DNA from: Bacteroidia bacterium
GTDB taxonomy: Bacteria; Bacteroidota; Bacteroidia; Chitinophagales; UBA2359
Reading direction: 5' to 3'
Assembly: GCA_030427245.1 (NCBI GenBank)
Contig: JAUHXA010000019.1
Span: 1-64,000, forward strand
DNA: 64,000 nt
Part shown: positions 1 through 64,000 of the stretch, piece after piece
How positions within the stretch are numbered: the stretch's first letter is position 1
Layout of the letters: each line of letters starts with the position of its first letter
Made by a program: the position numbers and the translations under genes
Notes under the pieces: model-generated
The model's input: only the letters and a program-made list of their open reading frames with translations
The model's database searches: none
What the model was told of the DNA's origin: nothing

Positions 1-66
1 TATTTGGCTCATATGATTGCCCAAATCACCTACTAATTTGTCGAAACTTAATGGTTTTTTTTGCAT
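1..66 (-). CDS. Partial CDS, N-terminal 22 codons only
   Basis: The minus strand has an ATG at base 66 followed by an open frame running off the left edge (MQKKPLSFDKLV...). A TATTTTTG box matching the Bacteroidota -7 consensus TAnnTTTG lies about 12 bases upstream (79-86), which supports a real start. The visible residues are too few to name a family. It is separated from the next minus-strand gene by a strong terminator hairpin, so it is probably an independent transcription unit. Confidence 0.4.
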   Translation of the reverse strand, partial: MQKKPLSFDKLVGDLGNHMSQI

Positions 67-78
67 CGGTTTTTCTTG

Positions 79-86
79 CAAAAATA
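79..86 (-). promoter_or_regulatory. Candidate -7 promoter box for the partial gene at the left edge
   Basis: On the minus strand the octamer TATTTTTG fits the Bacteroidota TAnnTTTG -7 element and sits just upstream of the ATG at 66. No clear TTG -33 element is seen at the usual spacing, so support is modest. Confidence 0.3.
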
Positions 87-152
87 TCTTATTTTCACTA
101 TAATAGCCTACTTTTAGAATTGCTGAGTGAAATTTTGAGAAACAAGTAAAAC

Positions 153-191
153 AAAAAAGCAATGTTCTTGTGAGAAGAACATTGCTTTTTT
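153..191 (-). terminator. Rho-independent terminator after the ricin-like gene
   Basis: A near-perfect hairpin with arms AAAAAAGCAATGTTCTT and its complement around a GTGAG loop is bordered by A-runs and T-runs, so it can act in both directions. It lies 35 bases past the stop of the minus-strand ricin-like gene. Confidence 0.8.
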
Positions 192-225
192 GTTTTGAAG
201 CCGTAATTTAGCTTTTCACCCTTTT

Positions 226-1050
226 TTACTTAGCAGCCAAGATTTCGTACAGAGGTGTTTTAGTAGTATTCCCTGCGCTGTACATCACCTTTTTAGTATG
301 CAAATCCAACTGAATGTAAACGTTGCGTGATTTGTCGTGCAAATAAACAGACCATTCATCTCTGTGTGTTTCGGTGAAGGTAAAGGTAGAAGAACCACTT
401 TTTTCACCAATTTCTTTCCAAGTTTTGGTGTTGCCTTCTTGCTTGAAAACACCCAAGTTGCCACCGTTTCGTCCAAACTTCACCTCAACCGTGCTTTCAC
501 CATTCACAACCTTTGCCGCAGGCTTTTTGACAGCAGTTAATTTTGTCAATTTGATAAACTGCCCAGAGTAGTTACCTGTTTTAGCCAAATGTACTCGGTT
601 GTTTTTACCGTCATTTATAACATCAAAAGATTTGCCTTCTCCTTGAAACATCGTCGTCATTCGGTAGTAACCATTGCCTTGAGGAGTCAATTTCCAGTAT
701 TGTCCAGAGTAGTTACCTGTTTTGGCGAGGTGAAGTTTGGTGTTTTTGCCGTCGTTTACCACATCCAGTGATTTTTCATCTCCTTGAAACATCGTTGTCA
801 TTCGGTAGTAACCATTTCCCAAAGAAGTGAATTTCCAAAACTGTCCAGAATAATTGCCCGTTTTAGCGAGATGAATTTGGTTGTTTTTTCCATCGTTGAT
901 TACATCCAAGGCTTTGTCTGCACCTTGCCACATTGTCGTGATTCGGTAGTAAAAATTACCGTCTATTTCTTGGGCGATTGCTGTGTTAGAATTGAAGATA
1001 GAAAAGAAAGAAATCAAAGCGAAAATAAATACAAAATTGAAAGTTCTCAT
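226..1050 (-). CDS. Secreted ricin-type beta-trefoil-like protein
   Basis: The 274-residue product begins with a signal peptide (residues 1 to about 26, hydrophobic FVFIFALISFF, cleavage near AIAQ). Residues about 33-170 are three tandem repeats of about 46 residues, each with a YYR(I/M)TTM(F/W)QG start, a (L/F)DV(I/V)NDGKN centre and a HLAKTGNYSGQ end. A threefold 40-50-residue pattern with a Q-x-(W/F/I) end is what ricin/RICIN-like beta-trefoil carbohydrate-binding domains look like. The last 90 residues form a separate beta-rich domain (EVKFGRNGGNLG...) that I do not recognise. It is probably exported to the periplasm or surface. Sugar binding is inferred and no ligand can be named. It appears monocistronic with its own terminator. 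Confidence 0.65.
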   Translation of the reverse strand: MRTFNFVFIFALISFFSIFNSNTAIAQEIDGNFYYRITTMWQGADKALDVINDGKNNQIHLAKTGNYSGQFWKFTSLGNGYYRMTTMFQGDEKSLDVVNDGKNTKLHLAKTGNYSGQYWKLTPQGNGYYRMTTMFQGEGKSFDVINDGKNNRVHLAKTGNYSGQFIKLTKLTAVKKPAAKVVNGESTVEVKFGRNGGNLGVFKQEGNTKTWKEIGEKSGSSTFTFTETHRDEWSVYLHDKSRNVYIQLDLHTKKVMYSAGNTTKTPLYEILAAK

Positions 1051-1262
1051 GATAAATAAAGTTTTAAGGTTTTGATTTAATTGTTGTTGTCTATGTTAAT
1101 TGAATGTCTTTTGTTTTTGTTAAAGACACCCTATAAGACGACTCCTTAAAACCCGTTCCGACAAATTGGAAGATTTTTTTTCGTTTTTTTTGATTGAAGG
1201 AGAATAAAATTATCGGAACGCCATAATAAATTGATAATCAATCTAAAAATTCATTGTTTTTT

Positions 1263-2783
1263 TTACTGCAAGTTCTTTAAAATTTTTCGGTTAATCTTTC
1301 CTGTATCATTTTTGGGCAATTCGTCCAAGAAAACAATCGTTTTGGGCACTTTGAATTTGGCTAATTTTGAAAGGCAAAAATCTTGCAGGACTTTTTCTGT
1401 CACTTCAATTTCACCCGATTTCACCACAAACGCCTTACCCGTTTCGCCCCATTTCGCATCAGCTACGCCAATCACCACCGCCTCTGACACCGCCGTATGC
1501 GCCACCAAAACCCGCTCTACCTCAGCAGGATAGACGTTTTCGCCACCCGAAATGTACATATTTTTGATGCGGTCAACCACATACAAGTAGCCCTCTTCGT
1601 CCAGCCTCACCATATCACCTGTGTGAAACCAACCGTCTTGAACTGCCTTTGCGGTAGCCACTTCATTTTGCCAATAGCCAGTTGTGACCATCGGTCCTTG
1701 CAGCAATAGTTCACCCGCTTGATTGACAGCAACCTCCTCCCCTTTTTCATCGACAATCTTGATGTTTACATAAAAATTGGGTCGCCCAATCGAGCCTTTT
1801 TTGCGGATTGCATCCCGCTGGTGAAGCGATGTCAAGTTTGGACCCACTTCGGTCATTCCATAGCCTTGTCGAATCGGCACTTGCTTTTCGTGCCATTTTT
1901 CAATCAAAGGAATCGGCATCGGTTCACCGCCCACAATGATATAGTGCAGGCTGCTAAAATCCGTCGTTTGAAAACCAGGTAGGTCGGTCATCATTTTGAG
2001 CATCGTAGGCACACCCATAAAAACCGTTGCTCGCTCTTCGGCAATAGACTTCAAAACTGCCAAAGCATCAAATTTTTTCATCAGACAAACGTAGCCGCCA
2101 TGATGCAAAAAAGGAGTCACAAACACATTCCAACCGCCTGTGTGAAACGGTGGCATACAATTGATGGTGCGGCTTTCGGAATTGACAATCAAAGACATAG
2201 CTGTGTTGATGCTATTCCAAAAAAGCATTTTGTGGGTGTAAAGTGCGCCTTTCGGAAAACCTGTTGTTCCAGAGGTGTATAAAATGAAAATCGGGTCGTC
2301 TTCGTCAACTACTTGCACTTCAAAAAAATCTAATTCCAAACCTTCTCTTACTCCTCTATACGCTTCACAATCTGCCCTTATAGCTGCAATGTCCCATTTA
2401 TGCGGAATCTGGGAATAAGTAGCTGTTGCCTCCAAAGTCGCTTCAAAAATCGCTTCTCCAATCACCAATTTAGGTTGGGCATTTTGCAGCAAAAAATCTA
2501 TTTCAGCACTCGCCAATCGGTAATTCATCGGCACCAATACACAACCCGTTTTTTGAGCAGCCACAAACAGCAGTAAATACTCCAAACAACTCTCTGCCAA
2601 AATCGCAATGCGGTCGCCCTTTTGAATATCAAATACTTCCTTCAAATAATTCGCCAATCGGTTGCCTTCTCGGTTGAGTTCTCCATACGTCAAAGTCCGC
2701 CCCGTTTCGTACTCTTTGAAGGCTATCTTGTCAGGGCTGTAAACCGCCCATTTTGCTGCCCAATCTTGTTGAAGTGCTTGCAT
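1263..2783 (-). CDS. Acyl-CoA synthetase (AMP-dependent ligase, ANL superfamily)
   Basis: This is a 506-residue member of the ANL family, which activates carboxylates with ATP to acyl-adenylates and then to CoA thioesters. The P-loop-like motif YTSGTTGFPKG lies at residues 169-179. Further on are YGMTEVGP (A5 region), GWFHTGDM and the hinge region DRIKNMYISGGENVYPAEVE, and the C-terminal lysine motif PKNDTGKINRK. Length and motif order are normal for long-chain or medium-chain acyl-CoA ligases, so the protein looks complete and active. The substrate cannot be told from sequence. Its neighbour on the same strand is a FabH-like ketosynthase, consistent with a lipid or acyl-thioester role, but the gap of more than 360 bases argues against tight co-transcription. 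Confidence 0.85.
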   Translation of the reverse strand: MQALQQDWAAKWAVYSPDKIAFKEYETGRTLTYGELNREGNRLANYLKEVFDIQKGDRIAILAESCLEYLLLFVAAQKTGCVLVPMNYRLASAEIDFLLQNAQPKLVIGEAIFEATLEATATYSQIPHKWDIAAIRADCEAYRGVREGLELDFFEVQVVDEDDPIFILYTSGTTGFPKGALYTHKMLFWNSINTAMSLIVNSESRTINCMPPFHTGGWNVFVTPFLHHGGYVCLMKKFDALAVLKSIAEERATVFMGVPTMLKMMTDLPGFQTTDFSSLHYIIVGGEPMPIPLIEKWHEKQVPIRQGYGMTEVGPNLTSLHQRDAIRKKGSIGRPNFYVNIKIVDEKGEEVAVNQAGELLLQGPMVTTGYWQNEVATAKAVQDGWFHTGDMVRLDEEGYLYVVDRIKNMYISGGENVYPAEVERVLVAHTAVSEAVVIGVADAKWGETGKAFVVKSGEIEVTEKVLQDFCLSKLAKFKVPKTIVFLDELPKNDTGKINRKILKNLQ

Positions 2784-3148
2784 AGTTTTCTTTTTAAAAA
2801 GAGAGGTGTCATATTGTAAATATCCTGTGAGAACGTATCTACAAATCGTATAAATGGGTAAAATTCGTTAATGGTTCGTAACTAAAAATACCTCATTAAT
2901 TTTTGAACAACAATTAAATGCTGCGGTATTCTACAAAAATTGTCTGTGACCCAAACAATTTTGGACGTATGAACAAAGATACAATAAGTCAGATTTTAAT
3001 TATTTGATTACGAATGACTTACACTCAACATCTGCCAATATTAAGTTTTCTGATTATCAAGGCTTTATATCTTGCCTCTTACCTCCTGCTTCTTACTTCC
3101 TGCTTCTTTCGTCCAAAGTCCAAAGTCCAAAGTCCAAAAAAAGTAATA
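2784..3148. other. Intergenic region with interspersed repeat
   Basis: This 365-base gap holds the upstream region of the acyl-CoA ligase and, at 3051-3138, a T/C-rich dispersed repeat that ends in a heptamer tandem array. No ORF with coding character is seen in it. Confidence 0.5.
3051..3138 (+). repeat. Dispersed CTTC-rich repeat ending in (GTCCAAA)4
   Basis: The segment starts TGATTATCAA, contains repeated CTTGC/CTGCTTCTT words and TTCTTTCGTCCAAAGTCC, and ends with four tandem GTCCAAA heptamers (3111-3138). A related copy in the opposite orientation is at 8770-8829 and a shorter fragment at about 8891-8922, both intergenic. It looks like a small non-autonomous intergenic repeat family. 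Function is unknown. Confidence 0.5.
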
Positions 3149-4144
3149 TTACAGCCTAAAAGCTGCACTTGCAAATGCCAATCCACCGCCTGAACCAATA
3201 AAAAACACCAAATCTCCTTCCTTCAATGTTCCTTTTTCCCACGCATCGTTGAACGCCATCGGAATACAAGCCGAACCCGTATAACCATAATTGTGCATCA
3301 CCGTATGCCCTTTTTCTCTCGTCACTTCCAATCGGTCGAGGGTGTCAAAAATAGAGTTGATGTTGATTTGGGTGATGAAATATTGGGCAACATCTGTGGG
3401 TTTCACTTCAATGCGTTTGCAGAGGTTTTGCGCCATTTCCGCCCAAATACTTGCATTCAAATCGCTCGGAAATCGACGAACAAACTTCAATTGATGGTCG
3501 TGATTTGCCAATACTTTTTCATCAACAGGCATCTTCGTGCCGCCACCATATACGCCCATCCATTCGTTGTACTGACCTTTTGAAAGCAGTTCACTCGCCA
3601 AAAAGCCCTTTGTTTGGGTTTCAGTTTCCGATGCTTTCAGCAAAACCGCCCCTGCACCATCCGCAAAAAGCGTCACCGTTTTTTTGTCCTCTTTGTTCAA
3701 GTGCTTACTCATCGCATACGCTCCAATCACCAAAACATGCTGATATTGCTCGTCTGCTTGAATGTATTTTGCGCCCATATCGAGAGCCGTTACAAATCCC
3801 GCACATGCCGAATTGACATCAAAAGTACCTGCATTGTGCGCTCCAATGCGGTGCTGAATCACCGAAGCCGTTGAAGGGGAAAGGAACTCAGGCGTGTCGG
3901 TTGCGACAATAATCAAGTCCAGTTTGTCTGCTTCTATTCCTCCTCGCTCCAAGGTTTGAAGGGCTGCTTTTTCGGCAAGGTCTGCCGTACTTTCGTCTTC
4001 AGCGCACCAACGTCTTTCAAATATTTGGACTTTTTCTTCGAGCCAAGTAGATACATTTTCGCCCAGCGATTCATCAAAATAACTGTTTGGGACGACTCTT
4101 GCAGGTGCGTAAGCTCCACAAGATAGGATAATTGCGTTTTGCAT
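3149..4144 (-). CDS. FabH-like 3-oxoacyl-ACP synthase III family protein with altered active site
   Basis: The 331-residue product has the thiolase-fold layout and length of ketoacyl-ACP synthase III. The nucleophile cysteine is present at C114 in DVNSACAGFVTALDMG. In FabH the other two active residues are the His of HQAN and the Asn of GNT. Here the aligned motifs read TQIN (Thr at about 258) and GYTGSA (Tyr at about 288), so both are replaced. The C-terminal glycine motif FFIGSGGGLAFAS is intact. A Cys-only KAS III-like enzyme may do acyl transfer rather than decarboxylative condensation, or may use an unusual substrate; that is inference. The acyl-CoA ligase on the same strand downstream could supply or accept acyl thioesters. 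Confidence 0.75.
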   Translation of the reverse strand: MQNAIILSCGAYAPARVVPNSYFDESLGENVSTWLEEKVQIFERRWCAEDESTADLAEKAALQTLERGGIEADKLDLIIVATDTPEFLSPSTASVIQHRIGAHNAGTFDVNSACAGFVTALDMGAKYIQADEQYQHVLVIGAYAMSKHLNKEDKKTVTLFADGAGAVLLKASETETQTKGFLASELLSKGQYNEWMGVYGGGTKMPVDEKVLANHDHQLKFVRRFPSDLNASIWAEMAQNLCKRIEVKPTDVAQYFITQININSIFDTLDRLEVTREKGHTVMHNYGYTGSACIPMAFNDAWEKGTLKEGDLVFFIGSGGGLAFASAAFRL

Positions 4145-4512
4145 TGAAATTGAATAAAGTTATGTTTAAAAATTGTTGAAGAAGAGAATGTTGATGTAGG
4201 TTCTTTTACTTGTTCAAGTCTCACCAAAAAAAGATTAACTGGCTAATTTAGGTTTGATTTCTTTTTGAAATCTCTATCCATACACCTAATTTCTAAAAAT
4301 TTAACCACAGGCTATTTCCAATATGCCCCACTCCTCATTCTGTCATTCCGAAGAAATCTTGTGACTTAATATCACAAACCTTAGAACCGCTACTGTGCAT
4401 TGAAAATCCCCATTTCTTTTTACCAATTAGGTGTGAGTAAAGCCCTTTTCAGAATATCCACACTTCTTTATTGCCTGCAAGTTCAGAGACTTGCCACTTG
4501 TACGGTCTTTCA
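4145..4512. other. Intergenic region without recognisable gene
   Basis: This 368-base stretch lies between two minus-strand genes. It contains the upstream region of the FabH-like gene and A/T-rich sequence with a GTCATTCCGAAGAAATC word. I see no ORF, RNA gene or strong hairpin. Confidence 0.4.
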
Positions 4513-5994
4513 TTATCGCTTCAAAAAACAAATCCCCAAAGTTGGAACGACACTGCAAATCAAGGCAATGGCTGCCGTCACTCCAGGATTGCCAAAAGCA
4601 AGTGTACTGTCAGGAAACAGAGTAGTTCCCCACATGTATAGGCCAAAATGCACCACCAAAGCCCATGCCGACATACCCCAAACCAATTGTATGCTCACAT
4701 TTCGGAACAATACTCCCGCCAACAAAGGCGGAACGGCTGCCAAAACCAAACCATACACCCCTACTTGACCAAAAATGCCCAGCAGTTTGGGAGGATTCAG
4801 TGTGACGAAAAACACCAGCACTGCAATGACGACCAATACGATGTGACTTGCTTTGAAGGCGAGTTGCATTTTTGCATTTTCAGAAAGGGTGCTTTTGCCG
4901 TATTTTTCGATGAGGTTCAAGACCAAATCATTGGCGGTAATTGTAGAAATTCCGACCAAAAGACCATCCAAAGTCGACATTGCAGCCGCCAATAATACCA
5001 CGCTCACAATGGTAAACAACCATTCGGGGAACGCATTTTTGAGGTACATGGTCATCACCAAATCTTGCCGAAAAAGCCCCGTTTCGGTATCGGTCAATTG
5101 CTCCACAGGTACAATGCTGTGCGCCCAAAATCCAGCCAACAATAGCAGTATGAAAAGGAAGAATACGACACTGAATACAAGAATGTAATTCCGAACGGCT
5201 CGGTCTGTTTTGACATACAAGGCTTTGGTCAAAATATGTGGCTGACAAACCAATGCACCTCCAATACAAAAACCTGCAATGTAAGTCGAAAAGTAATCAT
5301 TGAAGAGTTTGCTATCAGGGTTTACCCACTTCAATAAGTTTGGATCGGAGGCATACAATTCTGTCCAAAATCCATCAGATTGGAGCATCAACTGTATGCC
5401 CGACCACAAAACAATTAGCGTAATGAATATCATCAAAAAACCCTGAAACATATTGGTGAAAACATGGGCGTAAGTGCCTCCAAACAAAACATATCCTGTC
5501 ACAAATACTAAGGTGATAAGCAGTGCCACCATGTTGGAAACTCCAAGTAGATTCTGCATCACAATGGAAATCCCACCTACCAACAGCACAATAAAGGCAA
5601 AGGAAAGCAGATTGATGAAAGCGAAATACAGTGAGAAACTTGAAGACTTGTAGCGCTTCCCAATCCAATCGGGAATCGTGAGGGCTTTCATCTCTTCTCC
5701 CATCTTCCGAAACCGAAAGGATAGTATGACCAACATCGTCACAAAACCCAAATAAACGCTGATACCCAAGTGCATAAATGCCGCCAATCCATCTACATAC
5801 ACAAAGCCTGGATTGATAATAAAGGTTGCCGCCGAAGCCGTTGCAGCCGCCAATGTCACCCCTACTTGCAGCGGAGATAGGTCGCCTTTGCCGATGGCAA
5901 AACTACTGAATCCATCGGTTTTTTGGTGACCAAGCCATCCGAGATAGGCTGTGCCAATTAGGTAAACTGAAAAGAGTATCCAAGCGAGTATCAT
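4513..5994 (-). CDS. Sodium:solute symporter (SSS family)
   Basis: The 493-residue integral membrane protein has about 13 hydrophobic helices, the usual number and size for the sodium:solute symporter family (PutP/PanF relatives), which drive uptake of a small solute with the sodium gradient. The N-terminus MILAWILFSVYLIGTAYLG followed by a GLAAFMHLGISVYLGF helix is typical of this family. The conserved early segment with small residues (TLAAATASAATF) that lines the sodium/substrate site is visible. The substrate is not predictable; amino acid, pantothenate or carboxylate are the usual choices. It stands between the FabH-like gene and a TonB-dependent receptor on the same strand, with gaps above 200 bases on both sides. 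Confidence 0.85.
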   Translation of the reverse strand: MILAWILFSVYLIGTAYLGWLGHQKTDGFSSFAIGKGDLSPLQVGVTLAAATASAATFIINPGFVYVDGLAAFMHLGISVYLGFVTMLVILSFRFRKMGEEMKALTIPDWIGKRYKSSSFSLYFAFINLLSFAFIVLLVGGISIVMQNLLGVSNMVALLITLVFVTGYVLFGGTYAHVFTNMFQGFLMIFITLIVLWSGIQLMLQSDGFWTELYASDPNLLKWVNPDSKLFNDYFSTYIAGFCIGGALVCQPHILTKALYVKTDRAVRNYILVFSVVFFLFILLLLAGFWAHSIVPVEQLTDTETGLFRQDLVMTMYLKNAFPEWLFTIVSVVLLAAAMSTLDGLLVGISTITANDLVLNLIEKYGKSTLSENAKMQLAFKASHIVLVVIAVLVFFVTLNPPKLLGIFGQVGVYGLVLAAVPPLLAGVLFRNVSIQLVWGMSAWALVVHFGLYMWGTTLFPDSTLAFGNPGVTAAIALICSVVPTLGICFLKR

Positions 5995-6082
5995 AGATTG
6001 AAGGTGAGTTTACATGCTAAAAAATCAAGGTCTGACATTTAATACGATAGAACAAAAACTCTTTAGATGGAAAGGTGTAATC

Positions 6083-6162
6083 TTTGAGGTAACGAAAAGG
6101 TGACATCTTTACATCGGGTTTGAAATGACACCTTTTCGCTCACTCAAAGATGTCACCTCAAA
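6083..6162. repeat. Nested inverted repeat (cruciform-like)
   Basis: Arms GGTGACATCTTT (6099-6110) and AAAGATGTCACC (6146-6157) are perfectly complementary. An outer pair TTTGAGGT/ACCTCAAA and an inner GAAAAGGTG/CACCTTTTC pair give competing folds. It sits 3' of the TonB-receptor gene and 5' of the symporter gene, so it could be a terminator-like or regulatory structure, but it lacks a T-run. Confidence 0.5.
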
Positions 6163-6212
6163 TCCTTAAATTCTGTCTGTTCAATGGTATCTTAGATAGT
6201 CATTTTTAGCAA

Positions 6213-8690
6213 CTATTTTGAACTTATTGCAGGTAAATTCATCTTCAATTCTAAGGTGTATAAACCTCTTGTTGGAGCAGATGCCGTAAATTCTCTCAAC
6301 TCTTGATTGAACAAATTTGAAGCGGCTGCCGAAACGGTAAAGCGGTCGTTGAGGTGGCAACCTACACTCAAATCTACGGTGGCGAATCCGCCCAATGGAC
6401 CATAATTGTAGGTATCTCCGCTGCGGGCATCTTCGATAATAGGTGCGCCTCGATAAACCAATTCGGGGTGACTTTGTGAGGCGATTTGGAAACTGGAGAA
6501 GTAATCGTAGGCTTGTACCCAACGACCAAACACGCTTCCAAACCATTTGTCGCCACTGTAATTCAAACCTGCGCCCGCTTTGTGTGTTGGGGCATTGACG
6601 AGAATATCCAAGAAATTCACCACACCGTCGCCATTGAAGTCGTTCTCCATGTCGTCTTCATCAACCGAATAGTCGAAGAAAGAATAGTTGAACGTACCAC
6701 TCAATTCAGGCGTGAAATAGTAAGTTGCGCCCAAATCAAAACCATAGGTATTGACTTTTCCGAAATTGACATAAGACAAGACCAAGCCATTCCAAGCTGC
6801 AAAACCTGATTGTACCTCTTCGATAGGTGTGTCGCCTCGGTGAGTAGCTACACCAATAACGGTAGCAGGACTTAGAAAATCTTCGGAAATATTGTAGTAG
6901 GCATTGGCATCTATAAACAATTTGCTGTCTGCCATGCTTCCACGATACCCCAATTCAAGCGACTGGATTTTTTCTACTTTTTGTTTTTCTACTTTCGAGC
7001 CATCTACCAATGTAAATCCTTCGGAATTGCCCAAAATCAGCCCTGCAAATAAATCTCCAAACATATTCAAAATCGTTGGTGAAGCAATTCCCTTTCCGTA
7101 GGTCAATCTCCAAGTTCCTTTTTCTCCAACATTCAACAACCCAAATTTGGGGATAAAATTGAAGTCATAAATTTCGTGATTGTCGGCTCTTGCTGCTGCA
7201 ATCACTCTCCAACGGCTGTCGATTTCATAGTTCAGGTGAGCATAACCTCCAAATTGATTCACGTCAATATATTCGCCGCCGTCCAACAAATAGCTTCCCA
7301 AACTGTTCGCCTTGTCGAGTTGGTATTGCAGTCCTGTCACCAAAGACAATTTGCCAAAAGTATTGTTGTATTGTACCTCGGCATTCAATCGGCGAGAATC
7401 ATCCTGAAACAATGCACCATTTCCATACGAACCTGCTCCTCTTGCTTCTGCGTCCGAAAATCCTGCATCCAAAAAGGCATAATAGTTTTTGGTGCGTTGG
7501 TCAATGGCGTAGGTGCTGTCGGTTTTACTGATGGTGTAGTAGGCTTGTGCAAACCAGTTTTTGCCAGAGAATTTGAGTTGATAATAGTTTATCATCCAAT
7601 CCTTGATTTGATTGCGCCCCACATTGGTAGGCGAAAGGTAAGTACTGTTGCTGTAGCCTGTATTGAAGGCAATGTCCAAATTATCGGAAGGGGTAAAATA
7701 AAGTCCTGCTTCGGCTCTCAAAAAGTTCACATCTTCATCCAATTCCAATTCGTTGTAGCCTTCTTTGATGCCATCGGGAACGGCATTTCCCGCATCATCA
7801 AACGCTCCTACTCGGTCGATATAAACCGAATCGGAAAACTCAAATTCGGTCGCAGAAGTGTATTCACCCACTACTTTGAAGGCAAATTTCTCGCTCAACA
7901 CTTGTGCATGACGCAGGCGAGCAGAGAAAAAGGAATTGCCGTCACCGCTTATTCCTGGATTGAGTACAACCGTTGTCCCTGCCGAAGTTCGAGGGTCTTT
8001 GGTGATGGTATTCAGCAATCCATTGTGTGCATTCGGACCATATAGAGTTGAGTTGGGTCCTAAGATAACTTCAATCTGTTCGATGTCTTCCTTGACGGTC
8101 GTATTGAGAGGACCAAAGGGCAAACCTGTCGCCACCAATGTCGAAAAACGCCCATCGGTTACTTGTAGATTTTTGGCGTTGAAATTGGAGTTGAAGCCTC
8201 GAATATTGAAGGCAGGAGTCGCAATTCCCGCACGGAAATAATCAATCCCTTTTTGACGGGCAATCAACTCACCGGGGTTTCCTGCATACTCTTCAATTTC
8301 TCTTGCAAAAACAGTTTCGATGGTAGCTGGACTTTCGGTCAGCTTTTCAGGTTTGCGAGACCCCGAAATTACCACTGCATCCAATTCCGTTCCCTTCAAT
8401 AAGGTAAAATTCATCGTAGTAGTGCTTCCCGCAGTTATGGTCACTGCTTTTTCGATGGCTGCAAAACCAATATAACTCACCACAACCGTATGGTTTCCAG
8501 CATCCAATGGTAGTGTATAATTTCCATTTTCATCACTCACTGTTCCCGTAGTTGTTCCTTTGACGACAATATTGGCACCAATCAAGGTTTCACCATCTTG
8601 ACTGTCCACCGTACCTGTTAATTTTCCTGTTTGTGCGACCACAACGGCACACCAAAAAACCGTAAAGACTAGCGTAAGTAGTTGTTTCAT
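6213..8690 (-). CDS. TonB-dependent outer-membrane receptor
   Basis: The protein (825 residues from the chosen start) has a signal peptide (MKQLLTLVFTVFWCAVVVAQ), a carboxypeptidase-regulatory-like beta-sandwich (about residues 22-105, GTVDSQDGETLIGANIVVKG), a plug domain (about 115-230, with ESPATIETVF and RGFNSNFNAKNLQVTDGR) and a long beta-barrel. It imports a bulky ligand (metal chelate, vitamin or glycan) through the outer membrane using TonB energy. The reading frame extends 11 codons further upstream, but the methionine at 8690 directly precedes a clean signal peptide, so I chose it. No SusD partner follows, so this is a stand-alone receptor rather than a SusCD pair. The ligand cannot be deduced. 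Confidence 0.85.
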   Translation of the reverse strand: MKQLLTLVFTVFWCAVVVAQTGKLTGTVDSQDGETLIGANIVVKGTTTGTVSDENGNYTLPLDAGNHTVVVSYIGFAAIEKAVTITAGSTTTMNFTLLKGTELDAVVISGSRKPEKLTESPATIETVFAREIEEYAGNPGELIARQKGIDYFRAGIATPAFNIRGFNSNFNAKNLQVTDGRFSTLVATGLPFGPLNTTVKEDIEQIEVILGPNSTLYGPNAHNGLLNTITKDPRTSAGTTVVLNPGISGDGNSFFSARLRHAQVLSEKFAFKVVGEYTSATEFEFSDSVYIDRVGAFDDAGNAVPDGIKEGYNELELDEDVNFLRAEAGLYFTPSDNLDIAFNTGYSNSTYLSPTNVGRNQIKDWMINYYQLKFSGKNWFAQAYYTISKTDSTYAIDQRTKNYYAFLDAGFSDAEARGAGSYGNGALFQDDSRRLNAEVQYNNTFGKLSLVTGLQYQLDKANSLGSYLLDGGEYIDVNQFGGYAHLNYEIDSRWRVIAAARADNHEIYDFNFIPKFGLLNVGEKGTWRLTYGKGIASPTILNMFGDLFAGLILGNSEGFTLVDGSKVEKQKVEKIQSLELGYRGSMADSKLFIDANAYYNISEDFLSPATVIGVATHRGDTPIEEVQSGFAAWNGLVLSYVNFGKVNTYGFDLGATYYFTPELSGTFNYSFFDYSVDEDDMENDFNGDGVVNFLDILVNAPTHKAGAGLNYSGDKWFGSVFGRWVQAYDYFSSFQIASQSHPELVYRGAPIIEDARSGDTYNYGPLGGFATVDLSVGCHLNDRFTVSAAASNLFNQELREFTASAPTRGLYTLELKMNLPAISSK

Positions 8691-9108
8691 AAATACATTA
8701 TGTTTTAAAGAAAGGTTATACAATTATGTATGAATCAATTGAATTGATTTGTTTGTTTTAAAGGCTGTTTGGACTTTGGACGAAAGAAGTAGGATGTAAG
8801 AAGCAAGACATAAAATATTGATAATCAAATGTTTGTTGTTAAGAAACATTTCAATGTAAGTTATTAATTGTCAAGTGTTTAAAATCCTACCTCTTGCTTC
8901 TTTGCTCCTTCATCCAAAGTTTAATTGCATCAAAATATTGGCTGATACAGCGAAACGAATTTAAACGAAAAGCATTGAAATCTGAACAAGCAAAATGAAA
9001 AATAAGGGGTGGACTTATTCCAAAATTGCTTAAAAATAATTTGGCAAAATACTGTGAATGAGTTTTTTACTTCAAAAAAACTTCAACATAGACTTTACCT
9101 TCTTAGCG
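8691..9108. other. Intergenic region with inverted copies of a dispersed repeat
   Basis: This gap of about 420 bases contains a reversed copy (8770-8829) of the repeat at 3051-3138 and a shorter forward fragment near 8891-8922, so the two face each other. The remainder is A/T-rich upstream sequence for the TonB receptor. No gene is seen. Confidence 0.45.
8770..8829 (-). repeat. Second copy of the CTTC-rich dispersed repeat, reversed
   Basis: Read on the minus strand, this matches the 3051-3138 repeat: TGATTATCAA, then CTTGCTTCTTAC, then CTTCTTTCGTCCAAAGTCC. It has only one GTCCAAA-type heptamer instead of four. Confidence 0.5.
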
Positions 9109-10047
9109 CTACTTCAAAAACTTCAAAATTACCTTATTGACCTCCTCTGATTGTTCCCACTGCACAAAATGCCCTGCATTTGGAATCATCTTCAATGTAC
9201 TTTTCGCAATCTGTTTCTGCCCACTTACAGCCACTTCAATGGGTGTTAAATCTGGGTGAAGGTATTTGTTAGGGATGAGGTAATCGTTCTTCCCATACAC
9301 CACCAAAGTCGGCATTTTGATGCCAGGTAATTCTTCAAAAACAGGCTCGTCCAACATTCCCTTCACACACTTCGGCACCATCTCACAATAGTCATCGTAT
9401 TCCACTGTCTGACGCATATACAGTCGGTCTTCAATCATAAAGCGAGCATCATCGGGCATCTGAAAAAAGTTGATTTCAAAGTTTTTTGCAATCTGTTCTT
9501 CGGTCGTTGCCTTGATAAGCTCGGCAGTATAAACGCTTTGCAGCCAAGTGCTTTCTTGCTCGGTGAATGTCTCAAAACCCGCTGGCGCAATGAGTATCAG
9601 CTTTTTAATATTTCGGTCACTCTTCAAAACCGTATGCATCGCAACCTGACCTCCCATAGAATGTCCCACCAAAATCACCTTTTTGAGCTTCAACTTGTCC
9701 ATAAACGAGCGCACCGTTTCTGCAAAAAAGGTCATGTCCGACACCTCGTTTTCCTTGCTCGACTTTCCATATCCTGGCAAATCCAAGGCAATACAACGGT
9801 AGTCTTCCTTCAATACTTCTATATTCTTTGTCCAAGCCTTGAGATAACTCCCCAATCCATGCAAAAACAATAAGGTACATTTACCTTTTCCTTCATCTAT
9901 ATAGGCGATTTCGGTACTGTCTGAAAGTTCGACATGATGCACTTCATAAGGATATTCCCAATCTTGCATTGACTTTTGATTTTCGGTTTGAGCGAATAAA
10001 TAACTGTTGAAGCAGAAGCTCAACAACACTATGAAAATGTTTTTCAT
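9109..10047 (-). CDS. Exported alpha/beta hydrolase
   Basis: The 312-residue alpha/beta-hydrolase-fold protein carries an N-terminal signal peptide (MKNIFIVLLSFCFNSYLFAQ), so it should act in the periplasm or outside. The oxyanion-hole motif FLHGLG is near residue 61. The nucleophile elbow is GHSMGG with Ser130. The acid is in VVYGKNDYL and the catalytic histidine is in NAGHFVQWEQ near the C-terminus, so the Ser-Asp-His triad is complete. The closest general class is esterase/lipase or epoxide-hydrolase-like; the Asp of epoxide hydrolases is absent, which favours an esterase or lipase. It has its own upstream region, is divergent from fabG and does not overlap any neighbour. Confidence 0.8.
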   Translation of the reverse strand: MKNIFIVLLSFCFNSYLFAQTENQKSMQDWEYPYEVHHVELSDSTEIAYIDEGKGKCTLLFLHGLGSYLKAWTKNIEVLKEDYRCIALDLPGYGKSSKENEVSDMTFFAETVRSFMDKLKLKKVILVGHSMGGQVAMHTVLKSDRNIKKLILIAPAGFETFTEQESTWLQSVYTAELIKATTEEQIAKNFEINFFQMPDDARFMIEDRLYMRQTVEYDDYCEMVPKCVKGMLDEPVFEELPGIKMPTLVVYGKNDYLIPNKYLHPDLTPIEVAVSGQKQIAKSTLKMIPNAGHFVQWEQSEEVNKVILKFLK

Positions 10048-10854
10048 CTGTTTCTTTTCGTTTTTGAAGGTCAGATGGAACTTACCATGAATTAAATAAT
10101 CATCTTCCTTTGTGCTTTAATAATGATTTAATCATGGGCGTTTCATTTCAACGGGTTTTGCTTACAAATGTAGGCTAAAACTCTGCTTACAATCCACTCA
10201 AAAGCACTGCAATGCTCATAGTTTTGGATAATTTTGCTACTTGACTTTTGAAGTAAAAGAATAGGTTTTGGAGCTAAAAATTGATTCAACCATTGGATTA
10301 GTATTTGTTTTTAAGTATTTTAAAAATATTTGTAAAAACAATTTGTTTACCTTGACCGAGTTTGTTTTTTAGGCTGCAATTTTTTGGATTTTACGGTTGC
10401 AGACTATACTTATTTGCCTTTGATTTATGGGCTATGAATTGAGTCCCGCAAATAAGCTTTTAATATTCTTGTTCAAGTCGGCAAGTAAGATATTGGCACC
10501 CACCCCTACCCCTCCGAGGAGGGGATTTTCACACTTTATACGAGATTCTCCTCTTGGGAGAGCTTGCCCCAAGACCTCGGGGGGCAGGGGTGGGCTGAAT
10601 CGAATCTAAAGTGTAATATTATTTTATTTCACACACGGACTTATCATCAGTCCACCCACAATTACATCCACACAAAAATATGACCGTCAAATAATTAATC
10701 CACACAAGCAATCAAAACCAACCCAAAGTCCAATACCTTTATCCCATATTCTATTTGAATAAACTTTCTTCAAAATGTATTTTTACAATTCCTTAGACTC
10801 ATTACTGGTGTCGATTCACCAAAACTATTCACATTCAAACCCTTATACTACAAG
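10048..10854. other. Long divergent intergenic region
   Basis: About 800 bases separate the minus-strand hydrolase and the plus-strand fabG. The sequence is A/T-rich and without coding character apart from a GC-rich imperfect palindrome at 10499-10594. It must hold both promoters, but I could not identify a convincing TAnnTTTG box for either gene. Confidence 0.45.
10499..10594. repeat. GC-rich palindromic REP-like element
   Basis: The ends CCCACCCCTACCCCTCCGAG and CCTCGGGGGGCAGGGGTGGG are inverted copies of one another with few mismatches. Inside is a second fold around GAGGAGGGG and CTCTTGGGAGAG. Its composition differs sharply from the surrounding A/T-rich DNA. Shorter pieces with the same CCCCGA...TCGGGG plus GGCAAGCTTTGTTGCC signature occur at about 13140 and 13820, and a CCCCGATTACTCGGGG hairpin at about 20318. 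Confidence 0.55.
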
Positions 10855-11598
10855 ATGAAAAGATTACAAAACAAAGTAGCCATCATTACGGGTGGCGCAC
10901 AAGGAATTGGCAAAGCCACGGTTGAGAAATTTTTGGAGGAAGGTGCGTCCGTTGCAATATGGGACATCAACCAAGAAAAAGGTCAAATGGTAGCGGAATA
11001 TTTGGCGGGTGAAGGGCGAGAAGTTCGGTTTTACAGAGTCAATACCGTTGATTTGGAGCAAGTGCATCAGGCAGCTCAGGCAGTTTTTGAAGATTTTGGA
11101 AAAATTGATATTTTGGTCAACAATGCGGGAATCACACGAGACACTTCCTTGAAGAATATGACCTCCCTTCAATGGCAACAGGTGATTGATGTCAACCTTA
11201 CAGGCGTATTCAACTGCACCAAAGCCATTTATCCTTATCTTGCAGAGCAAGGTTCTGGGCGAATTCTCAATGCGGCTTCGGTTGTGGCGCACAATGGTAA
11301 TTTTGGACAGACCAACTATGTGGCTTCAAAAGCAGGAGTTATTGGTATGACCAAGGTTTGGGCGAGAGAATTTGGTCGAAAGGGAATCACCGTCAATACC
11401 GTTGCTCCAGGATTTGTGAATACCGAAATGGTCGAAACCGTTCCCGAAAAAATCATTGAGGGATTGAAGACAAAAACGCCACTCGGCAGATTGGGGGAAG
11501 CGGAAGACATCGCCAATGCCTACCTTTTCCTTGCTTCTGACGAAGCTGCTTTTATCACGGGTGCGGTGCTGAATGTAGATGGCGGTTTGGTTTTGTAA
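10855..11598 (+). CDS. fabG: 3-oxoacyl-ACP reductase (FabG-type SDR)
   Basis: The 247-residue classical short-chain dehydrogenase/reductase has the Rossmann cofactor motif TGGAQGIGKAT at residues 12-22, NNAG near 90, the catalytic serine in NAASVVAHNGN and the YVASK tyrosine-lysine pair. Length and motif spacing match FabG, which reduces 3-oxoacyl thioesters with NADPH in fatty-acid or polyhydroxyalkanoate synthesis. A housekeeping FabG cannot be told from a paralogue with another substrate, and no acp or fabD/F neighbours are present, so the symbol names the type only. An unknown protein starts 14 bases downstream on the same strand and is probably co-transcribed. Confidence 0.8.
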   Translation: MKRLQNKVAIITGGAQGIGKATVEKFLEEGASVAIWDINQEKGQMVAEYLAGEGREVRFYRVNTVDLEQVHQAAQAVFEDFGKIDILVNNAGITRDTSLKNMTSLQWQQVIDVNLTGVFNCTKAIYPYLAEQGSGRILNAASVVAHNGNFGQTNYVASKAGVIGMTKVWAREFGRKGITVNTVAPGFVNTEMVETVPEKIIEGLKTKTPLGRLGEAEDIANAYLFLASDEAAFITGAVLNVDGGLVL

Positions 11599-11612
11599 AA
11601 AAAATATCAGGC

Positions 11613-13031
11613 ATGAGAAAACCATTACAGAAGTTCACCAACTTTGCGAATACGCTGCTTCCACACGAGACGAAATACCTTTTGTCTATCCAACAGTTTA
11701 AGGATAGTCAAAGGCTCGAAATTTTGAAGCAGATGGATTACAATGCCTATCACATCGAGCAGTTTACACCTTACAATTCGGCAATAGATAAGCGCAAATA
11801 CAATCACCTTCAAAACTGGATAAAAGCGCAGTTGAACGCCATTGATGTCGACCAACAGTTCAATTGGATGCTCGATATGGAGCAGAAAATCATGGTCGAC
11901 ACCATACAGATGGAGGAAGAAAGGGCTTTATTGAAGTCCATCAAAAACTACCAACATGCGGCTTTCTTTTTCACCAAGTTTTATGAGTTGGTCGAACATT
12001 ACCGACACTTTTTGCTGATTCGCCTGCGCTATGCCGACCATCAGTTGGCGAATGATTTTTTGAAGAAATATCGGGATGTTTACTTGCAGAACAAGGAGGT
12101 TCACGAAAAACTGCACGATGCGACTTTGGATATTGTGGAGCAGTATTCGGGCAAAACAGCCGAATCGAGTCAGTGGGAAGCATGGTTGACCGATGTTTTT
12201 TACAACGAAAAATTGGAGGGAAAAATCCGCTATCTTGCCTTAGTGCGGCTCACCTTTATCAGCTACAACTACCGAAAATATGACCTTCTTCGAGAAAAAT
12301 TTGACCACCTTGACGAGAAATTTTCACAGGGAATTCACTACTCCAAAAGGCTGCTTCTCAATTACTACAACAACCGATTGATGCTTCATTCTCACTTTCG
12401 AGAATACGACAAGGCGGTGTATTTTGGCTATCTTTCGGTAAGAACTCAAAACCACGATTACCTTCTCTATGTCAATAATCTCTGTGCGGTTTTGCTGCGT
12501 TTGGGTCGAAATCAGGAAGCATTGCAACTGATGCGAACGGCCTCTCCTGCGGTCAAAAAAACCAAAAGCTTTCACAATCGAGTCAGTTTTGTGGCTTTTT
12601 TTATGGAGGCGTTGAATAAAAATGGGATGTATAGAAATGCCGAAAACTACGGCAATATTTTCTTGAAGGCACACTACAAAGAGGTTTTGCAGTACCGATG
12701 GCACTTGTTTTTTTCGGTTTATTTGGAGGCTTTTCTCCACCAAAAACAATACGAAAAACTGTTGAAAACGGCTCAAAAATACCGATTGCAGGAGCGTGAT
12801 AAATCCTACCGAAACAACGCCAACTATTTACCTATCATCCCCTTATACATCGAAGTCGCCCGCTTCAAGGAAGCCTATACAGAACGCAAAGATTTTATCG
12901 AAGTTTTGCAGGCGTATGTAGAACAATATCAAAACGATGTGAACAAACATTCTGCTTTCAAAAAGCTGCTGGATACACTGAGGTCGTGGCTGCCAGAATT
13001 GAGTGGTTATTTTTCGGAATTGAAGTATTGA
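11613..13031 (+). CDS. Hypothetical all-helical protein, TPR-like
   Basis: I do not recognise this 472-residue protein. It is soluble, with no signal peptide or membrane segment, and is unusually rich in Tyr, Phe, His, Leu and charged residues. The sequence is a succession of amphipathic helices with loosely repeated patterns such as KAVYFGYLSVRTQNHDYLLY and EALQLMRTASPAVKK, which resemble degenerate tetratricopeptide repeats from about residue 230 onward. That suggests a protein-interaction scaffold. It begins 14 bases after fabG and is likely in the same operon, but nothing visible links it to lipid metabolism. Confidence 0.65.
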   Translation: MRKPLQKFTNFANTLLPHETKYLLSIQQFKDSQRLEILKQMDYNAYHIEQFTPYNSAIDKRKYNHLQNWIKAQLNAIDVDQQFNWMLDMEQKIMVDTIQMEEERALLKSIKNYQHAAFFFTKFYELVEHYRHFLLIRLRYADHQLANDFLKKYRDVYLQNKEVHEKLHDATLDIVEQYSGKTAESSQWEAWLTDVFYNEKLEGKIRYLALVRLTFISYNYRKYDLLREKFDHLDEKFSQGIHYSKRLLLNYYNNRLMLHSHFREYDKAVYFGYLSVRTQNHDYLLYVNNLCAVLLRLGRNQEALQLMRTASPAVKKTKSFHNRVSFVAFFMEALNKNGMYRNAENYGNIFLKAHYKEVLQYRWHLFFSVYLEAFLHQKQYEKLLKTAQKYRLQERDKSYRNNANYLPIIPLYIEVARFKEAYTERKDFIEVLQAYVEQYQNDVNKHSAFKKLLDTLRSWLPELSGYFSELKY

Positions 13032-13065
13032 GTAGAAGTGAGGGCTATGTTCTCACCCTCCGCTG

Positions 13066-13100
13066 CAACTGTTGACGAGGTTTTCAACCGTCGTCAAAGT
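13066..13100 (+). repeat. Partial copy of the REPIN-like repeat
   Basis: CAACTGTTGACGAGG...CAACCGTCGTCAAAGT matches the second hairpin half of the 121-base repeats at 25013 and 25462. It forms a bulged hairpin and lies just after the stop of the unknown helical protein, so it may end its transcript. Confidence 0.6.
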
Positions 13101-13111
13101 CTTGCTCTATA

Positions 13112-13170
13112 CAAGAAAAAATTCCTCCGAAGCCCTAAATTCCCCGATTCTCGGGGCAAGCTTTGTTGCC
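13112..13170 (+). repeat. Direct repeat A around the TA remnant
   Basis: CAAGAAAAAATTCCTCCGAA followed by an inner CCCCGATTCTCGGGG hairpin and GCAAGCTTTGTTGCC is repeated nearly verbatim at 13791-13850. The antitoxin/MazF remnant lies between the two copies. Shorter pieces (TTCCTCCGAAACCC) recur at about 13738 and 14587. Confidence 0.6.
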
Positions 13171-13211
13171 ACCTTCTCCACGCCAAAATTCAGCAGTTTT
13201 TCACTTTTCGC
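13170..13211 (-). pseudogene. Fragment of a Uma2-family gene
   Basis: Read on the minus strand, this codes for AKSEKLLNFGVEKV, which matches the KTEKLLNFGVEKVIW segment of the intact Uma2-family gene nearby. The homology stops at repeat A on one side and fades within a few codons on the other. It is therefore a short relic of a second Uma2 paralogue. It is too short to judge age or function. Confidence 0.5.
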
Positions 13212-13278
13212 TAAACCTTTCTTACTGTTTTGATTGTTTTTGATGTAATATTGTATTCTAAATAAAAAACAACATCAA

Positions 13279-13536
13279 ATGGCTGTAATTACCATTCAAC
13301 TTCCAAAAAAATTGCACCAAAAACTTCTACAAGTCGCTCAAAATGAGTCTGAATTTGTATTGGAAGCAATAAAAGAAAAGATTAACAAAACATCCAATAA
13401 GCATTTGGAAAAACTGTTAATCGAAGGTTATCAAGCAACTTATCAAGAGGATTTGGAGATTACCAAAGACTTTGAATCTATTGATTTTGAAAATTGGGAT
13501 GAAAAAAGCAAAAGCCAATCAAATCAGAACCATTGA
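13279..13536 (+). CDS. Small antitoxin-like protein
   Basis: The 85-residue protein begins MAVITIQLPKKLHQKLLQVA, the short strand-helix start typical of ribbon-helix-helix DNA-binding antitoxins. It continues into two charged helices and an acidic tail (DFESIDFENWDEK) such as antitoxins use to cover a toxin. The frame just downstream, overlapping its last codons, encodes what looks like the C-terminal end of a MazF toxin, which fits the usual antitoxin-toxin order. Since the toxin is only a remnant, this is likely an orphan or solitary antitoxin. Function is inferred from fold-like pattern and context. Confidence 0.6.
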   Translation: MAVITIQLPKKLHQKLLQVAQNESEFVLEAIKEKINKTSNKHLEKLLIEGYQATYQEDLEITKDFESIDFENWDEKSKSQSNQNH

Positions 13537-13633
13537 CAAACGCCGATTAATGAAGAAAATAGGCAGTTTAGGGGCTGAAAGAATGGAGGAAGTTGAAAGG
13601 GCTATTTTGGTTCATTTGGGGATTCAGACTTGA
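13499..13633 (+). pseudogene. C-terminal remnant of a MazF/PemK-type toxin
   Basis: A 44-codon frame overlapping the 3' end of the antitoxin gene reads MKKAKANQIRTIDKRRLMKK, then IGSLGAERMEEVERAILVHLG. The QIRTIDKRRL...G.L....M..V..A...HLG pattern is the well-known end of MazF endoribonucleases, which normally have about 110 residues. The SH3-like N-terminal two thirds with the catalytic arginine are missing, so the toxin cannot be active. The start codon is the first in frame and need not be used. Confidence 0.6.
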
Positions 13634-13650
13634 TGAACTACAACTATGAA

Positions 13651-13731
13651 AATTGTCTACGCAGTGTGTAGACAATTCTAACTATCAGAAAATCAAACAA
13701 TTGAAATATTGTACACAGTGTGTACACAATT
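13651..13731. promoter_or_regulatory. Two palindromic operator-like sites
   Basis: TGTCTACGCAGTGTGTAGACA (centre about 13664) and TGTACACAGTGTGTACA (centre about 13719) are two related palindromes sharing CAGTGTGTA.ACAATT, about 55 bases apart. Paired palindromes of this size resemble repressor sites. They lie downstream of the toxin remnant and 3' of the convergent Uma2 gene, not at an obvious promoter, so they may instead belong to a decayed element. Confidence 0.35.
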
Positions 13732-13790
13732 CAGTAATTCCTCCGAAACCCAAATTCTTGTTTCCCATACACCACACGCCAAAACCAATA

Positions 13791-13850
13791 CAAGAAAAAA
13801 TTCCTCCGAAAACCCAAATTCCCCGAGTTCTCGGGGCAAGCTTTGTTGCC
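13791..13850 (+). repeat. Direct repeat B beside the Uma2 gene
   Basis: This is a near-copy of the repeat at 13112-13170, again with a CCCCGAG...TCGGGG hairpin and GCAAGCTTTGTTGCC. It ends 2 bases before the stop codon of the Uma2-family gene, so it may also serve as its terminator region. Confidence 0.6.
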
Positions 13851-13852
13851 CC

Positions 13853-14482
13853 TTACCTCCAAACCTTCCTTTCCTCCAACAATTTCCCCACCGAAAAACG
13901 AACCCCATCTACCACCTCAATCTCTTTATCCCAATTAGAAGTTACCCAATCTGAACTCGGCAAAGCAATCATCATCTTTTCCGTACTGCTTGTAATCCAA
14001 ATCACCTTCTCCACACCAAAATTCAGCAACTTCTCTGTTTTCAAATGGTAATAATTGAGCGCACTCTCAAAATCGGCTGTATCTGCTTTGGTGTCCACTT
14101 CAATGACCACAGTAGGTGCAACATCCAAATATTTGTCCCTAATCTCCGCAGTTTTCAAGACTTCGACCTTGTAAATCGCAATATCTGCCGACAAATTGTT
14201 CTTGGTGTCTAGGTGAAGTCCTGCTTCATTGGTCACGATTTCATATTTATCTTCGGGCAAGTTTTTATAGAGGAACCGCAAGACAGCGGATATGATAATG
14301 GATTGGATAGCACTGTTGCCTATAATGTCTTCTTTTTTAAATTCAGCTTCTAATACTTTTTGATAACCTTTATAGTATATGGCTTCTCCCTTCAAAGATT
14401 CGTAAATCAAATATTTGGGAATGGTAAGTATAGTAACTTCTTCTGTGGTATCAGTGACGATGTTTGTGTCTGTTGTTATCAT
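13853..14482 (-). CDS. Uma2-family (DUF820) putative nuclease-fold protein
   Basis: The 209-residue protein from the chosen ATG matches the Uma2/DUF820 layout. An N-terminal segment (TILTIPKYLIYESLKGEAIYY) is followed by the restriction-endonuclease-like core LDTKNNLSADIAIYK and then VAPTVVIEVDTKAD, giving the D...E-V-K-like acidic residues of the family, and a C-terminal KLLNFGVEKVIWI strand. The open frame extends 51 codons further upstream, but that extension is repeat-like intergenic DNA and MITTDTNIVT is the natural start. Uma2 proteins are abundant in multicellular bacteria and their cellular role is unsettled. A fragment of a second copy lies about 650 bases away on the same strand. 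Confidence 0.7.
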   Translation of the reverse strand: MITTDTNIVTDTTEEVTILTIPKYLIYESLKGEAIYYKGYQKVLEAEFKKEDIIGNSAIQSIIISAVLRFLYKNLPEDKYEIVTNEAGLHLDTKNNLSADIAIYKVEVLKTAEIRDKYLDVAPTVVIEVDTKADTADFESALNYYHLKTEKLLNFGVEKVIWITSSTEKMMIALPSSDWVTSNWDKEIEVVDGVRFSVGKLLEERKVWR

Positions 14483-14690
14483 AATGGACAAAGATATAAA
14501 ATTGAAAAACCATTGCAATCGCAATTCTTTTAAAAACAAGTGAGTAGAGGACTTTGTTTTTGAGGTTTGCACCCATTCGAGCAAAAATTCCTCCGAAACC
14601 CCTAATTCCTGTTCCCATACCCCCTGCACAAGCAAGTTCCTTCCCCATCTAAAAGTTCCTGTTCAAAAACCCCAAACAAGAAAAAACCAC

Positions 14691-14698
14691 TATATTTG
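14691..14698 (+). promoter_or_regulatory. Candidate -7 box for kinase 1
   Basis: TATATTTG matches TAnnTTTG and ends 48 bases before the chosen ATG of kinase 1. The same octamer is found at almost the same distance before kinase 2. No good -33 TTG is seen. Confidence 0.45.
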
Positions 14699-14746
14699 TT
14701 ACTATTCTCATTCAAGTCCAAAACCAATTACAATTCTCCAAGCCCC

Positions 14747-16888
14747 ATGAACTTCCAAGACCGCTACCAATACAATCCCAAATTCGACTACTTAGGTGGA
14801 GGCGCATTCGCCGATGTATTCAAAGCCTACGATACATTATTAGACCGAACAGTAGCCTTAAAATTCTACAAAGGAACAGGCAGCCAATACGATGTCTTGA
14901 ACGAAATCAAAACCGTCATCAAACAAGACCTCACCCATCCCAACCTCATCCGCTACTACGATGCAGCTATGGTTGAAATGACCGACCGTTTTGGGCGCAC
15001 GACCCAAAACCAAGTCGGCATCATAGAGTATGCCAATGGAAAGGAATTCTTGGGAACAAGTGGCGATTTGAACGCCTTTATGAAAGTGCTAAAACCCGAT
15101 AAAGCCACCTTCAAAAACACCATTCGAGAGATACTCCAAGGCTTAGACTATTTGGGAAAACGCAGCATCATCCACCGAGACCTAAAGCCTGCCAACATCC
15201 TCCTACACAAAACGACAGAAGGAAAATGGACCGCCAAAATCGCCGACTTTGGACTCAGCAAAAGCCTCGACAGCTCTGCCACCTCCACTCAAGGCATGAA
15301 AGGCACCATCGAATACATGGCTCCCGAACAACTCTACCGCAAAAAATACGCATTGGAGGAAGGCATACAAGCCAATGCCGACCTATGGGCTTTTGGCACC
15401 ATCCTCTACGAACTGTTTGTCCAACACATTCCCGTAGGCAGACGCAGCGAAGGCAGTACGGTAGAGGAAATCATGGAAAACCTCGACCTTTTTGAACCCA
15501 ATCGTTTGGTACTCCAAGACATTCCAATGCCTTATCGTGGCATGATACAAGCCTGTTTGGTCAAATTTCCTCAACATCGGGTGCAAACAGCAGAACAATT
15601 GTTGGAAATGTTGGATACACCTATTGCAGAAAACACCTTGAAGCCAGTTCCCTCCAAACCAACACCAACACCTTCGCCGAGTCCCCAACCCTCGCCATCT
15701 CCCCCAAAACCAACACCACAAAAAAAATGGCTACTGGGCATAGCCCTACTCGTACTAATGGGCATAGGTGGTTTATGGACAAGTGGTTTTTTTTCCGATT
15801 CCGATTCCAATCTCAATCCCAATCCAGCAATAGACAGCACCGAAATAGGAGCAGCTAAGAGAATAGAAGATTCCCTAAGACAAATACAACTGCAAAAAGA
15901 ACAAGATTCTATCCAAACAGCAGAGGAAGCTGCAATCGCCAAAGAAAATCAATTCAAAGAACTCTTGGCAGATGCCAATACAGCCTATGTAAGCGAAAAC
16001 TACAAAACCGCCAAAGAAAAATACACCGAAGCCCTCCAACTACAACCTAAAAACAAAGAAGCCAAAGGAGGCTTGGACAAAACCAAAGAAAAACTAAAAC
16101 CCCAACCTGCTCCAAGTCAAGAAACCACCACGACCTCTACAAAACCTACTCAAACAACCCCTACACCTGAACCCAAACTCCCAACTCCCATCCAAATCCT
16201 CGAACAAAACATGGTCAGAGTCCCTGGAGGCAGCTTCAATAGGGGCTGCGACGAACAAAGAGATGGTGACTGTCAAGATGATGAAAAACCCGTCCACAGC
16301 GTCACCCTCAGCACCTTTGAAATCGGACGCTACGAAATCACACAAGCACAATGGCAAGCCGTCATGGGTGACAATCCCAGTCACTTCAAAGACTGTGGTA
16401 GCAACTGTCCCGTTGAAAACGTCTCTTGGAACGACATCCAAACCTTCCTCCAAAAATTGAATAAAATGACAGGCAAAACCTATCGCCTCCCAACCGAAGC
16501 CGAATGGGAATTTGCCGCAAGAGGTGGCAACAGCAGTCAAGGCTACCGATATTCGGGCAGCAATAATTTGGACAAGGTGGCTTGGTATGGTTATGAAAAA
16601 GCTGGTAAAACAACACATCCCGTTGGAGAAAAAAACAAAAACGAACTGGGCTTATACGATATGAGTGGCAATGTTTGGGAATGGTGCGCTGATTGGTACG
16701 ATGAAAATTATTATGCCAACAGCCCTTCAAAAAATCCGCGCGGCGCTTCTTCGGGTACTTCTTGGGTTCTTCGCGGGGGTTCTTGGTTCCTCAATTCCCT
16801 CTACTGCCGCTCCGCTGTTCGCTTCTGGTACTATCCTTCCCTTACGGGCAGCTACGACGTCGGGTTTCGTATTTCCAGGACTTTGTAG
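14747..16888 (+). CDS. Transmembrane Ser/Thr kinase with C-terminal FGE/SUMF1-like domain, kinase 1
   Basis: The 713-residue protein starts at the ATG that opens the kinase domain; the frame's earlier codons are promoter DNA. Its Hanks-type kinase domain has the glycine loop LGGGAFADVF (16-25), Lys39 (VALKF), HRDLKPAN (143-150), DFG 167-169 and APE 192-194, so it looks active. A Pro-rich linker (300-325) leads to one membrane helix (about 328-345), a charged TPR-like segment and an FGE-sulfatase/SUMF1-like domain (about 485-713) with GGSFNRGC, LPTEAEWEFAARGG and NVWEWCADWY. The cysteine pairs suggest an extracytoplasmic, disulfide-bonded ectodomain. The last 35 residues look like a DGR variable region. 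I infer a receptor-like kinase: kinase inside, lectin-fold sensor outside. Confidence 0.88.
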   Translation: MNFQDRYQYNPKFDYLGGGAFADVFKAYDTLLDRTVALKFYKGTGSQYDVLNEIKTVIKQDLTHPNLIRYYDAAMVEMTDRFGRTTQNQVGIIEYANGKEFLGTSGDLNAFMKVLKPDKATFKNTIREILQGLDYLGKRSIIHRDLKPANILLHKTTEGKWTAKIADFGLSKSLDSSATSTQGMKGTIEYMAPEQLYRKKYALEEGIQANADLWAFGTILYELFVQHIPVGRRSEGSTVEEIMENLDLFEPNRLVLQDIPMPYRGMIQACLVKFPQHRVQTAEQLLEMLDTPIAENTLKPVPSKPTPTPSPSPQPSPSPPKPTPQKKWLLGIALLVLMGIGGLWTSGFFSDSDSNLNPNPAIDSTEIGAAKRIEDSLRQIQLQKEQDSIQTAEEAAIAKENQFKELLADANTAYVSENYKTAKEKYTEALQLQPKNKEAKGGLDKTKEKLKPQPAPSQETTTTSTKPTQTTPTPEPKLPTPIQILEQNMVRVPGGSFNRGCDEQRDGDCQDDEKPVHSVTLSTFEIGRYEITQAQWQAVMGDNPSHFKDCGSNCPVENVSWNDIQTFLQKLNKMTGKTYRLPTEAEWEFAARGGNSSQGYRYSGSNNLDKVAWYGYEKAGKTTHPVGEKNKNELGLYDMSGNVWEWCADWYDENYYANSPSKNPRGASSGTSWVLRGGSWFLNSLYCRSAVRFWYYPSLTGSYDVGFRISRTL
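16199..16588 (+). repeat. 390-base block shared with kinase 3
   Basis: By eye this block differs from 24208-24597 at a single base (AGA to AAA), with no indels. It encodes the first two thirds of the FGE-like domain. The kinase domains of the two genes are far more diverged. Confidence 0.9.
16787..16861 (+). other. Putative DGR variable region in kinase 1 (VR1)
   Basis: This 25-codon segment follows RGGSW and precedes GFRISRTL at the C-terminus. Compared with the equivalent segment of kinase 3, 14 of 24 aligned codons differ, always at positions 1 and/or 2, while the third base is constant. The codons are almost all NNC, NNT or NNG, as expected if a template rich in AAC/AAT was mutated at adenines. 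Position at the end of a C-type-lectin/FGE-fold domain is the standard DGR target site. Confidence 0.7.
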
Positions 16889-16956
16889 CCTTTAATTTTT
16901 TCCCTAAAAAAAACTTTATCAAAATTCTCAACTACCTTAAAAACTAACAATCAAAC

Positions 16957-16964
16957 TATATTTG
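16957..16964 (+). promoter_or_regulatory. Candidate -7 box for kinase 2
   Basis: TATATTTG, the same octamer as upstream of kinase 1, ends 47 bases before the kinase 2 ATG. This suggests that kinases 1 and 2 share a promoter type but are transcribed separately. Confidence 0.45.
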
Positions 16965-17011
16965 TAAATCACTACACAAAACCCTCTCATTCACTTACAA
17001 AAAATTCCACT

Positions 17012-19030
17012 ATGAAACAGACCATTTTTGGAAAATTTGAATACGACCCTAACCTTCAAGCAGACCAATTAGGTGAAGGAGCATTCGCCAAAGTATTTAG
17101 AGCTTATGACAAAGTATTGAAGGACTATGTAGCTCTAAAATTTTTCACTGTCAATACTAGCAGCAAATACGACATCATTGGAGAAATCACCAATATGCGA
17201 GATATCGTTCATCCCAATTTGATTCGCTATTACGATGCCAATGTCCTTGAGCAAAAAACCGCTTATGGAACTACCGAAGAAATCCAAGTAGGCATTATGG
17301 AATACGCCAATCATGGGAATTTGGGCAAATGGATGGAAAAAGTTCGCAAAAATTTGGTGGGAGACCAAAAACAAAAGTTTCAATACATTGCCGAAGTGAT
17401 TCGTCCATTGATAGAAGGCACTTTAAAAGGTTTGGCAGAATTACACCGACACAAAATCTTGCATCGAGACATCAAACCCGCTAACATTCTCCTTCACAAA
17501 GACGAAAAAACCAAACAACTCATTCCCAAAATTGCCGATTTTGGATTGAGCAAACAAACCGACAGTTCCGCTACCTCTACCCTCGGTTTGAAAGGTACAA
17601 TCGAGTACATGGCTCCCGAACAAATATTCAGAAAGGAATATGGAGACGGCAAAGCCTATGCCTTTAATACCGATTTATGGGCTTTTGGTGTGGTCTTACA
17701 TGAACTCTTTGCCAATAGTGTTCCCTTTGGCAGAAGAAGCGAAGGCAGTTCGGTAGAAGAAATTATGGAAAATCTTCGCCTCTTTGAACCCAACAAACTC
17801 ATAATGCGGAACATACCCGCTCCCTATCAACAAATGATTCAAGCCTGTTTGGTCAAACACCGCAAAGACAGAATACAAACCACAAAAGAATTATTGGACA
17901 TGCTTCATGGAGGCGAGATGCCCGTTTATGTAAAAATAGATGCTTCTCCAACTTCTAAAACTCCCTCTACTCCTGTAGTCGACCTTGAAGTAACAGAAGA
18001 AATAAAAAGACCCAAATTAGAGCCCACTCCCACACCTAAAAAACCTCCCATATCCAAACCCCAACAAAAGTCCAAACCAAAAATCAAGCCCCAAGTAATC
18101 ATTGCCAATTTATTCAAATCATCTCCCCTCTCCAAGATTCCTCGCAAATATTTACTGCCTTTGTTACTTGTTCTCCTTGTAGGAGGCGGACTATGGGCCA
18201 GTGGTTTTTTTTCTACTAATCCAAAACCTACTGATGACCTTCCTATTCCAATTATTGACACATCTGCTATTATAAAAAAGAAGGAAGAAATTCAAAGACA
18301 AGCCAAACTATACCAACAACTTCCTACGGTACTCAAAGAATTAGTGGATAATATGATTCCAGTCAAAGGTGGTTCTTTTGAAATGGGCTGTACACGTCAA
18401 TCCGCTGATTGTGAGCCAGACGAGATTCCAAGCCATACTGTTCAAATCAGTTCGTTTGAAATGAGTAAATATGAAATTACATGGGAACAATGGAAAGCCG
18501 TAACAAGTGAGAATAAAAAATGCCATCCAACTTCCTGTGAAAAGTGCCCTATTAGCTGTATCAGTTGGACTCAAACGCAAGGATTTTTAAAAACCCTCAA
18601 TCAAATCACAGGTAAGAAATTTCGCTTACCTACAGAAACAGAGTGGGAATATGCTGCCAAGGGAGGCAACAAAAATTCAACCTATGTATTTGCTGGAAGT
18701 GATGATATTGATAAAGTCGCATGGCACTTAGGTAATAGTCAAAAACAAATCCATGAAGTAGGAAGCAAAGCTCCCAATAGTCTAGGTTTATACGATATGA
18801 CAGGCAATGTTTGGGAATGGTGCCACGACTGGTACGATGAAGATTATTACAGTACCAGTAAGAATAAAGACCCGAAAGGCCCTTCTGATGGTATAGAAAA
18901 GGTTATCCGTGGAGGTTCGTCCTTTTCCCACTCAAAATTCAGCAATTTAACCAATCGACATAAAAACCGGTCTCATCACAAAAGCGAAGAAAATGCTGAT
19001 TTAGGTTTCCGCATAGTCAGGTCTTTATAA
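17012..19030 (+). CDS. Transmembrane Ser/Thr kinase with C-terminal FGE/SUMF1-like domain, kinase 2
   Basis: The 672-residue paralogue has the same plan as kinase 1. The kinase domain carries the glycine loop LGEGAFAKVF (20-29), Lys43, HRDIKPAN (151-158) and DFG (176-178). A Lys/Pro-rich linker, one membrane helix (about 382-398) and an FGE-like domain (about 447-672) follow, the last with KGGSFEMGC, LPTETEWEYAAKGG, GNVWEWCHDWY and IRGGSSF. Extra cysteines (CHPTSCEKCPISC) fit an oxidising compartment. Unlike kinases 1 and 3, its C-terminal segment is A/T-rich with ordinary codons and shows no variable-region signature. The MORN-caspase gene starts 18 bases downstream, so kinase and protease are almost certainly co-transcribed. 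Confidence 0.88.
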   Translation: MKQTIFGKFEYDPNLQADQLGEGAFAKVFRAYDKVLKDYVALKFFTVNTSSKYDIIGEITNMRDIVHPNLIRYYDANVLEQKTAYGTTEEIQVGIMEYANHGNLGKWMEKVRKNLVGDQKQKFQYIAEVIRPLIEGTLKGLAELHRHKILHRDIKPANILLHKDEKTKQLIPKIADFGLSKQTDSSATSTLGLKGTIEYMAPEQIFRKEYGDGKAYAFNTDLWAFGVVLHELFANSVPFGRRSEGSSVEEIMENLRLFEPNKLIMRNIPAPYQQMIQACLVKHRKDRIQTTKELLDMLHGGEMPVYVKIDASPTSKTPSTPVVDLEVTEEIKRPKLEPTPTPKKPPISKPQQKSKPKIKPQVIIANLFKSSPLSKIPRKYLLPLLLVLLVGGGLWASGFFSTNPKPTDDLPIPIIDTSAIIKKKEEIQRQAKLYQQLPTVLKELVDNMIPVKGGSFEMGCTRQSADCEPDEIPSHTVQISSFEMSKYEITWEQWKAVTSENKKCHPTSCEKCPISCISWTQTQGFLKTLNQITGKKFRLPTETEWEYAAKGGNKNSTYVFAGSDDIDKVAWHLGNSQKQIHEVGSKAPNSLGLYDMTGNVWEWCHDWYDEDYYSTSKNKDPKGPSDGIEKVIRGGSSFSHSKFSNLTNRHKNRSHHKSEENADLGFRIVRSL

Positions 19031-19048
19031 CACTTTAAACCTCTTATC

Positions 19049-20272
19049 ATGAACAATTATTTCCAGCGAATCTTTTTGATAACCTCATTAATCCTCACGT
19101 CATTAAGTTCTCTCTCCCTCCAAGCCCAATGTATCTTTGGCGATTGTCAAAACGGCTTTGGTACGTATCGTTATGAAAGCGGCAATCAGTTTACAGGCAA
19201 TTGGGAAAATGCACAGCGTAAAAAAGGCGTGTTTCGTTATGCCAATGGCGACCGCTATGAAGGCACTTTCCAAAACAACAAACGGCACGGAAAAGGAGTC
19301 TTTCAATATGCCAAAAGTGGAAACCGTTTTGAAGGAACTTACCACCAAGGCAAAAAACAACAGGGTACTTTCTATTACGCTGATGGCAGTCAGTACAATG
19401 GTCATTTTTTGGAGGACAAAAAAGAAGGATGGGGCAGACTCCAAACCAAAAAAGGAGTCGTCTATGAAGGCTATTGGTTTGCTGATGCCTTTTTAGGTGC
19501 TAACAGCAACGATTTACACGAAGATACCTATGCCGTATTGGTAGGCGTTGCAGATTATCAAAATCCCAAATTTTCGCTCCAAATATCAGACAAAGATGCC
19601 ATTGCCTTTTACCACTTTTTGAAGAGCGAAGCTGGTGGCTATGTTCCCGAAAGTCACATTCAACTGCTGACCAATGAACAAGCAACAGAAGCCAATATTT
19701 TGGCAGCATTGGAACAACAATTCAGCAAAGCAAGCCCAAAAGATAAAATCCTGTTTTTCTTTTCGGGTCATGGAGACAGTGGTTATTTTCTCCCTTACGA
19801 CTTCAATCCTTATGCTTCCAACTCCCACACTTTGAAGCACCAAGACATCAAAAAAGCCTTTAAAAAAAGTGCTGCAAAAACCAAATTCTGTTTGGCAGAT
19901 GCCTGTTATTCAGGTAGTATGCGTACCAAACACGCTGCAACAAACAATACCACTTCAACAAAAGCTTTAGAGAAAGAGCTAAACACAAAGCTCTACAAGC
20001 AATTTTTTGAAATCAACGAAGGAGTTGTTGCCTTTATGTCTTCAAAGGCACAAGAACCCTCTTACGAAAACCACCAAATTGGCATAAGTGCATTTACCCA
20101 TGCACTCTTAGAAGGCATGAAAGGACAGGGAGATAATGACAAGAACAGAATTTTGACAATCGAAGAACTCTATGTCTATGTGCGGAAACGAATAAAACAA
20201 TTGACTCCAGAGGTACAATCCCCCGTTTTGTTCGGAAAATTTTCAATGAAAATGCCTGTAGCTTTGTTTTGA
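19049..20272 (+). CDS. MORN-repeat caspase-like protease (peptidase C14 family)
   Basis: The 407-residue protein has a signal peptide (residues 1-27, ending SLQAQ) and five or so MORN repeats (about 35-145, e.g. GTFQNNKRHGKGVF, YNGHFLEDKKEGWGRL). A caspase/metacaspase-like p20 domain (about 160-400) follows. The catalytic dyad is visible: His241 in FSGHGDSG and Cys286 in DACYSGS. Caspase-like proteases cut proteins after specific, usually basic, residues and are often death or regulatory effectors. The signal peptide implies action outside the cytoplasm, where the kinases' FGE-like domains would also be. It lies 18 bases after kinase 2, suggesting that kinase signalling controls it, or that the kinase senses its products. 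The target is unknown. Confidence 0.85.
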   Translation: MNNYFQRIFLITSLILTSLSSLSLQAQCIFGDCQNGFGTYRYESGNQFTGNWENAQRKKGVFRYANGDRYEGTFQNNKRHGKGVFQYAKSGNRFEGTYHQGKKQQGTFYYADGSQYNGHFLEDKKEGWGRLQTKKGVVYEGYWFADAFLGANSNDLHEDTYAVLVGVADYQNPKFSLQISDKDAIAFYHFLKSEAGGYVPESHIQLLTNEQATEANILAALEQQFSKASPKDKILFFFSGHGDSGYFLPYDFNPYASNSHTLKHQDIKKAFKKSAAKTKFCLADACYSGSMRTKHAATNNTTSTKALEKELNTKLYKQFFEINEGVVAFMSSKAQEPSYENHQIGISAFTHALLEGMKGQGDNDKNRILTIEELYVYVRKRIKQLTPEVQSPVLFGKFSMKMPVALF

Positions 20273-20421
20273 ATTAACAATCTAACCCATAATTTTGATA
20301 AGTCCATTAGAGCCTGCCCCGATTACTCGGGGACTTAAATATTTGTAAAACAACAAAAGAAGTAGTTACAGAACTTCATCAGAGTTCAACCCACATAGAA
20401 TCAGCATATAAATCCAATAAC

Positions 20422-21248
20422 ATGAAATCATTTACCTCCAAAAGAATCATCACAATTGGTAGAAATCCCATCAATAATATTACATTGAACATTCCTACCA
20501 TCAGTCAATTCCATGCAGAAATCCATATTTCGGAAGAAGGGGTAATTATGGTAAAAGATTTGGACTCGAATGGAGGGACCTATGTAAATAGTGCCTGAAC
20601 GGAAAGAGATAATTGTCTGTCTATCAAAACATAACTAATGGTTAAAACAAACGAACTTTTTCCTTCAATTTTTATATTCTTATAGCAACTTGATGTTAAT
20701 TTATTAGGAATTTATTGAAGGTATTGATATATGGGGAAACTTTAAAAAGTTCGTCTGTTTAAGTGTTTAGTTATGTTTTAACACTCAATTAGTTAAGAGT
20801 TTCCGTTCAAGCACTAAATAGGTATCGAATTCGATGCAAATTACTTTCAGAAAAAGATGTATTGAAGGTTAGGCATAAAACCATTGACCTCACAGCGATA
20901 TTTGACCAATACAAAGATTATTCCACAGGTTTTCAAAAATTGGAAGCAGTATATAACGAATATGTCCAAGAAAAAGCCAACCTAAGAGGTTTACGCCAAG
21001 GAAAAAATAAATTCACGCAAACCCTGTATCACATCCCCTACGTTGCCAATATTTTGCGAATATCTAAAGTTTGGCAAAGTTCACAGAAAGAATATGAACA
21101 AAAACTCCTATCTTTAGAGGACAATTTAAAACTCAACTACGTTTGCCCCAAGTGCAAGTCTTTTTTGGGCAATTTGCCTTACCAACATCTGGCAAATAGA
21201 AACAAATGTAGTTTGTGTGGAATTGCTTGGATAAAAGACAAAAAATAA
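20422..21248 (+). pseudogene. FHA / zinc-ribbon protein gene disrupted by a MITE
   Basis: The 5' part (from ATG 20422) codes for the start of an FHA domain: ITIGRNPINNITL, the SQFHAEI phosphothreonine-binding motif and DLDSNGGTYVN. It then runs into a stop at 20596 inside an inserted element. If 20591-20820 (element plus one target-site copy) is removed, the frame continues without a break into RYRIRCKLLSEKDVLKV, which completes the FHA fold. It then runs to the end through a helical region and a C-terminal zinc ribbon (CPKCKSFLG...CSLCGIAW). The intact gene would have 198 codons. The 3' half alone could start at TTG 20862 but would lack the FHA core. FHA proteins read phosphothreonine, so this was probably a partner of the adjacent kinases. 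Confidence 0.85.
20585..20820. mobile_element. 224-base MITE with 6-base target-site duplication
   Basis: The element occupies 20591-20814. Its left end GTGCCTGAACGGAAA is the inverted partner of the right end (TTTCCGTTCAAGCAC), and the arms continue imperfectly for about 45 bases to AAAACATAACTAA. A second internal pair, ACGAACTTTTT (20651-20661) and AAAAAGTTCGT (20744-20754), makes it nearly one long palindrome. TAAATA is duplicated directly outside both ends (20585-20590, 20815-20820). It has no ORF and so needs a transposase in trans. Excision of the element plus one TSD copy restores the host gene exactly. Confidence 0.9.
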
Positions 21249-21277
21249 TTGTAACATTCAATCAAATACAAATCAAA

Positions 21278-22414
21278 ATGAAAAAAAAAGAAACAACACA
21301 AAACGAAGAAGTAACCCTATCAGAAGAAAACATAATTCCAACAACCGAGAATTCCTCCAATAAAGAAGAAATCCCTCCCCAAAAGATGGGACAAGGAAAA
21401 ATCATTGGAGGAGCTTTGGTAGGTGGCACAGTCGTTGCAACAATATCCCAAGCCTTTATTTCTCATAAGGAGATAGCCCCTCCCAATCCCCAAGCAGAAA
21501 ACATTCGTCCTGTTCCCGTTGAAGAAATCGAAACAATCGACACTGCTGCAACTTTGGCAACTTCCGTAGAAGAAGACATGACCTTCAACGAAGCATTTGC
21601 AACCGCCCGACAGGAATTGGGCCCAGGCGGTGTATTTGAATGGGAGGGCAACATCTACAATACCTATTACAAAGAAGAATACGATGCCATGAGCGACACC
21701 CAAAGAACCGACTACATGGCAGAAGCAATGAACCATGCCCCCGAACAAATCACTCCCACTCCTCCACAAGACAACAATACAGGCATAGAGGAGGCAATTG
21801 CCGAAACAGAGACTCCAAACCCTCCAACAGAGGAAGCAATTGCACCCTCAGAAAACGAAGCAATAGAAGACAATGCAGTAGCAGGAATTGTTGTGGACGA
21901 ACCCCAAACAGAAACAGAGGAAACGGTCGTAGCAGAAATCATTGACGAAGAAGAAACCCCAATAATCACCACTGAAACGGAAGAAACGGTCGTAGCAGAA
22001 ATCATTGACGAAGAAGAAACCCCAATAATCACTACTGAAACGGAGGAAACAGTCGTAGCAGAAATCATTGGCGAAGAGGAGGAAGAATTAATAGCGGTTT
22101 CTACAGATTTAGATGGAGACGGACAGGAAGAAAGCGTGGCTTATGTGACTCCCGAAGGTGGTGTTAGTCGCATTGAATCCGACTTCAATCACAATACCGT
22201 AGTAGATTCCGTCATGCACGATACCACAGACGATGGCATTCCCGATACCATTCACATTGACATGGATGAAGATGGAAAAGTAGATATTGTAGAGGAATTG
22301 CCCAAACCTGTCGAAGCAGAAGAAGCTATTTTTGTGGACAACACTTCCTCACATCTTTCAGAAGACGATATAGCAGACTTTGACAACGATGCAGATATTT
22401 CTGAATTTGTTTAA
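21278..22414 (+). CDS. Acidic membrane-anchored protein with tandem repeats and EF-hand-like motifs
   Basis: The 378-residue protein from the chosen ATG has a short cytoplasmic head, one glycine-rich membrane segment (about 41-61, IIGGALVGGTVVATISQAFI) and a very acidic, Glu/Thr/Pro-rich region. Residues about 100-150 form a compact motif (FNEAFATARQELGPGG, FEWEGNIYNTYY) that looks conserved and domain-like. Then come three tandem 21-residue repeats built on ETVVAEIIDEEETPIIT. The C-terminal part has Asp-rich loops (DLDGDGQEE, DTTDDGIPD, DMDEDGKVD) resembling calcium-binding DxDxDG sites. Earlier in-frame ATGs overlap the broken FHA gene and were not chosen. It ends 14 bases before the next FHA gene, so it is in the island operon. 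Function is unknown; a signalling scaffold is possible. Confidence 0.7.
   Translation: MKKKETTQNEEVTLSEENIIPTTENSSNKEEIPPQKMGQGKIIGGALVGGTVVATISQAFISHKEIAPPNPQAENIRPVPVEEIETIDTAATLATSVEEDMTFNEAFATARQELGPGGVFEWEGNIYNTYYKEEYDAMSDTQRTDYMAEAMNHAPEQITPTPPQDNNTGIEEAIAETETPNPPTEEAIAPSENEAIEDNAVAGIVVDEPQTETEETVVAEIIDEEETPIITTETEETVVAEIIDEEETPIITTETEETVVAEIIGEEEEELIAVSTDLDGDGQEESVAYVTPEGGVSRIESDFNHNTVVDSVMHDTTDDGIPDTIHIDMDEDGKVDIVEELPKPVEAEEAIFVDNTSSHLSEDDIADFDNDADISEFV
21914..22081 (+). repeat. Three tandem 63-base coding repeats
   Basis: Units start at about 21914, 21977 and 22040 with exact 63-base spacing and are nearly identical, the last ending in a diverged GGCGAAGAGGAG. They encode the acidic 21-residue repeats of the membrane-anchored protein. 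Copy number could vary by slippage or recombination. Confidence 0.85.
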
Positions 22415-22428
22415 AAACCACCCATTTT

Positions 22429-22998
22429 ATGAGAGTTAAATGCGGCACATGCAAACAACTGATTGTCTTTGATGAAGGCAAATTGAACTTGGATTTCCCT
22501 CAAATCAAATGCCCCAAATGCAAGGCAATAAATAAGTTGATGTTAAGCGAAAAGCAAAAACAAGCCATCAAACAAAAGCCCCCTCCAAAGCCAAAAGAAA
22601 TCACTGTTTTTGGGACAATTTTGGTAGTCGAAACAGATGGTCCACCCTCTCAATCATTTGAATTGCGAAAAGGAATCAACACCATTGGGCGGCTTTCTTC
22701 CAGTTTCCAAGCCGATGTTGCCATCGAAACCACAGATATGCACATGAGCCGCAAACATGCTATCATTGAAGTTTTTAAAATCAAAAACCAAAACAGTTGG
22801 GGCTTTGTACTCTGCAATTTTGAAAACAAAACCCCTATTCAATTGAATGATGACTGCAAGATGAGTTTTTGGGATGAGATATATTTGAAAGACGGAGATA
22901 CAATAAGCATTGGAGAAAGCTGCTTGCTTTTTAAAGTAGCAGAAAATCTGCGAAATGTGGTGCAAGTAGATAGCACTTTGATACAGGGAAACCAATAA
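22429..22998 (+). CDS. Zinc-ribbon plus FHA domain protein
   Basis: The 189-residue cytosolic protein opens with a MJ0042-type zinc ribbon (VKCGTCKQLIVF...IKCPKCKAIN, residues 3-36). A linker follows, then an FHA domain (about 65-170) with the diagnostic INTIGR, MHMSRKHAII and a C-terminal KDGDTISIGES strand. FHA domains bind phosphothreonine peptides, so it is a probable reader of the neighbouring kinases' autophosphorylation or of a shared substrate. It starts 14 bases after the acidic protein and ends 9 bases before kinase 3, so these genes form one tight operon. It has the same parts as the disrupted FHA gene but in opposite order (ribbon first), so it is a partial functional backup rather than a simple copy. 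Confidence 0.8.
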   Translation: MRVKCGTCKQLIVFDEGKLNLDFPQIKCPKCKAINKLMLSEKQKQAIKQKPPPKPKEITVFGTILVVETDGPPSQSFELRKGINTIGRLSSSFQADVAIETTDMHMSRKHAIIEVFKIKNQNSWGFVLCNFENKTPIQLNDDCKMSFWDEIYLKDGDTISIGESCLLFKVAENLRNVVQVDSTLIQGNQ

Positions 22999-23007
22999 AT
23001 CAAACCC

Positions 23008-24813
23008 ATGCAAAAAAAATTATTCAACCGCTACGAATACGACCCCCAAAAAGACCTCTTAGGCAAAGGAGGTTTCGCCAAAGTATTCAAAGCGTTCGAT
23101 ACAGAACGCAACCGCTACGTTGCCTTGAAGTTCTACAAAGGTGCCTCCAACGAAAAGTACGACATCATTGGCGAAATCAACCGAATGGAAGACATTCGCC
23201 ACCCCAATCTGGTAAAATACTACGATGCCCGAAGCATCAACCATATTGGAGCAGATGGCACCGAAACCAAAGAACAAATTGGCATCATGGAATATGCCAA
23301 CAACGGCAATTTGACGGCTTGGACTGCCCAACTCCACCGCAAAATAGCCCATATCCGCCCCACTGCTCAAAAATACCCATACATTGCAGCAGCCATTCGA
23401 CCTTTGGCAAAAGGCATTCTCAGTGGATTGGCATTCCTTCACCAAAACAATATCCTTCACCGCGACATCAAACCCGCCAACATTCTGCTACACCAAGAAG
23501 GGGAACAGTTGATTCCCAAAATTGCCGATTTTGGTCTGAGCAAAGAAATCACGAGTTCTCTTTCGTCTATTCATGGTCTCAAAGGCACGATTGAATATAT
23601 GGCTCCCGAACAACTCTATCCCCAAAAATACGCATACAACAAAAAAATACAGCCCAATGCCGATTTATGGGCTTTTGGCATCATCCTCTATGAGTTGTTT
23701 GCCCAACACATTCCCGTAGGCAGACGCAGTGAAGGTAGTACGATTCAGGAAATCATGGAAAATCTCGACCTTTTTGATGCCAATTGTTTGATCGCCTTGC
23801 AAGACATCCCAATGCCTTATCGGGCAATGATACAAGCCTGTCTCGTCAAATTCCCCCAACAACGCATACAAACAGCCGATGAATTATTGAAGCTATTGGA
23901 GGAAGGAAAAATACCTCATTATATCCGCCTACAAACAAACTCCAATGAAGATACAATAACAGATATTCCAATTCCAATTCCAATTCCAAAGGCTAAGAAA
24001 AAAGAGATTCAGAAATCACCTCCAATTCACAAAGCCAAGCAAACAGTTCGCAAGCCCTCTCAAGAACATCAAAACTCCTCTAAATCAAAAAAATACCTCC
24101 CAATCCTTGCAGTATTTTTGTTGTTTGCCTTCATAGGCATTGGCTTGTGGAACAGCAGTCTTTTTAAGACCGAACCAACCATTGTACTCTCCCCTACACT
24201 CCAAGAACTCGAACAAAACATGGTCAAAGTCCCTGGAGGCAGCTTCAATAGGGGCTGCGACGAACAAAGAGATGGTGACTGTCAAGATGATGAAAAACCC
24301 GTCCACAGCGTCACCCTCAGCACCTTTGAAATCGGACGCTACGAAATCACACAAGCACAATGGCAAGCCGTCATGGGTGACAATCCCAGTCACTTCAAAG
24401 ACTGTGGTAGCAACTGTCCCGTTGAAAACGTCTCTTGGAACGACATCCAAACCTTCCTCCAAAAATTGAATAAAATGACAGGCAAAACCTATCGCCTCCC
24501 AACCGAAGCCGAATGGGAATTTGCCGCAAGAGGTGGCAACAGCAGTCAAGGCTACCGATATTCGGGCAGCAATAATTTGGACAAGGTGGCTTGGTATTGG
24601 GAAAATGCAAACGGCAAAACACATCCTGTTGGAGGCAAAATCAAAAATGAATTGGGGTTATATGATATGTCTGGTAATGTGAGGGAATGGTGTGCTGATG
24701 GATATGATGAAAATTATTATGCCAACAGCCCTTCAAAAAATCCGCGCGGTACTTCTCGGGTTCTTCGCGGGGGTTCTTGGGTCATCCATCTCCCTCAACT
24801 GCGGCTCCGCTAA
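23008..24813 (+). CDS. Transmembrane Ser/Thr kinase with frameshifted FGE/SUMF1-like domain, kinase 3
   Basis: The kinase domain is complete: glycine loop LGKGGFAKVF (19-28), Lys41, HRDIKPAN (151-158) and DFG (174-176). It is followed by a basic linker, one membrane helix (about 358-380) and an FGE-like domain (from about 405) whose first 390 bases match kinase 1. After RGGSW the frame reads VIHLPQLRLR and stops. One base fewer in this stretch would give an ending with CGSANR and GFRISRTL, matching kinase 1, with a stop at 24878-24880. The protein as read therefore lacks about 30 C-terminal residues, including the last strand of the fold. NVREWCADGY replaces NVWEWCADWY. The cause may be a real indel in the variable region or a sequencing error. 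Confidence 0.85.
   Translation: MQKKLFNRYEYDPQKDLLGKGGFAKVFKAFDTERNRYVALKFYKGASNEKYDIIGEINRMEDIRHPNLVKYYDARSINHIGADGTETKEQIGIMEYANNGNLTAWTAQLHRKIAHIRPTAQKYPYIAAAIRPLAKGILSGLAFLHQNNILHRDIKPANILLHQEGEQLIPKIADFGLSKEITSSLSSIHGLKGTIEYMAPEQLYPQKYAYNKKIQPNADLWAFGIILYELFAQHIPVGRRSEGSTIQEIMENLDLFDANCLIALQDIPMPYRAMIQACLVKFPQQRIQTADELLKLLEEGKIPHYIRLQTNSNEDTITDIPIPIPIPKAKKKEIQKSPPIHKAKQTVRKPSQEHQNSSKSKKYLPILAVFLLFAFIGIGLWNSSLFKTEPTIVLSPTLQELEQNMVKVPGGSFNRGCDEQRDGDCQDDEKPVHSVTLSTFEIGRYEITQAQWQAVMGDNPSHFKDCGSNCPVENVSWNDIQTFLQKLNKMTGKTYRLPTEAEWEFAARGGNSSQGYRYSGSNNLDKVAWYWENANGKTHPVGGKIKNELGLYDMSGNVREWCADGYDENYYANSPSKNPRGTSRVLRGGSWVIHLPQLRLR
24208..24597 (+). repeat. 390-base block shared with kinase 1
   Basis: This is the counterpart of 16199-16588, with a single base difference by visual comparison. 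It encodes the GGSFNRGC...LPTEAEWEFAARGG part of the FGE-like domain. The homology ends abruptly at the TAT codon after KVAW. Confidence 0.9.
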
Positions 24814-24853
24814 TCGCTACAGGCTCCTTCCTTCCCTTACGTGCCTCAACTTC
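24781..24853 (+). other. Putative DGR variable region in kinase 3 (VR2), with +1 indel
   Basis: It lies between the shared flanks (upstream CTTCGCGGGGGTTCTTGG, downstream GGGTTTCGTATTTCCAGGAC). Relative to VR1 it has 14 changed codons, one missing codon before GGG, and one extra base in the first four codons. Apart from that extra base, third codon positions agree with VR1 throughout. Confidence 0.7.
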
Positions 24854-24928
24854 GGGTTTCGTATTTCCAGGACTTTGTAACCCTTTACCTTTTTACCCTT
24901 TCGCCCTTTTCTTTTCTTTTTTTTCTTT

Positions 24929-24955
24929 ACCCTGCGAAGCAGGGTCGATTTTTTT
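24929..24955 (+). terminator. Rho-independent terminator after kinase 3
   Basis: The perfect 7-base stem ACCCTGC/GCAGGGT has a GAA loop, then CGA and ten T residues. It lies about 50 bases past the restored stop codon. It ends the signalling island operon. DGR target genes also often carry a hairpin just 3' of the variable region, so a second role is possible. Confidence 0.75.
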
Positions 24956-25012
24956 TTTCGAAATGGGGTATGACCGTTCAAACGTCGGCGAACCGTAAAG
25001 GTGTCGCCGAGT

Positions 25013-25133
25013 TTTCACTCACAAGCAAAACCTTGTCAACAGTCGCAGACTTTGACAACGGTTAGGCGATAACCATTCAACTGTTGACGAGGTTTGCAAC
25101 CGTCGTCAAAGTTTCTCTCCTACAAACAAAAAA
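25013..25133. repeat. REPIN-like repeat, copy 1
   Basis: The 121-base unit is built of successive hairpins: TTGTCAA...TTGACAA, GGTTA...TAACC and a bulged TTGACGAGGTT...AACCGTCGTCAA. It is identical to 25462-25582 except for one base (G versus A in GTTTGCAACC/GTTTACAACC). Its end supplies the last codons and stop of the small minus-strand ORF. Confidence 0.85.
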
Positions 25134-25411
25134 GTAGCTTTAGATTTTACAGCAATCAAGTGTGTATCTTTCTTTGGAGTAGTAGCATTTTTTCGTAGAT
25201 GTCGAAGTTGAGACAAAGACATATTCATCAATGAATCATCCATCAACTCATTCTCCAAGCCGTCACTCATTCCTTCTACTCCCTCGTTTTTAAACAGTGG
25301 TTTACTTTGTTCGCTAAGGTTTTTGAGTTCCTTTACAGACAAATTTTGAAGAAAATCATCTTGTTCTTCTGTACTTTGAAAATGTAAATTATTAAAATTC
25401 ATCGGATTCAT
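25106..25411 (-). CDS. Small hypothetical protein between two repeats
   Basis: The 101-residue frame (MNPMNFNNLHFQST...) has a charged, helical N-terminal half with two related pieces, NLSVKELKNLSEQSK and NMSLSQLRHLRKN. It has no signal peptide or membrane helix. The last 10 or so residues are encoded by repeat copy 1, so the native end may have been replaced by the repeat insertion. It is flanked by both repeat copies, with kinase 3 converging from one side and the giant gene ending on the other. I do not recognise a family, and the frame could be non-coding, though its composition is protein-like. Confidence 0.4.
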   Translation of the reverse strand: MNPMNFNNLHFQSTEEQDDFLQNLSVKELKNLSEQSKPLFKNEGVEGMSDGLENELMDDSLMNMSLSQLRHLRKNATTPKKDTHLIAVKSKATFLFVGEKL

Positions 25412-25461
25412 GAGCTAAAAACAACAAACGTTTATATAAATATTCAAAATATCATATAAAA

Positions 25462-25582
25462 TTTCACTCACAAGCAAAACCTTGTCAACAGTCGCAGACT
25501 TTGACAACGGTTAGGCGATAACCATTCAACTGTTGACGAGGTTTACAACCGTCGTCAAAGTTTCTCTCCTACAAACAAAAAA
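25462..25582. repeat. REPIN-like repeat, copy 2
   Basis: Second copy of the 121-base unit, same orientation as copy 1 and 449 bases away. It lies directly beside the terminator of the giant gene. A 35-base fragment of the same family is at 13066-13100. Confidence 0.85.
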
Positions 25583-25616
25583 AAATCGGCAACCCACTTT
25601 CGCAGATTGCCGATTT
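25574..25616 (-). terminator. Rho-independent terminator of the giant surface-protein gene
   Basis: On the minus strand AAATCGGCAA and TTGCCGATTT form a perfect 10-base stem with a 14-base loop, followed directly by a run of nine T residues. It lies about 50 bases past the stop codon at 25665. Confidence 0.9.
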
Positions 25617-25664
25617 CATTATATCAAACTAGTAACCAATCACAAGTCACCAGTCCACCAATCA

Positions 25665-25910
25665 CTAATTCCCCTTCTTCAAAAACTTACTACTAATCGC
25701 CTGACCATTCACCTCAATCGTAATCACATACACACCCGTAGCATAAGCCCGAATATCAATGCGTTTCATATTCATACCATTTTCGGTATGGAAAGGAATT
25801 TGGTCAAGTTGTTTACCTTGTAAGTCGAAGATAGAAATTGTAGCGTCACCATCTTGAGAGGTGAAAGTCACGTTGATGAAGTCAATAGCAGGAACAGGAA
25901 TGAGGCTGTT
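25665..25910 (-). other. T9SS type A C-terminal sorting domain
   Basis: The last 81 residues contain NSLIPVPAIDFINVTF, ISIFDLQGKQL, IDIRAYATGVYVITI and end SSKFLKKGN. This is the P.P......V.F, I.D..G......, L..G.Y.v.i and K.....K pattern of Por secretion system C-terminal domains, which are recognised by the type IX machinery and normally cleaved off at the surface. Confidence 0.9.
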
Positions 25911-28900
25911 GATAATCAATTTGGTTTCATCCAAACCAATCATCTCGTCACTTGGTTTAGCCGTAGTAGTCTTGCCACTACCACTATCCTCGTCACCACC
26001 TTCACCATCATTGCCACCGTCCATAGGCGTATCCGTTTCGATGTTCGGCACACCCACAGGCGTAACCGTCGTGTCACCTTGATTTCCAACGCCAGCAGTA
26101 CCACCATCACCAATCTCATCGCAGCCAGTCACCTGAATCGTCACAATAACCGTATCGCAAATACCCGCACCATTGCAGCCCACAATCGTTACCGTTTCCA
26201 CACCCGCAAACAATGGCAGCGCCGTGTATTGCAAGCATTTACCATCGTCGCCCAGTTGCAAGCTACAGTTGTAAGTTGTGTGAGCGTTCGTAATCACCAC
26301 ATCATCGCTACCTTGAAGGTCGCAGAATTCAGGACAGATTTCAAGCGGAGTCAAAGGTTCCGTACAGTAGAACAACTCATTGCTACATTCGCCAGGTCGT
26401 ACCTCAATCGTCACCGTTGCGTAGTCACACAAACCTTCTGGGTCGCAAATCTGATAGGTAAACGAGTCCACGCCTACAAAATCAGGATTTGGTGTGTAGA
26501 TAAAGATACCTTCCGACAAGATTACTGTACCGTTTGAAGGCTCAGTGAAAGAAGTCACCGAAATATCGTCGCCATCAGGGTCGCTATCGTTGTTCAATAC
26601 AGGGATTTTCACCGTTGTATCTTCTTCCGTCACCGTCAAGTCGTCTTCAGCTACAGGCGGATTGTTCACAGATTGAGCGCAATCGTCCGTCACGTTGATG
26701 TAAACAAAAGCGGTGTCACATTTGAAGGCATCACAAGCAATAATGCGAATCGTGTCGTTTCCTGCAAACAATGGCAAGGCAGTGTATCGCAAGCAGTCGT
26801 CAATGATGTTCAAGCTACAATTATAGGTCGTGTGAGCCGATTGAATTTCCCATCCTTCTTCCAAACATGGGTATTCAGGGCAGATTTCAACAGGAGTCAT
26901 TGGCTCTGCACAGATGGTGTATTCTTGCGAACAAATCTCCTGTCCTCCGCCTCCACCGTCAATCTCAAATCCAAAGTCTGCATCCAGATAGTCTTCACCG
27001 TTGTCTAACTCAACACCATAACTACCAGGCGTTGATAGAACCGTATTTTCAGGGCCGTCGCCTACTGTCACAATGTAGTCACCCGCTGGCAAGTTCTCAA
27101 AGATGTAGAAACCATTGCCGTCCGTAGTCGTTGTCTGCGTTGTTCCATCAGCGGAAGTCAAGAAGACTGTCACACCGTCAATGCCGAAGTCCAAACCATT
27201 CGGGATGCCATCGCCATTCAAGTCGGTGAACACAAAGTCACCAATGCTACCCAATTGAGGTTGGAAACCAAAGTCCACATCCGTTACGTTTTCACCTGGT
27301 CCCAAATCAACCACTTGAGTTGTTGGCGTAGTCGCATCGTAGCCTGCTGGCGGATTCGTTACGCTCACTGTGTAACCATCTTCTGGCAAGTCGTTGAAAA
27401 TATACACGCCATTTCCGTTGGTTGTGGTAATGATGTTTGGCCCATTATCAGGAGACAATAAGACAATCACCCCTGCAATACCAGGCTCACCTGGGTCTTG
27501 TACGCCGTTGCCATTCGTGTCTTCAAACACTGTTCCTGCAATAGAACCCAATGGTGCGGCTGGCTCAAATCCAAAGTCTGCTGTCAAATCTTCTTCACCC
27601 GCATCCAAGCTGATGTTGAAGCTACCCGAAGTTGTCAAGCTCGAACCTTCTGGTCCATCGCCCACTTCCACAGTGTAGTCGCCTGCTGGCAATTCATCGA
27701 AAATGTAAGCTCCGATTCCATTGGTCGTTGTCGTTTGCGTACTGCCATCAGGCAAGGTCAAAGTGACAGTGATTCCTGCAATTCCACCTTCGCCATTGTC
27801 TTGAACACCATTGCCGTTGGTATCTTCAAATACCGTATCGCCAATTGCGCCCAACAATTCTTCTGGTGCAAATCCGAAGTCTGCGGTCAAGAAGTCTTCT
27901 TCTTCGTCCAAATCAACTGAGTAGTTGCCTGGAGTTGTCAAAGTCGTATTGTCAGGGCCTGCGCCGACAAACACATTGTAGGTGCCTGCGGGTAGGTCGT
28001 CAAATAAGTAGAATCCGTTTGCGTTGGTAGTCGTTGTTGCAGTAATTCCAGAAGGGTACACAAGCGTTACGGTGATTCCTGCAATGCCGTTTTCGCCCTC
28101 GTCTTTCACTCCATCTTTGTCGGTATCCAACCAAACCAAATCTCCAATGCTACCCAAACCAGGTGCTGGTTCAAATCCAAAGTCGGCATCTAAGAAGTCT
28201 TCGCCTTCGTCCAAACCAACATTGTAGGCAGATGGTGTTGTGATGGTAGAACCTGTTGGTCCGTCACCTACTGCCACATTGTAGTTTCCTTCGGGCAAGT
28301 CGCTAAAGATGTATTCGCCGTTGCTGTTCGTTGAAGTCGTCAAAGTCGAACCATCAGGTAAGGTCAATGTCACCAAGATATTTGGCAATCCAACCTCGCC
28401 ATTGTCTTGAACGCCATTGCCGTTTGAGTCGCTAAAGACCGTATCTCCAATGCTGCCCAATTCTGGTGCTGGCTCAAATCCAAAGTCAGCCGTCAAGAAG
28501 TCTTCGCCTTCGCCCAAGTTCACATTGAAGCTCTCAGGAGTTGTCAAAGTTGCGCCTTCTGGTCCGTCGCCTACCGTTACGGTGTAGCTGTTGGCTGGCA
28601 AGTCGCTGAATAGGTAGTTGCCATTGTTGTCGGTAGTCGTTGCAAGGGTCACATCGCCATTTGTCAATGTCACCACGATTCCGCCAATACCAGGTTCACC
28701 TGTATCTCTCACGCCATTGCCGTTCAAGTCCAACCAAACCAAATCTCCAATGCTGCCCAATTCTTCTGCTGGCTCAAACCCAAAGTCTGCTGCCAAGAAG
28801 TCTTGACCTTCACCCAAGTTCACATTGTAGCTTCCTTGTGTGGTCAATGTTGAACCGTCAGGTCCATTACCGACTACAACTGTGTATTCGCCTGTTGGCA

Positions 28901-31900
28901 ATCCTTCAAAGAGGTATTCACCCAAGCCATTCGTTGTCGTGCTTTCGGTCGTTCCGTCAGGATACGTAATCGTTACGACTACTCCTGCAATACCAGGTTC
29001 ACCTGCATCTCTCACACCATCACCGTCCAAATCAGACCAAACCAAATCTCCAATGCTGCCCAATTCTGGCGCAGGCTCAAATCCGAAGTCTGCCAATAGG
29101 TAGTCTTCACCAGCGTCTAAGCCGACATTGTAGGTTTGAGGAGTGGTCAAAGTCGAACCTTCTGGTCCTTGTGTTACCATTACAGTGTAGTCGCCTGCTG
29201 GCAAATCGGTAAACAAATAGTTCCCACTGTTGTCAGTCGTTGCAGTGATGCTCAAATTGTTTGGATAAGTCAAAATAACCACTACTCCTGCAATGCCTTG
29301 CTCACCTGCATCTCTCACTCCGTTGCCGTTCAAGTCAGACCAAACCAAATCTCCAATTGTTCCCAACTCAATAGCTGGTTCAAATCCGAAGTCTGCGGTC
29401 AAGAAGTCTTCCCCTTCGTCCAAATCTACACCATAAGAAGTTGGAGTCGTCAAGGTCGAACCTTCTGGTCCTGCGCCTACCGTTACGGTGTAGTCACCTT
29501 CAGGTAAGTCATTGAAGAGATAATCTCCGATGCCATTTGTCACCGTTGTTTCGGTAGAACCGTTTGGATAGGTAAGCGTAATGATTACCCCTGCAATACC
29601 CGGCTCACCTGCATCTCTCACACCGTCGCCGTCCAAGTCAGACCAAACCAAGTCTCCAATGCTGCCCAATTCTGGGGCTGGCTCGAATCCAAAGTCTGCC
29701 AATACGTAGTTTTCGCCATTGCTCAAATCCACGTTATAGCTGTCGGTCGTTGTCAAGGTCGTTCCTGTTGGTCCGTTGCCTACTTCAACGATGTATTCAC
29801 CTGCTGGCAAGTCGGTAAACAAGTAGCTACCGTTTGTGCCAGTCGTCATTGATTGAGTTGTACCGTTTGGATAAATCAAGGTGACAGTTACGCCTGTGAT
29901 ACCAGGTTCGCCCGCATCTTGTACGCCATCGCCATCTAAATCAGACCAAACTCTATCTCCAATTGAACCGTTTTGAGGCTCAAATCCGAAGTCTGCTGTT
30001 AAATGGTTTTCGCCTTCGTCCAAGCTCACATTGAAGGAAGCGGGAGTCGTCAAAGTGGTGTTTGCAGGGCCTGCACCTACTGCAACAGTGTAATTGCCTT
30101 CCAATAAATTGGAGAACAAATAATCGCCATCGTTGTCCGTTGTGGTCGTTACAGTACTACCATTTGGCAAAGTCAAAGTGACTGTCACTCCTGCAATACC
30201 TGGCTCATTTGGACTATGCAATCCATTGCCATTCAAATCCAACCAAACGAAATCTCCAATTGTACCCACTTCTGGAGCAGGTTCAAATCCGAAGTCTGCA
30301 ATCAAGTAGTCTTCGCCTGTACTCAATGGCACATTGTAGCTGTTAGTGGTCGTCAAAGAAGTTCCCGCAGGGCCATTTCCGACTGTCACTACATAAGCAC
30401 CCTCTTCTAAGTCGAGGAACAAGTAATGACCATTTGTATTCGTTGTTTGAGTCGTTGTAGAACCGTTCGGGAAGGTCAAGGTTACGTTTACGCCATTGAT
30501 GCCAGGTTCGCCCGCATCTTGATTGCCGTCTCCGTCAATGTCCAACCAAACAAAATCTCCAATTGTACCCAATGCTGCATCAGGCTCAAATCCAAAGTCT
30601 GCCAACAAGTAGTCTTCACCAACGCCCAAGTCAATATCGAAAGATTCAGGAGTTGTCAATACTGAACCTGTTGGACCATTGCCAACTGTTGCAGTATAGT
30701 CACCCGCTTCTAAGCCTGTGAATAGGTATTGACCATCGTTGTTCGTTTGAGTCGTTGAAGTGCTTCCGTCAGGATAGGTCAAAGTAACACTTACACCTGA
30801 AAGACCTGGTTCACCTGGCCCAAATAAGCCATTGCCGTCCAAATCCAACCAAACGAAATCGCCAATCGTACCGTCTTCTGGTGATGGTGCAAAACCGAAG
30901 TCTGCATCCAAGAACGCTTCTCCTGCGCCCAATTCTACATCGTAGCTTTCGGGTGTTGTCAAGCTCGAACCAACAGGTCCGTTGCCAACTGTCACCACAT
31001 AATCACCAGGAACTAAGTCTGTGAATAAGTATTCACCGTCATTGTTCGTTGTTGTGCCGATTGTTTGAGAACCGTCAGGGAGCGTCAAAGTAACCGCTAC
31101 ACCTGGGATACCCGGCTCACCTGGGCTGTGCAATCCGTCGCCATTAATGTCCAACCAAACGAAATCTCCAATGATTCCTGTTTCGGGTGAAGGCTCAAAA
31201 CCGAAGTCTGCCAACAAGTAATCTTCGCCAGCACTTAGGCTAATGTCAAAACTTTCAGGAGTCGTCAAAGTAGAACCTTCTGGTCCTTCGCCAACGGTTG
31301 CGGTATATTCACCCGCTTGTAAGCCTGTGAATAAGTATTCACCATCGTTGTTGGTGACTGCTGTTGCAGTGCTGCCATCTGGCAAAGTCAAGGTGACTGT
31401 TACACCCGACAAAGCAGGTTCGCCTGGTCCAAAGACTCCGTTGCCGTTCAAGTCGAACCAAACGAAATCTCCAATTGTACCATCTTCTGGCGCAGGCTCA
31501 AATCCAAAGTCTGCCAATAAGTAGTCTTCCCCTGCACCCAAGTTGATGTCAAATTCACTTGGAGTTGTCAAGGTTGTTCCTGTTGGTCCATTGCCTACTT
31601 CTACTGTGTATTCACCTGCTGGCAAATCAGTGAATAAGTATTCTCCGATGCCGTTGGTCGTTGCCGTTTCGGTCGTTCCATCTGGTTTTGTCAAAGTCAA
31701 TGTGATACCCGTCAATGGGCTTTCACCCGGACTGAACAAGCCATTGCCGTCCAAATCCAACCAAACGAAATCTCCTATCGTGCCTACTGGCGGTGCTGGT
31801 GCAAAACCAAAGTCTGCATTGAGGAAAGAATCTCCATCACCCAATGTGATGTCAAATTCTCCTGCGGTTGTCAAGGTCGTTCCTGTTGGTCCGTTGCCTA

Positions 31901-34900
31901 CCGTTGCAGTATATTCACCTGCTTCGAGGTCTTCAAACAAGTATTCACCATCTGCATTGGTGGTTTGTGTTTGCGTGCTTCCATCAGGATACGTCAAGGT
32001 AACGGTGATGCCTGGCAATACGCTGTCGCCTGGTCCAAAGACTCCGTTTCCATCGTTGTCCAACCATGTGAAGTCTCCAATGATTCCCAAGCCTGTCACG
32101 TTAATCGTTACTTCGTCTTGGTCGTCTTCTTCGAGTACATTGTTGGCTGGTGTAGAATCGGTGTCGTCTTGATTCGCTGCGCTTACCTGAGCGGTGTTAG
32201 TGATGTTGCCCAATTGTTCGACCGTCACCACGATGTTTAAAGTAATCGTTTGACCGACTGCCATTTTATCCACGTTCCAAATGCCTGCACCTGGAGAGTA
32301 GATACCAACTTGCGTTGAGCTGCTTTCGTACTGAACGCCGCCTGGTAATTGGTCGAATACCTGAACACCTGATGCTGGGTCAGGACCTTTGTTGGTCAAG
32401 GTGATGGTGTAGGTAATTTCATCGCCAATAGTAGCAGTTTCTACATTTGCGGTTTTGATTACCTCCAAGTCAATCACTTTGCCTGAAACACTGACCGTCA
32501 CCTCATCTTGGTCGTCCTCGTCTGGGTCGTTGTTGGCTGGTGTAGAATCTGAATCAGGTTGGTCGGCTGCGCTCACTTGTGCAGTATTCACTACCGAACC
32601 TTCTGCTGATGCAGTCACATTGATGGTCAATGTTGCAGTAGAACCTGCTTGCAATTCAGCAATCGCCCACACGCCTGTTGAAGAAGTGTAAATTCCTTTT
32701 GAAGCATTTGCGCCAATGTAAGTAAGCGTTGTCGGCAACTGGTCAGATACTTGAATGTTGGTCGCTTTGGAAGGTCCATCATTCGTCAGCTTCAAGGTGT
32801 AAGAGAATTGTTGTCCTACTTTGATAGACTCTACGTTTGCCGTTTTCTCCAATCTAAGGTCAATGTCGCTAATCGTGCTAATGGTTGCACTTGCTTGGTC
32901 GTCCTCTTCTGGAATGTTGTTGGCTGGTGTAGAATCTACATCAGGTTGGTCAGCCGTATGTACTTCTGCCGTATTGGTAATCGTACCAGGCTGTGTGACA
33001 TTCACCCAAATTCGCAACATGAATTCTTCGTCTGGTTGAATTGTTCCAACTGTCCAAATTCCTGTATTCGGGTTATAAGTCCCTTTTGTTGAAGTGAAAC
33101 TGCTGTAGGTCAAACCTGCTGGAAGTGCATCCAAAACGGTTACGCCTGTTGCAGCATATTCGCCTTCGTTTTTCAAGGTAATGAAGAAAGAAGTCTGTTC
33201 GCCTACCAAAGCATCTTCGCTTTCAGCTGTTTTGGTCAATGCCAAATCTACTTGACTTGCTGTAACGGTGACTTCGTCTTGGTCGTCCTCGCCATCTTCA
33301 CCATTGCCTGGTGTAGAATCTGGGTCGGGTTGGTCAGAAGCTGTAATTTCCGCTACATTGGTCACGCTGCCTGTACCATTCACCGTTGCAGTGATGGTCA
33401 ATACTTCAGATTCACCGACAATCAAGCCGCCTATTGTCCAAAGTCCTGTTTCAGCATCGTAATCTCCTTTGGTAACGTCTGAGTTGATAAAGGTCAAGCC
33501 TTCTGGCAACAAGTCGGTCACTACCACTCCTGTTGCAGGGCTGCTACCATTGTTTTCTACTTCAATGGTAAAGGTGACTTGTCCGTTGGCGTTCACGATT
33601 TGAGGGCTGGCTGATTTGTTCAATTCCAAATCGGCTGCAATACCTCCAATGGTTACTTCGTCTTGGTCGTCTTCCGTTGGCACGTTGTTGTTTGGAGTAG
33701 AATCAGTATCAGGTTCGTTCACATTGCTGACTTGCGCCACGTTCACGATTTCGCCTTGTGTATCTACTGTCACGACAATATCGAGGGTCAAAGTTTGACC
33801 TGCGGCTATTGTACCAACTGTCCAAATTCCTGTTTCTTCGTTGTAGTCTCCTGTGCTTGCAGTAGCCCCTACGAAGGTCAAGCCTTCGGGCAACAAGTCG
33901 AGCACCTCTACATCGTTTGCAGCGTATTCACTGTTGTTGAAGAGTTCCAAAGTATAGGTGACGTTTTCGCCCAAGTTCACCTGTGTTGGAGTGGCGTTTT
34001 TGGTCAATTCCAAATCCACTTCTATTCCTTCAATGATGGCATTGTCTTGGTCGTCTTCGTCTGGGTCGCTGTTGTTCGGTGTAGAATCTGTGTCGGGTTG
34101 GTCGGTTGAAGTTACCTGTGCTTCGTTGATAACAATACCACCTTCTACCAATTCTACTTGAATTGCCAACATTGCAGTTTCGCCAATCGGCAAGTTGCCA
34201 ATGTTCCAAATTCCTGTCACTGGTGAATAAGTCCCTGCATCCGATTGACTGCTCACATATTCCACTTCCGATGGCAAGTTGTCAAAGACTTGAACGCCTG
34301 TGGCTGGGAACTGTCCTTCGTTGGTGACTTCCAATAAGTAGGTGAACTGGTCGCCTACAAATACGGTGCTTGCTTCGGTGTATTTCACCAATGCCAAATC
34401 GACTTCGTTGCCCGAAACGGTCGCATCGTCTTGGTCGTCTTCGTCAGGCTCGTTGTTGTCAGGAGTAGAATCTGGGTCGTTTTGGTCGCTTGCAGTGACT
34501 TCTGCGGAGTTGGTCACTTCGCCACCTTGCAGTACCGTTGCCGTAATTTGAAGCGTTTCTTCTTCGCCTACGTGCAATTGTCCAACTGTCCAAATACCTG
34601 TTGTTTCGTCAAATTCTCCTGCGCTTACTTCTGCGCTTACAAACTCCAATCCGTCTGGCAATTCATCCGTCACTTCCACACCTGTTGCGATTGCAGAACC
34701 GTTGTTCTCAACCGTAATGGTGAAAATCACGTCTTGACCTACGTTCACATTTGGCGTATTGACCGTTTTGTTCAAAGACAAGTCGGCTGCAAAACTGCCA
34801 ATGGTGATTTCGTCTTGGTCGTCTTCAAATGGATTGTCGTTGTCGGGTGTAGAATCTTCATCGGGTTGGTCGGCTGCGGTCACTTGCGCTATGTTGGTCA

Positions 34901-37900
34901 CTTCGCCATCTTTGCTCAATTTGGCTTGAATGTCCAAGGTTACGCTTTCGCCTGCTGCAATATCGCCAATCGTCCAAACACCTGAAACTGAGTCGTAAGT
35001 ACCTTTGTCTGCCTCTTGGGTAATGTAAGAAATACCGTTTGGCAATTCGTCGGTCACTTCAACGCCTGTTGCGTCAAATTCGCTGTTGTTGAAGACCGTA
35101 ATGTGGTACTCGAAGATGTCGCCAATGCCCAATCCTTCGGGAGATGCGTCTTTGGTCAATTCCAAGTCAATCGCTACACCACTGACAATTGCATTGTCTT
35201 GGTCGTCTTCTTCGGGGTCGTTGTTGGCAGGGGTAGAATCCTTGTCAGGTTCGTTGGCTGCGCTGACCTGTGCGATGTTGTCAAACGTTCCTGCTTGGTC
35301 GACATTGACGGTGATGGTGATGCTGGCAAAACCACCGACTTCCAATGTTCCGACTGACCATGTTCCGCTTCCTTCGGAGTATGTACCAATTGAAGGAGAA
35401 CTGCTCACATAACTCAATCCGCCCGGCAATTGGTCGAATACTTGTACGCCTGTTGCCGTTGAAGGTCCATCGTTTACTAGGCTGATGGTGAAGGTGACTT
35501 GTTCGCCAATATTGACGTAATCGTTGTCCACGATTTTGTTTACTCGCAAGTCAATTTGCAATCCTTCTACTTCTACCTCGTCAATGTCGTCCTCGGTTGG
35601 GTCGTTGTTGTCGGGTTCAGAATCGGGGTCAATTTGGTTGCTGCTCGTCACTTCTGCAACGTTGGTGGTTGTGCCTGCTGCGGTTACAGTGGCTTCAATG
35701 TCCAAGATTGCGGCTGCGCCATTCGCCAAGTTGCCGACTGTCCAAAGACCTGTTTCGGAGTTGTATGTTCCTTGACTGGACTCAAAGCTGACGTATTCAA
35801 AACCTGTTGGCAAGAAGTCGGTCACATCAACGCCTGTGGCATTGGAGGGTCCATCGTTTTGGACGGTGATGGTGAAGGTGACGTTTTCGCCAACGCCTAC
35901 CACATCGTCATCTACGGTTTTGGTCAAACTCAAATCCGCTACGCCCAATGCTTCAAAGATGGCGTTGTCTTGGTCGTCTTCGTCTGGGTCGCTGTTGTTC
36001 GGGCTGGAGTCGCCATCTGGTTGGTCGGCTGCCGAAACTTGTCCGATGTTTTCAATCGTACCTGTTTGATTGACGGTTGCGGTGATTTGGCGGGTTTTGG
36101 TTTCCCCTGCGTTCAAATCTCCTACAAACCATGTCGCCAATAAGTAGTTGTAGATTCCATCGCCATTGCTACCCGCAAAACTCAACTGGAAGGGCAATTG
36201 GTCGAATACTTCTACGCCTGTTGCATCGGATGGTCCTTGATTCGTCAATGTTAAAGTGTAGGTCACTTGGTCGCCAACGGCTGCCGTTTCTACGTTCACT
36301 TCTTTGGTCAATTCCAAATCAATCACTTCTGCGCCAACGGTCACTTGGTCTTGGTCGTCCTCTGTTGGTACATCGTTGTCAGGTGTAGAATCGGGGTCGT
36401 TTTGGTCGGAAGCACTCACTTGGGCAATATTGGTTACATTGTCAGAGGAGTTTACGGTCACTTCAATTTCCAATGTTGCAGAAGCACCGTCTTGAAGTGA
36501 GCCGACTGTCCAAATACCTGTTGTTTCATCGTAGCTGCCTTCGTTGGTGTCGGCTTCTACAAATGTCACGCCGTCGGGTAGTTGGTCTTCAATGGCTACG
36601 TTGGTTGCCGTTGAAGGTCCATCGTTGGTGACTGTAACTGTATAGGTTACATTGTCGCCCAAGTTTACGATTTGCTCACTCACGTTTTTGGTCAATTTCA
36701 AATCCGCAACGCCCGTAGATTCAATATCAACTGATTCTTGGTCGTCTTCGTCTTCTACGTTGTTGTTTGGAGTGGAATCATCGTCTTGTTCGTTGGCGGC
36801 TGAAACCTGTGCGGTGTTGGTAATCGTGCCTTCGCCCGCTACGGTGACGGTTATCGTCAATGTTTCGCTGCTGCCCGCTTCAACTTCGCCCACATTCCAA
36901 ATCCCTGAACCTGCCGAGTAGGTCCCTGCTGTTGCAGAATAAGCGACATAAGAAACACCGCCTGGAAGGGCATCCGCTACTTCTACGCCTGTTGCATCAG
37001 AAGGTCCGATGTTGGTCAAGTCAATGGTATAATTGATGACATCACCTACGCTGACTTCTGTTTGACTGACGGCTTTGGTCAATTCCAAATCAATCAATGC
37101 TCCGCCTACGCTGACGCTGTCTTGGTCGTCTTCGGTTGGGTCGTCGTTGTTTGGAGTTGAATCTGGGTCGTCTTGGTCGCTTGCGGTGACTTCTGCGGAG
37201 TTGGTAATCGTGCCTGCCGATGTTACGGTGGCTTCAATTTCCAATGTGGCAGTTGCTCCTGCATTCAATAAGCCTACATTCCATATTCCTGTTGCATCGT
37301 TGTACGTTCCTTGATTGCCGCTGCTTGTCACAAAGTCTAAGCCTTCTGGCAATTGGTCGGTCACTTGTACACCCGTTGCAGGCAATGGTCCATCGTTGGT
37401 CAATGTCAAAGTAAAGGTGACGTTTTCGCCCACGTTCACATCGCCGTTGTCGACTGTTTTGTCCAATTTCAAGTCGGCTACACCTGTTGTGGTGATTTCA
37501 ACTTCGTCTTGGTCGTCTTCGGTTGGGTCGTTGTTGTTTGGCGTAGAATCGGAGTCGGGTTGGTCGGCTGCCGCAACTTGCGCTACGTTCAAGATTTGCC
37601 CTTCGCCTGTCACTTCGACTGTGATTTCCAAAGTTGCGAATTGACCTACTGCCAAGTCTCCAATTGTCCAATTTCCTGAACCCACAGCGTAAGTACCTTT
37701 GGTTGCAGCCGCATCTACGAAGGCTAATCCGCCTGGGAGTTGGTCGGCTACCACAACGCCTGTTGCATCGGAAGGTCCGTCGTTGGTAATGGTAATCGTG
37801 TAGTTGATTTCATCGCCTGTCAATACATTTGTTTGACTGACTTCTTTCGTCAAACTCAAATCAATAGCGTCTGCGCCAACAGTTGCGCTGTCTTGGTCGT

Positions 37901-40900
37901 CTTCTTCTTCAATGCCGTTGTCGGGCGTTGAATCTGGGTCGGGTTGGTCGCTTGCAGTGATTTCTGCGGTGTTGGTCACACTTTCTGTACCGTCCACAGT
38001 CACGGTGATTTCGAGGGTTTCGGTTTCGCCCACGTTCAATTCTGGTATGCTCCATTCGCCTGTCGTTTCGTCAAAATTACCTTTGCTTGGGTTGTCGCTT
38101 ACGTAGGTCAAACCGTCTGGTAATTCGTCTGTCACGACTACATTGGTAGCGATTGCAGAACCGTTGTTTTCGATTGTCAAAGTGAAAGTCACTTCATCGC
38201 CTACGTTCACCACGTTTTCACTGGCTACTTTGGTCAATTCCAAATCGGCTGCTGAACCTCCAATGCTTACTTCGTCTTGGTCGTCTTCGCTTGGGAAGTC
38301 GTTGTTTGGTGTAGAATCCACATCGGGTTGGTCGGCTGCTGTAACTTCTGCGCTATTGGTCACTTCGCCTTGAATTTCTACGGTTGCAGTGATGTTCAAG
38401 GTGACGCTTGCATTTGCAGCCAAATCTCCAACTGTCCAAATTCCTGAAGTCGCATCGTAGTCGCCATTGCTGTCGTCAATCACATATTCCAAACCAACTG
38501 GCAATTTGTCTTTTACTTCAACGCCTGTCGCATCAGATGGTCCTTTGTTTTCAAGGGTCAAAGTGAAGGTGACGGGTTCGCCCAATCCTACATCGCTGTC
38601 GGAAACGGCTTTGTCGAGTTCCAAGTCAATTTGAATACCTGTGATGGTTTCGCTGTCTTGGTCGTCTTCGTTGGGGTCGCCATTGTTTGGAGTAGAATTG
38701 GAGTCGGGTTGGTCGGCTGCCGATACTTGCGAAACGTTGGTGATGTCTCCCGCTTGTGTCACCTTGACGGTGATAGCTAAGGTGGCGATTCCCTGCACGT
38801 CTAAGCTACCGACTGTCCAAATTCCTGTGTTGTTGTTGTACGTTCCCGAACTTGGAGTGGCACTGACAAACTGAACACCTGCTGGCAAGTCTTCCAATAC
38901 TTTTACGCCTGTTGCTATTGAAGGACCCGCATTGGCTACTTCAATGGAGTAGGTCACGTTGTCGCCTACATTGACGGTGGATTTGTTTACATCCTTGGTC
39001 AATGAAAGGTTGATAATTGCACCTGAAACGCTTACTTCGTCTTGGTCGTCTTCGGTGATGTCGCCGTTGTCAGGAGTTGAATCTGGGTCGGGTTGGTCGC
39101 TTGCAGTGACTTCTGCCACGTTCACGATGGGTCCTGCTTCGTCCAAAGTTGCTACGATGGTCAAAGTTTCAGACTCGCCAACAGACAATTCGCCCACTGT
39201 CCAAACGCCTGTATTTTCGTTGTAAGCTCCCACGCTTGGGTCGGCACTTACAAAGGTCAAACCGTCTGGCAATTCATCGGTGACTTCTACATTGTCGGTA
39301 TTTGCGCCACCATTGTTTTCGATGGTAATAATGAATGTCACTTCATCGCCCACATTGACGAAAGTGTTGTCAACTGTTTTGGTCAATTCCAAATCGGCTG
39401 CTGTTCCTCCAACAGTTACTTCGTCTTGGTCGTCTTCAAACGGCAAGTCGTTGTCAGGAGTTGAATCAGAGTCGGGTTGGTCGGCTGCGGTGACTTCTGC
39501 GCTGTTGGTAACAGAACCTTCAATGTCTAAAGTGGTGGTGATGGTCAATGTAACGGTTTCGTTTGCCGCAACATTACCCACTGTCCATAGACCATTTGCA
39601 TACGAACCATCTCCACTTGAACCTTCAAGAGTCAAACCTGCTGGCAATTCATCGGTGACGATTACGCCTGTTGCATCGGATGGTCCTTTGTTGGTCAAAC
39701 TCAAAGTGAAGGTCACTTCGTCGCCAACGCCTACGGTTGTTGGTGTGGCAGTTTTGCTCAATTCCAAATCGATTTCTACACCTGTTACCTCCGCGTTGTC
39801 TTGGTCGTCTTCGCTTGGGTCGTTGTTGTTTGGAGTAGAATTGGTGTCAGGTTGGTCGGCTGCTGCAACTTGTGCAATGTTGTCAATTGTACCCGCTTCC
39901 TGCACTTTTACAGTGACGGTCAAGGTGACGGTTTCATCTTTGGCGATGTTGCCGATGTTCCACTGACCTGTGTTGTCGCTGTATGTTCCTCTACTTGGAG
40001 TGTCGCTAATGTAGCTCACACCTTCTGGCAAGTTGTCGAATACAACTACGCCTGTTGCATCGTTAGGGCCTGAATTGCTGACTTCAATAGTATAGGTGAA
40101 GTTTTCGCCTACATTGATTTCGGTTGCATCGGCTGTTTTGGTCAAAGACAAGTTGATTGCCTCACCTGAAACCGTTGCGCTGTCTTGGTCGTCTTCGCTT
40201 TCAACATTGTTGTCAGGAGTAGAATCTGGGTCGGGTTGGTCGCTTGCAGTTACCTGTGCGGTATTTGTAAAGCTACCCGCTTCGTCCACTGTTGCAGTAA
40301 GCAACAAGGTTTCTGATTCGCCAATATACAATTCGGAAATGCTCCATTCGCCTGTTGTTTCATTGAAGTTACCGACGCTTGGCATTGCAGATACAAAGCT
40401 CAAACCATCTGGCAATTCGTCGGTCACAACTACATTGGTTGCAATAGCAGAACCGTTGTTTTCTACCGTAATGGTGAAAGTGATTTGGTCGCCAATGTTC
40501 ACGATTTGCATGTTTGCCAATTTGGTTACTTCCAAATCTGCTGCAATTCCTCCAATGGTTACTTGGTCTTGGTCGTCTTCGCTCAACACATTGTTGTTCG
40601 GTGTAGAGTCCACATCGGGTTGGTCGGCTGCGGTTACTTGCGCCACATTGGTTACTTCGCCTTCTACATTCATGGTTACTACTATGTCCAAAGTTTTGCT
40701 GCTGTTCGCTGCCAAATCGCCTACATTCCAAATGCCTCCTGTATAGTCGCCTGTGCTGCTTTCAAATGTTACGCCTGTCGGCAATACATCTGTCACTTGA
40801 ACACCTGTTGCATCAGAAGGGCCGTTGTTGGAAATTTCCAACGTGAAGGTGACTTCATCGCCAATGCCTACGGCTTCGGGAGCTGCGGATTTGGTCAATT

Positions 40901-43900
40901 CCAAGTCGATTTGAATACCTGTGATGGTGTCGCTGTCTTGGTCGTCTTCTCCTTCAATGTTGTTGTTTGGAGTAGAATTGGTGTCGGGTTGGTCGGCTTT
41001 GCTGACTTGTGCCGTATTGGTGATGTCGCCCGCCATTTCGACTTTCGCAACGATGGTTAGGGTCGCACTTAATCCGTTGTCTAAGTTTCCGATTACCCAA
41101 ACATTGGTGTTGCTGCTGTATGTGCCTGTTGTTGCAGAAGCACTTACGAAGCTCACGCCTGTTGGCAATTGGTCGAATACTTCAACGCCTGTTGCATCGC
41201 TTGGACCTGTGTTGGTCACGTCAATGGTGTAGGTGAAGTTTTCGCCCACGTTGATGCTTTCCACGCTTGCTGCTTTGGTCAAGGACAAGTTGATGGATTC
41301 GCCTCCAACGGTTGCGCTGTCTTGGTCGTCCTCACTTTCTACATCGTTGTCAGGTGTAGAATCGGGGTCGGGTTGGTCGCTTGCGGTGACTTGTGCGGTA
41401 TTGGTGAAAGGTCCTGTGCCTGTTACTTTTGCAGTAAGGGTCAATCTTTCGCTTTCGCCAACATGGATTTCTGGAATGGTCCAATCTCCATTTCCATCGT
41501 TGTAACTACCTTTTGTAACGGTTGCAGAAACAAATTCTAAGCCTGTTGGCAATTCGTCGGCTACGGTTACATTGGTTGCTTTTGCTCCACCATTGTTTTG
41601 TACTTCAATGGTAAAGACTACGTTTTCGCCTACATTGACAATCGTTGTATTGACTTCTTTGACGACTTCCAAATCGGCTGCAATTCCGCCAATGGTGATT
41701 TCGTCTTGGTCGTCCTCAAACGGTATGTCGTTGTCGGGTGTAGAATCGAAGTCTGGCTGGTCGGCTGCGGTGACTTCTGCGGAGTTGGTTACTTCATTTT
41801 CTGTCGTTACGGTCACTTCAATGTTCAAAGTTGCCGTTTCGCCTGCTGCCAAATCTCCAACTGTCCAAATATCTCCTACATAGTTGCCATCGCCTGTTGC
41901 CTCCACAAAAGTCAAACCTGCGGGCAATTGGTCGGTGACTTCAATGCCTGTCGCATCGGAAGGTCCTTTGTTGATAAGAGTCAAAGTGTAGGTCACGTTT
42001 TCGTTTACATTGACTTCGGTGTTGTCCACTGTTTTGGATAATTCCAAATCAATTTGTTCACCTGCTACTTCAACACTGTCTTCATCGTCTTCACTTTGGT
42101 CGCCATCGTCATTATTAGGCGTTGAATCCGCATCGGGTTCGTTTGCCGACAAGACTTGAGCAACATTCTTGATGGTCGTTGCTTCTACAATTTCGACTAT
42201 GATTTCCAAAGTAGCTGTTCCGCCATTGACCAAGTTTCCAATGTTCCAAATACCTGTTCCTTCTGCGTAGCTGCCTGTCGTTGCAGTTGAAGAAATGTAA
42301 GACACTTCGCCTGGCAATTGGTCGAATACTTGAACGCCTGTTGCATCGGAAGGTCCTTTGTTTTCCAACTCGATGGTGAAGGTGAACTGTTCGCCAATGT
42401 TCAAAGAAGTAGCGTCTGCGGTTTTGGTCAATTCCAAATCAATTTGTTTTGGTGTTACCGTTGCGCTGTCTTGGTCGTCTTCGTCAGGGTCGCCATTGTC
42501 GACTTCTGAATCTGGGTCGAATTGGTCACTTGCGGTGACTTCTGCAATGTTCTCAATTTCGCCTACAATGTTGGCAACTACGTCCAAAGTTAAGGTTGCT
42601 GTTACGCCTGAAGCCAATGTTCCTACTTCCCAAACACTTCCATTGAAGTCGCCTTGCGAAGCGGAGAAGTTACCTAAGCCTATGCTGTTTGGCAAGTTGT
42701 CGGTGACTTCTACATTGGTGGCAGCAGAAGGGCCTTTATTGACGAGTGTAATGGTGTATTGGAATACTTCGCCAACGCCTGGATTGGAGTTGCTGGCTAC
42801 TTTGGTCAATTCCAAATCGGCTACACCTGTTGCAGTTACTATGGCATCGTCTTGGTCGTCTTCGCTTGCATTACCGTTGTTTGGTGTAGAATCCACATCA
42901 GGTTCGTTTGCAGCGGAAACTTGTGCAATGTTGGTAAACTCACCTGTGGTTGTTGCTTTTGCAGTGATGCTCAAAGTCACACTTTGCTGAACTTCCAATT
43001 TGCCAATTGTCCAAGTGTTGCCACTGTTGCTGAATGTTCCCGAACTTGGATTGTTGGAAACGTACTGCAAACCGTTTGGCAAGGCATCGAATACGGCTAC
43101 ACCTGTTGCAGCGTCTGGTCCATCATTGGTAACGGTAATTGTAAAATCGAATTCTTCACCGACTAAGACGGTTTCTTTGCTTACGTCTTTGTTCAAAGTG
43201 AGGTCAATTTGTGTACCTCCAACTGTTGCGTCGTCTTGGTCGTCTTCGCCTAACTCGTCATTCGCTGGTTCAGAATCGGGGTCTTCTTGACCTGCTGCGG
43301 CAACCTGCGCTACGTTGGTATAAGGACCAACGCCTGTCACAGTTGCTACAATTTCTAAAGTCTCGACTTCTCCGACATCCAAATCGTCACCGATAATCCA
43401 ACGTCCTGTATCATCATTGTATGTACCAATTGAAGGGGTGGCACTTACAAAAGTCAAACCTGTTGGTAGTTGGTCTTCTACTTCAACACCTGTTGCAATG
43501 GCAGAACCTTGGTTCTCCAATGTGATGGTGAAAGTAACTTGTTCGCCAATATTCACTTTCGTCTTATCTACATCTTTGCTCAATTCCAAATCTGCTGCTT
43601 CTCCTCCAATGGTCACTTCGTCTTGGTCATCTTCAGAAGCGATGTTGTTGTTTGGAGTAGAATCCACATCTGGTTCGTTGGCATTGCGTACTTGTGCAAC
43701 ATTGGTGATTTCCCCTTCTGCTACTACGGTTGCCACGATTTCCAAACTTACTTGTCCGTTGGCAGCGATGTCACCTATTGTCCATTCGCCTGTTGCATCA
43801 TTGTAGCTTCCATTGGAGGAAACGAAATCTAAACCTGCTGGCAAGATGTCCGTCACTGATACATTTGTTGCGTCAGATGGCCCCCTGTTGTTCACTGTAA

Positions 43901-46900
43901 TGGTGAAGATTACATCATCATTCAAGGAAACGATTGTTTGACTGGCAGTTTTGTTCAATTCAAGGTCGATTTGCTCGCCTGTGAAGGTGGCATTGTCTTC
44001 ATCGTCTTCGCTTTGGTCGCCATCATCGTTTGCAGGAGTTGAATCAATATCTGGTTGGTCGGCTGCGCTGACTTGTGCGATGTTTTCGATTTCACCTGCT
44101 TGCTCGACTTTCACAACGATGGTCAATGTGACGGAGCTTCCTGAATTGAGGTTGCCTACGTTCCATTGTCCTGTTTGTGCGCTGTAAGTTCCTGTGGTTG
44201 GGAAGGCATTGACGAAGCTCACGCCTGTTGGTAATTCGTCGAATACTTTCACTCCTGTTGCATGACTTGGTCCTTTGTTGGTCAAGTCGATGGTGTAAAC
44301 CACTTGGTCGCCTACGTTTGCAGAAGTTTTGTTCACGTCTTTGGTCAATTCCAAATCAATTTCTTTGCCGATGACGCTGACACTGCTTTGGTCGTCTTCG
44401 TTTTCTACATCGTTGTCGGGTGTAGAATCGGGGTCAGTTTGGTCAGAGGTCAATACTTCGGCTGTGTTGGTAACAGAATTTGTACTGTTCACCTTCGCTT
44501 CAATCTGCAAGGTGCGAACTGCGCCTACTGGCACAACTCCAATGTTCCAAATACCCGTTCCTACGCTGTATGAACCTACACTTGGGATGGCATTGACGAA
44601 GTTTAAACCGCTTGGTAGCAAGTCGCCAACTGTCACGCCTGTTGCATCGGCTGAACCTTGGTTTTGAAGAGTCAAAGTGAAAATCACGTTCTCGCCTTTG
44701 TTTACCACTGTTTTGTTTACGGTTTTGGTCAATTCCAAATCGGCTTGGATTCCTCCAATTGTCACTTGGTCTTGGTCATCTTCCGTTGGGATGTTGTTGT
44801 TCGGTGTAGAATCGCTGTCGGGTTGGTCGGCTGCGGTGACTTGTGCGCTGTTGGTCACTTCTTCATCCGTTGTTACCGTTGCAGTAATGGTCAAAGTTGT
44901 GCTTGTGTTTGCGTCCAAATCGCCTACTGTCCATTGACCGTTTGCAGCATTGTAGTCTGCCGATGGGTCGGCATTTACAAAGGTCAAACCTACGGGTAAT
45001 TGGTCGGTAACGACTACGCCTGTTGCATTGGAGTTGCTGTTGTTTGCCAAAGTCAAAGTGAAAGTAATGTCGTCATTGACATTGACGCTTGAAGCACTGG
45101 CGGTTTTGCTCAACTCTAAGTCGATTTGTTCACCTGTGACGGTGACAGATTCTTGGTCGTCTTCTGCTTCAATGTTGTTGTTTGGAGTAGAATCGGTGTC
45201 GGGTTCGTTTGCCGCACTTACTTGGGCGGTGTTGGTGAACTCACCTGCTGCTAAGACTTTGACGGTGATGGTCAAGGTTTCTTGAGAGTCATTATTCGGC
45301 AAATTGCCTACTGTCCAAACGCCTGTTCCTGCGCTGTATGAACCTTGGCTGGCTACGTGACTTACATAGGCTACGCTGCCTGGCAATTGGTCGAATACTT
45401 TTACGCCTGTTGCAGGGTTGTCGCCATCGTTGGCTACTGTGACGGTGTAGGTGAAGTTGTCGCCTACATTTACAGAGCTTGCACTGGCGGTTTTGGTCAA
45501 TGAAATATCGACTTGCTTGCCAGAAACTGTTGCGCTGCTTTCGTCGTCTTCGCTTTGGTCGCCATCATCGTTGTCAGGGTCAGAATCAGGGTCGCTTTGG
45601 TCAGATGCAGTTACTTCTGCCACGTTTTTGTAAGGTCCTGTTCCTGTTACTTTTGCAGTAATCAAAAGTGTTTCGATTTCGCCTACTGCAATTTCTGGAA
45701 TGCTCCAAACATTTGCAGCGTAAGCACCCGTTGAAGGAGATGCACTGACCAATGTTAAGCCTGTTGGCAATTCGTCGGTGATTTCCACATTGGTTGCTTT
45801 TGCTCCTCCATTGTTTTCTAAGGTAATTGTGAACACTACATTGTTGTTGACATTGACAACTGTTTGGTCGACTGTTTTGGAAACTTCCAAGTCGGCTTCG
45901 ATGCCTCCAATGGTGATTTCGTCTTGGTCGTCTTCAAACGGTACATCGTTGTCGGGTGTAGAGTCGGAATCTGGTTGGTCGGCTGCGGTGACTTCTGCTT
46001 TGTTGGTGATTGAAGTAGCTGCCGTAACGGTCACTTCAATGTTTAAAGTTGCTGTTTCGCCATTTGCCAAATCGCCTACATTCCAAAGACCTGTTCCATC
46101 ATTGTAAGAACCATCGCCTGTTGCGTCCACAAAGGTCAAACCTGTGGGCAATTGATCCGTGACTTCAATGCCTGTTGCATCGGAAGGTCCGTTGTTGATG
46201 AGTGTCAATGTGTAGATGATGTTTTCGTTTACATTGACTTCGGTTTTGTTCACTGTTTTGTCCAATTCCAAATCAATCTCCTCACCTGCTACTTCAACGC
46301 TGTCTTCATCGTCTTCGCTTTGGTCGCCATCGTCGTTGTTTGGAGTAGAGTCCACATCTGGTTGGTCGGCTGCAATCACTTGGGCAACGTTTTTAATAGT
46401 CGTTGCTTCTACGATTTCAACGGTGATTTCCAAAGTTGCAGTGGCATCTTTGGCTAATGTTCCGATGTTCCAAATACTTGAATTGACACTGAAACTCCCT
46501 GTTGTTTGGGTATGGCTGATGTAGTTTACTTCACCTGGTAGTTGGTCAATCAATTCTACGCCTGTTGCCGTTGAAGGTCCTGCGTTGGTGACTTCAATGG
46601 TGAAGGTGAATTGGTCGCCTACATTGAGGGAAGTGGCATCAGATGTTTTCTCAACCGACAAATCAATTTGTTCGCCTGTGATGGTTACATCGTCTTGGTC
46701 GTCCTCAAAAGGTTCGTCATTGTTAGGAGTTGAATCTGGGTCAGTTTGGTCAGAAGCGGTGACTTGGGCAGAGTTGGCGATTGCTCCTGCGGCATCTACC
46801 CTTGCGGTGATGTCTAAGGTGGCAGTTGCGCCAGATGCCAAGTTTCCAACTTCCCAAAGACCTGTTACGCCATCGTAACTTCCTTGTGAACTGTTGGCAA

Positions 46901-49900
46901 ACAAGAAGAATAAGTCGCTGTCCAACAAGTCCACAACTCTAACGCCTGTGGCATTGGAGGGTCCGCTGTTGGTCAATGTCAAAGTGTAGGTGATGTTTTC
47001 TCCAACGCCTACTACACTACTGGAAGCGGTTTTGGAGAGTGCCAAATCTGCTACCCCTTCTACGGTGACGCTTGCATTGTCTTCGTCGTCTTCGCTTTGG
47101 TCGCCGTTGTCGTTGTTTGGAGCTGAATCCACATCAGGTTCGTTTGCCGCAGAAACTTGGGCTACGTTTGTGAAAGAACCTGCAACGGTTGCTCTTGCTA
47201 CGATTTGTAGAGTGACGCTTTCGTTTGTGCCTAAGCCGCCAACTGTCCATGTATTGCTTGCAGCACTGTATGTACCTGAGCTTGGATTGTTGGAAACGTA
47301 TTGTAAGCCTGTTGGCAAGGCATCGAATACGGCTACGCCTGTTGCAGCATCTGCTCCTTTATTTTCTAAAGTCAAAGTAAAGGTGAATGCTTCGCCTACT
47401 AAGGCAGTTGTTTTGTCCACTTCTTTCGCCAATTCGAGGTCAATCTGCGTGCCTGAAACGGTGGCTTCGTCTTGGTCGTCTTCACTTGGGTCGTCGTTGT
47501 CGGGTGTAGAATCGGGGTCGGGTTGGTCGCTTGCTATAACTTGTGCAACGTTGGTGTAAGGACCTACGCCTGTGACTTCGGCTACGATGGTCAGGGTTTC
47601 ACTTTCGCCTACTGCCAAGTTGGATACTGCCCAAATTCCTGTTGCAGTCGTGTAAGTTCCTTTTGAAGCATCGCTGGAAACGAGGGTCAAACCTGTTGGC
47701 AGTTGGTCTTCAATTTGAATACCTGTTGCGGCTGCGCTTCCGTTGTTTTCCAAAGTAACGGTGAAAGTCACTTGGTCGCCAATGTTCACTTTTGAAGGAG
47801 AGGCAGTTTTGTTTACTTCCAAATCTGCTGCAATTCCTCCCACACTGATTTCGTCTTGGTCGTCTTCCGTTGGAACGCTGTTGTTTGGTGTAGAATCCAC
47901 ATCGGGTTGGTCGGCTGCGGTTACTTGTGCTACATTGGTGACAGTGGATTCGGTGGTCACCGTTGCAGTGATTTCCAATGTTGTCGTTCCGTTTGCAGCC
48001 AAACTGCCTACTGTCCAAATTCCGCTACCTGAATTGTAGTCCGTTGAAGGATTCGCACTTACGAAAGTCAAACCTGCTGGCAATTGGTCTTTGACGCTTA
48101 CGCCTGTTGCATCGGATGGTCCGTTGTTTTCAAGTGTCAAGGTAAATACCACATCGTCATTCAAGGCAACTTGTGTGTTGTTGGCAGACTTGGTAAGTTC
48201 GAGGTCGATTTGCTCGCCGGTGAAGGTGGCATTGTCTTCGTCGTCTTCACTTTGGTCGCCATCATCGTTTGCAGGAGTTGAATCTATATCGGGTTGGTCG
48301 GCTGCGCTGACTTGTGCCACGTTTTCGATTTCGCCCGCTTGCTTGACTTTCACTACGATGGTCAAAGTTTCAGAACTTCCGTTTGCCAAATTGCCTACGT
48401 TCCATTGTCCTGTTTGTGCGCTGTATGTTCCCGTTGAAGGAGATGCACTTACAAAACTCACGCCTGTTGGCAATTCGTCAAATACTTGTACACCTGTTGC
48501 ATTGGAAGGTCCTTTGTTGGTCAAATCAAGCGTGTAAACTACCTGGTCGCCTACGTTTGCAGAAGCGGTATTGACGGCTTTGGTCAATTCCAAATCAATT
48601 TGTTTGCCGCTTACTTCTACTTCGTCTTGGTCGTCTTCGTCTGGCTCATCGTTGTTAGGTGTAGAATCTGGGTCGGGTTGGTCGCTTGCGGTGACTTCTG
48701 CAACGTTGGTGTAAGGTCCAACGCCTGTGACGGTGGCGATTACCTCCAATGTTTCGACTTGTCCTACGCCCAAATCGCCTACTGCCCAAACGCCTGTGCC
48801 ACTGTTGTAGGTTCCTTGTGAAACGCTTGCATTGGCAAGGGTCAAACCTGCGGGCAATTGGTCGGTGATTTCCACGCCTGTTGCCGTAGCACTGCCGTTG
48901 TTTTCGACTGTGACGGTGAAGGTGATTTGGTCGCCTACATTGACCGATGTTGCATCGGCTGTTTTGCTTACTTCCAAATCTGCTTCAATTCCTCCAATGG
49001 TGACTTGGTCTTGGTCGTCTTCGTCGGAGTCGTTGTTGTTTGGAGTAGAATCCACATCGGGTTCGTTGGCTGCGCTTACTTGTGCAACATTGGTGATTTC
49101 GCCATCTTCTAAGACGGTTGCGGTAATCGTCAATGTTTGGAAAGTGTTGGCGGCAATGTTGCCTACTGTCCAAATTCCTGTTCCGTCTGAGTATGTTCCT
49201 TGCGTTTCCGTTGCAGATACAAAGTCCAAGCTGCTTGGCAATAAGTCCTTCAATGCTACGCCTGTTGCATCGGATGGTCCTTCATTGCTGACGGTGATGG
49301 TGAAAGTGACATCTTCATTGACGTTTACATCAGATGCACTGGCAGTTTTGTTTACTTCTAAATCTATTTGAACGCCCGTAACTGGGGCATCGTCTTGGTC
49401 GTCTTCCGCCAAAATATTGTTGTTTGGCGTAGAATCATCGTCTGGTTGGTCGGCTGCCGAAACTTGGGCTACGTTGTTGAAGTTGCCCGCTTCTTCTACT
49501 TTGACTACGATGGTCAATGTTTTGGTTTCGCCATTTCCAACATTTCCTACATTCCAAATTCCTGAACCTGCGCTGTATGTTCCCGTTGAAGGGCTTGCAG
49601 AAACGAAACTCACATTGCTTGGGAGTTGGTCGAATACTTGCACGCCTGTTGCATTGGATGGTCCAATGTTGGTGAGGTCAATGGTGTAGGTGAAGTTGTC
49701 GCCCACGTTTACGGATGCTGCGCTTGCTGATTTGTCAATACTTAGGTCAATCAACTCGGCGGTTACATCTGTATCGTCTTGGTCGTCTTCGTCTGGATCG
49801 TCGTTATCGGGTGTAGAATCGGGGTCGTCGTTGTCGCTTTCGGTGACTTCTGCGCTGTTGTTGATGTCACCTGCGCTTGTTGCTTCTACTTCAATGTCCA

Positions 49901-52900
49901 AAGTTGCTGTCAAACCGTTTGCCAAACTTCCGACTGTCCATTCTCCTGTTCCATCGTCAAAATTGCCTTGACTTGCAGAAGCCCCTACAAAGGTCACACC
50001 TGCTGGCAAATTGTCGGTTACGACTACGCCTGTTGCAGTGTTAGGGCCGTTGTTGGTCAAAGTCAACATATATGTGAAGTTGTCGCCTACGCCTACAATG
50101 TTGGTGCTGGCTTCTTTGGTCAATTCCAAATCAGATACGCCATTGCCTTGAACGTCTGCGTCGTCTTGGTCGTCTTCACTTGGGTCGCTGTTGTTCGGGG
50201 TAGAGTCGGGGTCGGGTTGGTCGGCTGCCGAAACTTGGGCTACGTTGTTGAAGTTGCCTGTTCCGATGATTTGTACGGTAATCACCAAATCCAACGTTGT
50301 GCCACTTGGAATGTTGCCTACTTGCCACAAACCTGTTAGGTGGTTGTACGTTCCTTGCTCTGGTACATTGCTGATGTGCTGTACTTGGGCAGGAAGGATG
50401 TCCAAGATTTCTACGCCTGTTGCCGTAGAGGGTCCATCGTTGGTGACTTCAATGGTGTAGGTGAATTGGTCGCCTACGTTGGCTTCGCTTGTGCTTGCCG
50501 ATTTGGTCAAAGAAAGGTCGGCTTGTTCACTTCCAAAGCTCACATCATCTTGGTCGTCTTCGTCTGGGTCGTTGTTGTCAGGCGTTGAATCGGGGTCGTC
50601 TTGGTCGCTTGCAGTGACTTCTGCTGTATTGGAGAAAGTACCTGCTGCATCAATTTTTGCAGTGATTTCCAATGTTCGGGTGATTCCTGCGCCAATTGTT
50701 CCTACTGTCCAAACATCGGTGTTCTCATCGTAAGTGCCTTGTGTGGCATTGGAGGAAACGAAGCTCAAACCTGTTGGCAATTCGTCGGTGACTTCTACAT
50801 TGGTTGCAGCAGAAGGTCCCTGATTGGTTAGCGTTATGGTGAAAGTCACATTGTCGTTTACATTTACCAAAGTCTGGTCTATGTCTTTCAACAATTCCAA
50901 ATCTGCTAAACCGCCCGAAGTCAATAATACTTCGTCTTGGTCGTCTTCCGTTGGAACGCTGTTGTTTGGAGTAGAGTCAATGTCGGGTTGGTCGGCTGCG
51001 CTGACTTGTGCGACATTGAGGATGTCTCCTGGTGTGTTTGGATTGACGGTAATGGTCAATATTGCAGTGGCATCTTTTGCCAAATTGCCGACAAACCATT
51101 CGCCTGTCAAGTGATTGTAAGTTCCTGTTGAAGGACTGCTGCTGACGAAATCAACTTGTGTTGGCAATACATCCAATACTTTGATTCCCGTTCCGTTGGA
51201 AGGTCCTTTGTTTTCAAGGGTCACGGTGTAGGTAAATTCTGTGCCTACTACTGGAGTCGTTGTATTGGCTTCTTTCGCCAACTCCAAGTCGATTTGCTTG
51301 CCTGAAACGGTGGCATCGTCTTGGTCGTCTTCGCCTTCTTCTCCATTGTTGGGGGTAGAATCGGGGTCGGGTTGGTCGGCTGCGGTGACTTCTGCAATGT
51401 TGGTGTAAGGTCCAACACCTGTAACGGTTGCTTCAATCGTTAGGGTTTCGCTTTCGCCAACGGCTAAGTTGGGTACTGACCAAATTCCTGTTGCGGTGGT
51501 GTAAGTTCCTGCTGTAACATTGTCGGAAACGAGGGTCAAACCTGCGGGCAGTTGGTCGGTGACTTCAATACCTGTGGCTGCTGCGCTTCCGTTGTTTTCG
51601 AGTACAATGGTGAATGTCACCTTGTCGCCAATGTTCACTTCATTTAAGTCCACCGTTTTGTTCAATTCCAAATCGGCTGCAATTCCTCCAACACTTATTT
51701 CGTCTTGGTCGTCTTCCGTTGGAATGCTGTTGTTTGGAGTAGAATCCACATCGGGTTGGTCGGCTGCGGTTACTTGTGCTACGTTGGTAACGGTTTCTTC
51801 TGTCACAACGGTTGCGGTGATTTCCAAAGTCGTTGTTCCGTTTGCAGCCAAATCGCCTACTGTCCAAATTCCGCTACCTGAATTGTAGTCCGTTGAAGGA
51901 TTCGCACTTACAAATGTCAATCCTACTGGCAATTGGTCTTTTACGCTTACGCCTGTTGCATCGGATGGTCCTTTGTTTTCAAGCGTTAAAGTAAATACCA
52001 CATTGCCATTTAATGCGACTTGTGTGTTGTTGGCAGACTTGGTGAGTTCGAGGTCGATTTGCTCGCCTGTGAAAGTGGCGCTGTCTTCATCGTCTTCGCT
52101 TTGGTCGCCATCATCGTTTGCAGGAGTTGAATCTATGTCGGGTTGGTCGGCTACGCTGACTTGTGCCACGTTTTTAATCGTTCCTGCTTGGGTTACTTTC
52201 ACTACAATGGTCAAAGTTTCAGAACTTCCGTTTGCCAAATTGCCTACATTCCACTGTCCTGTTTGTGCGCTGTATGTTCCCGTTGAAGGAGCAGCACTTA
52301 CAAAACTTACCCCTACTGGCAATTCGTCAAAGACAGAAACGCCTGTAGCATCGGATGGACCTTTGTTGGTTAAATCCACTGTATAAACGACTTGGTCGCC
52401 TACATTTGCGGAGGTGGTATTGACGGTTTTGGTCAATTCCAAATCTATTTCCTTGCCACTAACAGTTGCGCTGTCTTGGTCGTCTTCGCCTTCTTCATCA
52501 TTGTTGGGTGTAGAATCGGGGTCGGGTTGGTCGGAACTCAACACTTCTGCAACGTTGGTGACGGCTGCTGTGCCTGTCACTTTTGCTTCAATGGTCATGG
52601 TTCGGACTGCGCCTACTTGCAGTGTTCCTACATTCCAAATTCCTGTGATTTCGTTGTATGTTCCTACGCTTGGTGTGGCAAGCACAAAATCCAAACCGCT
52701 TGGCAACAAGTCTTTGACAGTAACGCCTGTTGCTTGTGCCGAGCCTTGATTTTGAAGGGTCAAGGTGAAAATCACATTTTCGTTTTTGTTTACGACTGTT
52801 TTGTTTACCTCCTTGGTCAATTCCAAATCCGCTTGGATTCCTCCAATTGTTACTTGGTCTTGGTCATCCTCCGTTGGGATGTTGTTGTTGGGTGTAGAGT

Positions 52901-55900
52901 CGATATCTGGTTGGTCGGCTGCGGTGACTTGTGCGCTGTTGGTGATTTCGCTATCGCTGGTCACGGTTGCGGTGATGGTCAAAACAGTGCTTGTATTTGC
53001 ATCCAAATCTCCTACTGTCCACTGACCGTTTGCAGCATTGTAGTCTGCGCTTGGGTCGGCACTCACGAAGGTCAAACCTGCTGGCAATTGGTCGGTAACG
53101 ACTACGCCTGTTGCATTGGAGTTGCTGCTGTTCGCTAAAGTCAAAGTGAAGGTGATGTCTTCGTTGACGTTGACGCTTGTGGCACTGGCGGTTTTGCTCA
53201 ACTCTAAGTCGATTTGTTCGCCTGTAACTGGGGCATCGTCTTGGTCGTCTTCACTTGGAATGTTGTTGTTGGGTGTAGAATCCACATCAGGTTGGTCGGC
53301 TGCCGAAACTTGGGCAACGTTGTTGAACGTACCTGCTGTTACTACTTTCACTACGATGGTCAAAGTTTCAGAAGAACCATTTCCGATACTTCCTACATTC
53401 CAAATTCCTGAACCTGCGCTGTATGTTCCCGTTGAAGCGGTTGCACTGACATAGCTTACATTGCTCGGCAATTGGTCAAATACCTGAACGCCTGTTGCAT
53501 TGTCAGGTCCTTGGTTTGTCAAGTCAATGGTGTAAACGAAGTTGTCGCCTACATTTACGGATGTTGCGCTTGCTGATTTTTCGATTTCCAAGTCGATTTG
53601 CTCGGCTTCAAATTCTGCCTTGTCTTGGTCGTCTTCAAATGGCTCGTTGTTGTCCGGTGTAGAATCGGGGTCATCTTGGTCGCTTGCAGTGATTTCTGCG
53701 CTGTTGGTGTAATCTCCTGCGTTGTCCACTCTTGCAGTGATGCTCAAAGTGGCAGAAGCGTCTTTGGCGAGATTGCCTACTGTCCAAACTGTTCCGTTGA
53801 AGTTTCCTTGTGAACTCTGGGCTGCAAGGAAGAACAAGCCGCTTGGTAGGTTGTCGGTTACTTCAATGCCTGTGGCGTTTGAAGGTCCATCGTTGGTGAC
53901 GGTGAGGGTAAATACCACATTTTCACCCACGCCAACGGTTGTTTGGTCGACTTCTTTGGTCAAACTCAAATCGGCTACTGGGTCGCCTGAAAGTGTTGCA
54001 TCGTCTTGGTCGTCTTCGCTTGCATCGTTGTTGTTGGGGGTAGAATCCGTGTCGGGTTCGTTTGCCTCACTCACTTGTGCAATGTTCTGAATCGTGCCTT
54101 CTTCTGCAATGATGACGCTGATAACCAAAGTTGCCGTTGCGTCTTTTGGCAAATTGCCGATGTTCCAAATTCCTGTGTTGTGGTTGTACGTACCTAAGTC
54201 GGCATTGGAGTTTACAAAGGTCAATGCGGCAGGTAAGTTATCGGTCACTTTTACACCTGTTGCATCGCTCAAACCTTCGTTCAATACTTGGATGGTGTAA
54301 GCGAATGGCGTTCCTACTTGACCTTCTGTAATGCTTGCATTTTTGGTCAAATTCAGGTCAATCGTACAAGGATTGATGGTCACATTTATTGAAGTTGTGC
54401 CATTGCTGCAATCATCATCTGTCGTTTCTACTACGTAGTAGCTGCCCGAAGTTGTTGGATTGTAGGTTGTTGCCGTTTCTCCATTGATGATGGTTCCTGT
54501 TGGGTACGTTCCTGTGTACCATTGGTAGGTTGAAGTCGCTGCTCCTGTGACTCTCAATGTGAGGGTTTCGTAAGAACAAGCTACTGTTTTTCCATTGTCA
54601 GAAGTGAGAATAGGCTGTGGCAAATTGTTTTTGGTGACGGACACCGTAGAGGATGTTGCCGTACAACTGTTGCTGTTGTTGATAACCGTAACGGTGTAGA
54701 ATCCAGTTCCTGTTGCCGTATAAGTGTAGGTTGGAGTAGTCGTTGTGGCTACAATTACCTCGTCTTTTTTCCACTTCAAGGTGTAGTTTCCTGCTGGCGT
54801 AACTGTTGCGGTCAATTCAATTCCTCCTTCCCCTTGACAAAATTCTTGTGGTGTAGAAGGAGAAAGTGTAACCGATGTTCCCGAACAGTTGGGGTCGTTT
54901 AGGGTGATGCTCAAACTTTTGATACAACCTTTGGCATCTGTGGCAGTGACAGTGTGTGTGCCTTTGCTCAAATTGGTTGCGGTTGTTCCTGTTTGACCGC
55001 TTGGCGACCAAGTGAGGGTAATTGGAGCAGTTCCGCCAGAAACGGATACTTCAATCGAACCGTCTGTTCCACCTACTGTACTTGGGTCTGTTTTGGAAAC
55101 CAAAGTAATGGCAATGGCTGCTGGTTCGGTAATCGTTCCGCTTGCGGTTGTTGTACAATTGTTGGCATCTGTTACGACTATATTGTAGGTATCAGGTGCT
55201 AAATTGCTTTGGTTTTTGGGGTTGTTGGCTCCCGCCAAGTTGTCCCAATTGTATTTGTAAGGAGGTGTGCCGCCTGCAACTATCAAGTCCAAACTACCAT
55301 TGTCGAAACCATTGCAGCTTACATTGGTAGTGGCTACGCTTGCGCTCAATGCAGTTGGTTGGGTAATTTGGACGGAAGCGGTTGCGGTACAGTTGCCATT
55401 GTCTGAAAAGACTTTGACGGTGTAAGTACCAGCTACCAAATCGTCTGCCGTTGCAGTAGTTGCTACGATTGTTCCACCTGTATTTTTCCATTCGTAGGTG
55501 TAAACGGTGTTGCCACCAGAAGCCGTAACGGTTGCCGAACCTGTGTTGTTGCCGTGGCAGTTTACATCGGTTGAATTGGTGATGCTCGCTTGAAGGTCGC
55601 AATCAGGTCCTCCAACAATGATTCCGCTTACGATGATTTCGCAATCGTTGGCATCTTTGATTGTGACGGTATATGTGCCTTCGGTCAAGCCTGTGAATTG
55701 TCCGTTGTTGTTGGTGACGTTGCCAGGGTTGAGGGTAAAGGTGTAAGGAGCTGTTCCGCCTGTTGCTGTGACAGTTACGCTTCCTTCACTTCCGCCTACG
55801 GTTGTGGTGTTGCCTGTTGTGTAGGTTGGTTGAATGCTTGTAGGTTCGAGGATGGTGACATTTCGCATGTCGGTGCATCCCAAACCATCTGTTACTTCAA

Positions 55901-58900
55901 CGGTGTAGGTTCCTGCTGCCAAATTGCTGGCAGTAGAAACGCCTGTGTTGTTGGTTTCGGTGAAGCCATTGCTCCAATTGAAGCTGTAAGGTGCTGCTCC
56001 CTCCAATGCGCTTGCAGTGGCTGAACCATCGTTTCCTTCGTTGCAGCTTGTTGGAGAAGAAGTGAGGTCTAAGGTAGTTTCACATACCAAACTCAAACTT
56101 ACACTCACGGATTCTACACAATCGTTGTCGTCAATGACTTCAATGGTGTATGCTCCTGCGGTCAAGCCTGTGAATGTGCCTGTGGCGTTGGAAGCCGTTG
56201 AAGTTCCTGACAAATTGAAGGTGTAAGGAGATGCGCCGCCAATAACGGTAATTGTGATGCTTCCATCATTTCCGCCTCCGCTTGAAGTAGGATTGGTTTT
56301 GGAAGAACCCAAAGTCAAACCGTCTTCGCAGGGGTCGGTGAGATTGAAGGATTTGGTTTGGTTACAGCCGTTGATGTCGGTGACGGTGACAACGTGTGTA
56401 CCTGCGTTTAAGCCTGTGGCAGTTGTGCCTGTTTGTCCGCTTGGCTGCCATACGATGCTCAATACGCCTGTTCCGCCCGATACAGAAATTTCGATGCTGC
56501 CATCGCCTCCTGTTGCAGAAGGTTCTGTTTGGGAGACCAATGTAATTTCAATCAATTCTGGCTCGTCGACTGTTCCCGTTGCAGTAGCTGTACAGTTGTT
56601 GGCATCGGTTACGATTACATTGTAAGTACCTTGCGCCAAATCTACTTGGTCTTGTGGGTTGCTTGTTCCTGAAAGGTTGTCCCAATCGTAGTTGTAAGGA
56701 GGTGTTCCGCCTGTAACGGTCAAATCCACTTGTCCATCATCGTAACCGAAACAAGTAATGTCGCTTACTGCAATTTCGGCACTCAATGTGGAAGGTTCGG
56801 TGATTTGGATGGAAGCCGTTGAAACGCAATTGCCGCCATCGGATGTTACCTTCAATACATAGGTTCCTGCAATGAGGTTGGTCGCATTTTCAGTTGAAGA
56901 AACGACTGTTCCTCCTGCGTTTTTCCACTCGTAGGTGTAGGGTGCGTTTCCGCCTGTCACCAATGCGCTTGCCGAGCCTGTGTTGTTGCCTTTGCAGTCA
57001 ATGTGCTGGACATTGGAGATAACTGCTTGAAGGTCGCAACCTGGTTCGTTGATGGTGATTCCACTTATTTCGACTTCACAATCATTCGAGTCTTTGACGA
57101 CTACAATATATGTACCTGCGGTTAAGCCTGTAAATTGACCTGTTGAATTGGTCACATTTCCCGGGGTAAGCGTATAAGTGTAGGCTGGTGTTCCGCCTGA
57201 AACGGTGACGGTTATCGAACCTTCGTTGCCGCCTGTCGTTGTGGCATCGCTGGTGATGTGTGAGGCGTTGATACTGCTCGGTTCAAAAATTGTAACGGTA
57301 CGTTCTTTCTCACATCCCAAAGCATCTACCACGTTCACTGTGTAAGTTCCTGCGGGTAGGTTGGAGATGGTCGAAATTCCTGTTTGGTTATTGTTGTCGG
57401 TCGTGTTGTTGCTCCAAGTGAAGGTGAAAGGAGCCGTTCCGCCTGTTGCCGTTGCAGTAGCGGAACCGTCTGTTCCGTCGTTGCAGCTTACATGGGTTGG
57501 GGTAAATCCTACTTCCAATTCACAAATCAAATTCAAAACAACGCTTGTGCTTTCTGAACAATCGTTGGCATCTTTGGCAGAAACGGTGTAAGTTCCTGCA
57601 TGAAGATTGTTGAATACGCCTGTGCTGTTGCTTGCAGATGCTGCTCCACTCAAAGTATAAACAATTGGAGCTGTTCCGCCGTTGGTCGTGGCTACGATAG
57701 AACCGTTGTTACCGCCTCCGCTTGAGGTTGGGTCGGTTTTTTCGGTGGTCAAACCTAAACCTGCTTCACATGGATTGTCCAAAATGAAGGTTTTGGATTT
57801 GGTACAACCGTTTACGTCTGTGACTTGTACGGTGTGTGTGCCTGCGCCCAAATTGGAAGCCGTTTGTCCTGTTTGACCACTTGGCGACCAAGTGTAGTTC
57901 AATACGCCCGTTCCGCCTGTTGCTTCAACGGTGATAGAACCATTGTTGTTGGCAGCCGTTGGTGTGTTGATGTTGAGGGTTTGTATGGTGATGGCATCGG
58001 GTTCTTCAACAAATCCCTGTGCTGTTGCGGTACAACCGTTGGCATCGGTAATGTTTACGATGTACAAACCTTCTGATAATCCTGTTTGGTCTTGCGGTTG
58101 GTTGCTTCCTGTGAGGTTGTTCCAACTGTAAGTGTAGGGGCTTGTTCCTCCTGTGACGGTCAGATCAACTTGTCCATTGTTGAAGCCAAAGCAGGTGATA
58201 TTGCTCACTGCAATGCTGGCACTCAATATGGATGGTTGGGTGATTTGGATGGAATTGCTGTTGGAGCAGTTTCCATTGTCGGAGAATACGGTGATGGTGT
58301 AAGTGCTGGCTGGCAAATTGTTGGCAGTTGCAGTTGTCGCAACGATTGTACCGCCTGCATTTTTCCATTCAAACGTATAAGGTGGATTTCCACCTGATGG
58401 GGTGACAGTTGCCGAACCTGTGCTGTTGCCTTTGCAGTCCACATTTTCGGAGTTGGTGATGATTGCCTGAACTGTACAACCTGGCTCGTTGATGATGATT
58501 CCACTTACTACGACTGGGCAGTTGTTGGCATCTTTGACGGTTACGTTGTATTGTCCTGCGCTTAGGTTGTTGAATGTGCCTGTGCTGTTGTTGGCTGTTG
58601 CAGCTCCTCCCAATGTAAAGGTATAGGGTGCTGTTCCGCCCGAAGCAGTGACGGTGATTGAACCATTTGTGCCGCCTGTGGTGGTGACATCACTTGTAGA
58701 TAGTGTTGTCAAAATACTGGTCGGTTCGAGAATGGTGACAGTCCGTTCTTTTTCACAACCCAAAGCATCTACTACATTGACAGTGTAAGGTCCTGCGGAT
58801 AATCCCGTTGCAGTGGAAGTTCCACTTGTTGTTTCAGTAAAACCGTTGCTCCAAGTGAAGGTGAAAGGTGCTGTTCCGTCTATTGCAGTGGCAGTAGCCG

Positions 58901-61900
58901 AACCGTTTTCTCCTTCTTTGCAGCTTACATTTGTTTTGGTAAATGTTGCATCCAATTCACAAATTAGATTCAAGACTACGCTTGTTTGTGTTTGACAATC
59001 TTCGTCGTCCACAACGGTAACAATGTAAGTTCCTGCGCTTAGGTTGTTGAATACGCCTGTGCTATTTGTGCCAGAACCATCGCCACTCAAAGTATAGGTG
59101 TAAGGGGCATTGCCATTGGCTGCGGTTGCGGTGATGCTACCATTGTTGCCGCCTCCACCAGAAGTTGGGTCGACTTTTTGGGTCGTTAGGGTCATGCCGC
59201 TTGCACATGGATTGACCAGTGTATAAGTAGCCGATTCGGTACAGCCGTTTACGTCTTTGACGGTGACGGTGTAAGTGCCTTCTGTGAGGTTGCTAATGGC
59301 AGGACCAGTTTGCCCTGTGTTCCAAGAATAGGTCAAAACGCCTGTTCCGCCTGTTGCATTGACGATGATAGAGCCGTCATTGCCTGCTGCGGTTGGGTCG
59401 GTTTTGGCTGTTAAGCTAATCGCAATCGGTGCTGGGTTATTGACTGTTGCCGATTTTGTGACACTGCAACCGTTGGCATCGGTTACGACTACTGTGTAGG
59501 TTCCTTGTGCTAAACTTGTTTGGTCTTGTGGGTCGTCTGTCCCTGCAAGGTTGTCCCAATCGTAGTTGTAAGGTGATGTTCCGCCGCTTACGGTTAGGTC
59601 TAATTGTCCGTTGTTGAAGTTGTTGCAGGTGATGTTGGTGACTGCAATGCTGGCGTTCAATACAGAAGGTTGGGTTATCTGTATGGAAGCGGTTGCGGTA
59701 CAGTTACCATTATCGGAGGATGCGGTGACTACATAGGTTCCTTTGGGTAGGTTGGTGACGGTTGCCGTTGTTCCTACGGTTGTTCCACCTGCATTTTTCC
59801 ATACATAAGCGTAAGGTTGGTTTCCGCCTGAAGCCAATGCTGTGGCAGAACCTGTGCTGTTACCATTGCAGTCCACATTTTCGGAATCGGAAATGACTAC
59901 GCTGATGCTGCAATTGGGTTGTCCTACGATGATGCCGCTTATGGTGACTTCACAATCGTTGGCATCCGTTACTTTCACGCTGTAAGTTGCGGCTGCTAAA
60001 TTGTCGAAGAATCCATCTGTGCTTTCTACATTTCCAGGATTCAAGGTGAAGGTGTAAGGGGCTGTTCCGCCTGTGGCTGAAACGCTGATGCTGCCATCTG
60101 TGCCACCTACGGTGCTGACATCTTGTGCTGTAAAAGTTGGTGAAATGTTGGTTGGTTCGGTGATGATGACGCTGCTTTGTTTTTGACATCCCAATGCGTC
60201 TATCACTTCAACGGTGTAAGTGCCTGCTTCTAAATCGGCAATGGTAGAAGGTGTGCTGACCGTTTCGGAGAATCCATTGCTCCAATTGAAGGTGAAAGGG
60301 GCTAAACCGTTTGTAGCAGTTGCTGTTGCCGTACCGTTTTCGCCGTCTTTGCAGCTTACATTTGTTTTGTTGAAAGTAATGCCCAATTCGCAAACGGTAC
60401 TCAATACTACGCTTGTCAAATTGGTACAACCATTCACGTCTTCTACTTCAATGGTGTAAGTACCTGCTGCAAGACCTGTGAATTGTCCTGTTGGGCTGGT
60501 GTCTGAACCATCTCCGCCAAGAGTGTAGGTATAAGGCGATGTGCCTCCTGTCGTGCTGGCTGTGATGCTACCATTGTTGCCGCCTCCACTGGATGTAGGG
60601 TCGGTTTTGGAGGTAGAAAGGGTCAAACCGCCTTCACATGGATTGATGAGGGTGTAGCTTTTTGAAGTTACACAATTGTTTACGTCTGTTACGTTGACGG
60701 TGTAAGTTCCTGCGGATAAACCAGTTGCGGTTGTTCCTGTTTGTCCATTGCTCCAAACGGCAGTCAATACGCCTTTTCCACCTGAATAGGCTACTTCAAT
60801 TGAGCCGTCGTTGTTGGCAGCAGATGGTTGGTTCAACTCGACCAAAGTAATGGTGATGGGACCAGGTTCTTCTACTTCTCCACTTGTCAAAACTGTGCAA
60901 CCGTTGGCATCTGTCACCAATACATTGTAGATGCCAGGTGCTAAGTCGGTTTGGTCTTGTGGGTCGTTTGCTCCTGGCAAATTGCCCCAATCGTAGGTGT
61001 AAGGTGATGTTCCGCCATTGACGGTCAAATCTACTTGTCCGTTGTCGAAGCCAAAGCAGGTGATGTCTGTCACTGCAATTTCGGCTGCTAATACGGAAGG
61101 TTGGGTAATTTGAACTGATGCGGAAGAAGAACAGTTGCCGTTGTCGGAAAAGACGGTGGCAATGTAGGTGTTGGCGGGCAAGTTGTTGATGCTCGCTGTT
61201 GTGCCTACTACTGTGCCTTCGGAGTTTTTCCATTCATAGGTATAGGGAGGGTTTCCTCCAACTGCGGTGACGGTGGCTGAACCTGTGCTGTTGCCATTGC
61301 AGTCCACATTTTGAGAACTGGAAATGGCGGCTTCTACGTCACATCCTGGCTCATTGACGATGATTCCACTGATTTCGGAGTTACAGTCGTTGGCATCTTT
61401 GACCAATACAGTGTAAGTTCCTGCGGTCAAACCTGTGAAATTACCTGTTGTGTTGGTTGTATTACCAGGATTGAGTGTGAAAGTGTAAGGTGCTGTTCCG
61501 CCTGTTGCCGAAACGTTGATTTCACCTTGGTTGCCGCCTGTGGTGGTGGCTGGTTCTACACTGAAAGAAGCGTTGATGGCTGTGGGTTCGGTAATGGTGA
61601 CAGTTCTTTCTTTTTCGCATCCCAAAGCGTCCACTACATTGACGGTGTAAGGCCCCGCAACCAATCCCGAAACGGTGGAAGTTCCACTGGTGGTTTCGGT
61701 GAATCCATTGCTCCAAATAAAGGTGAAGGGTGCAGTTCCGTCTATTGCCGTAGCAGTTGCAGTACCGTTTTCGCCATCGTTGCAGCTTACATTTGTTTTG
61801 GTGAAGGTTGCGTCTAATTCACAAATCAAATTCAAGACTACGCTTGTGACTTCTTGGCATCCATCGGCATCTTGTGCGGTGACGGTGTATGTTCCTGCAT

Positions 61901-64000: not shown

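Follow-up and report, generated by a model that had tools for sequence, protein, structure and literature searches.

The closest described systems are the kinase targets of diversity-generating retroelements (DGRs) in cyanobacteria, in which an N-terminal Hanks-type kinase is joined to a C-terminal C-type-lectin domain with a variable region (VR) at the 3' end of the gene (Vallota-Eastman 2020, PMC7517822). Cyanobacterial DGR targets often lie far from the reverse transcriptase (RT), are mostly predicted to be cytosolic and, where remote, were assigned by more than 50% identity to the template repeat (TR) (PMC7517822). In Thiohalocapsa PB-PSB1, DGR targets likewise include a protein kinase domain and DGRs act in trans, and the genome contains incomplete DGR loci, remote targets, and DGR 7 VRs for which it holds no perfect TR match (PNAS 2024, PMC10907252). 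In Treponema denticola the targets are proteins of the FGE type, lipoprotein signals are predicted for several of them, and target genes survive as remnants in strains that lack a complete DGR (PMC4891356). Kinase receptors are thus already known as DGR targets (PMC7517822, PMC10907252); what is distinctive in the Bacteroidia bacterium described here is the predicted single-pass topology of the target and the multi-stage decay of the retroelements.

The window that we analyzed is a 64,000-nucleotide stretch (contig JAUHXA010000019.1, positions 1 to 64,000) of assembly GCA_030427245.1, and its features are collected in table 1. Kinase 1 matches the Pfam models Pkinase (8.9e-41) and FGE-sulfatase (PF03781; 4.6e-53). 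By sequence, the closest solved structure to its tail is the Treponema DGR variable protein TvpA (2y3c; 5.4e-36), and its variable region, VR1, aligns to the C-terminal segment of TvpA and ends 8 codons ahead of the stop codon. The tail is in frame and conserves the framework RGGSW...CRSA.R....P...GFR; an AlphaFold model of this region (pLDDT 36) was too poor for use. The single transmembrane (TM) segment leads us to place the FGE tail outside the cytoplasm, so that kinase 1 is predicted to be a single-pass Ser/Thr receptor kinase composed of a kinase domain, one TM helix, and an extracytoplasmic domain with putative ligand binding. This domain composition suggests a sensor that would meet its ligand outside the cell and respond by phosphorylation inside. 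The single-pass Ser/Thr kinase target proposed in an earlier, sequence-only reading of this DNA is upheld by the Pfam domains and hydropathy, and the FGE/C-type-lectin fold with a C-terminal VR, which it also proposed, by the PF03781 and TvpA matches. Kinase 1 resembles the cyanobacterial DGR kinases in the grafting of a Hanks-type kinase to a C-type-lectin domain with a terminal VR, but differs from them in its single-pass topology, its host, and the failure to find its cognate TR (PMC7517822). With the TvpA DGR of T. denticola it shares an FGE-type C-lectin fold and a terminal VR (PMC4891356; 2y3c), whereas the T. denticola targets are not kinases (PMC4891356). Diversification in Thiohalocapsa PB-PSB1 is documented by population data (PMC10907252), whereas VR1 is known here from one assembly.

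Table 1. Features of the kinase locus in the window, with the genomic copies of the associated hairpin
Feature	Position	Strand	Description	Basis
Kinase 1	14696..16888	+	Ser/Thr kinase - TM - linker - FGE/C-type-lectin tail; 730 aa counted from TTG, ATG at 14747 the likelier start	Pfam
TM of kinase 1, LLGIALLVLMGIGGLWTSG	15731..15787	+	Sole strongly hydrophobic segment	Kyte-Doolittle scan
FGE-sulfatase (C-type-lectin fold) domain of kinase 1	16205..16873	+		Pfam and structure-relative match
Identical 370-bp block	16219..16588	+	Equals 24228-24597 in kinase 3	
VR1 5' constant flank	16754..16786	+	1 difference from kinase 3	
VR1 proper	16787..16861	+	25 codons, 24 alignable to kinase 3	
VR1 3' constant flank	16862..16887	+	No difference from kinase 3	
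Kinase 2	17012..19030	+	Architecture as kinase 1	
MORN-caspase gene	19049-20272		Immediately after kinase 2	
FHA-domain gene	22429-22998		Immediately before kinase 3	
Kinase 3	23008..24813	+	Architecture as kinase 1; ORF shortened by a frameshift within its VR	
VR3	24781..24853	+	Kinase 3 homologue of VR1, read out of frame	
Extra base in VR3 relative to VR1	24790..24790	+		
Hairpin copy in the window	24980-25010			
121-bp direct repeat, two copies	25013-25133; 25462-25582			
Giant ORF	25665-63962	-	12,765 aa	
Hairpin copies elsewhere in the genome (G000)	C18:30571-30605; C89:167-201; C26:84147-84181; C148:17511-17539			

The additional base in VR3 puts kinase 3 out of frame and brings in its stop at 24813. 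Kinase 3 also lacks one codon that is GGC in kinase 1, and a 12-bp indel distinguishes the two genes directly upstream of the VR; the sequence-only reading had omitted all three differences. The FGE-sulfatase domains of kinases 1 and 3 are nearly identical, and the fully identical 370-bp block may reflect a recent duplication or gene conversion. We looked for an AAY-derived codon pattern in the tail of kinase 2 and found none. With the kinases that they adjoin, the MORN-caspase gene and the FHA-domain gene possibly form a phospho-signaling or cell-death cluster, and the neighborhood of kinase 2, MORN-caspase, and FHA genes resembles the signaling and conflict-type DGR-target loci of multicellular bacteria (PMC10907252). 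Between kinase 3 and the giant ORF, a direct repeat is present in two intergenic copies that are 99% identical to each other and that each contain an inverted repeat of 16 bp. The giant ORF itself contains long runs of repeated modules and has a sorting-signal-like C terminus.

Alignment of the kinase 1 and kinase 3 tails reveals changes in 14 of the 24 alignable codons. These comprise 18 nucleotide differences, 13 at codon position 1, 5 at position 2, and none at position 3, in a comparison of one gene pair whose alignment sets aside one base and one codon. In the region of about 110 bp upstream (120 bp counted from 16619), the same two genes differ by 4, 3, and 10 nucleotides at the three positions, which is the usual third-position bias (Fisher P = 1e-4 for the contrast with the VR). 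The differences are also concentrated in space, affecting 18 of 72 sites in the VR versus 3 of 106 in the flanks (P = 1.6e-5). Our realignment therefore agrees with the sequence-only reading on 14 of 24 codons changed at positions 1 and 2 only and on near-identical flanks; the extent that it gave, 16729-16888, does contain the variable stretch but also takes in both constant flanks.

The draft genome (7.58 Mb in 187 contigs, estimated to be 100% complete) encodes two RTs, on contigs C131 and C26. A genome-wide check for a DGR reverse transcriptase thus had a positive outcome: the C131 enzyme is of the DGR type, with the motifs LPIGNLTSQ and YVDD, and it is adjoined by Avd (PF22296, 6.9e-18; NCBIfam DivGenRetAVD, 91.1 bits vs a cut-off of 80), a TR, and a VR-bearing FGE target of 1168 aa, which together form a complete cassette. 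The VR of this target is changed relative to its own TR at 16 of 38 A sites and at 2 of 91 non-A sites; the C131 DGR has diversified its own target. The RT, TR, and target of this cassette all lie on the - strand and Avd on the opposite one (+; L006 7775-8113), and the locus is flanked by a TIR-iSTAND gene and a MoxR-like AAA ATPase (L006 12333-13775 and 4621-5547), as in conflict-system DGR loci. The C26 enzyme was rejected as a second DGR RT, as it matches retron type XIII and carries the motif QGACTSP.

Contig C18 encodes a caspase-FGE target with a VR, a TR, and a truncated HRDC-type accessory ORF, and no RT. The truncated ORF has its homologue in the HRDC-type accessory protein that relatives encode, an accessory that they have in common with the T. 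denticola TvpA DGR (PMC4891356). Members of the same family have the locus order target, HRDC protein, RT, and TR, and approximately the last 40 codons of an RT persist on C18 directly ahead of the TR; based on this C-terminal remnant and the order in relatives, we interpret the C18 locus as a DGR with a deleted RT. In the stretch L047 5876-6430, the RT was lost by internal deletion, and the HRDC accessory is truncated near the RT remnant. The C18 VR is changed relative to its TR at 14 of 37 A sites and 2 of 85 non-A sites.

When VR1 and VR3 are laid codon by codon over the C131 and C18 TRs, 17 of their 18 differences fall on template adenines (P = 5.6e-7 and 2.7e-7 for the two TRs, in which 32 or 31 of the 72 sites are A). 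The sole difference off a template adenine is at codon 8 (CGC/GGC), the one column that escapes the sequence-only claim that template adenines explain them all. The adenine test does not rely solely on the third-position argument and strongly supports DGR mutagenesis, and we interpret the VR1/VR3 substitutions as the footprint of a DGR; the DGR origin proposed earlier is thereby borne out by both the codon-position counts and the adenines of homologous TRs.

DGR copying carries non-adenine bases over faithfully. VR1 mismatches the C131 TR at 25 of 79 non-adenine sites and the C18 TR at 22 of 78, and the full range for VR1 and VR3 against both TRs is 22-26 of ~79 (~30%), compared with 2 of 85-91 in true TR/VR pairs. 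On the basis of these mismatches, neither TR wrote VR1, and the C131 DGR, which is like VR1 in its FGE fold and AAY-coded variable positions, represents a separate lineage. A TR with the kinase 1 and kinase 3 flanks (GGTTCTTCGCGGGGGTTCTTGG and GGGTTTCGTATTTCCAGG) and AAY codons was not found in the draft assembly by four types of search, which used VR1 itself, the inferred TR (E <= 10), the TR core pattern (up to 3 mismatches), and a TR-like peptide. Above chance level, the hits of the inferred-TR search were confined to VR1, VR3, and the two TRs that mismatch; five weak matches (L031, L032, L033, L035, and L036) were inspected and look like chance. The TR start had no exact match in 84,980 GTDB genomes, nor did the VR1 5' flank in viral contigs, although records of this genome may be missing from both collections. 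Since no cognate TR was found in the draft assembly, we file VR1 as an orphan VR, outside any working DGR. The sequence-only reading had envisaged action in trans on VR1, which the TRs in this genome do not bear out, and a somatically variable ectodomain, which is unsupported; the evidence leans to a fossil.

We consider it likely that VR1 is a genuine DGR variable region that is now an orphan and most probably frozen. The 3' ends of kinases 1 and 3 would have received AAC/AAT-rich sequence from a past DGR with a cognate template, miscopied specifically at adenines. In this way the exposed residues for ligand binding in an FGE/C-type-lectin domain would have been altered, and one predicted TM helix links this domain to the Ser/Thr kinase in the cytoplasm. 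The cognate template would subsequently have been lost, a frameshift would have broken kinase 3, and kinase 1 would have retained one in-frame variant. The DGR that survives, on C131, retains its RT and Avd and has diversified the target next to it, with a TR mismatched to VR1. We infer both the loss of the cognate TR and the fixed state of VR1, which looks frozen rather than actively varying because the template that would rewrite it is absent from the assembly. Counted against this reading is the kinase 1 tail, which is in frame with a conserved framework, as in a live target.

The in-frame VR1 also fits a rival reading, in which VR1 would still undergo diversification in trans, with the C131 RT and Avd using a cognate TR that escaped assembly, either in a gap or on a replicon that was not assembled. 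The genome does have an intact RT and Avd, action in trans on remote targets is reported for Thiohalocapsa (PMC10907252) and cyanobacteria (PMC7517822), and a TR of ~110 bp could be missing from a draft split into 187 contigs. However, the completeness estimate is 100%, VR3 is broken, and the C131 RT is paired with a TR of its own that does not match; moreover, at the one junction that was checked the contigs share exactly 127 bp, pointing to an assembly k of ~127, and at this k a TR that shares only short exact stretches with the VRs should not break the assembly. We consider continued diversification unlikely, and we are similarly doubtful of its fuller form, in which kinase 1 would be a live hypervariable transmembrane receptor kinase with an ectodomain diversified in trans by the C131 RT, within a kinase/caspase-like protease/FHA cluster, and with a TR missing from the assembly. 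Improbable, in our view, is an origin without any DGR, in which strong positive selection would have acted on a ligand-binding loop after duplication while gene conversion homogenized the flanks: the 370-bp block is consistent with recent homogenization of kinases 1 and 3, and relatives have kinase-FGE genes whose similar tails lack a matching TR, but selection alone does not predict a complete lack of third-position changes together with the coincidence of 17 of the 18 changes with adenines of independent TRs, and it would not be expected to act in this manner on VR3, which is out of frame, although the frameshift could be a late event. Writing of VR1 and VR3 in trans by the C131 or C18 TR, which share their fold, codon framework, and genome, is scarcely credible, as it is refuted by the non-adenine mismatches unless many synonymous changes accumulated afterward, a possibility contradicted by the identity of kinases 1 and 3 at third positions.

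The junction that informed the estimate of k joins the end of contig C74 to the start of contig C89, where FGE genes form a tandem pair. The tails of this pair differ by 10, 9, and 0 changes at the three codon positions versus 9, 9, and 36 upstream, and a TR-peptide search of the genome returned no TR for them. Mapped on the C131 TR codons, the changes show no significant coincidence (P = 0.11), with 19 codons and a different spacing. We interpret these genes, from their substitution pattern, as a second orphan VR pair of the same kind as VR1/VR3. Kinase-FGE genes with VR-like tails are present in relatives as well. For the tail in relative G001, no matching TR was found in the G001 genome; a TR-like peptide search among 20 relatives identified NNN-type TRs only in G002, G003, and G011, and the G011 TR does not match the G011 kinase tail.

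A hairpin, GTCGGCGAACC(G)TAAAGGTGTCGCCGAC, is clearly recognizable only some five times in the 7.6 Mb of the genome (table 1). Three of these copies follow a DGR VR or TR at a downstream distance of ~105-145 bp (kinase 3, the C18 TR, and the C74 VR), an association noted post hoc; the hairpin may be either a mobile repeat or a component of the DGR locus.

The kinase locus extends DGR-written kinase sensors to a Bacteroidota genome. This one genome presents several stages of DGR decay, with one intact system, one without an RT, and two VR pairs without a TR, and with these stages side by side in one organism it becomes possible to test there how DGR targets arise and are lost. Recovery of a template would make kinase 1 a bacterial receptor kinase whose ectodomain can be programmed.
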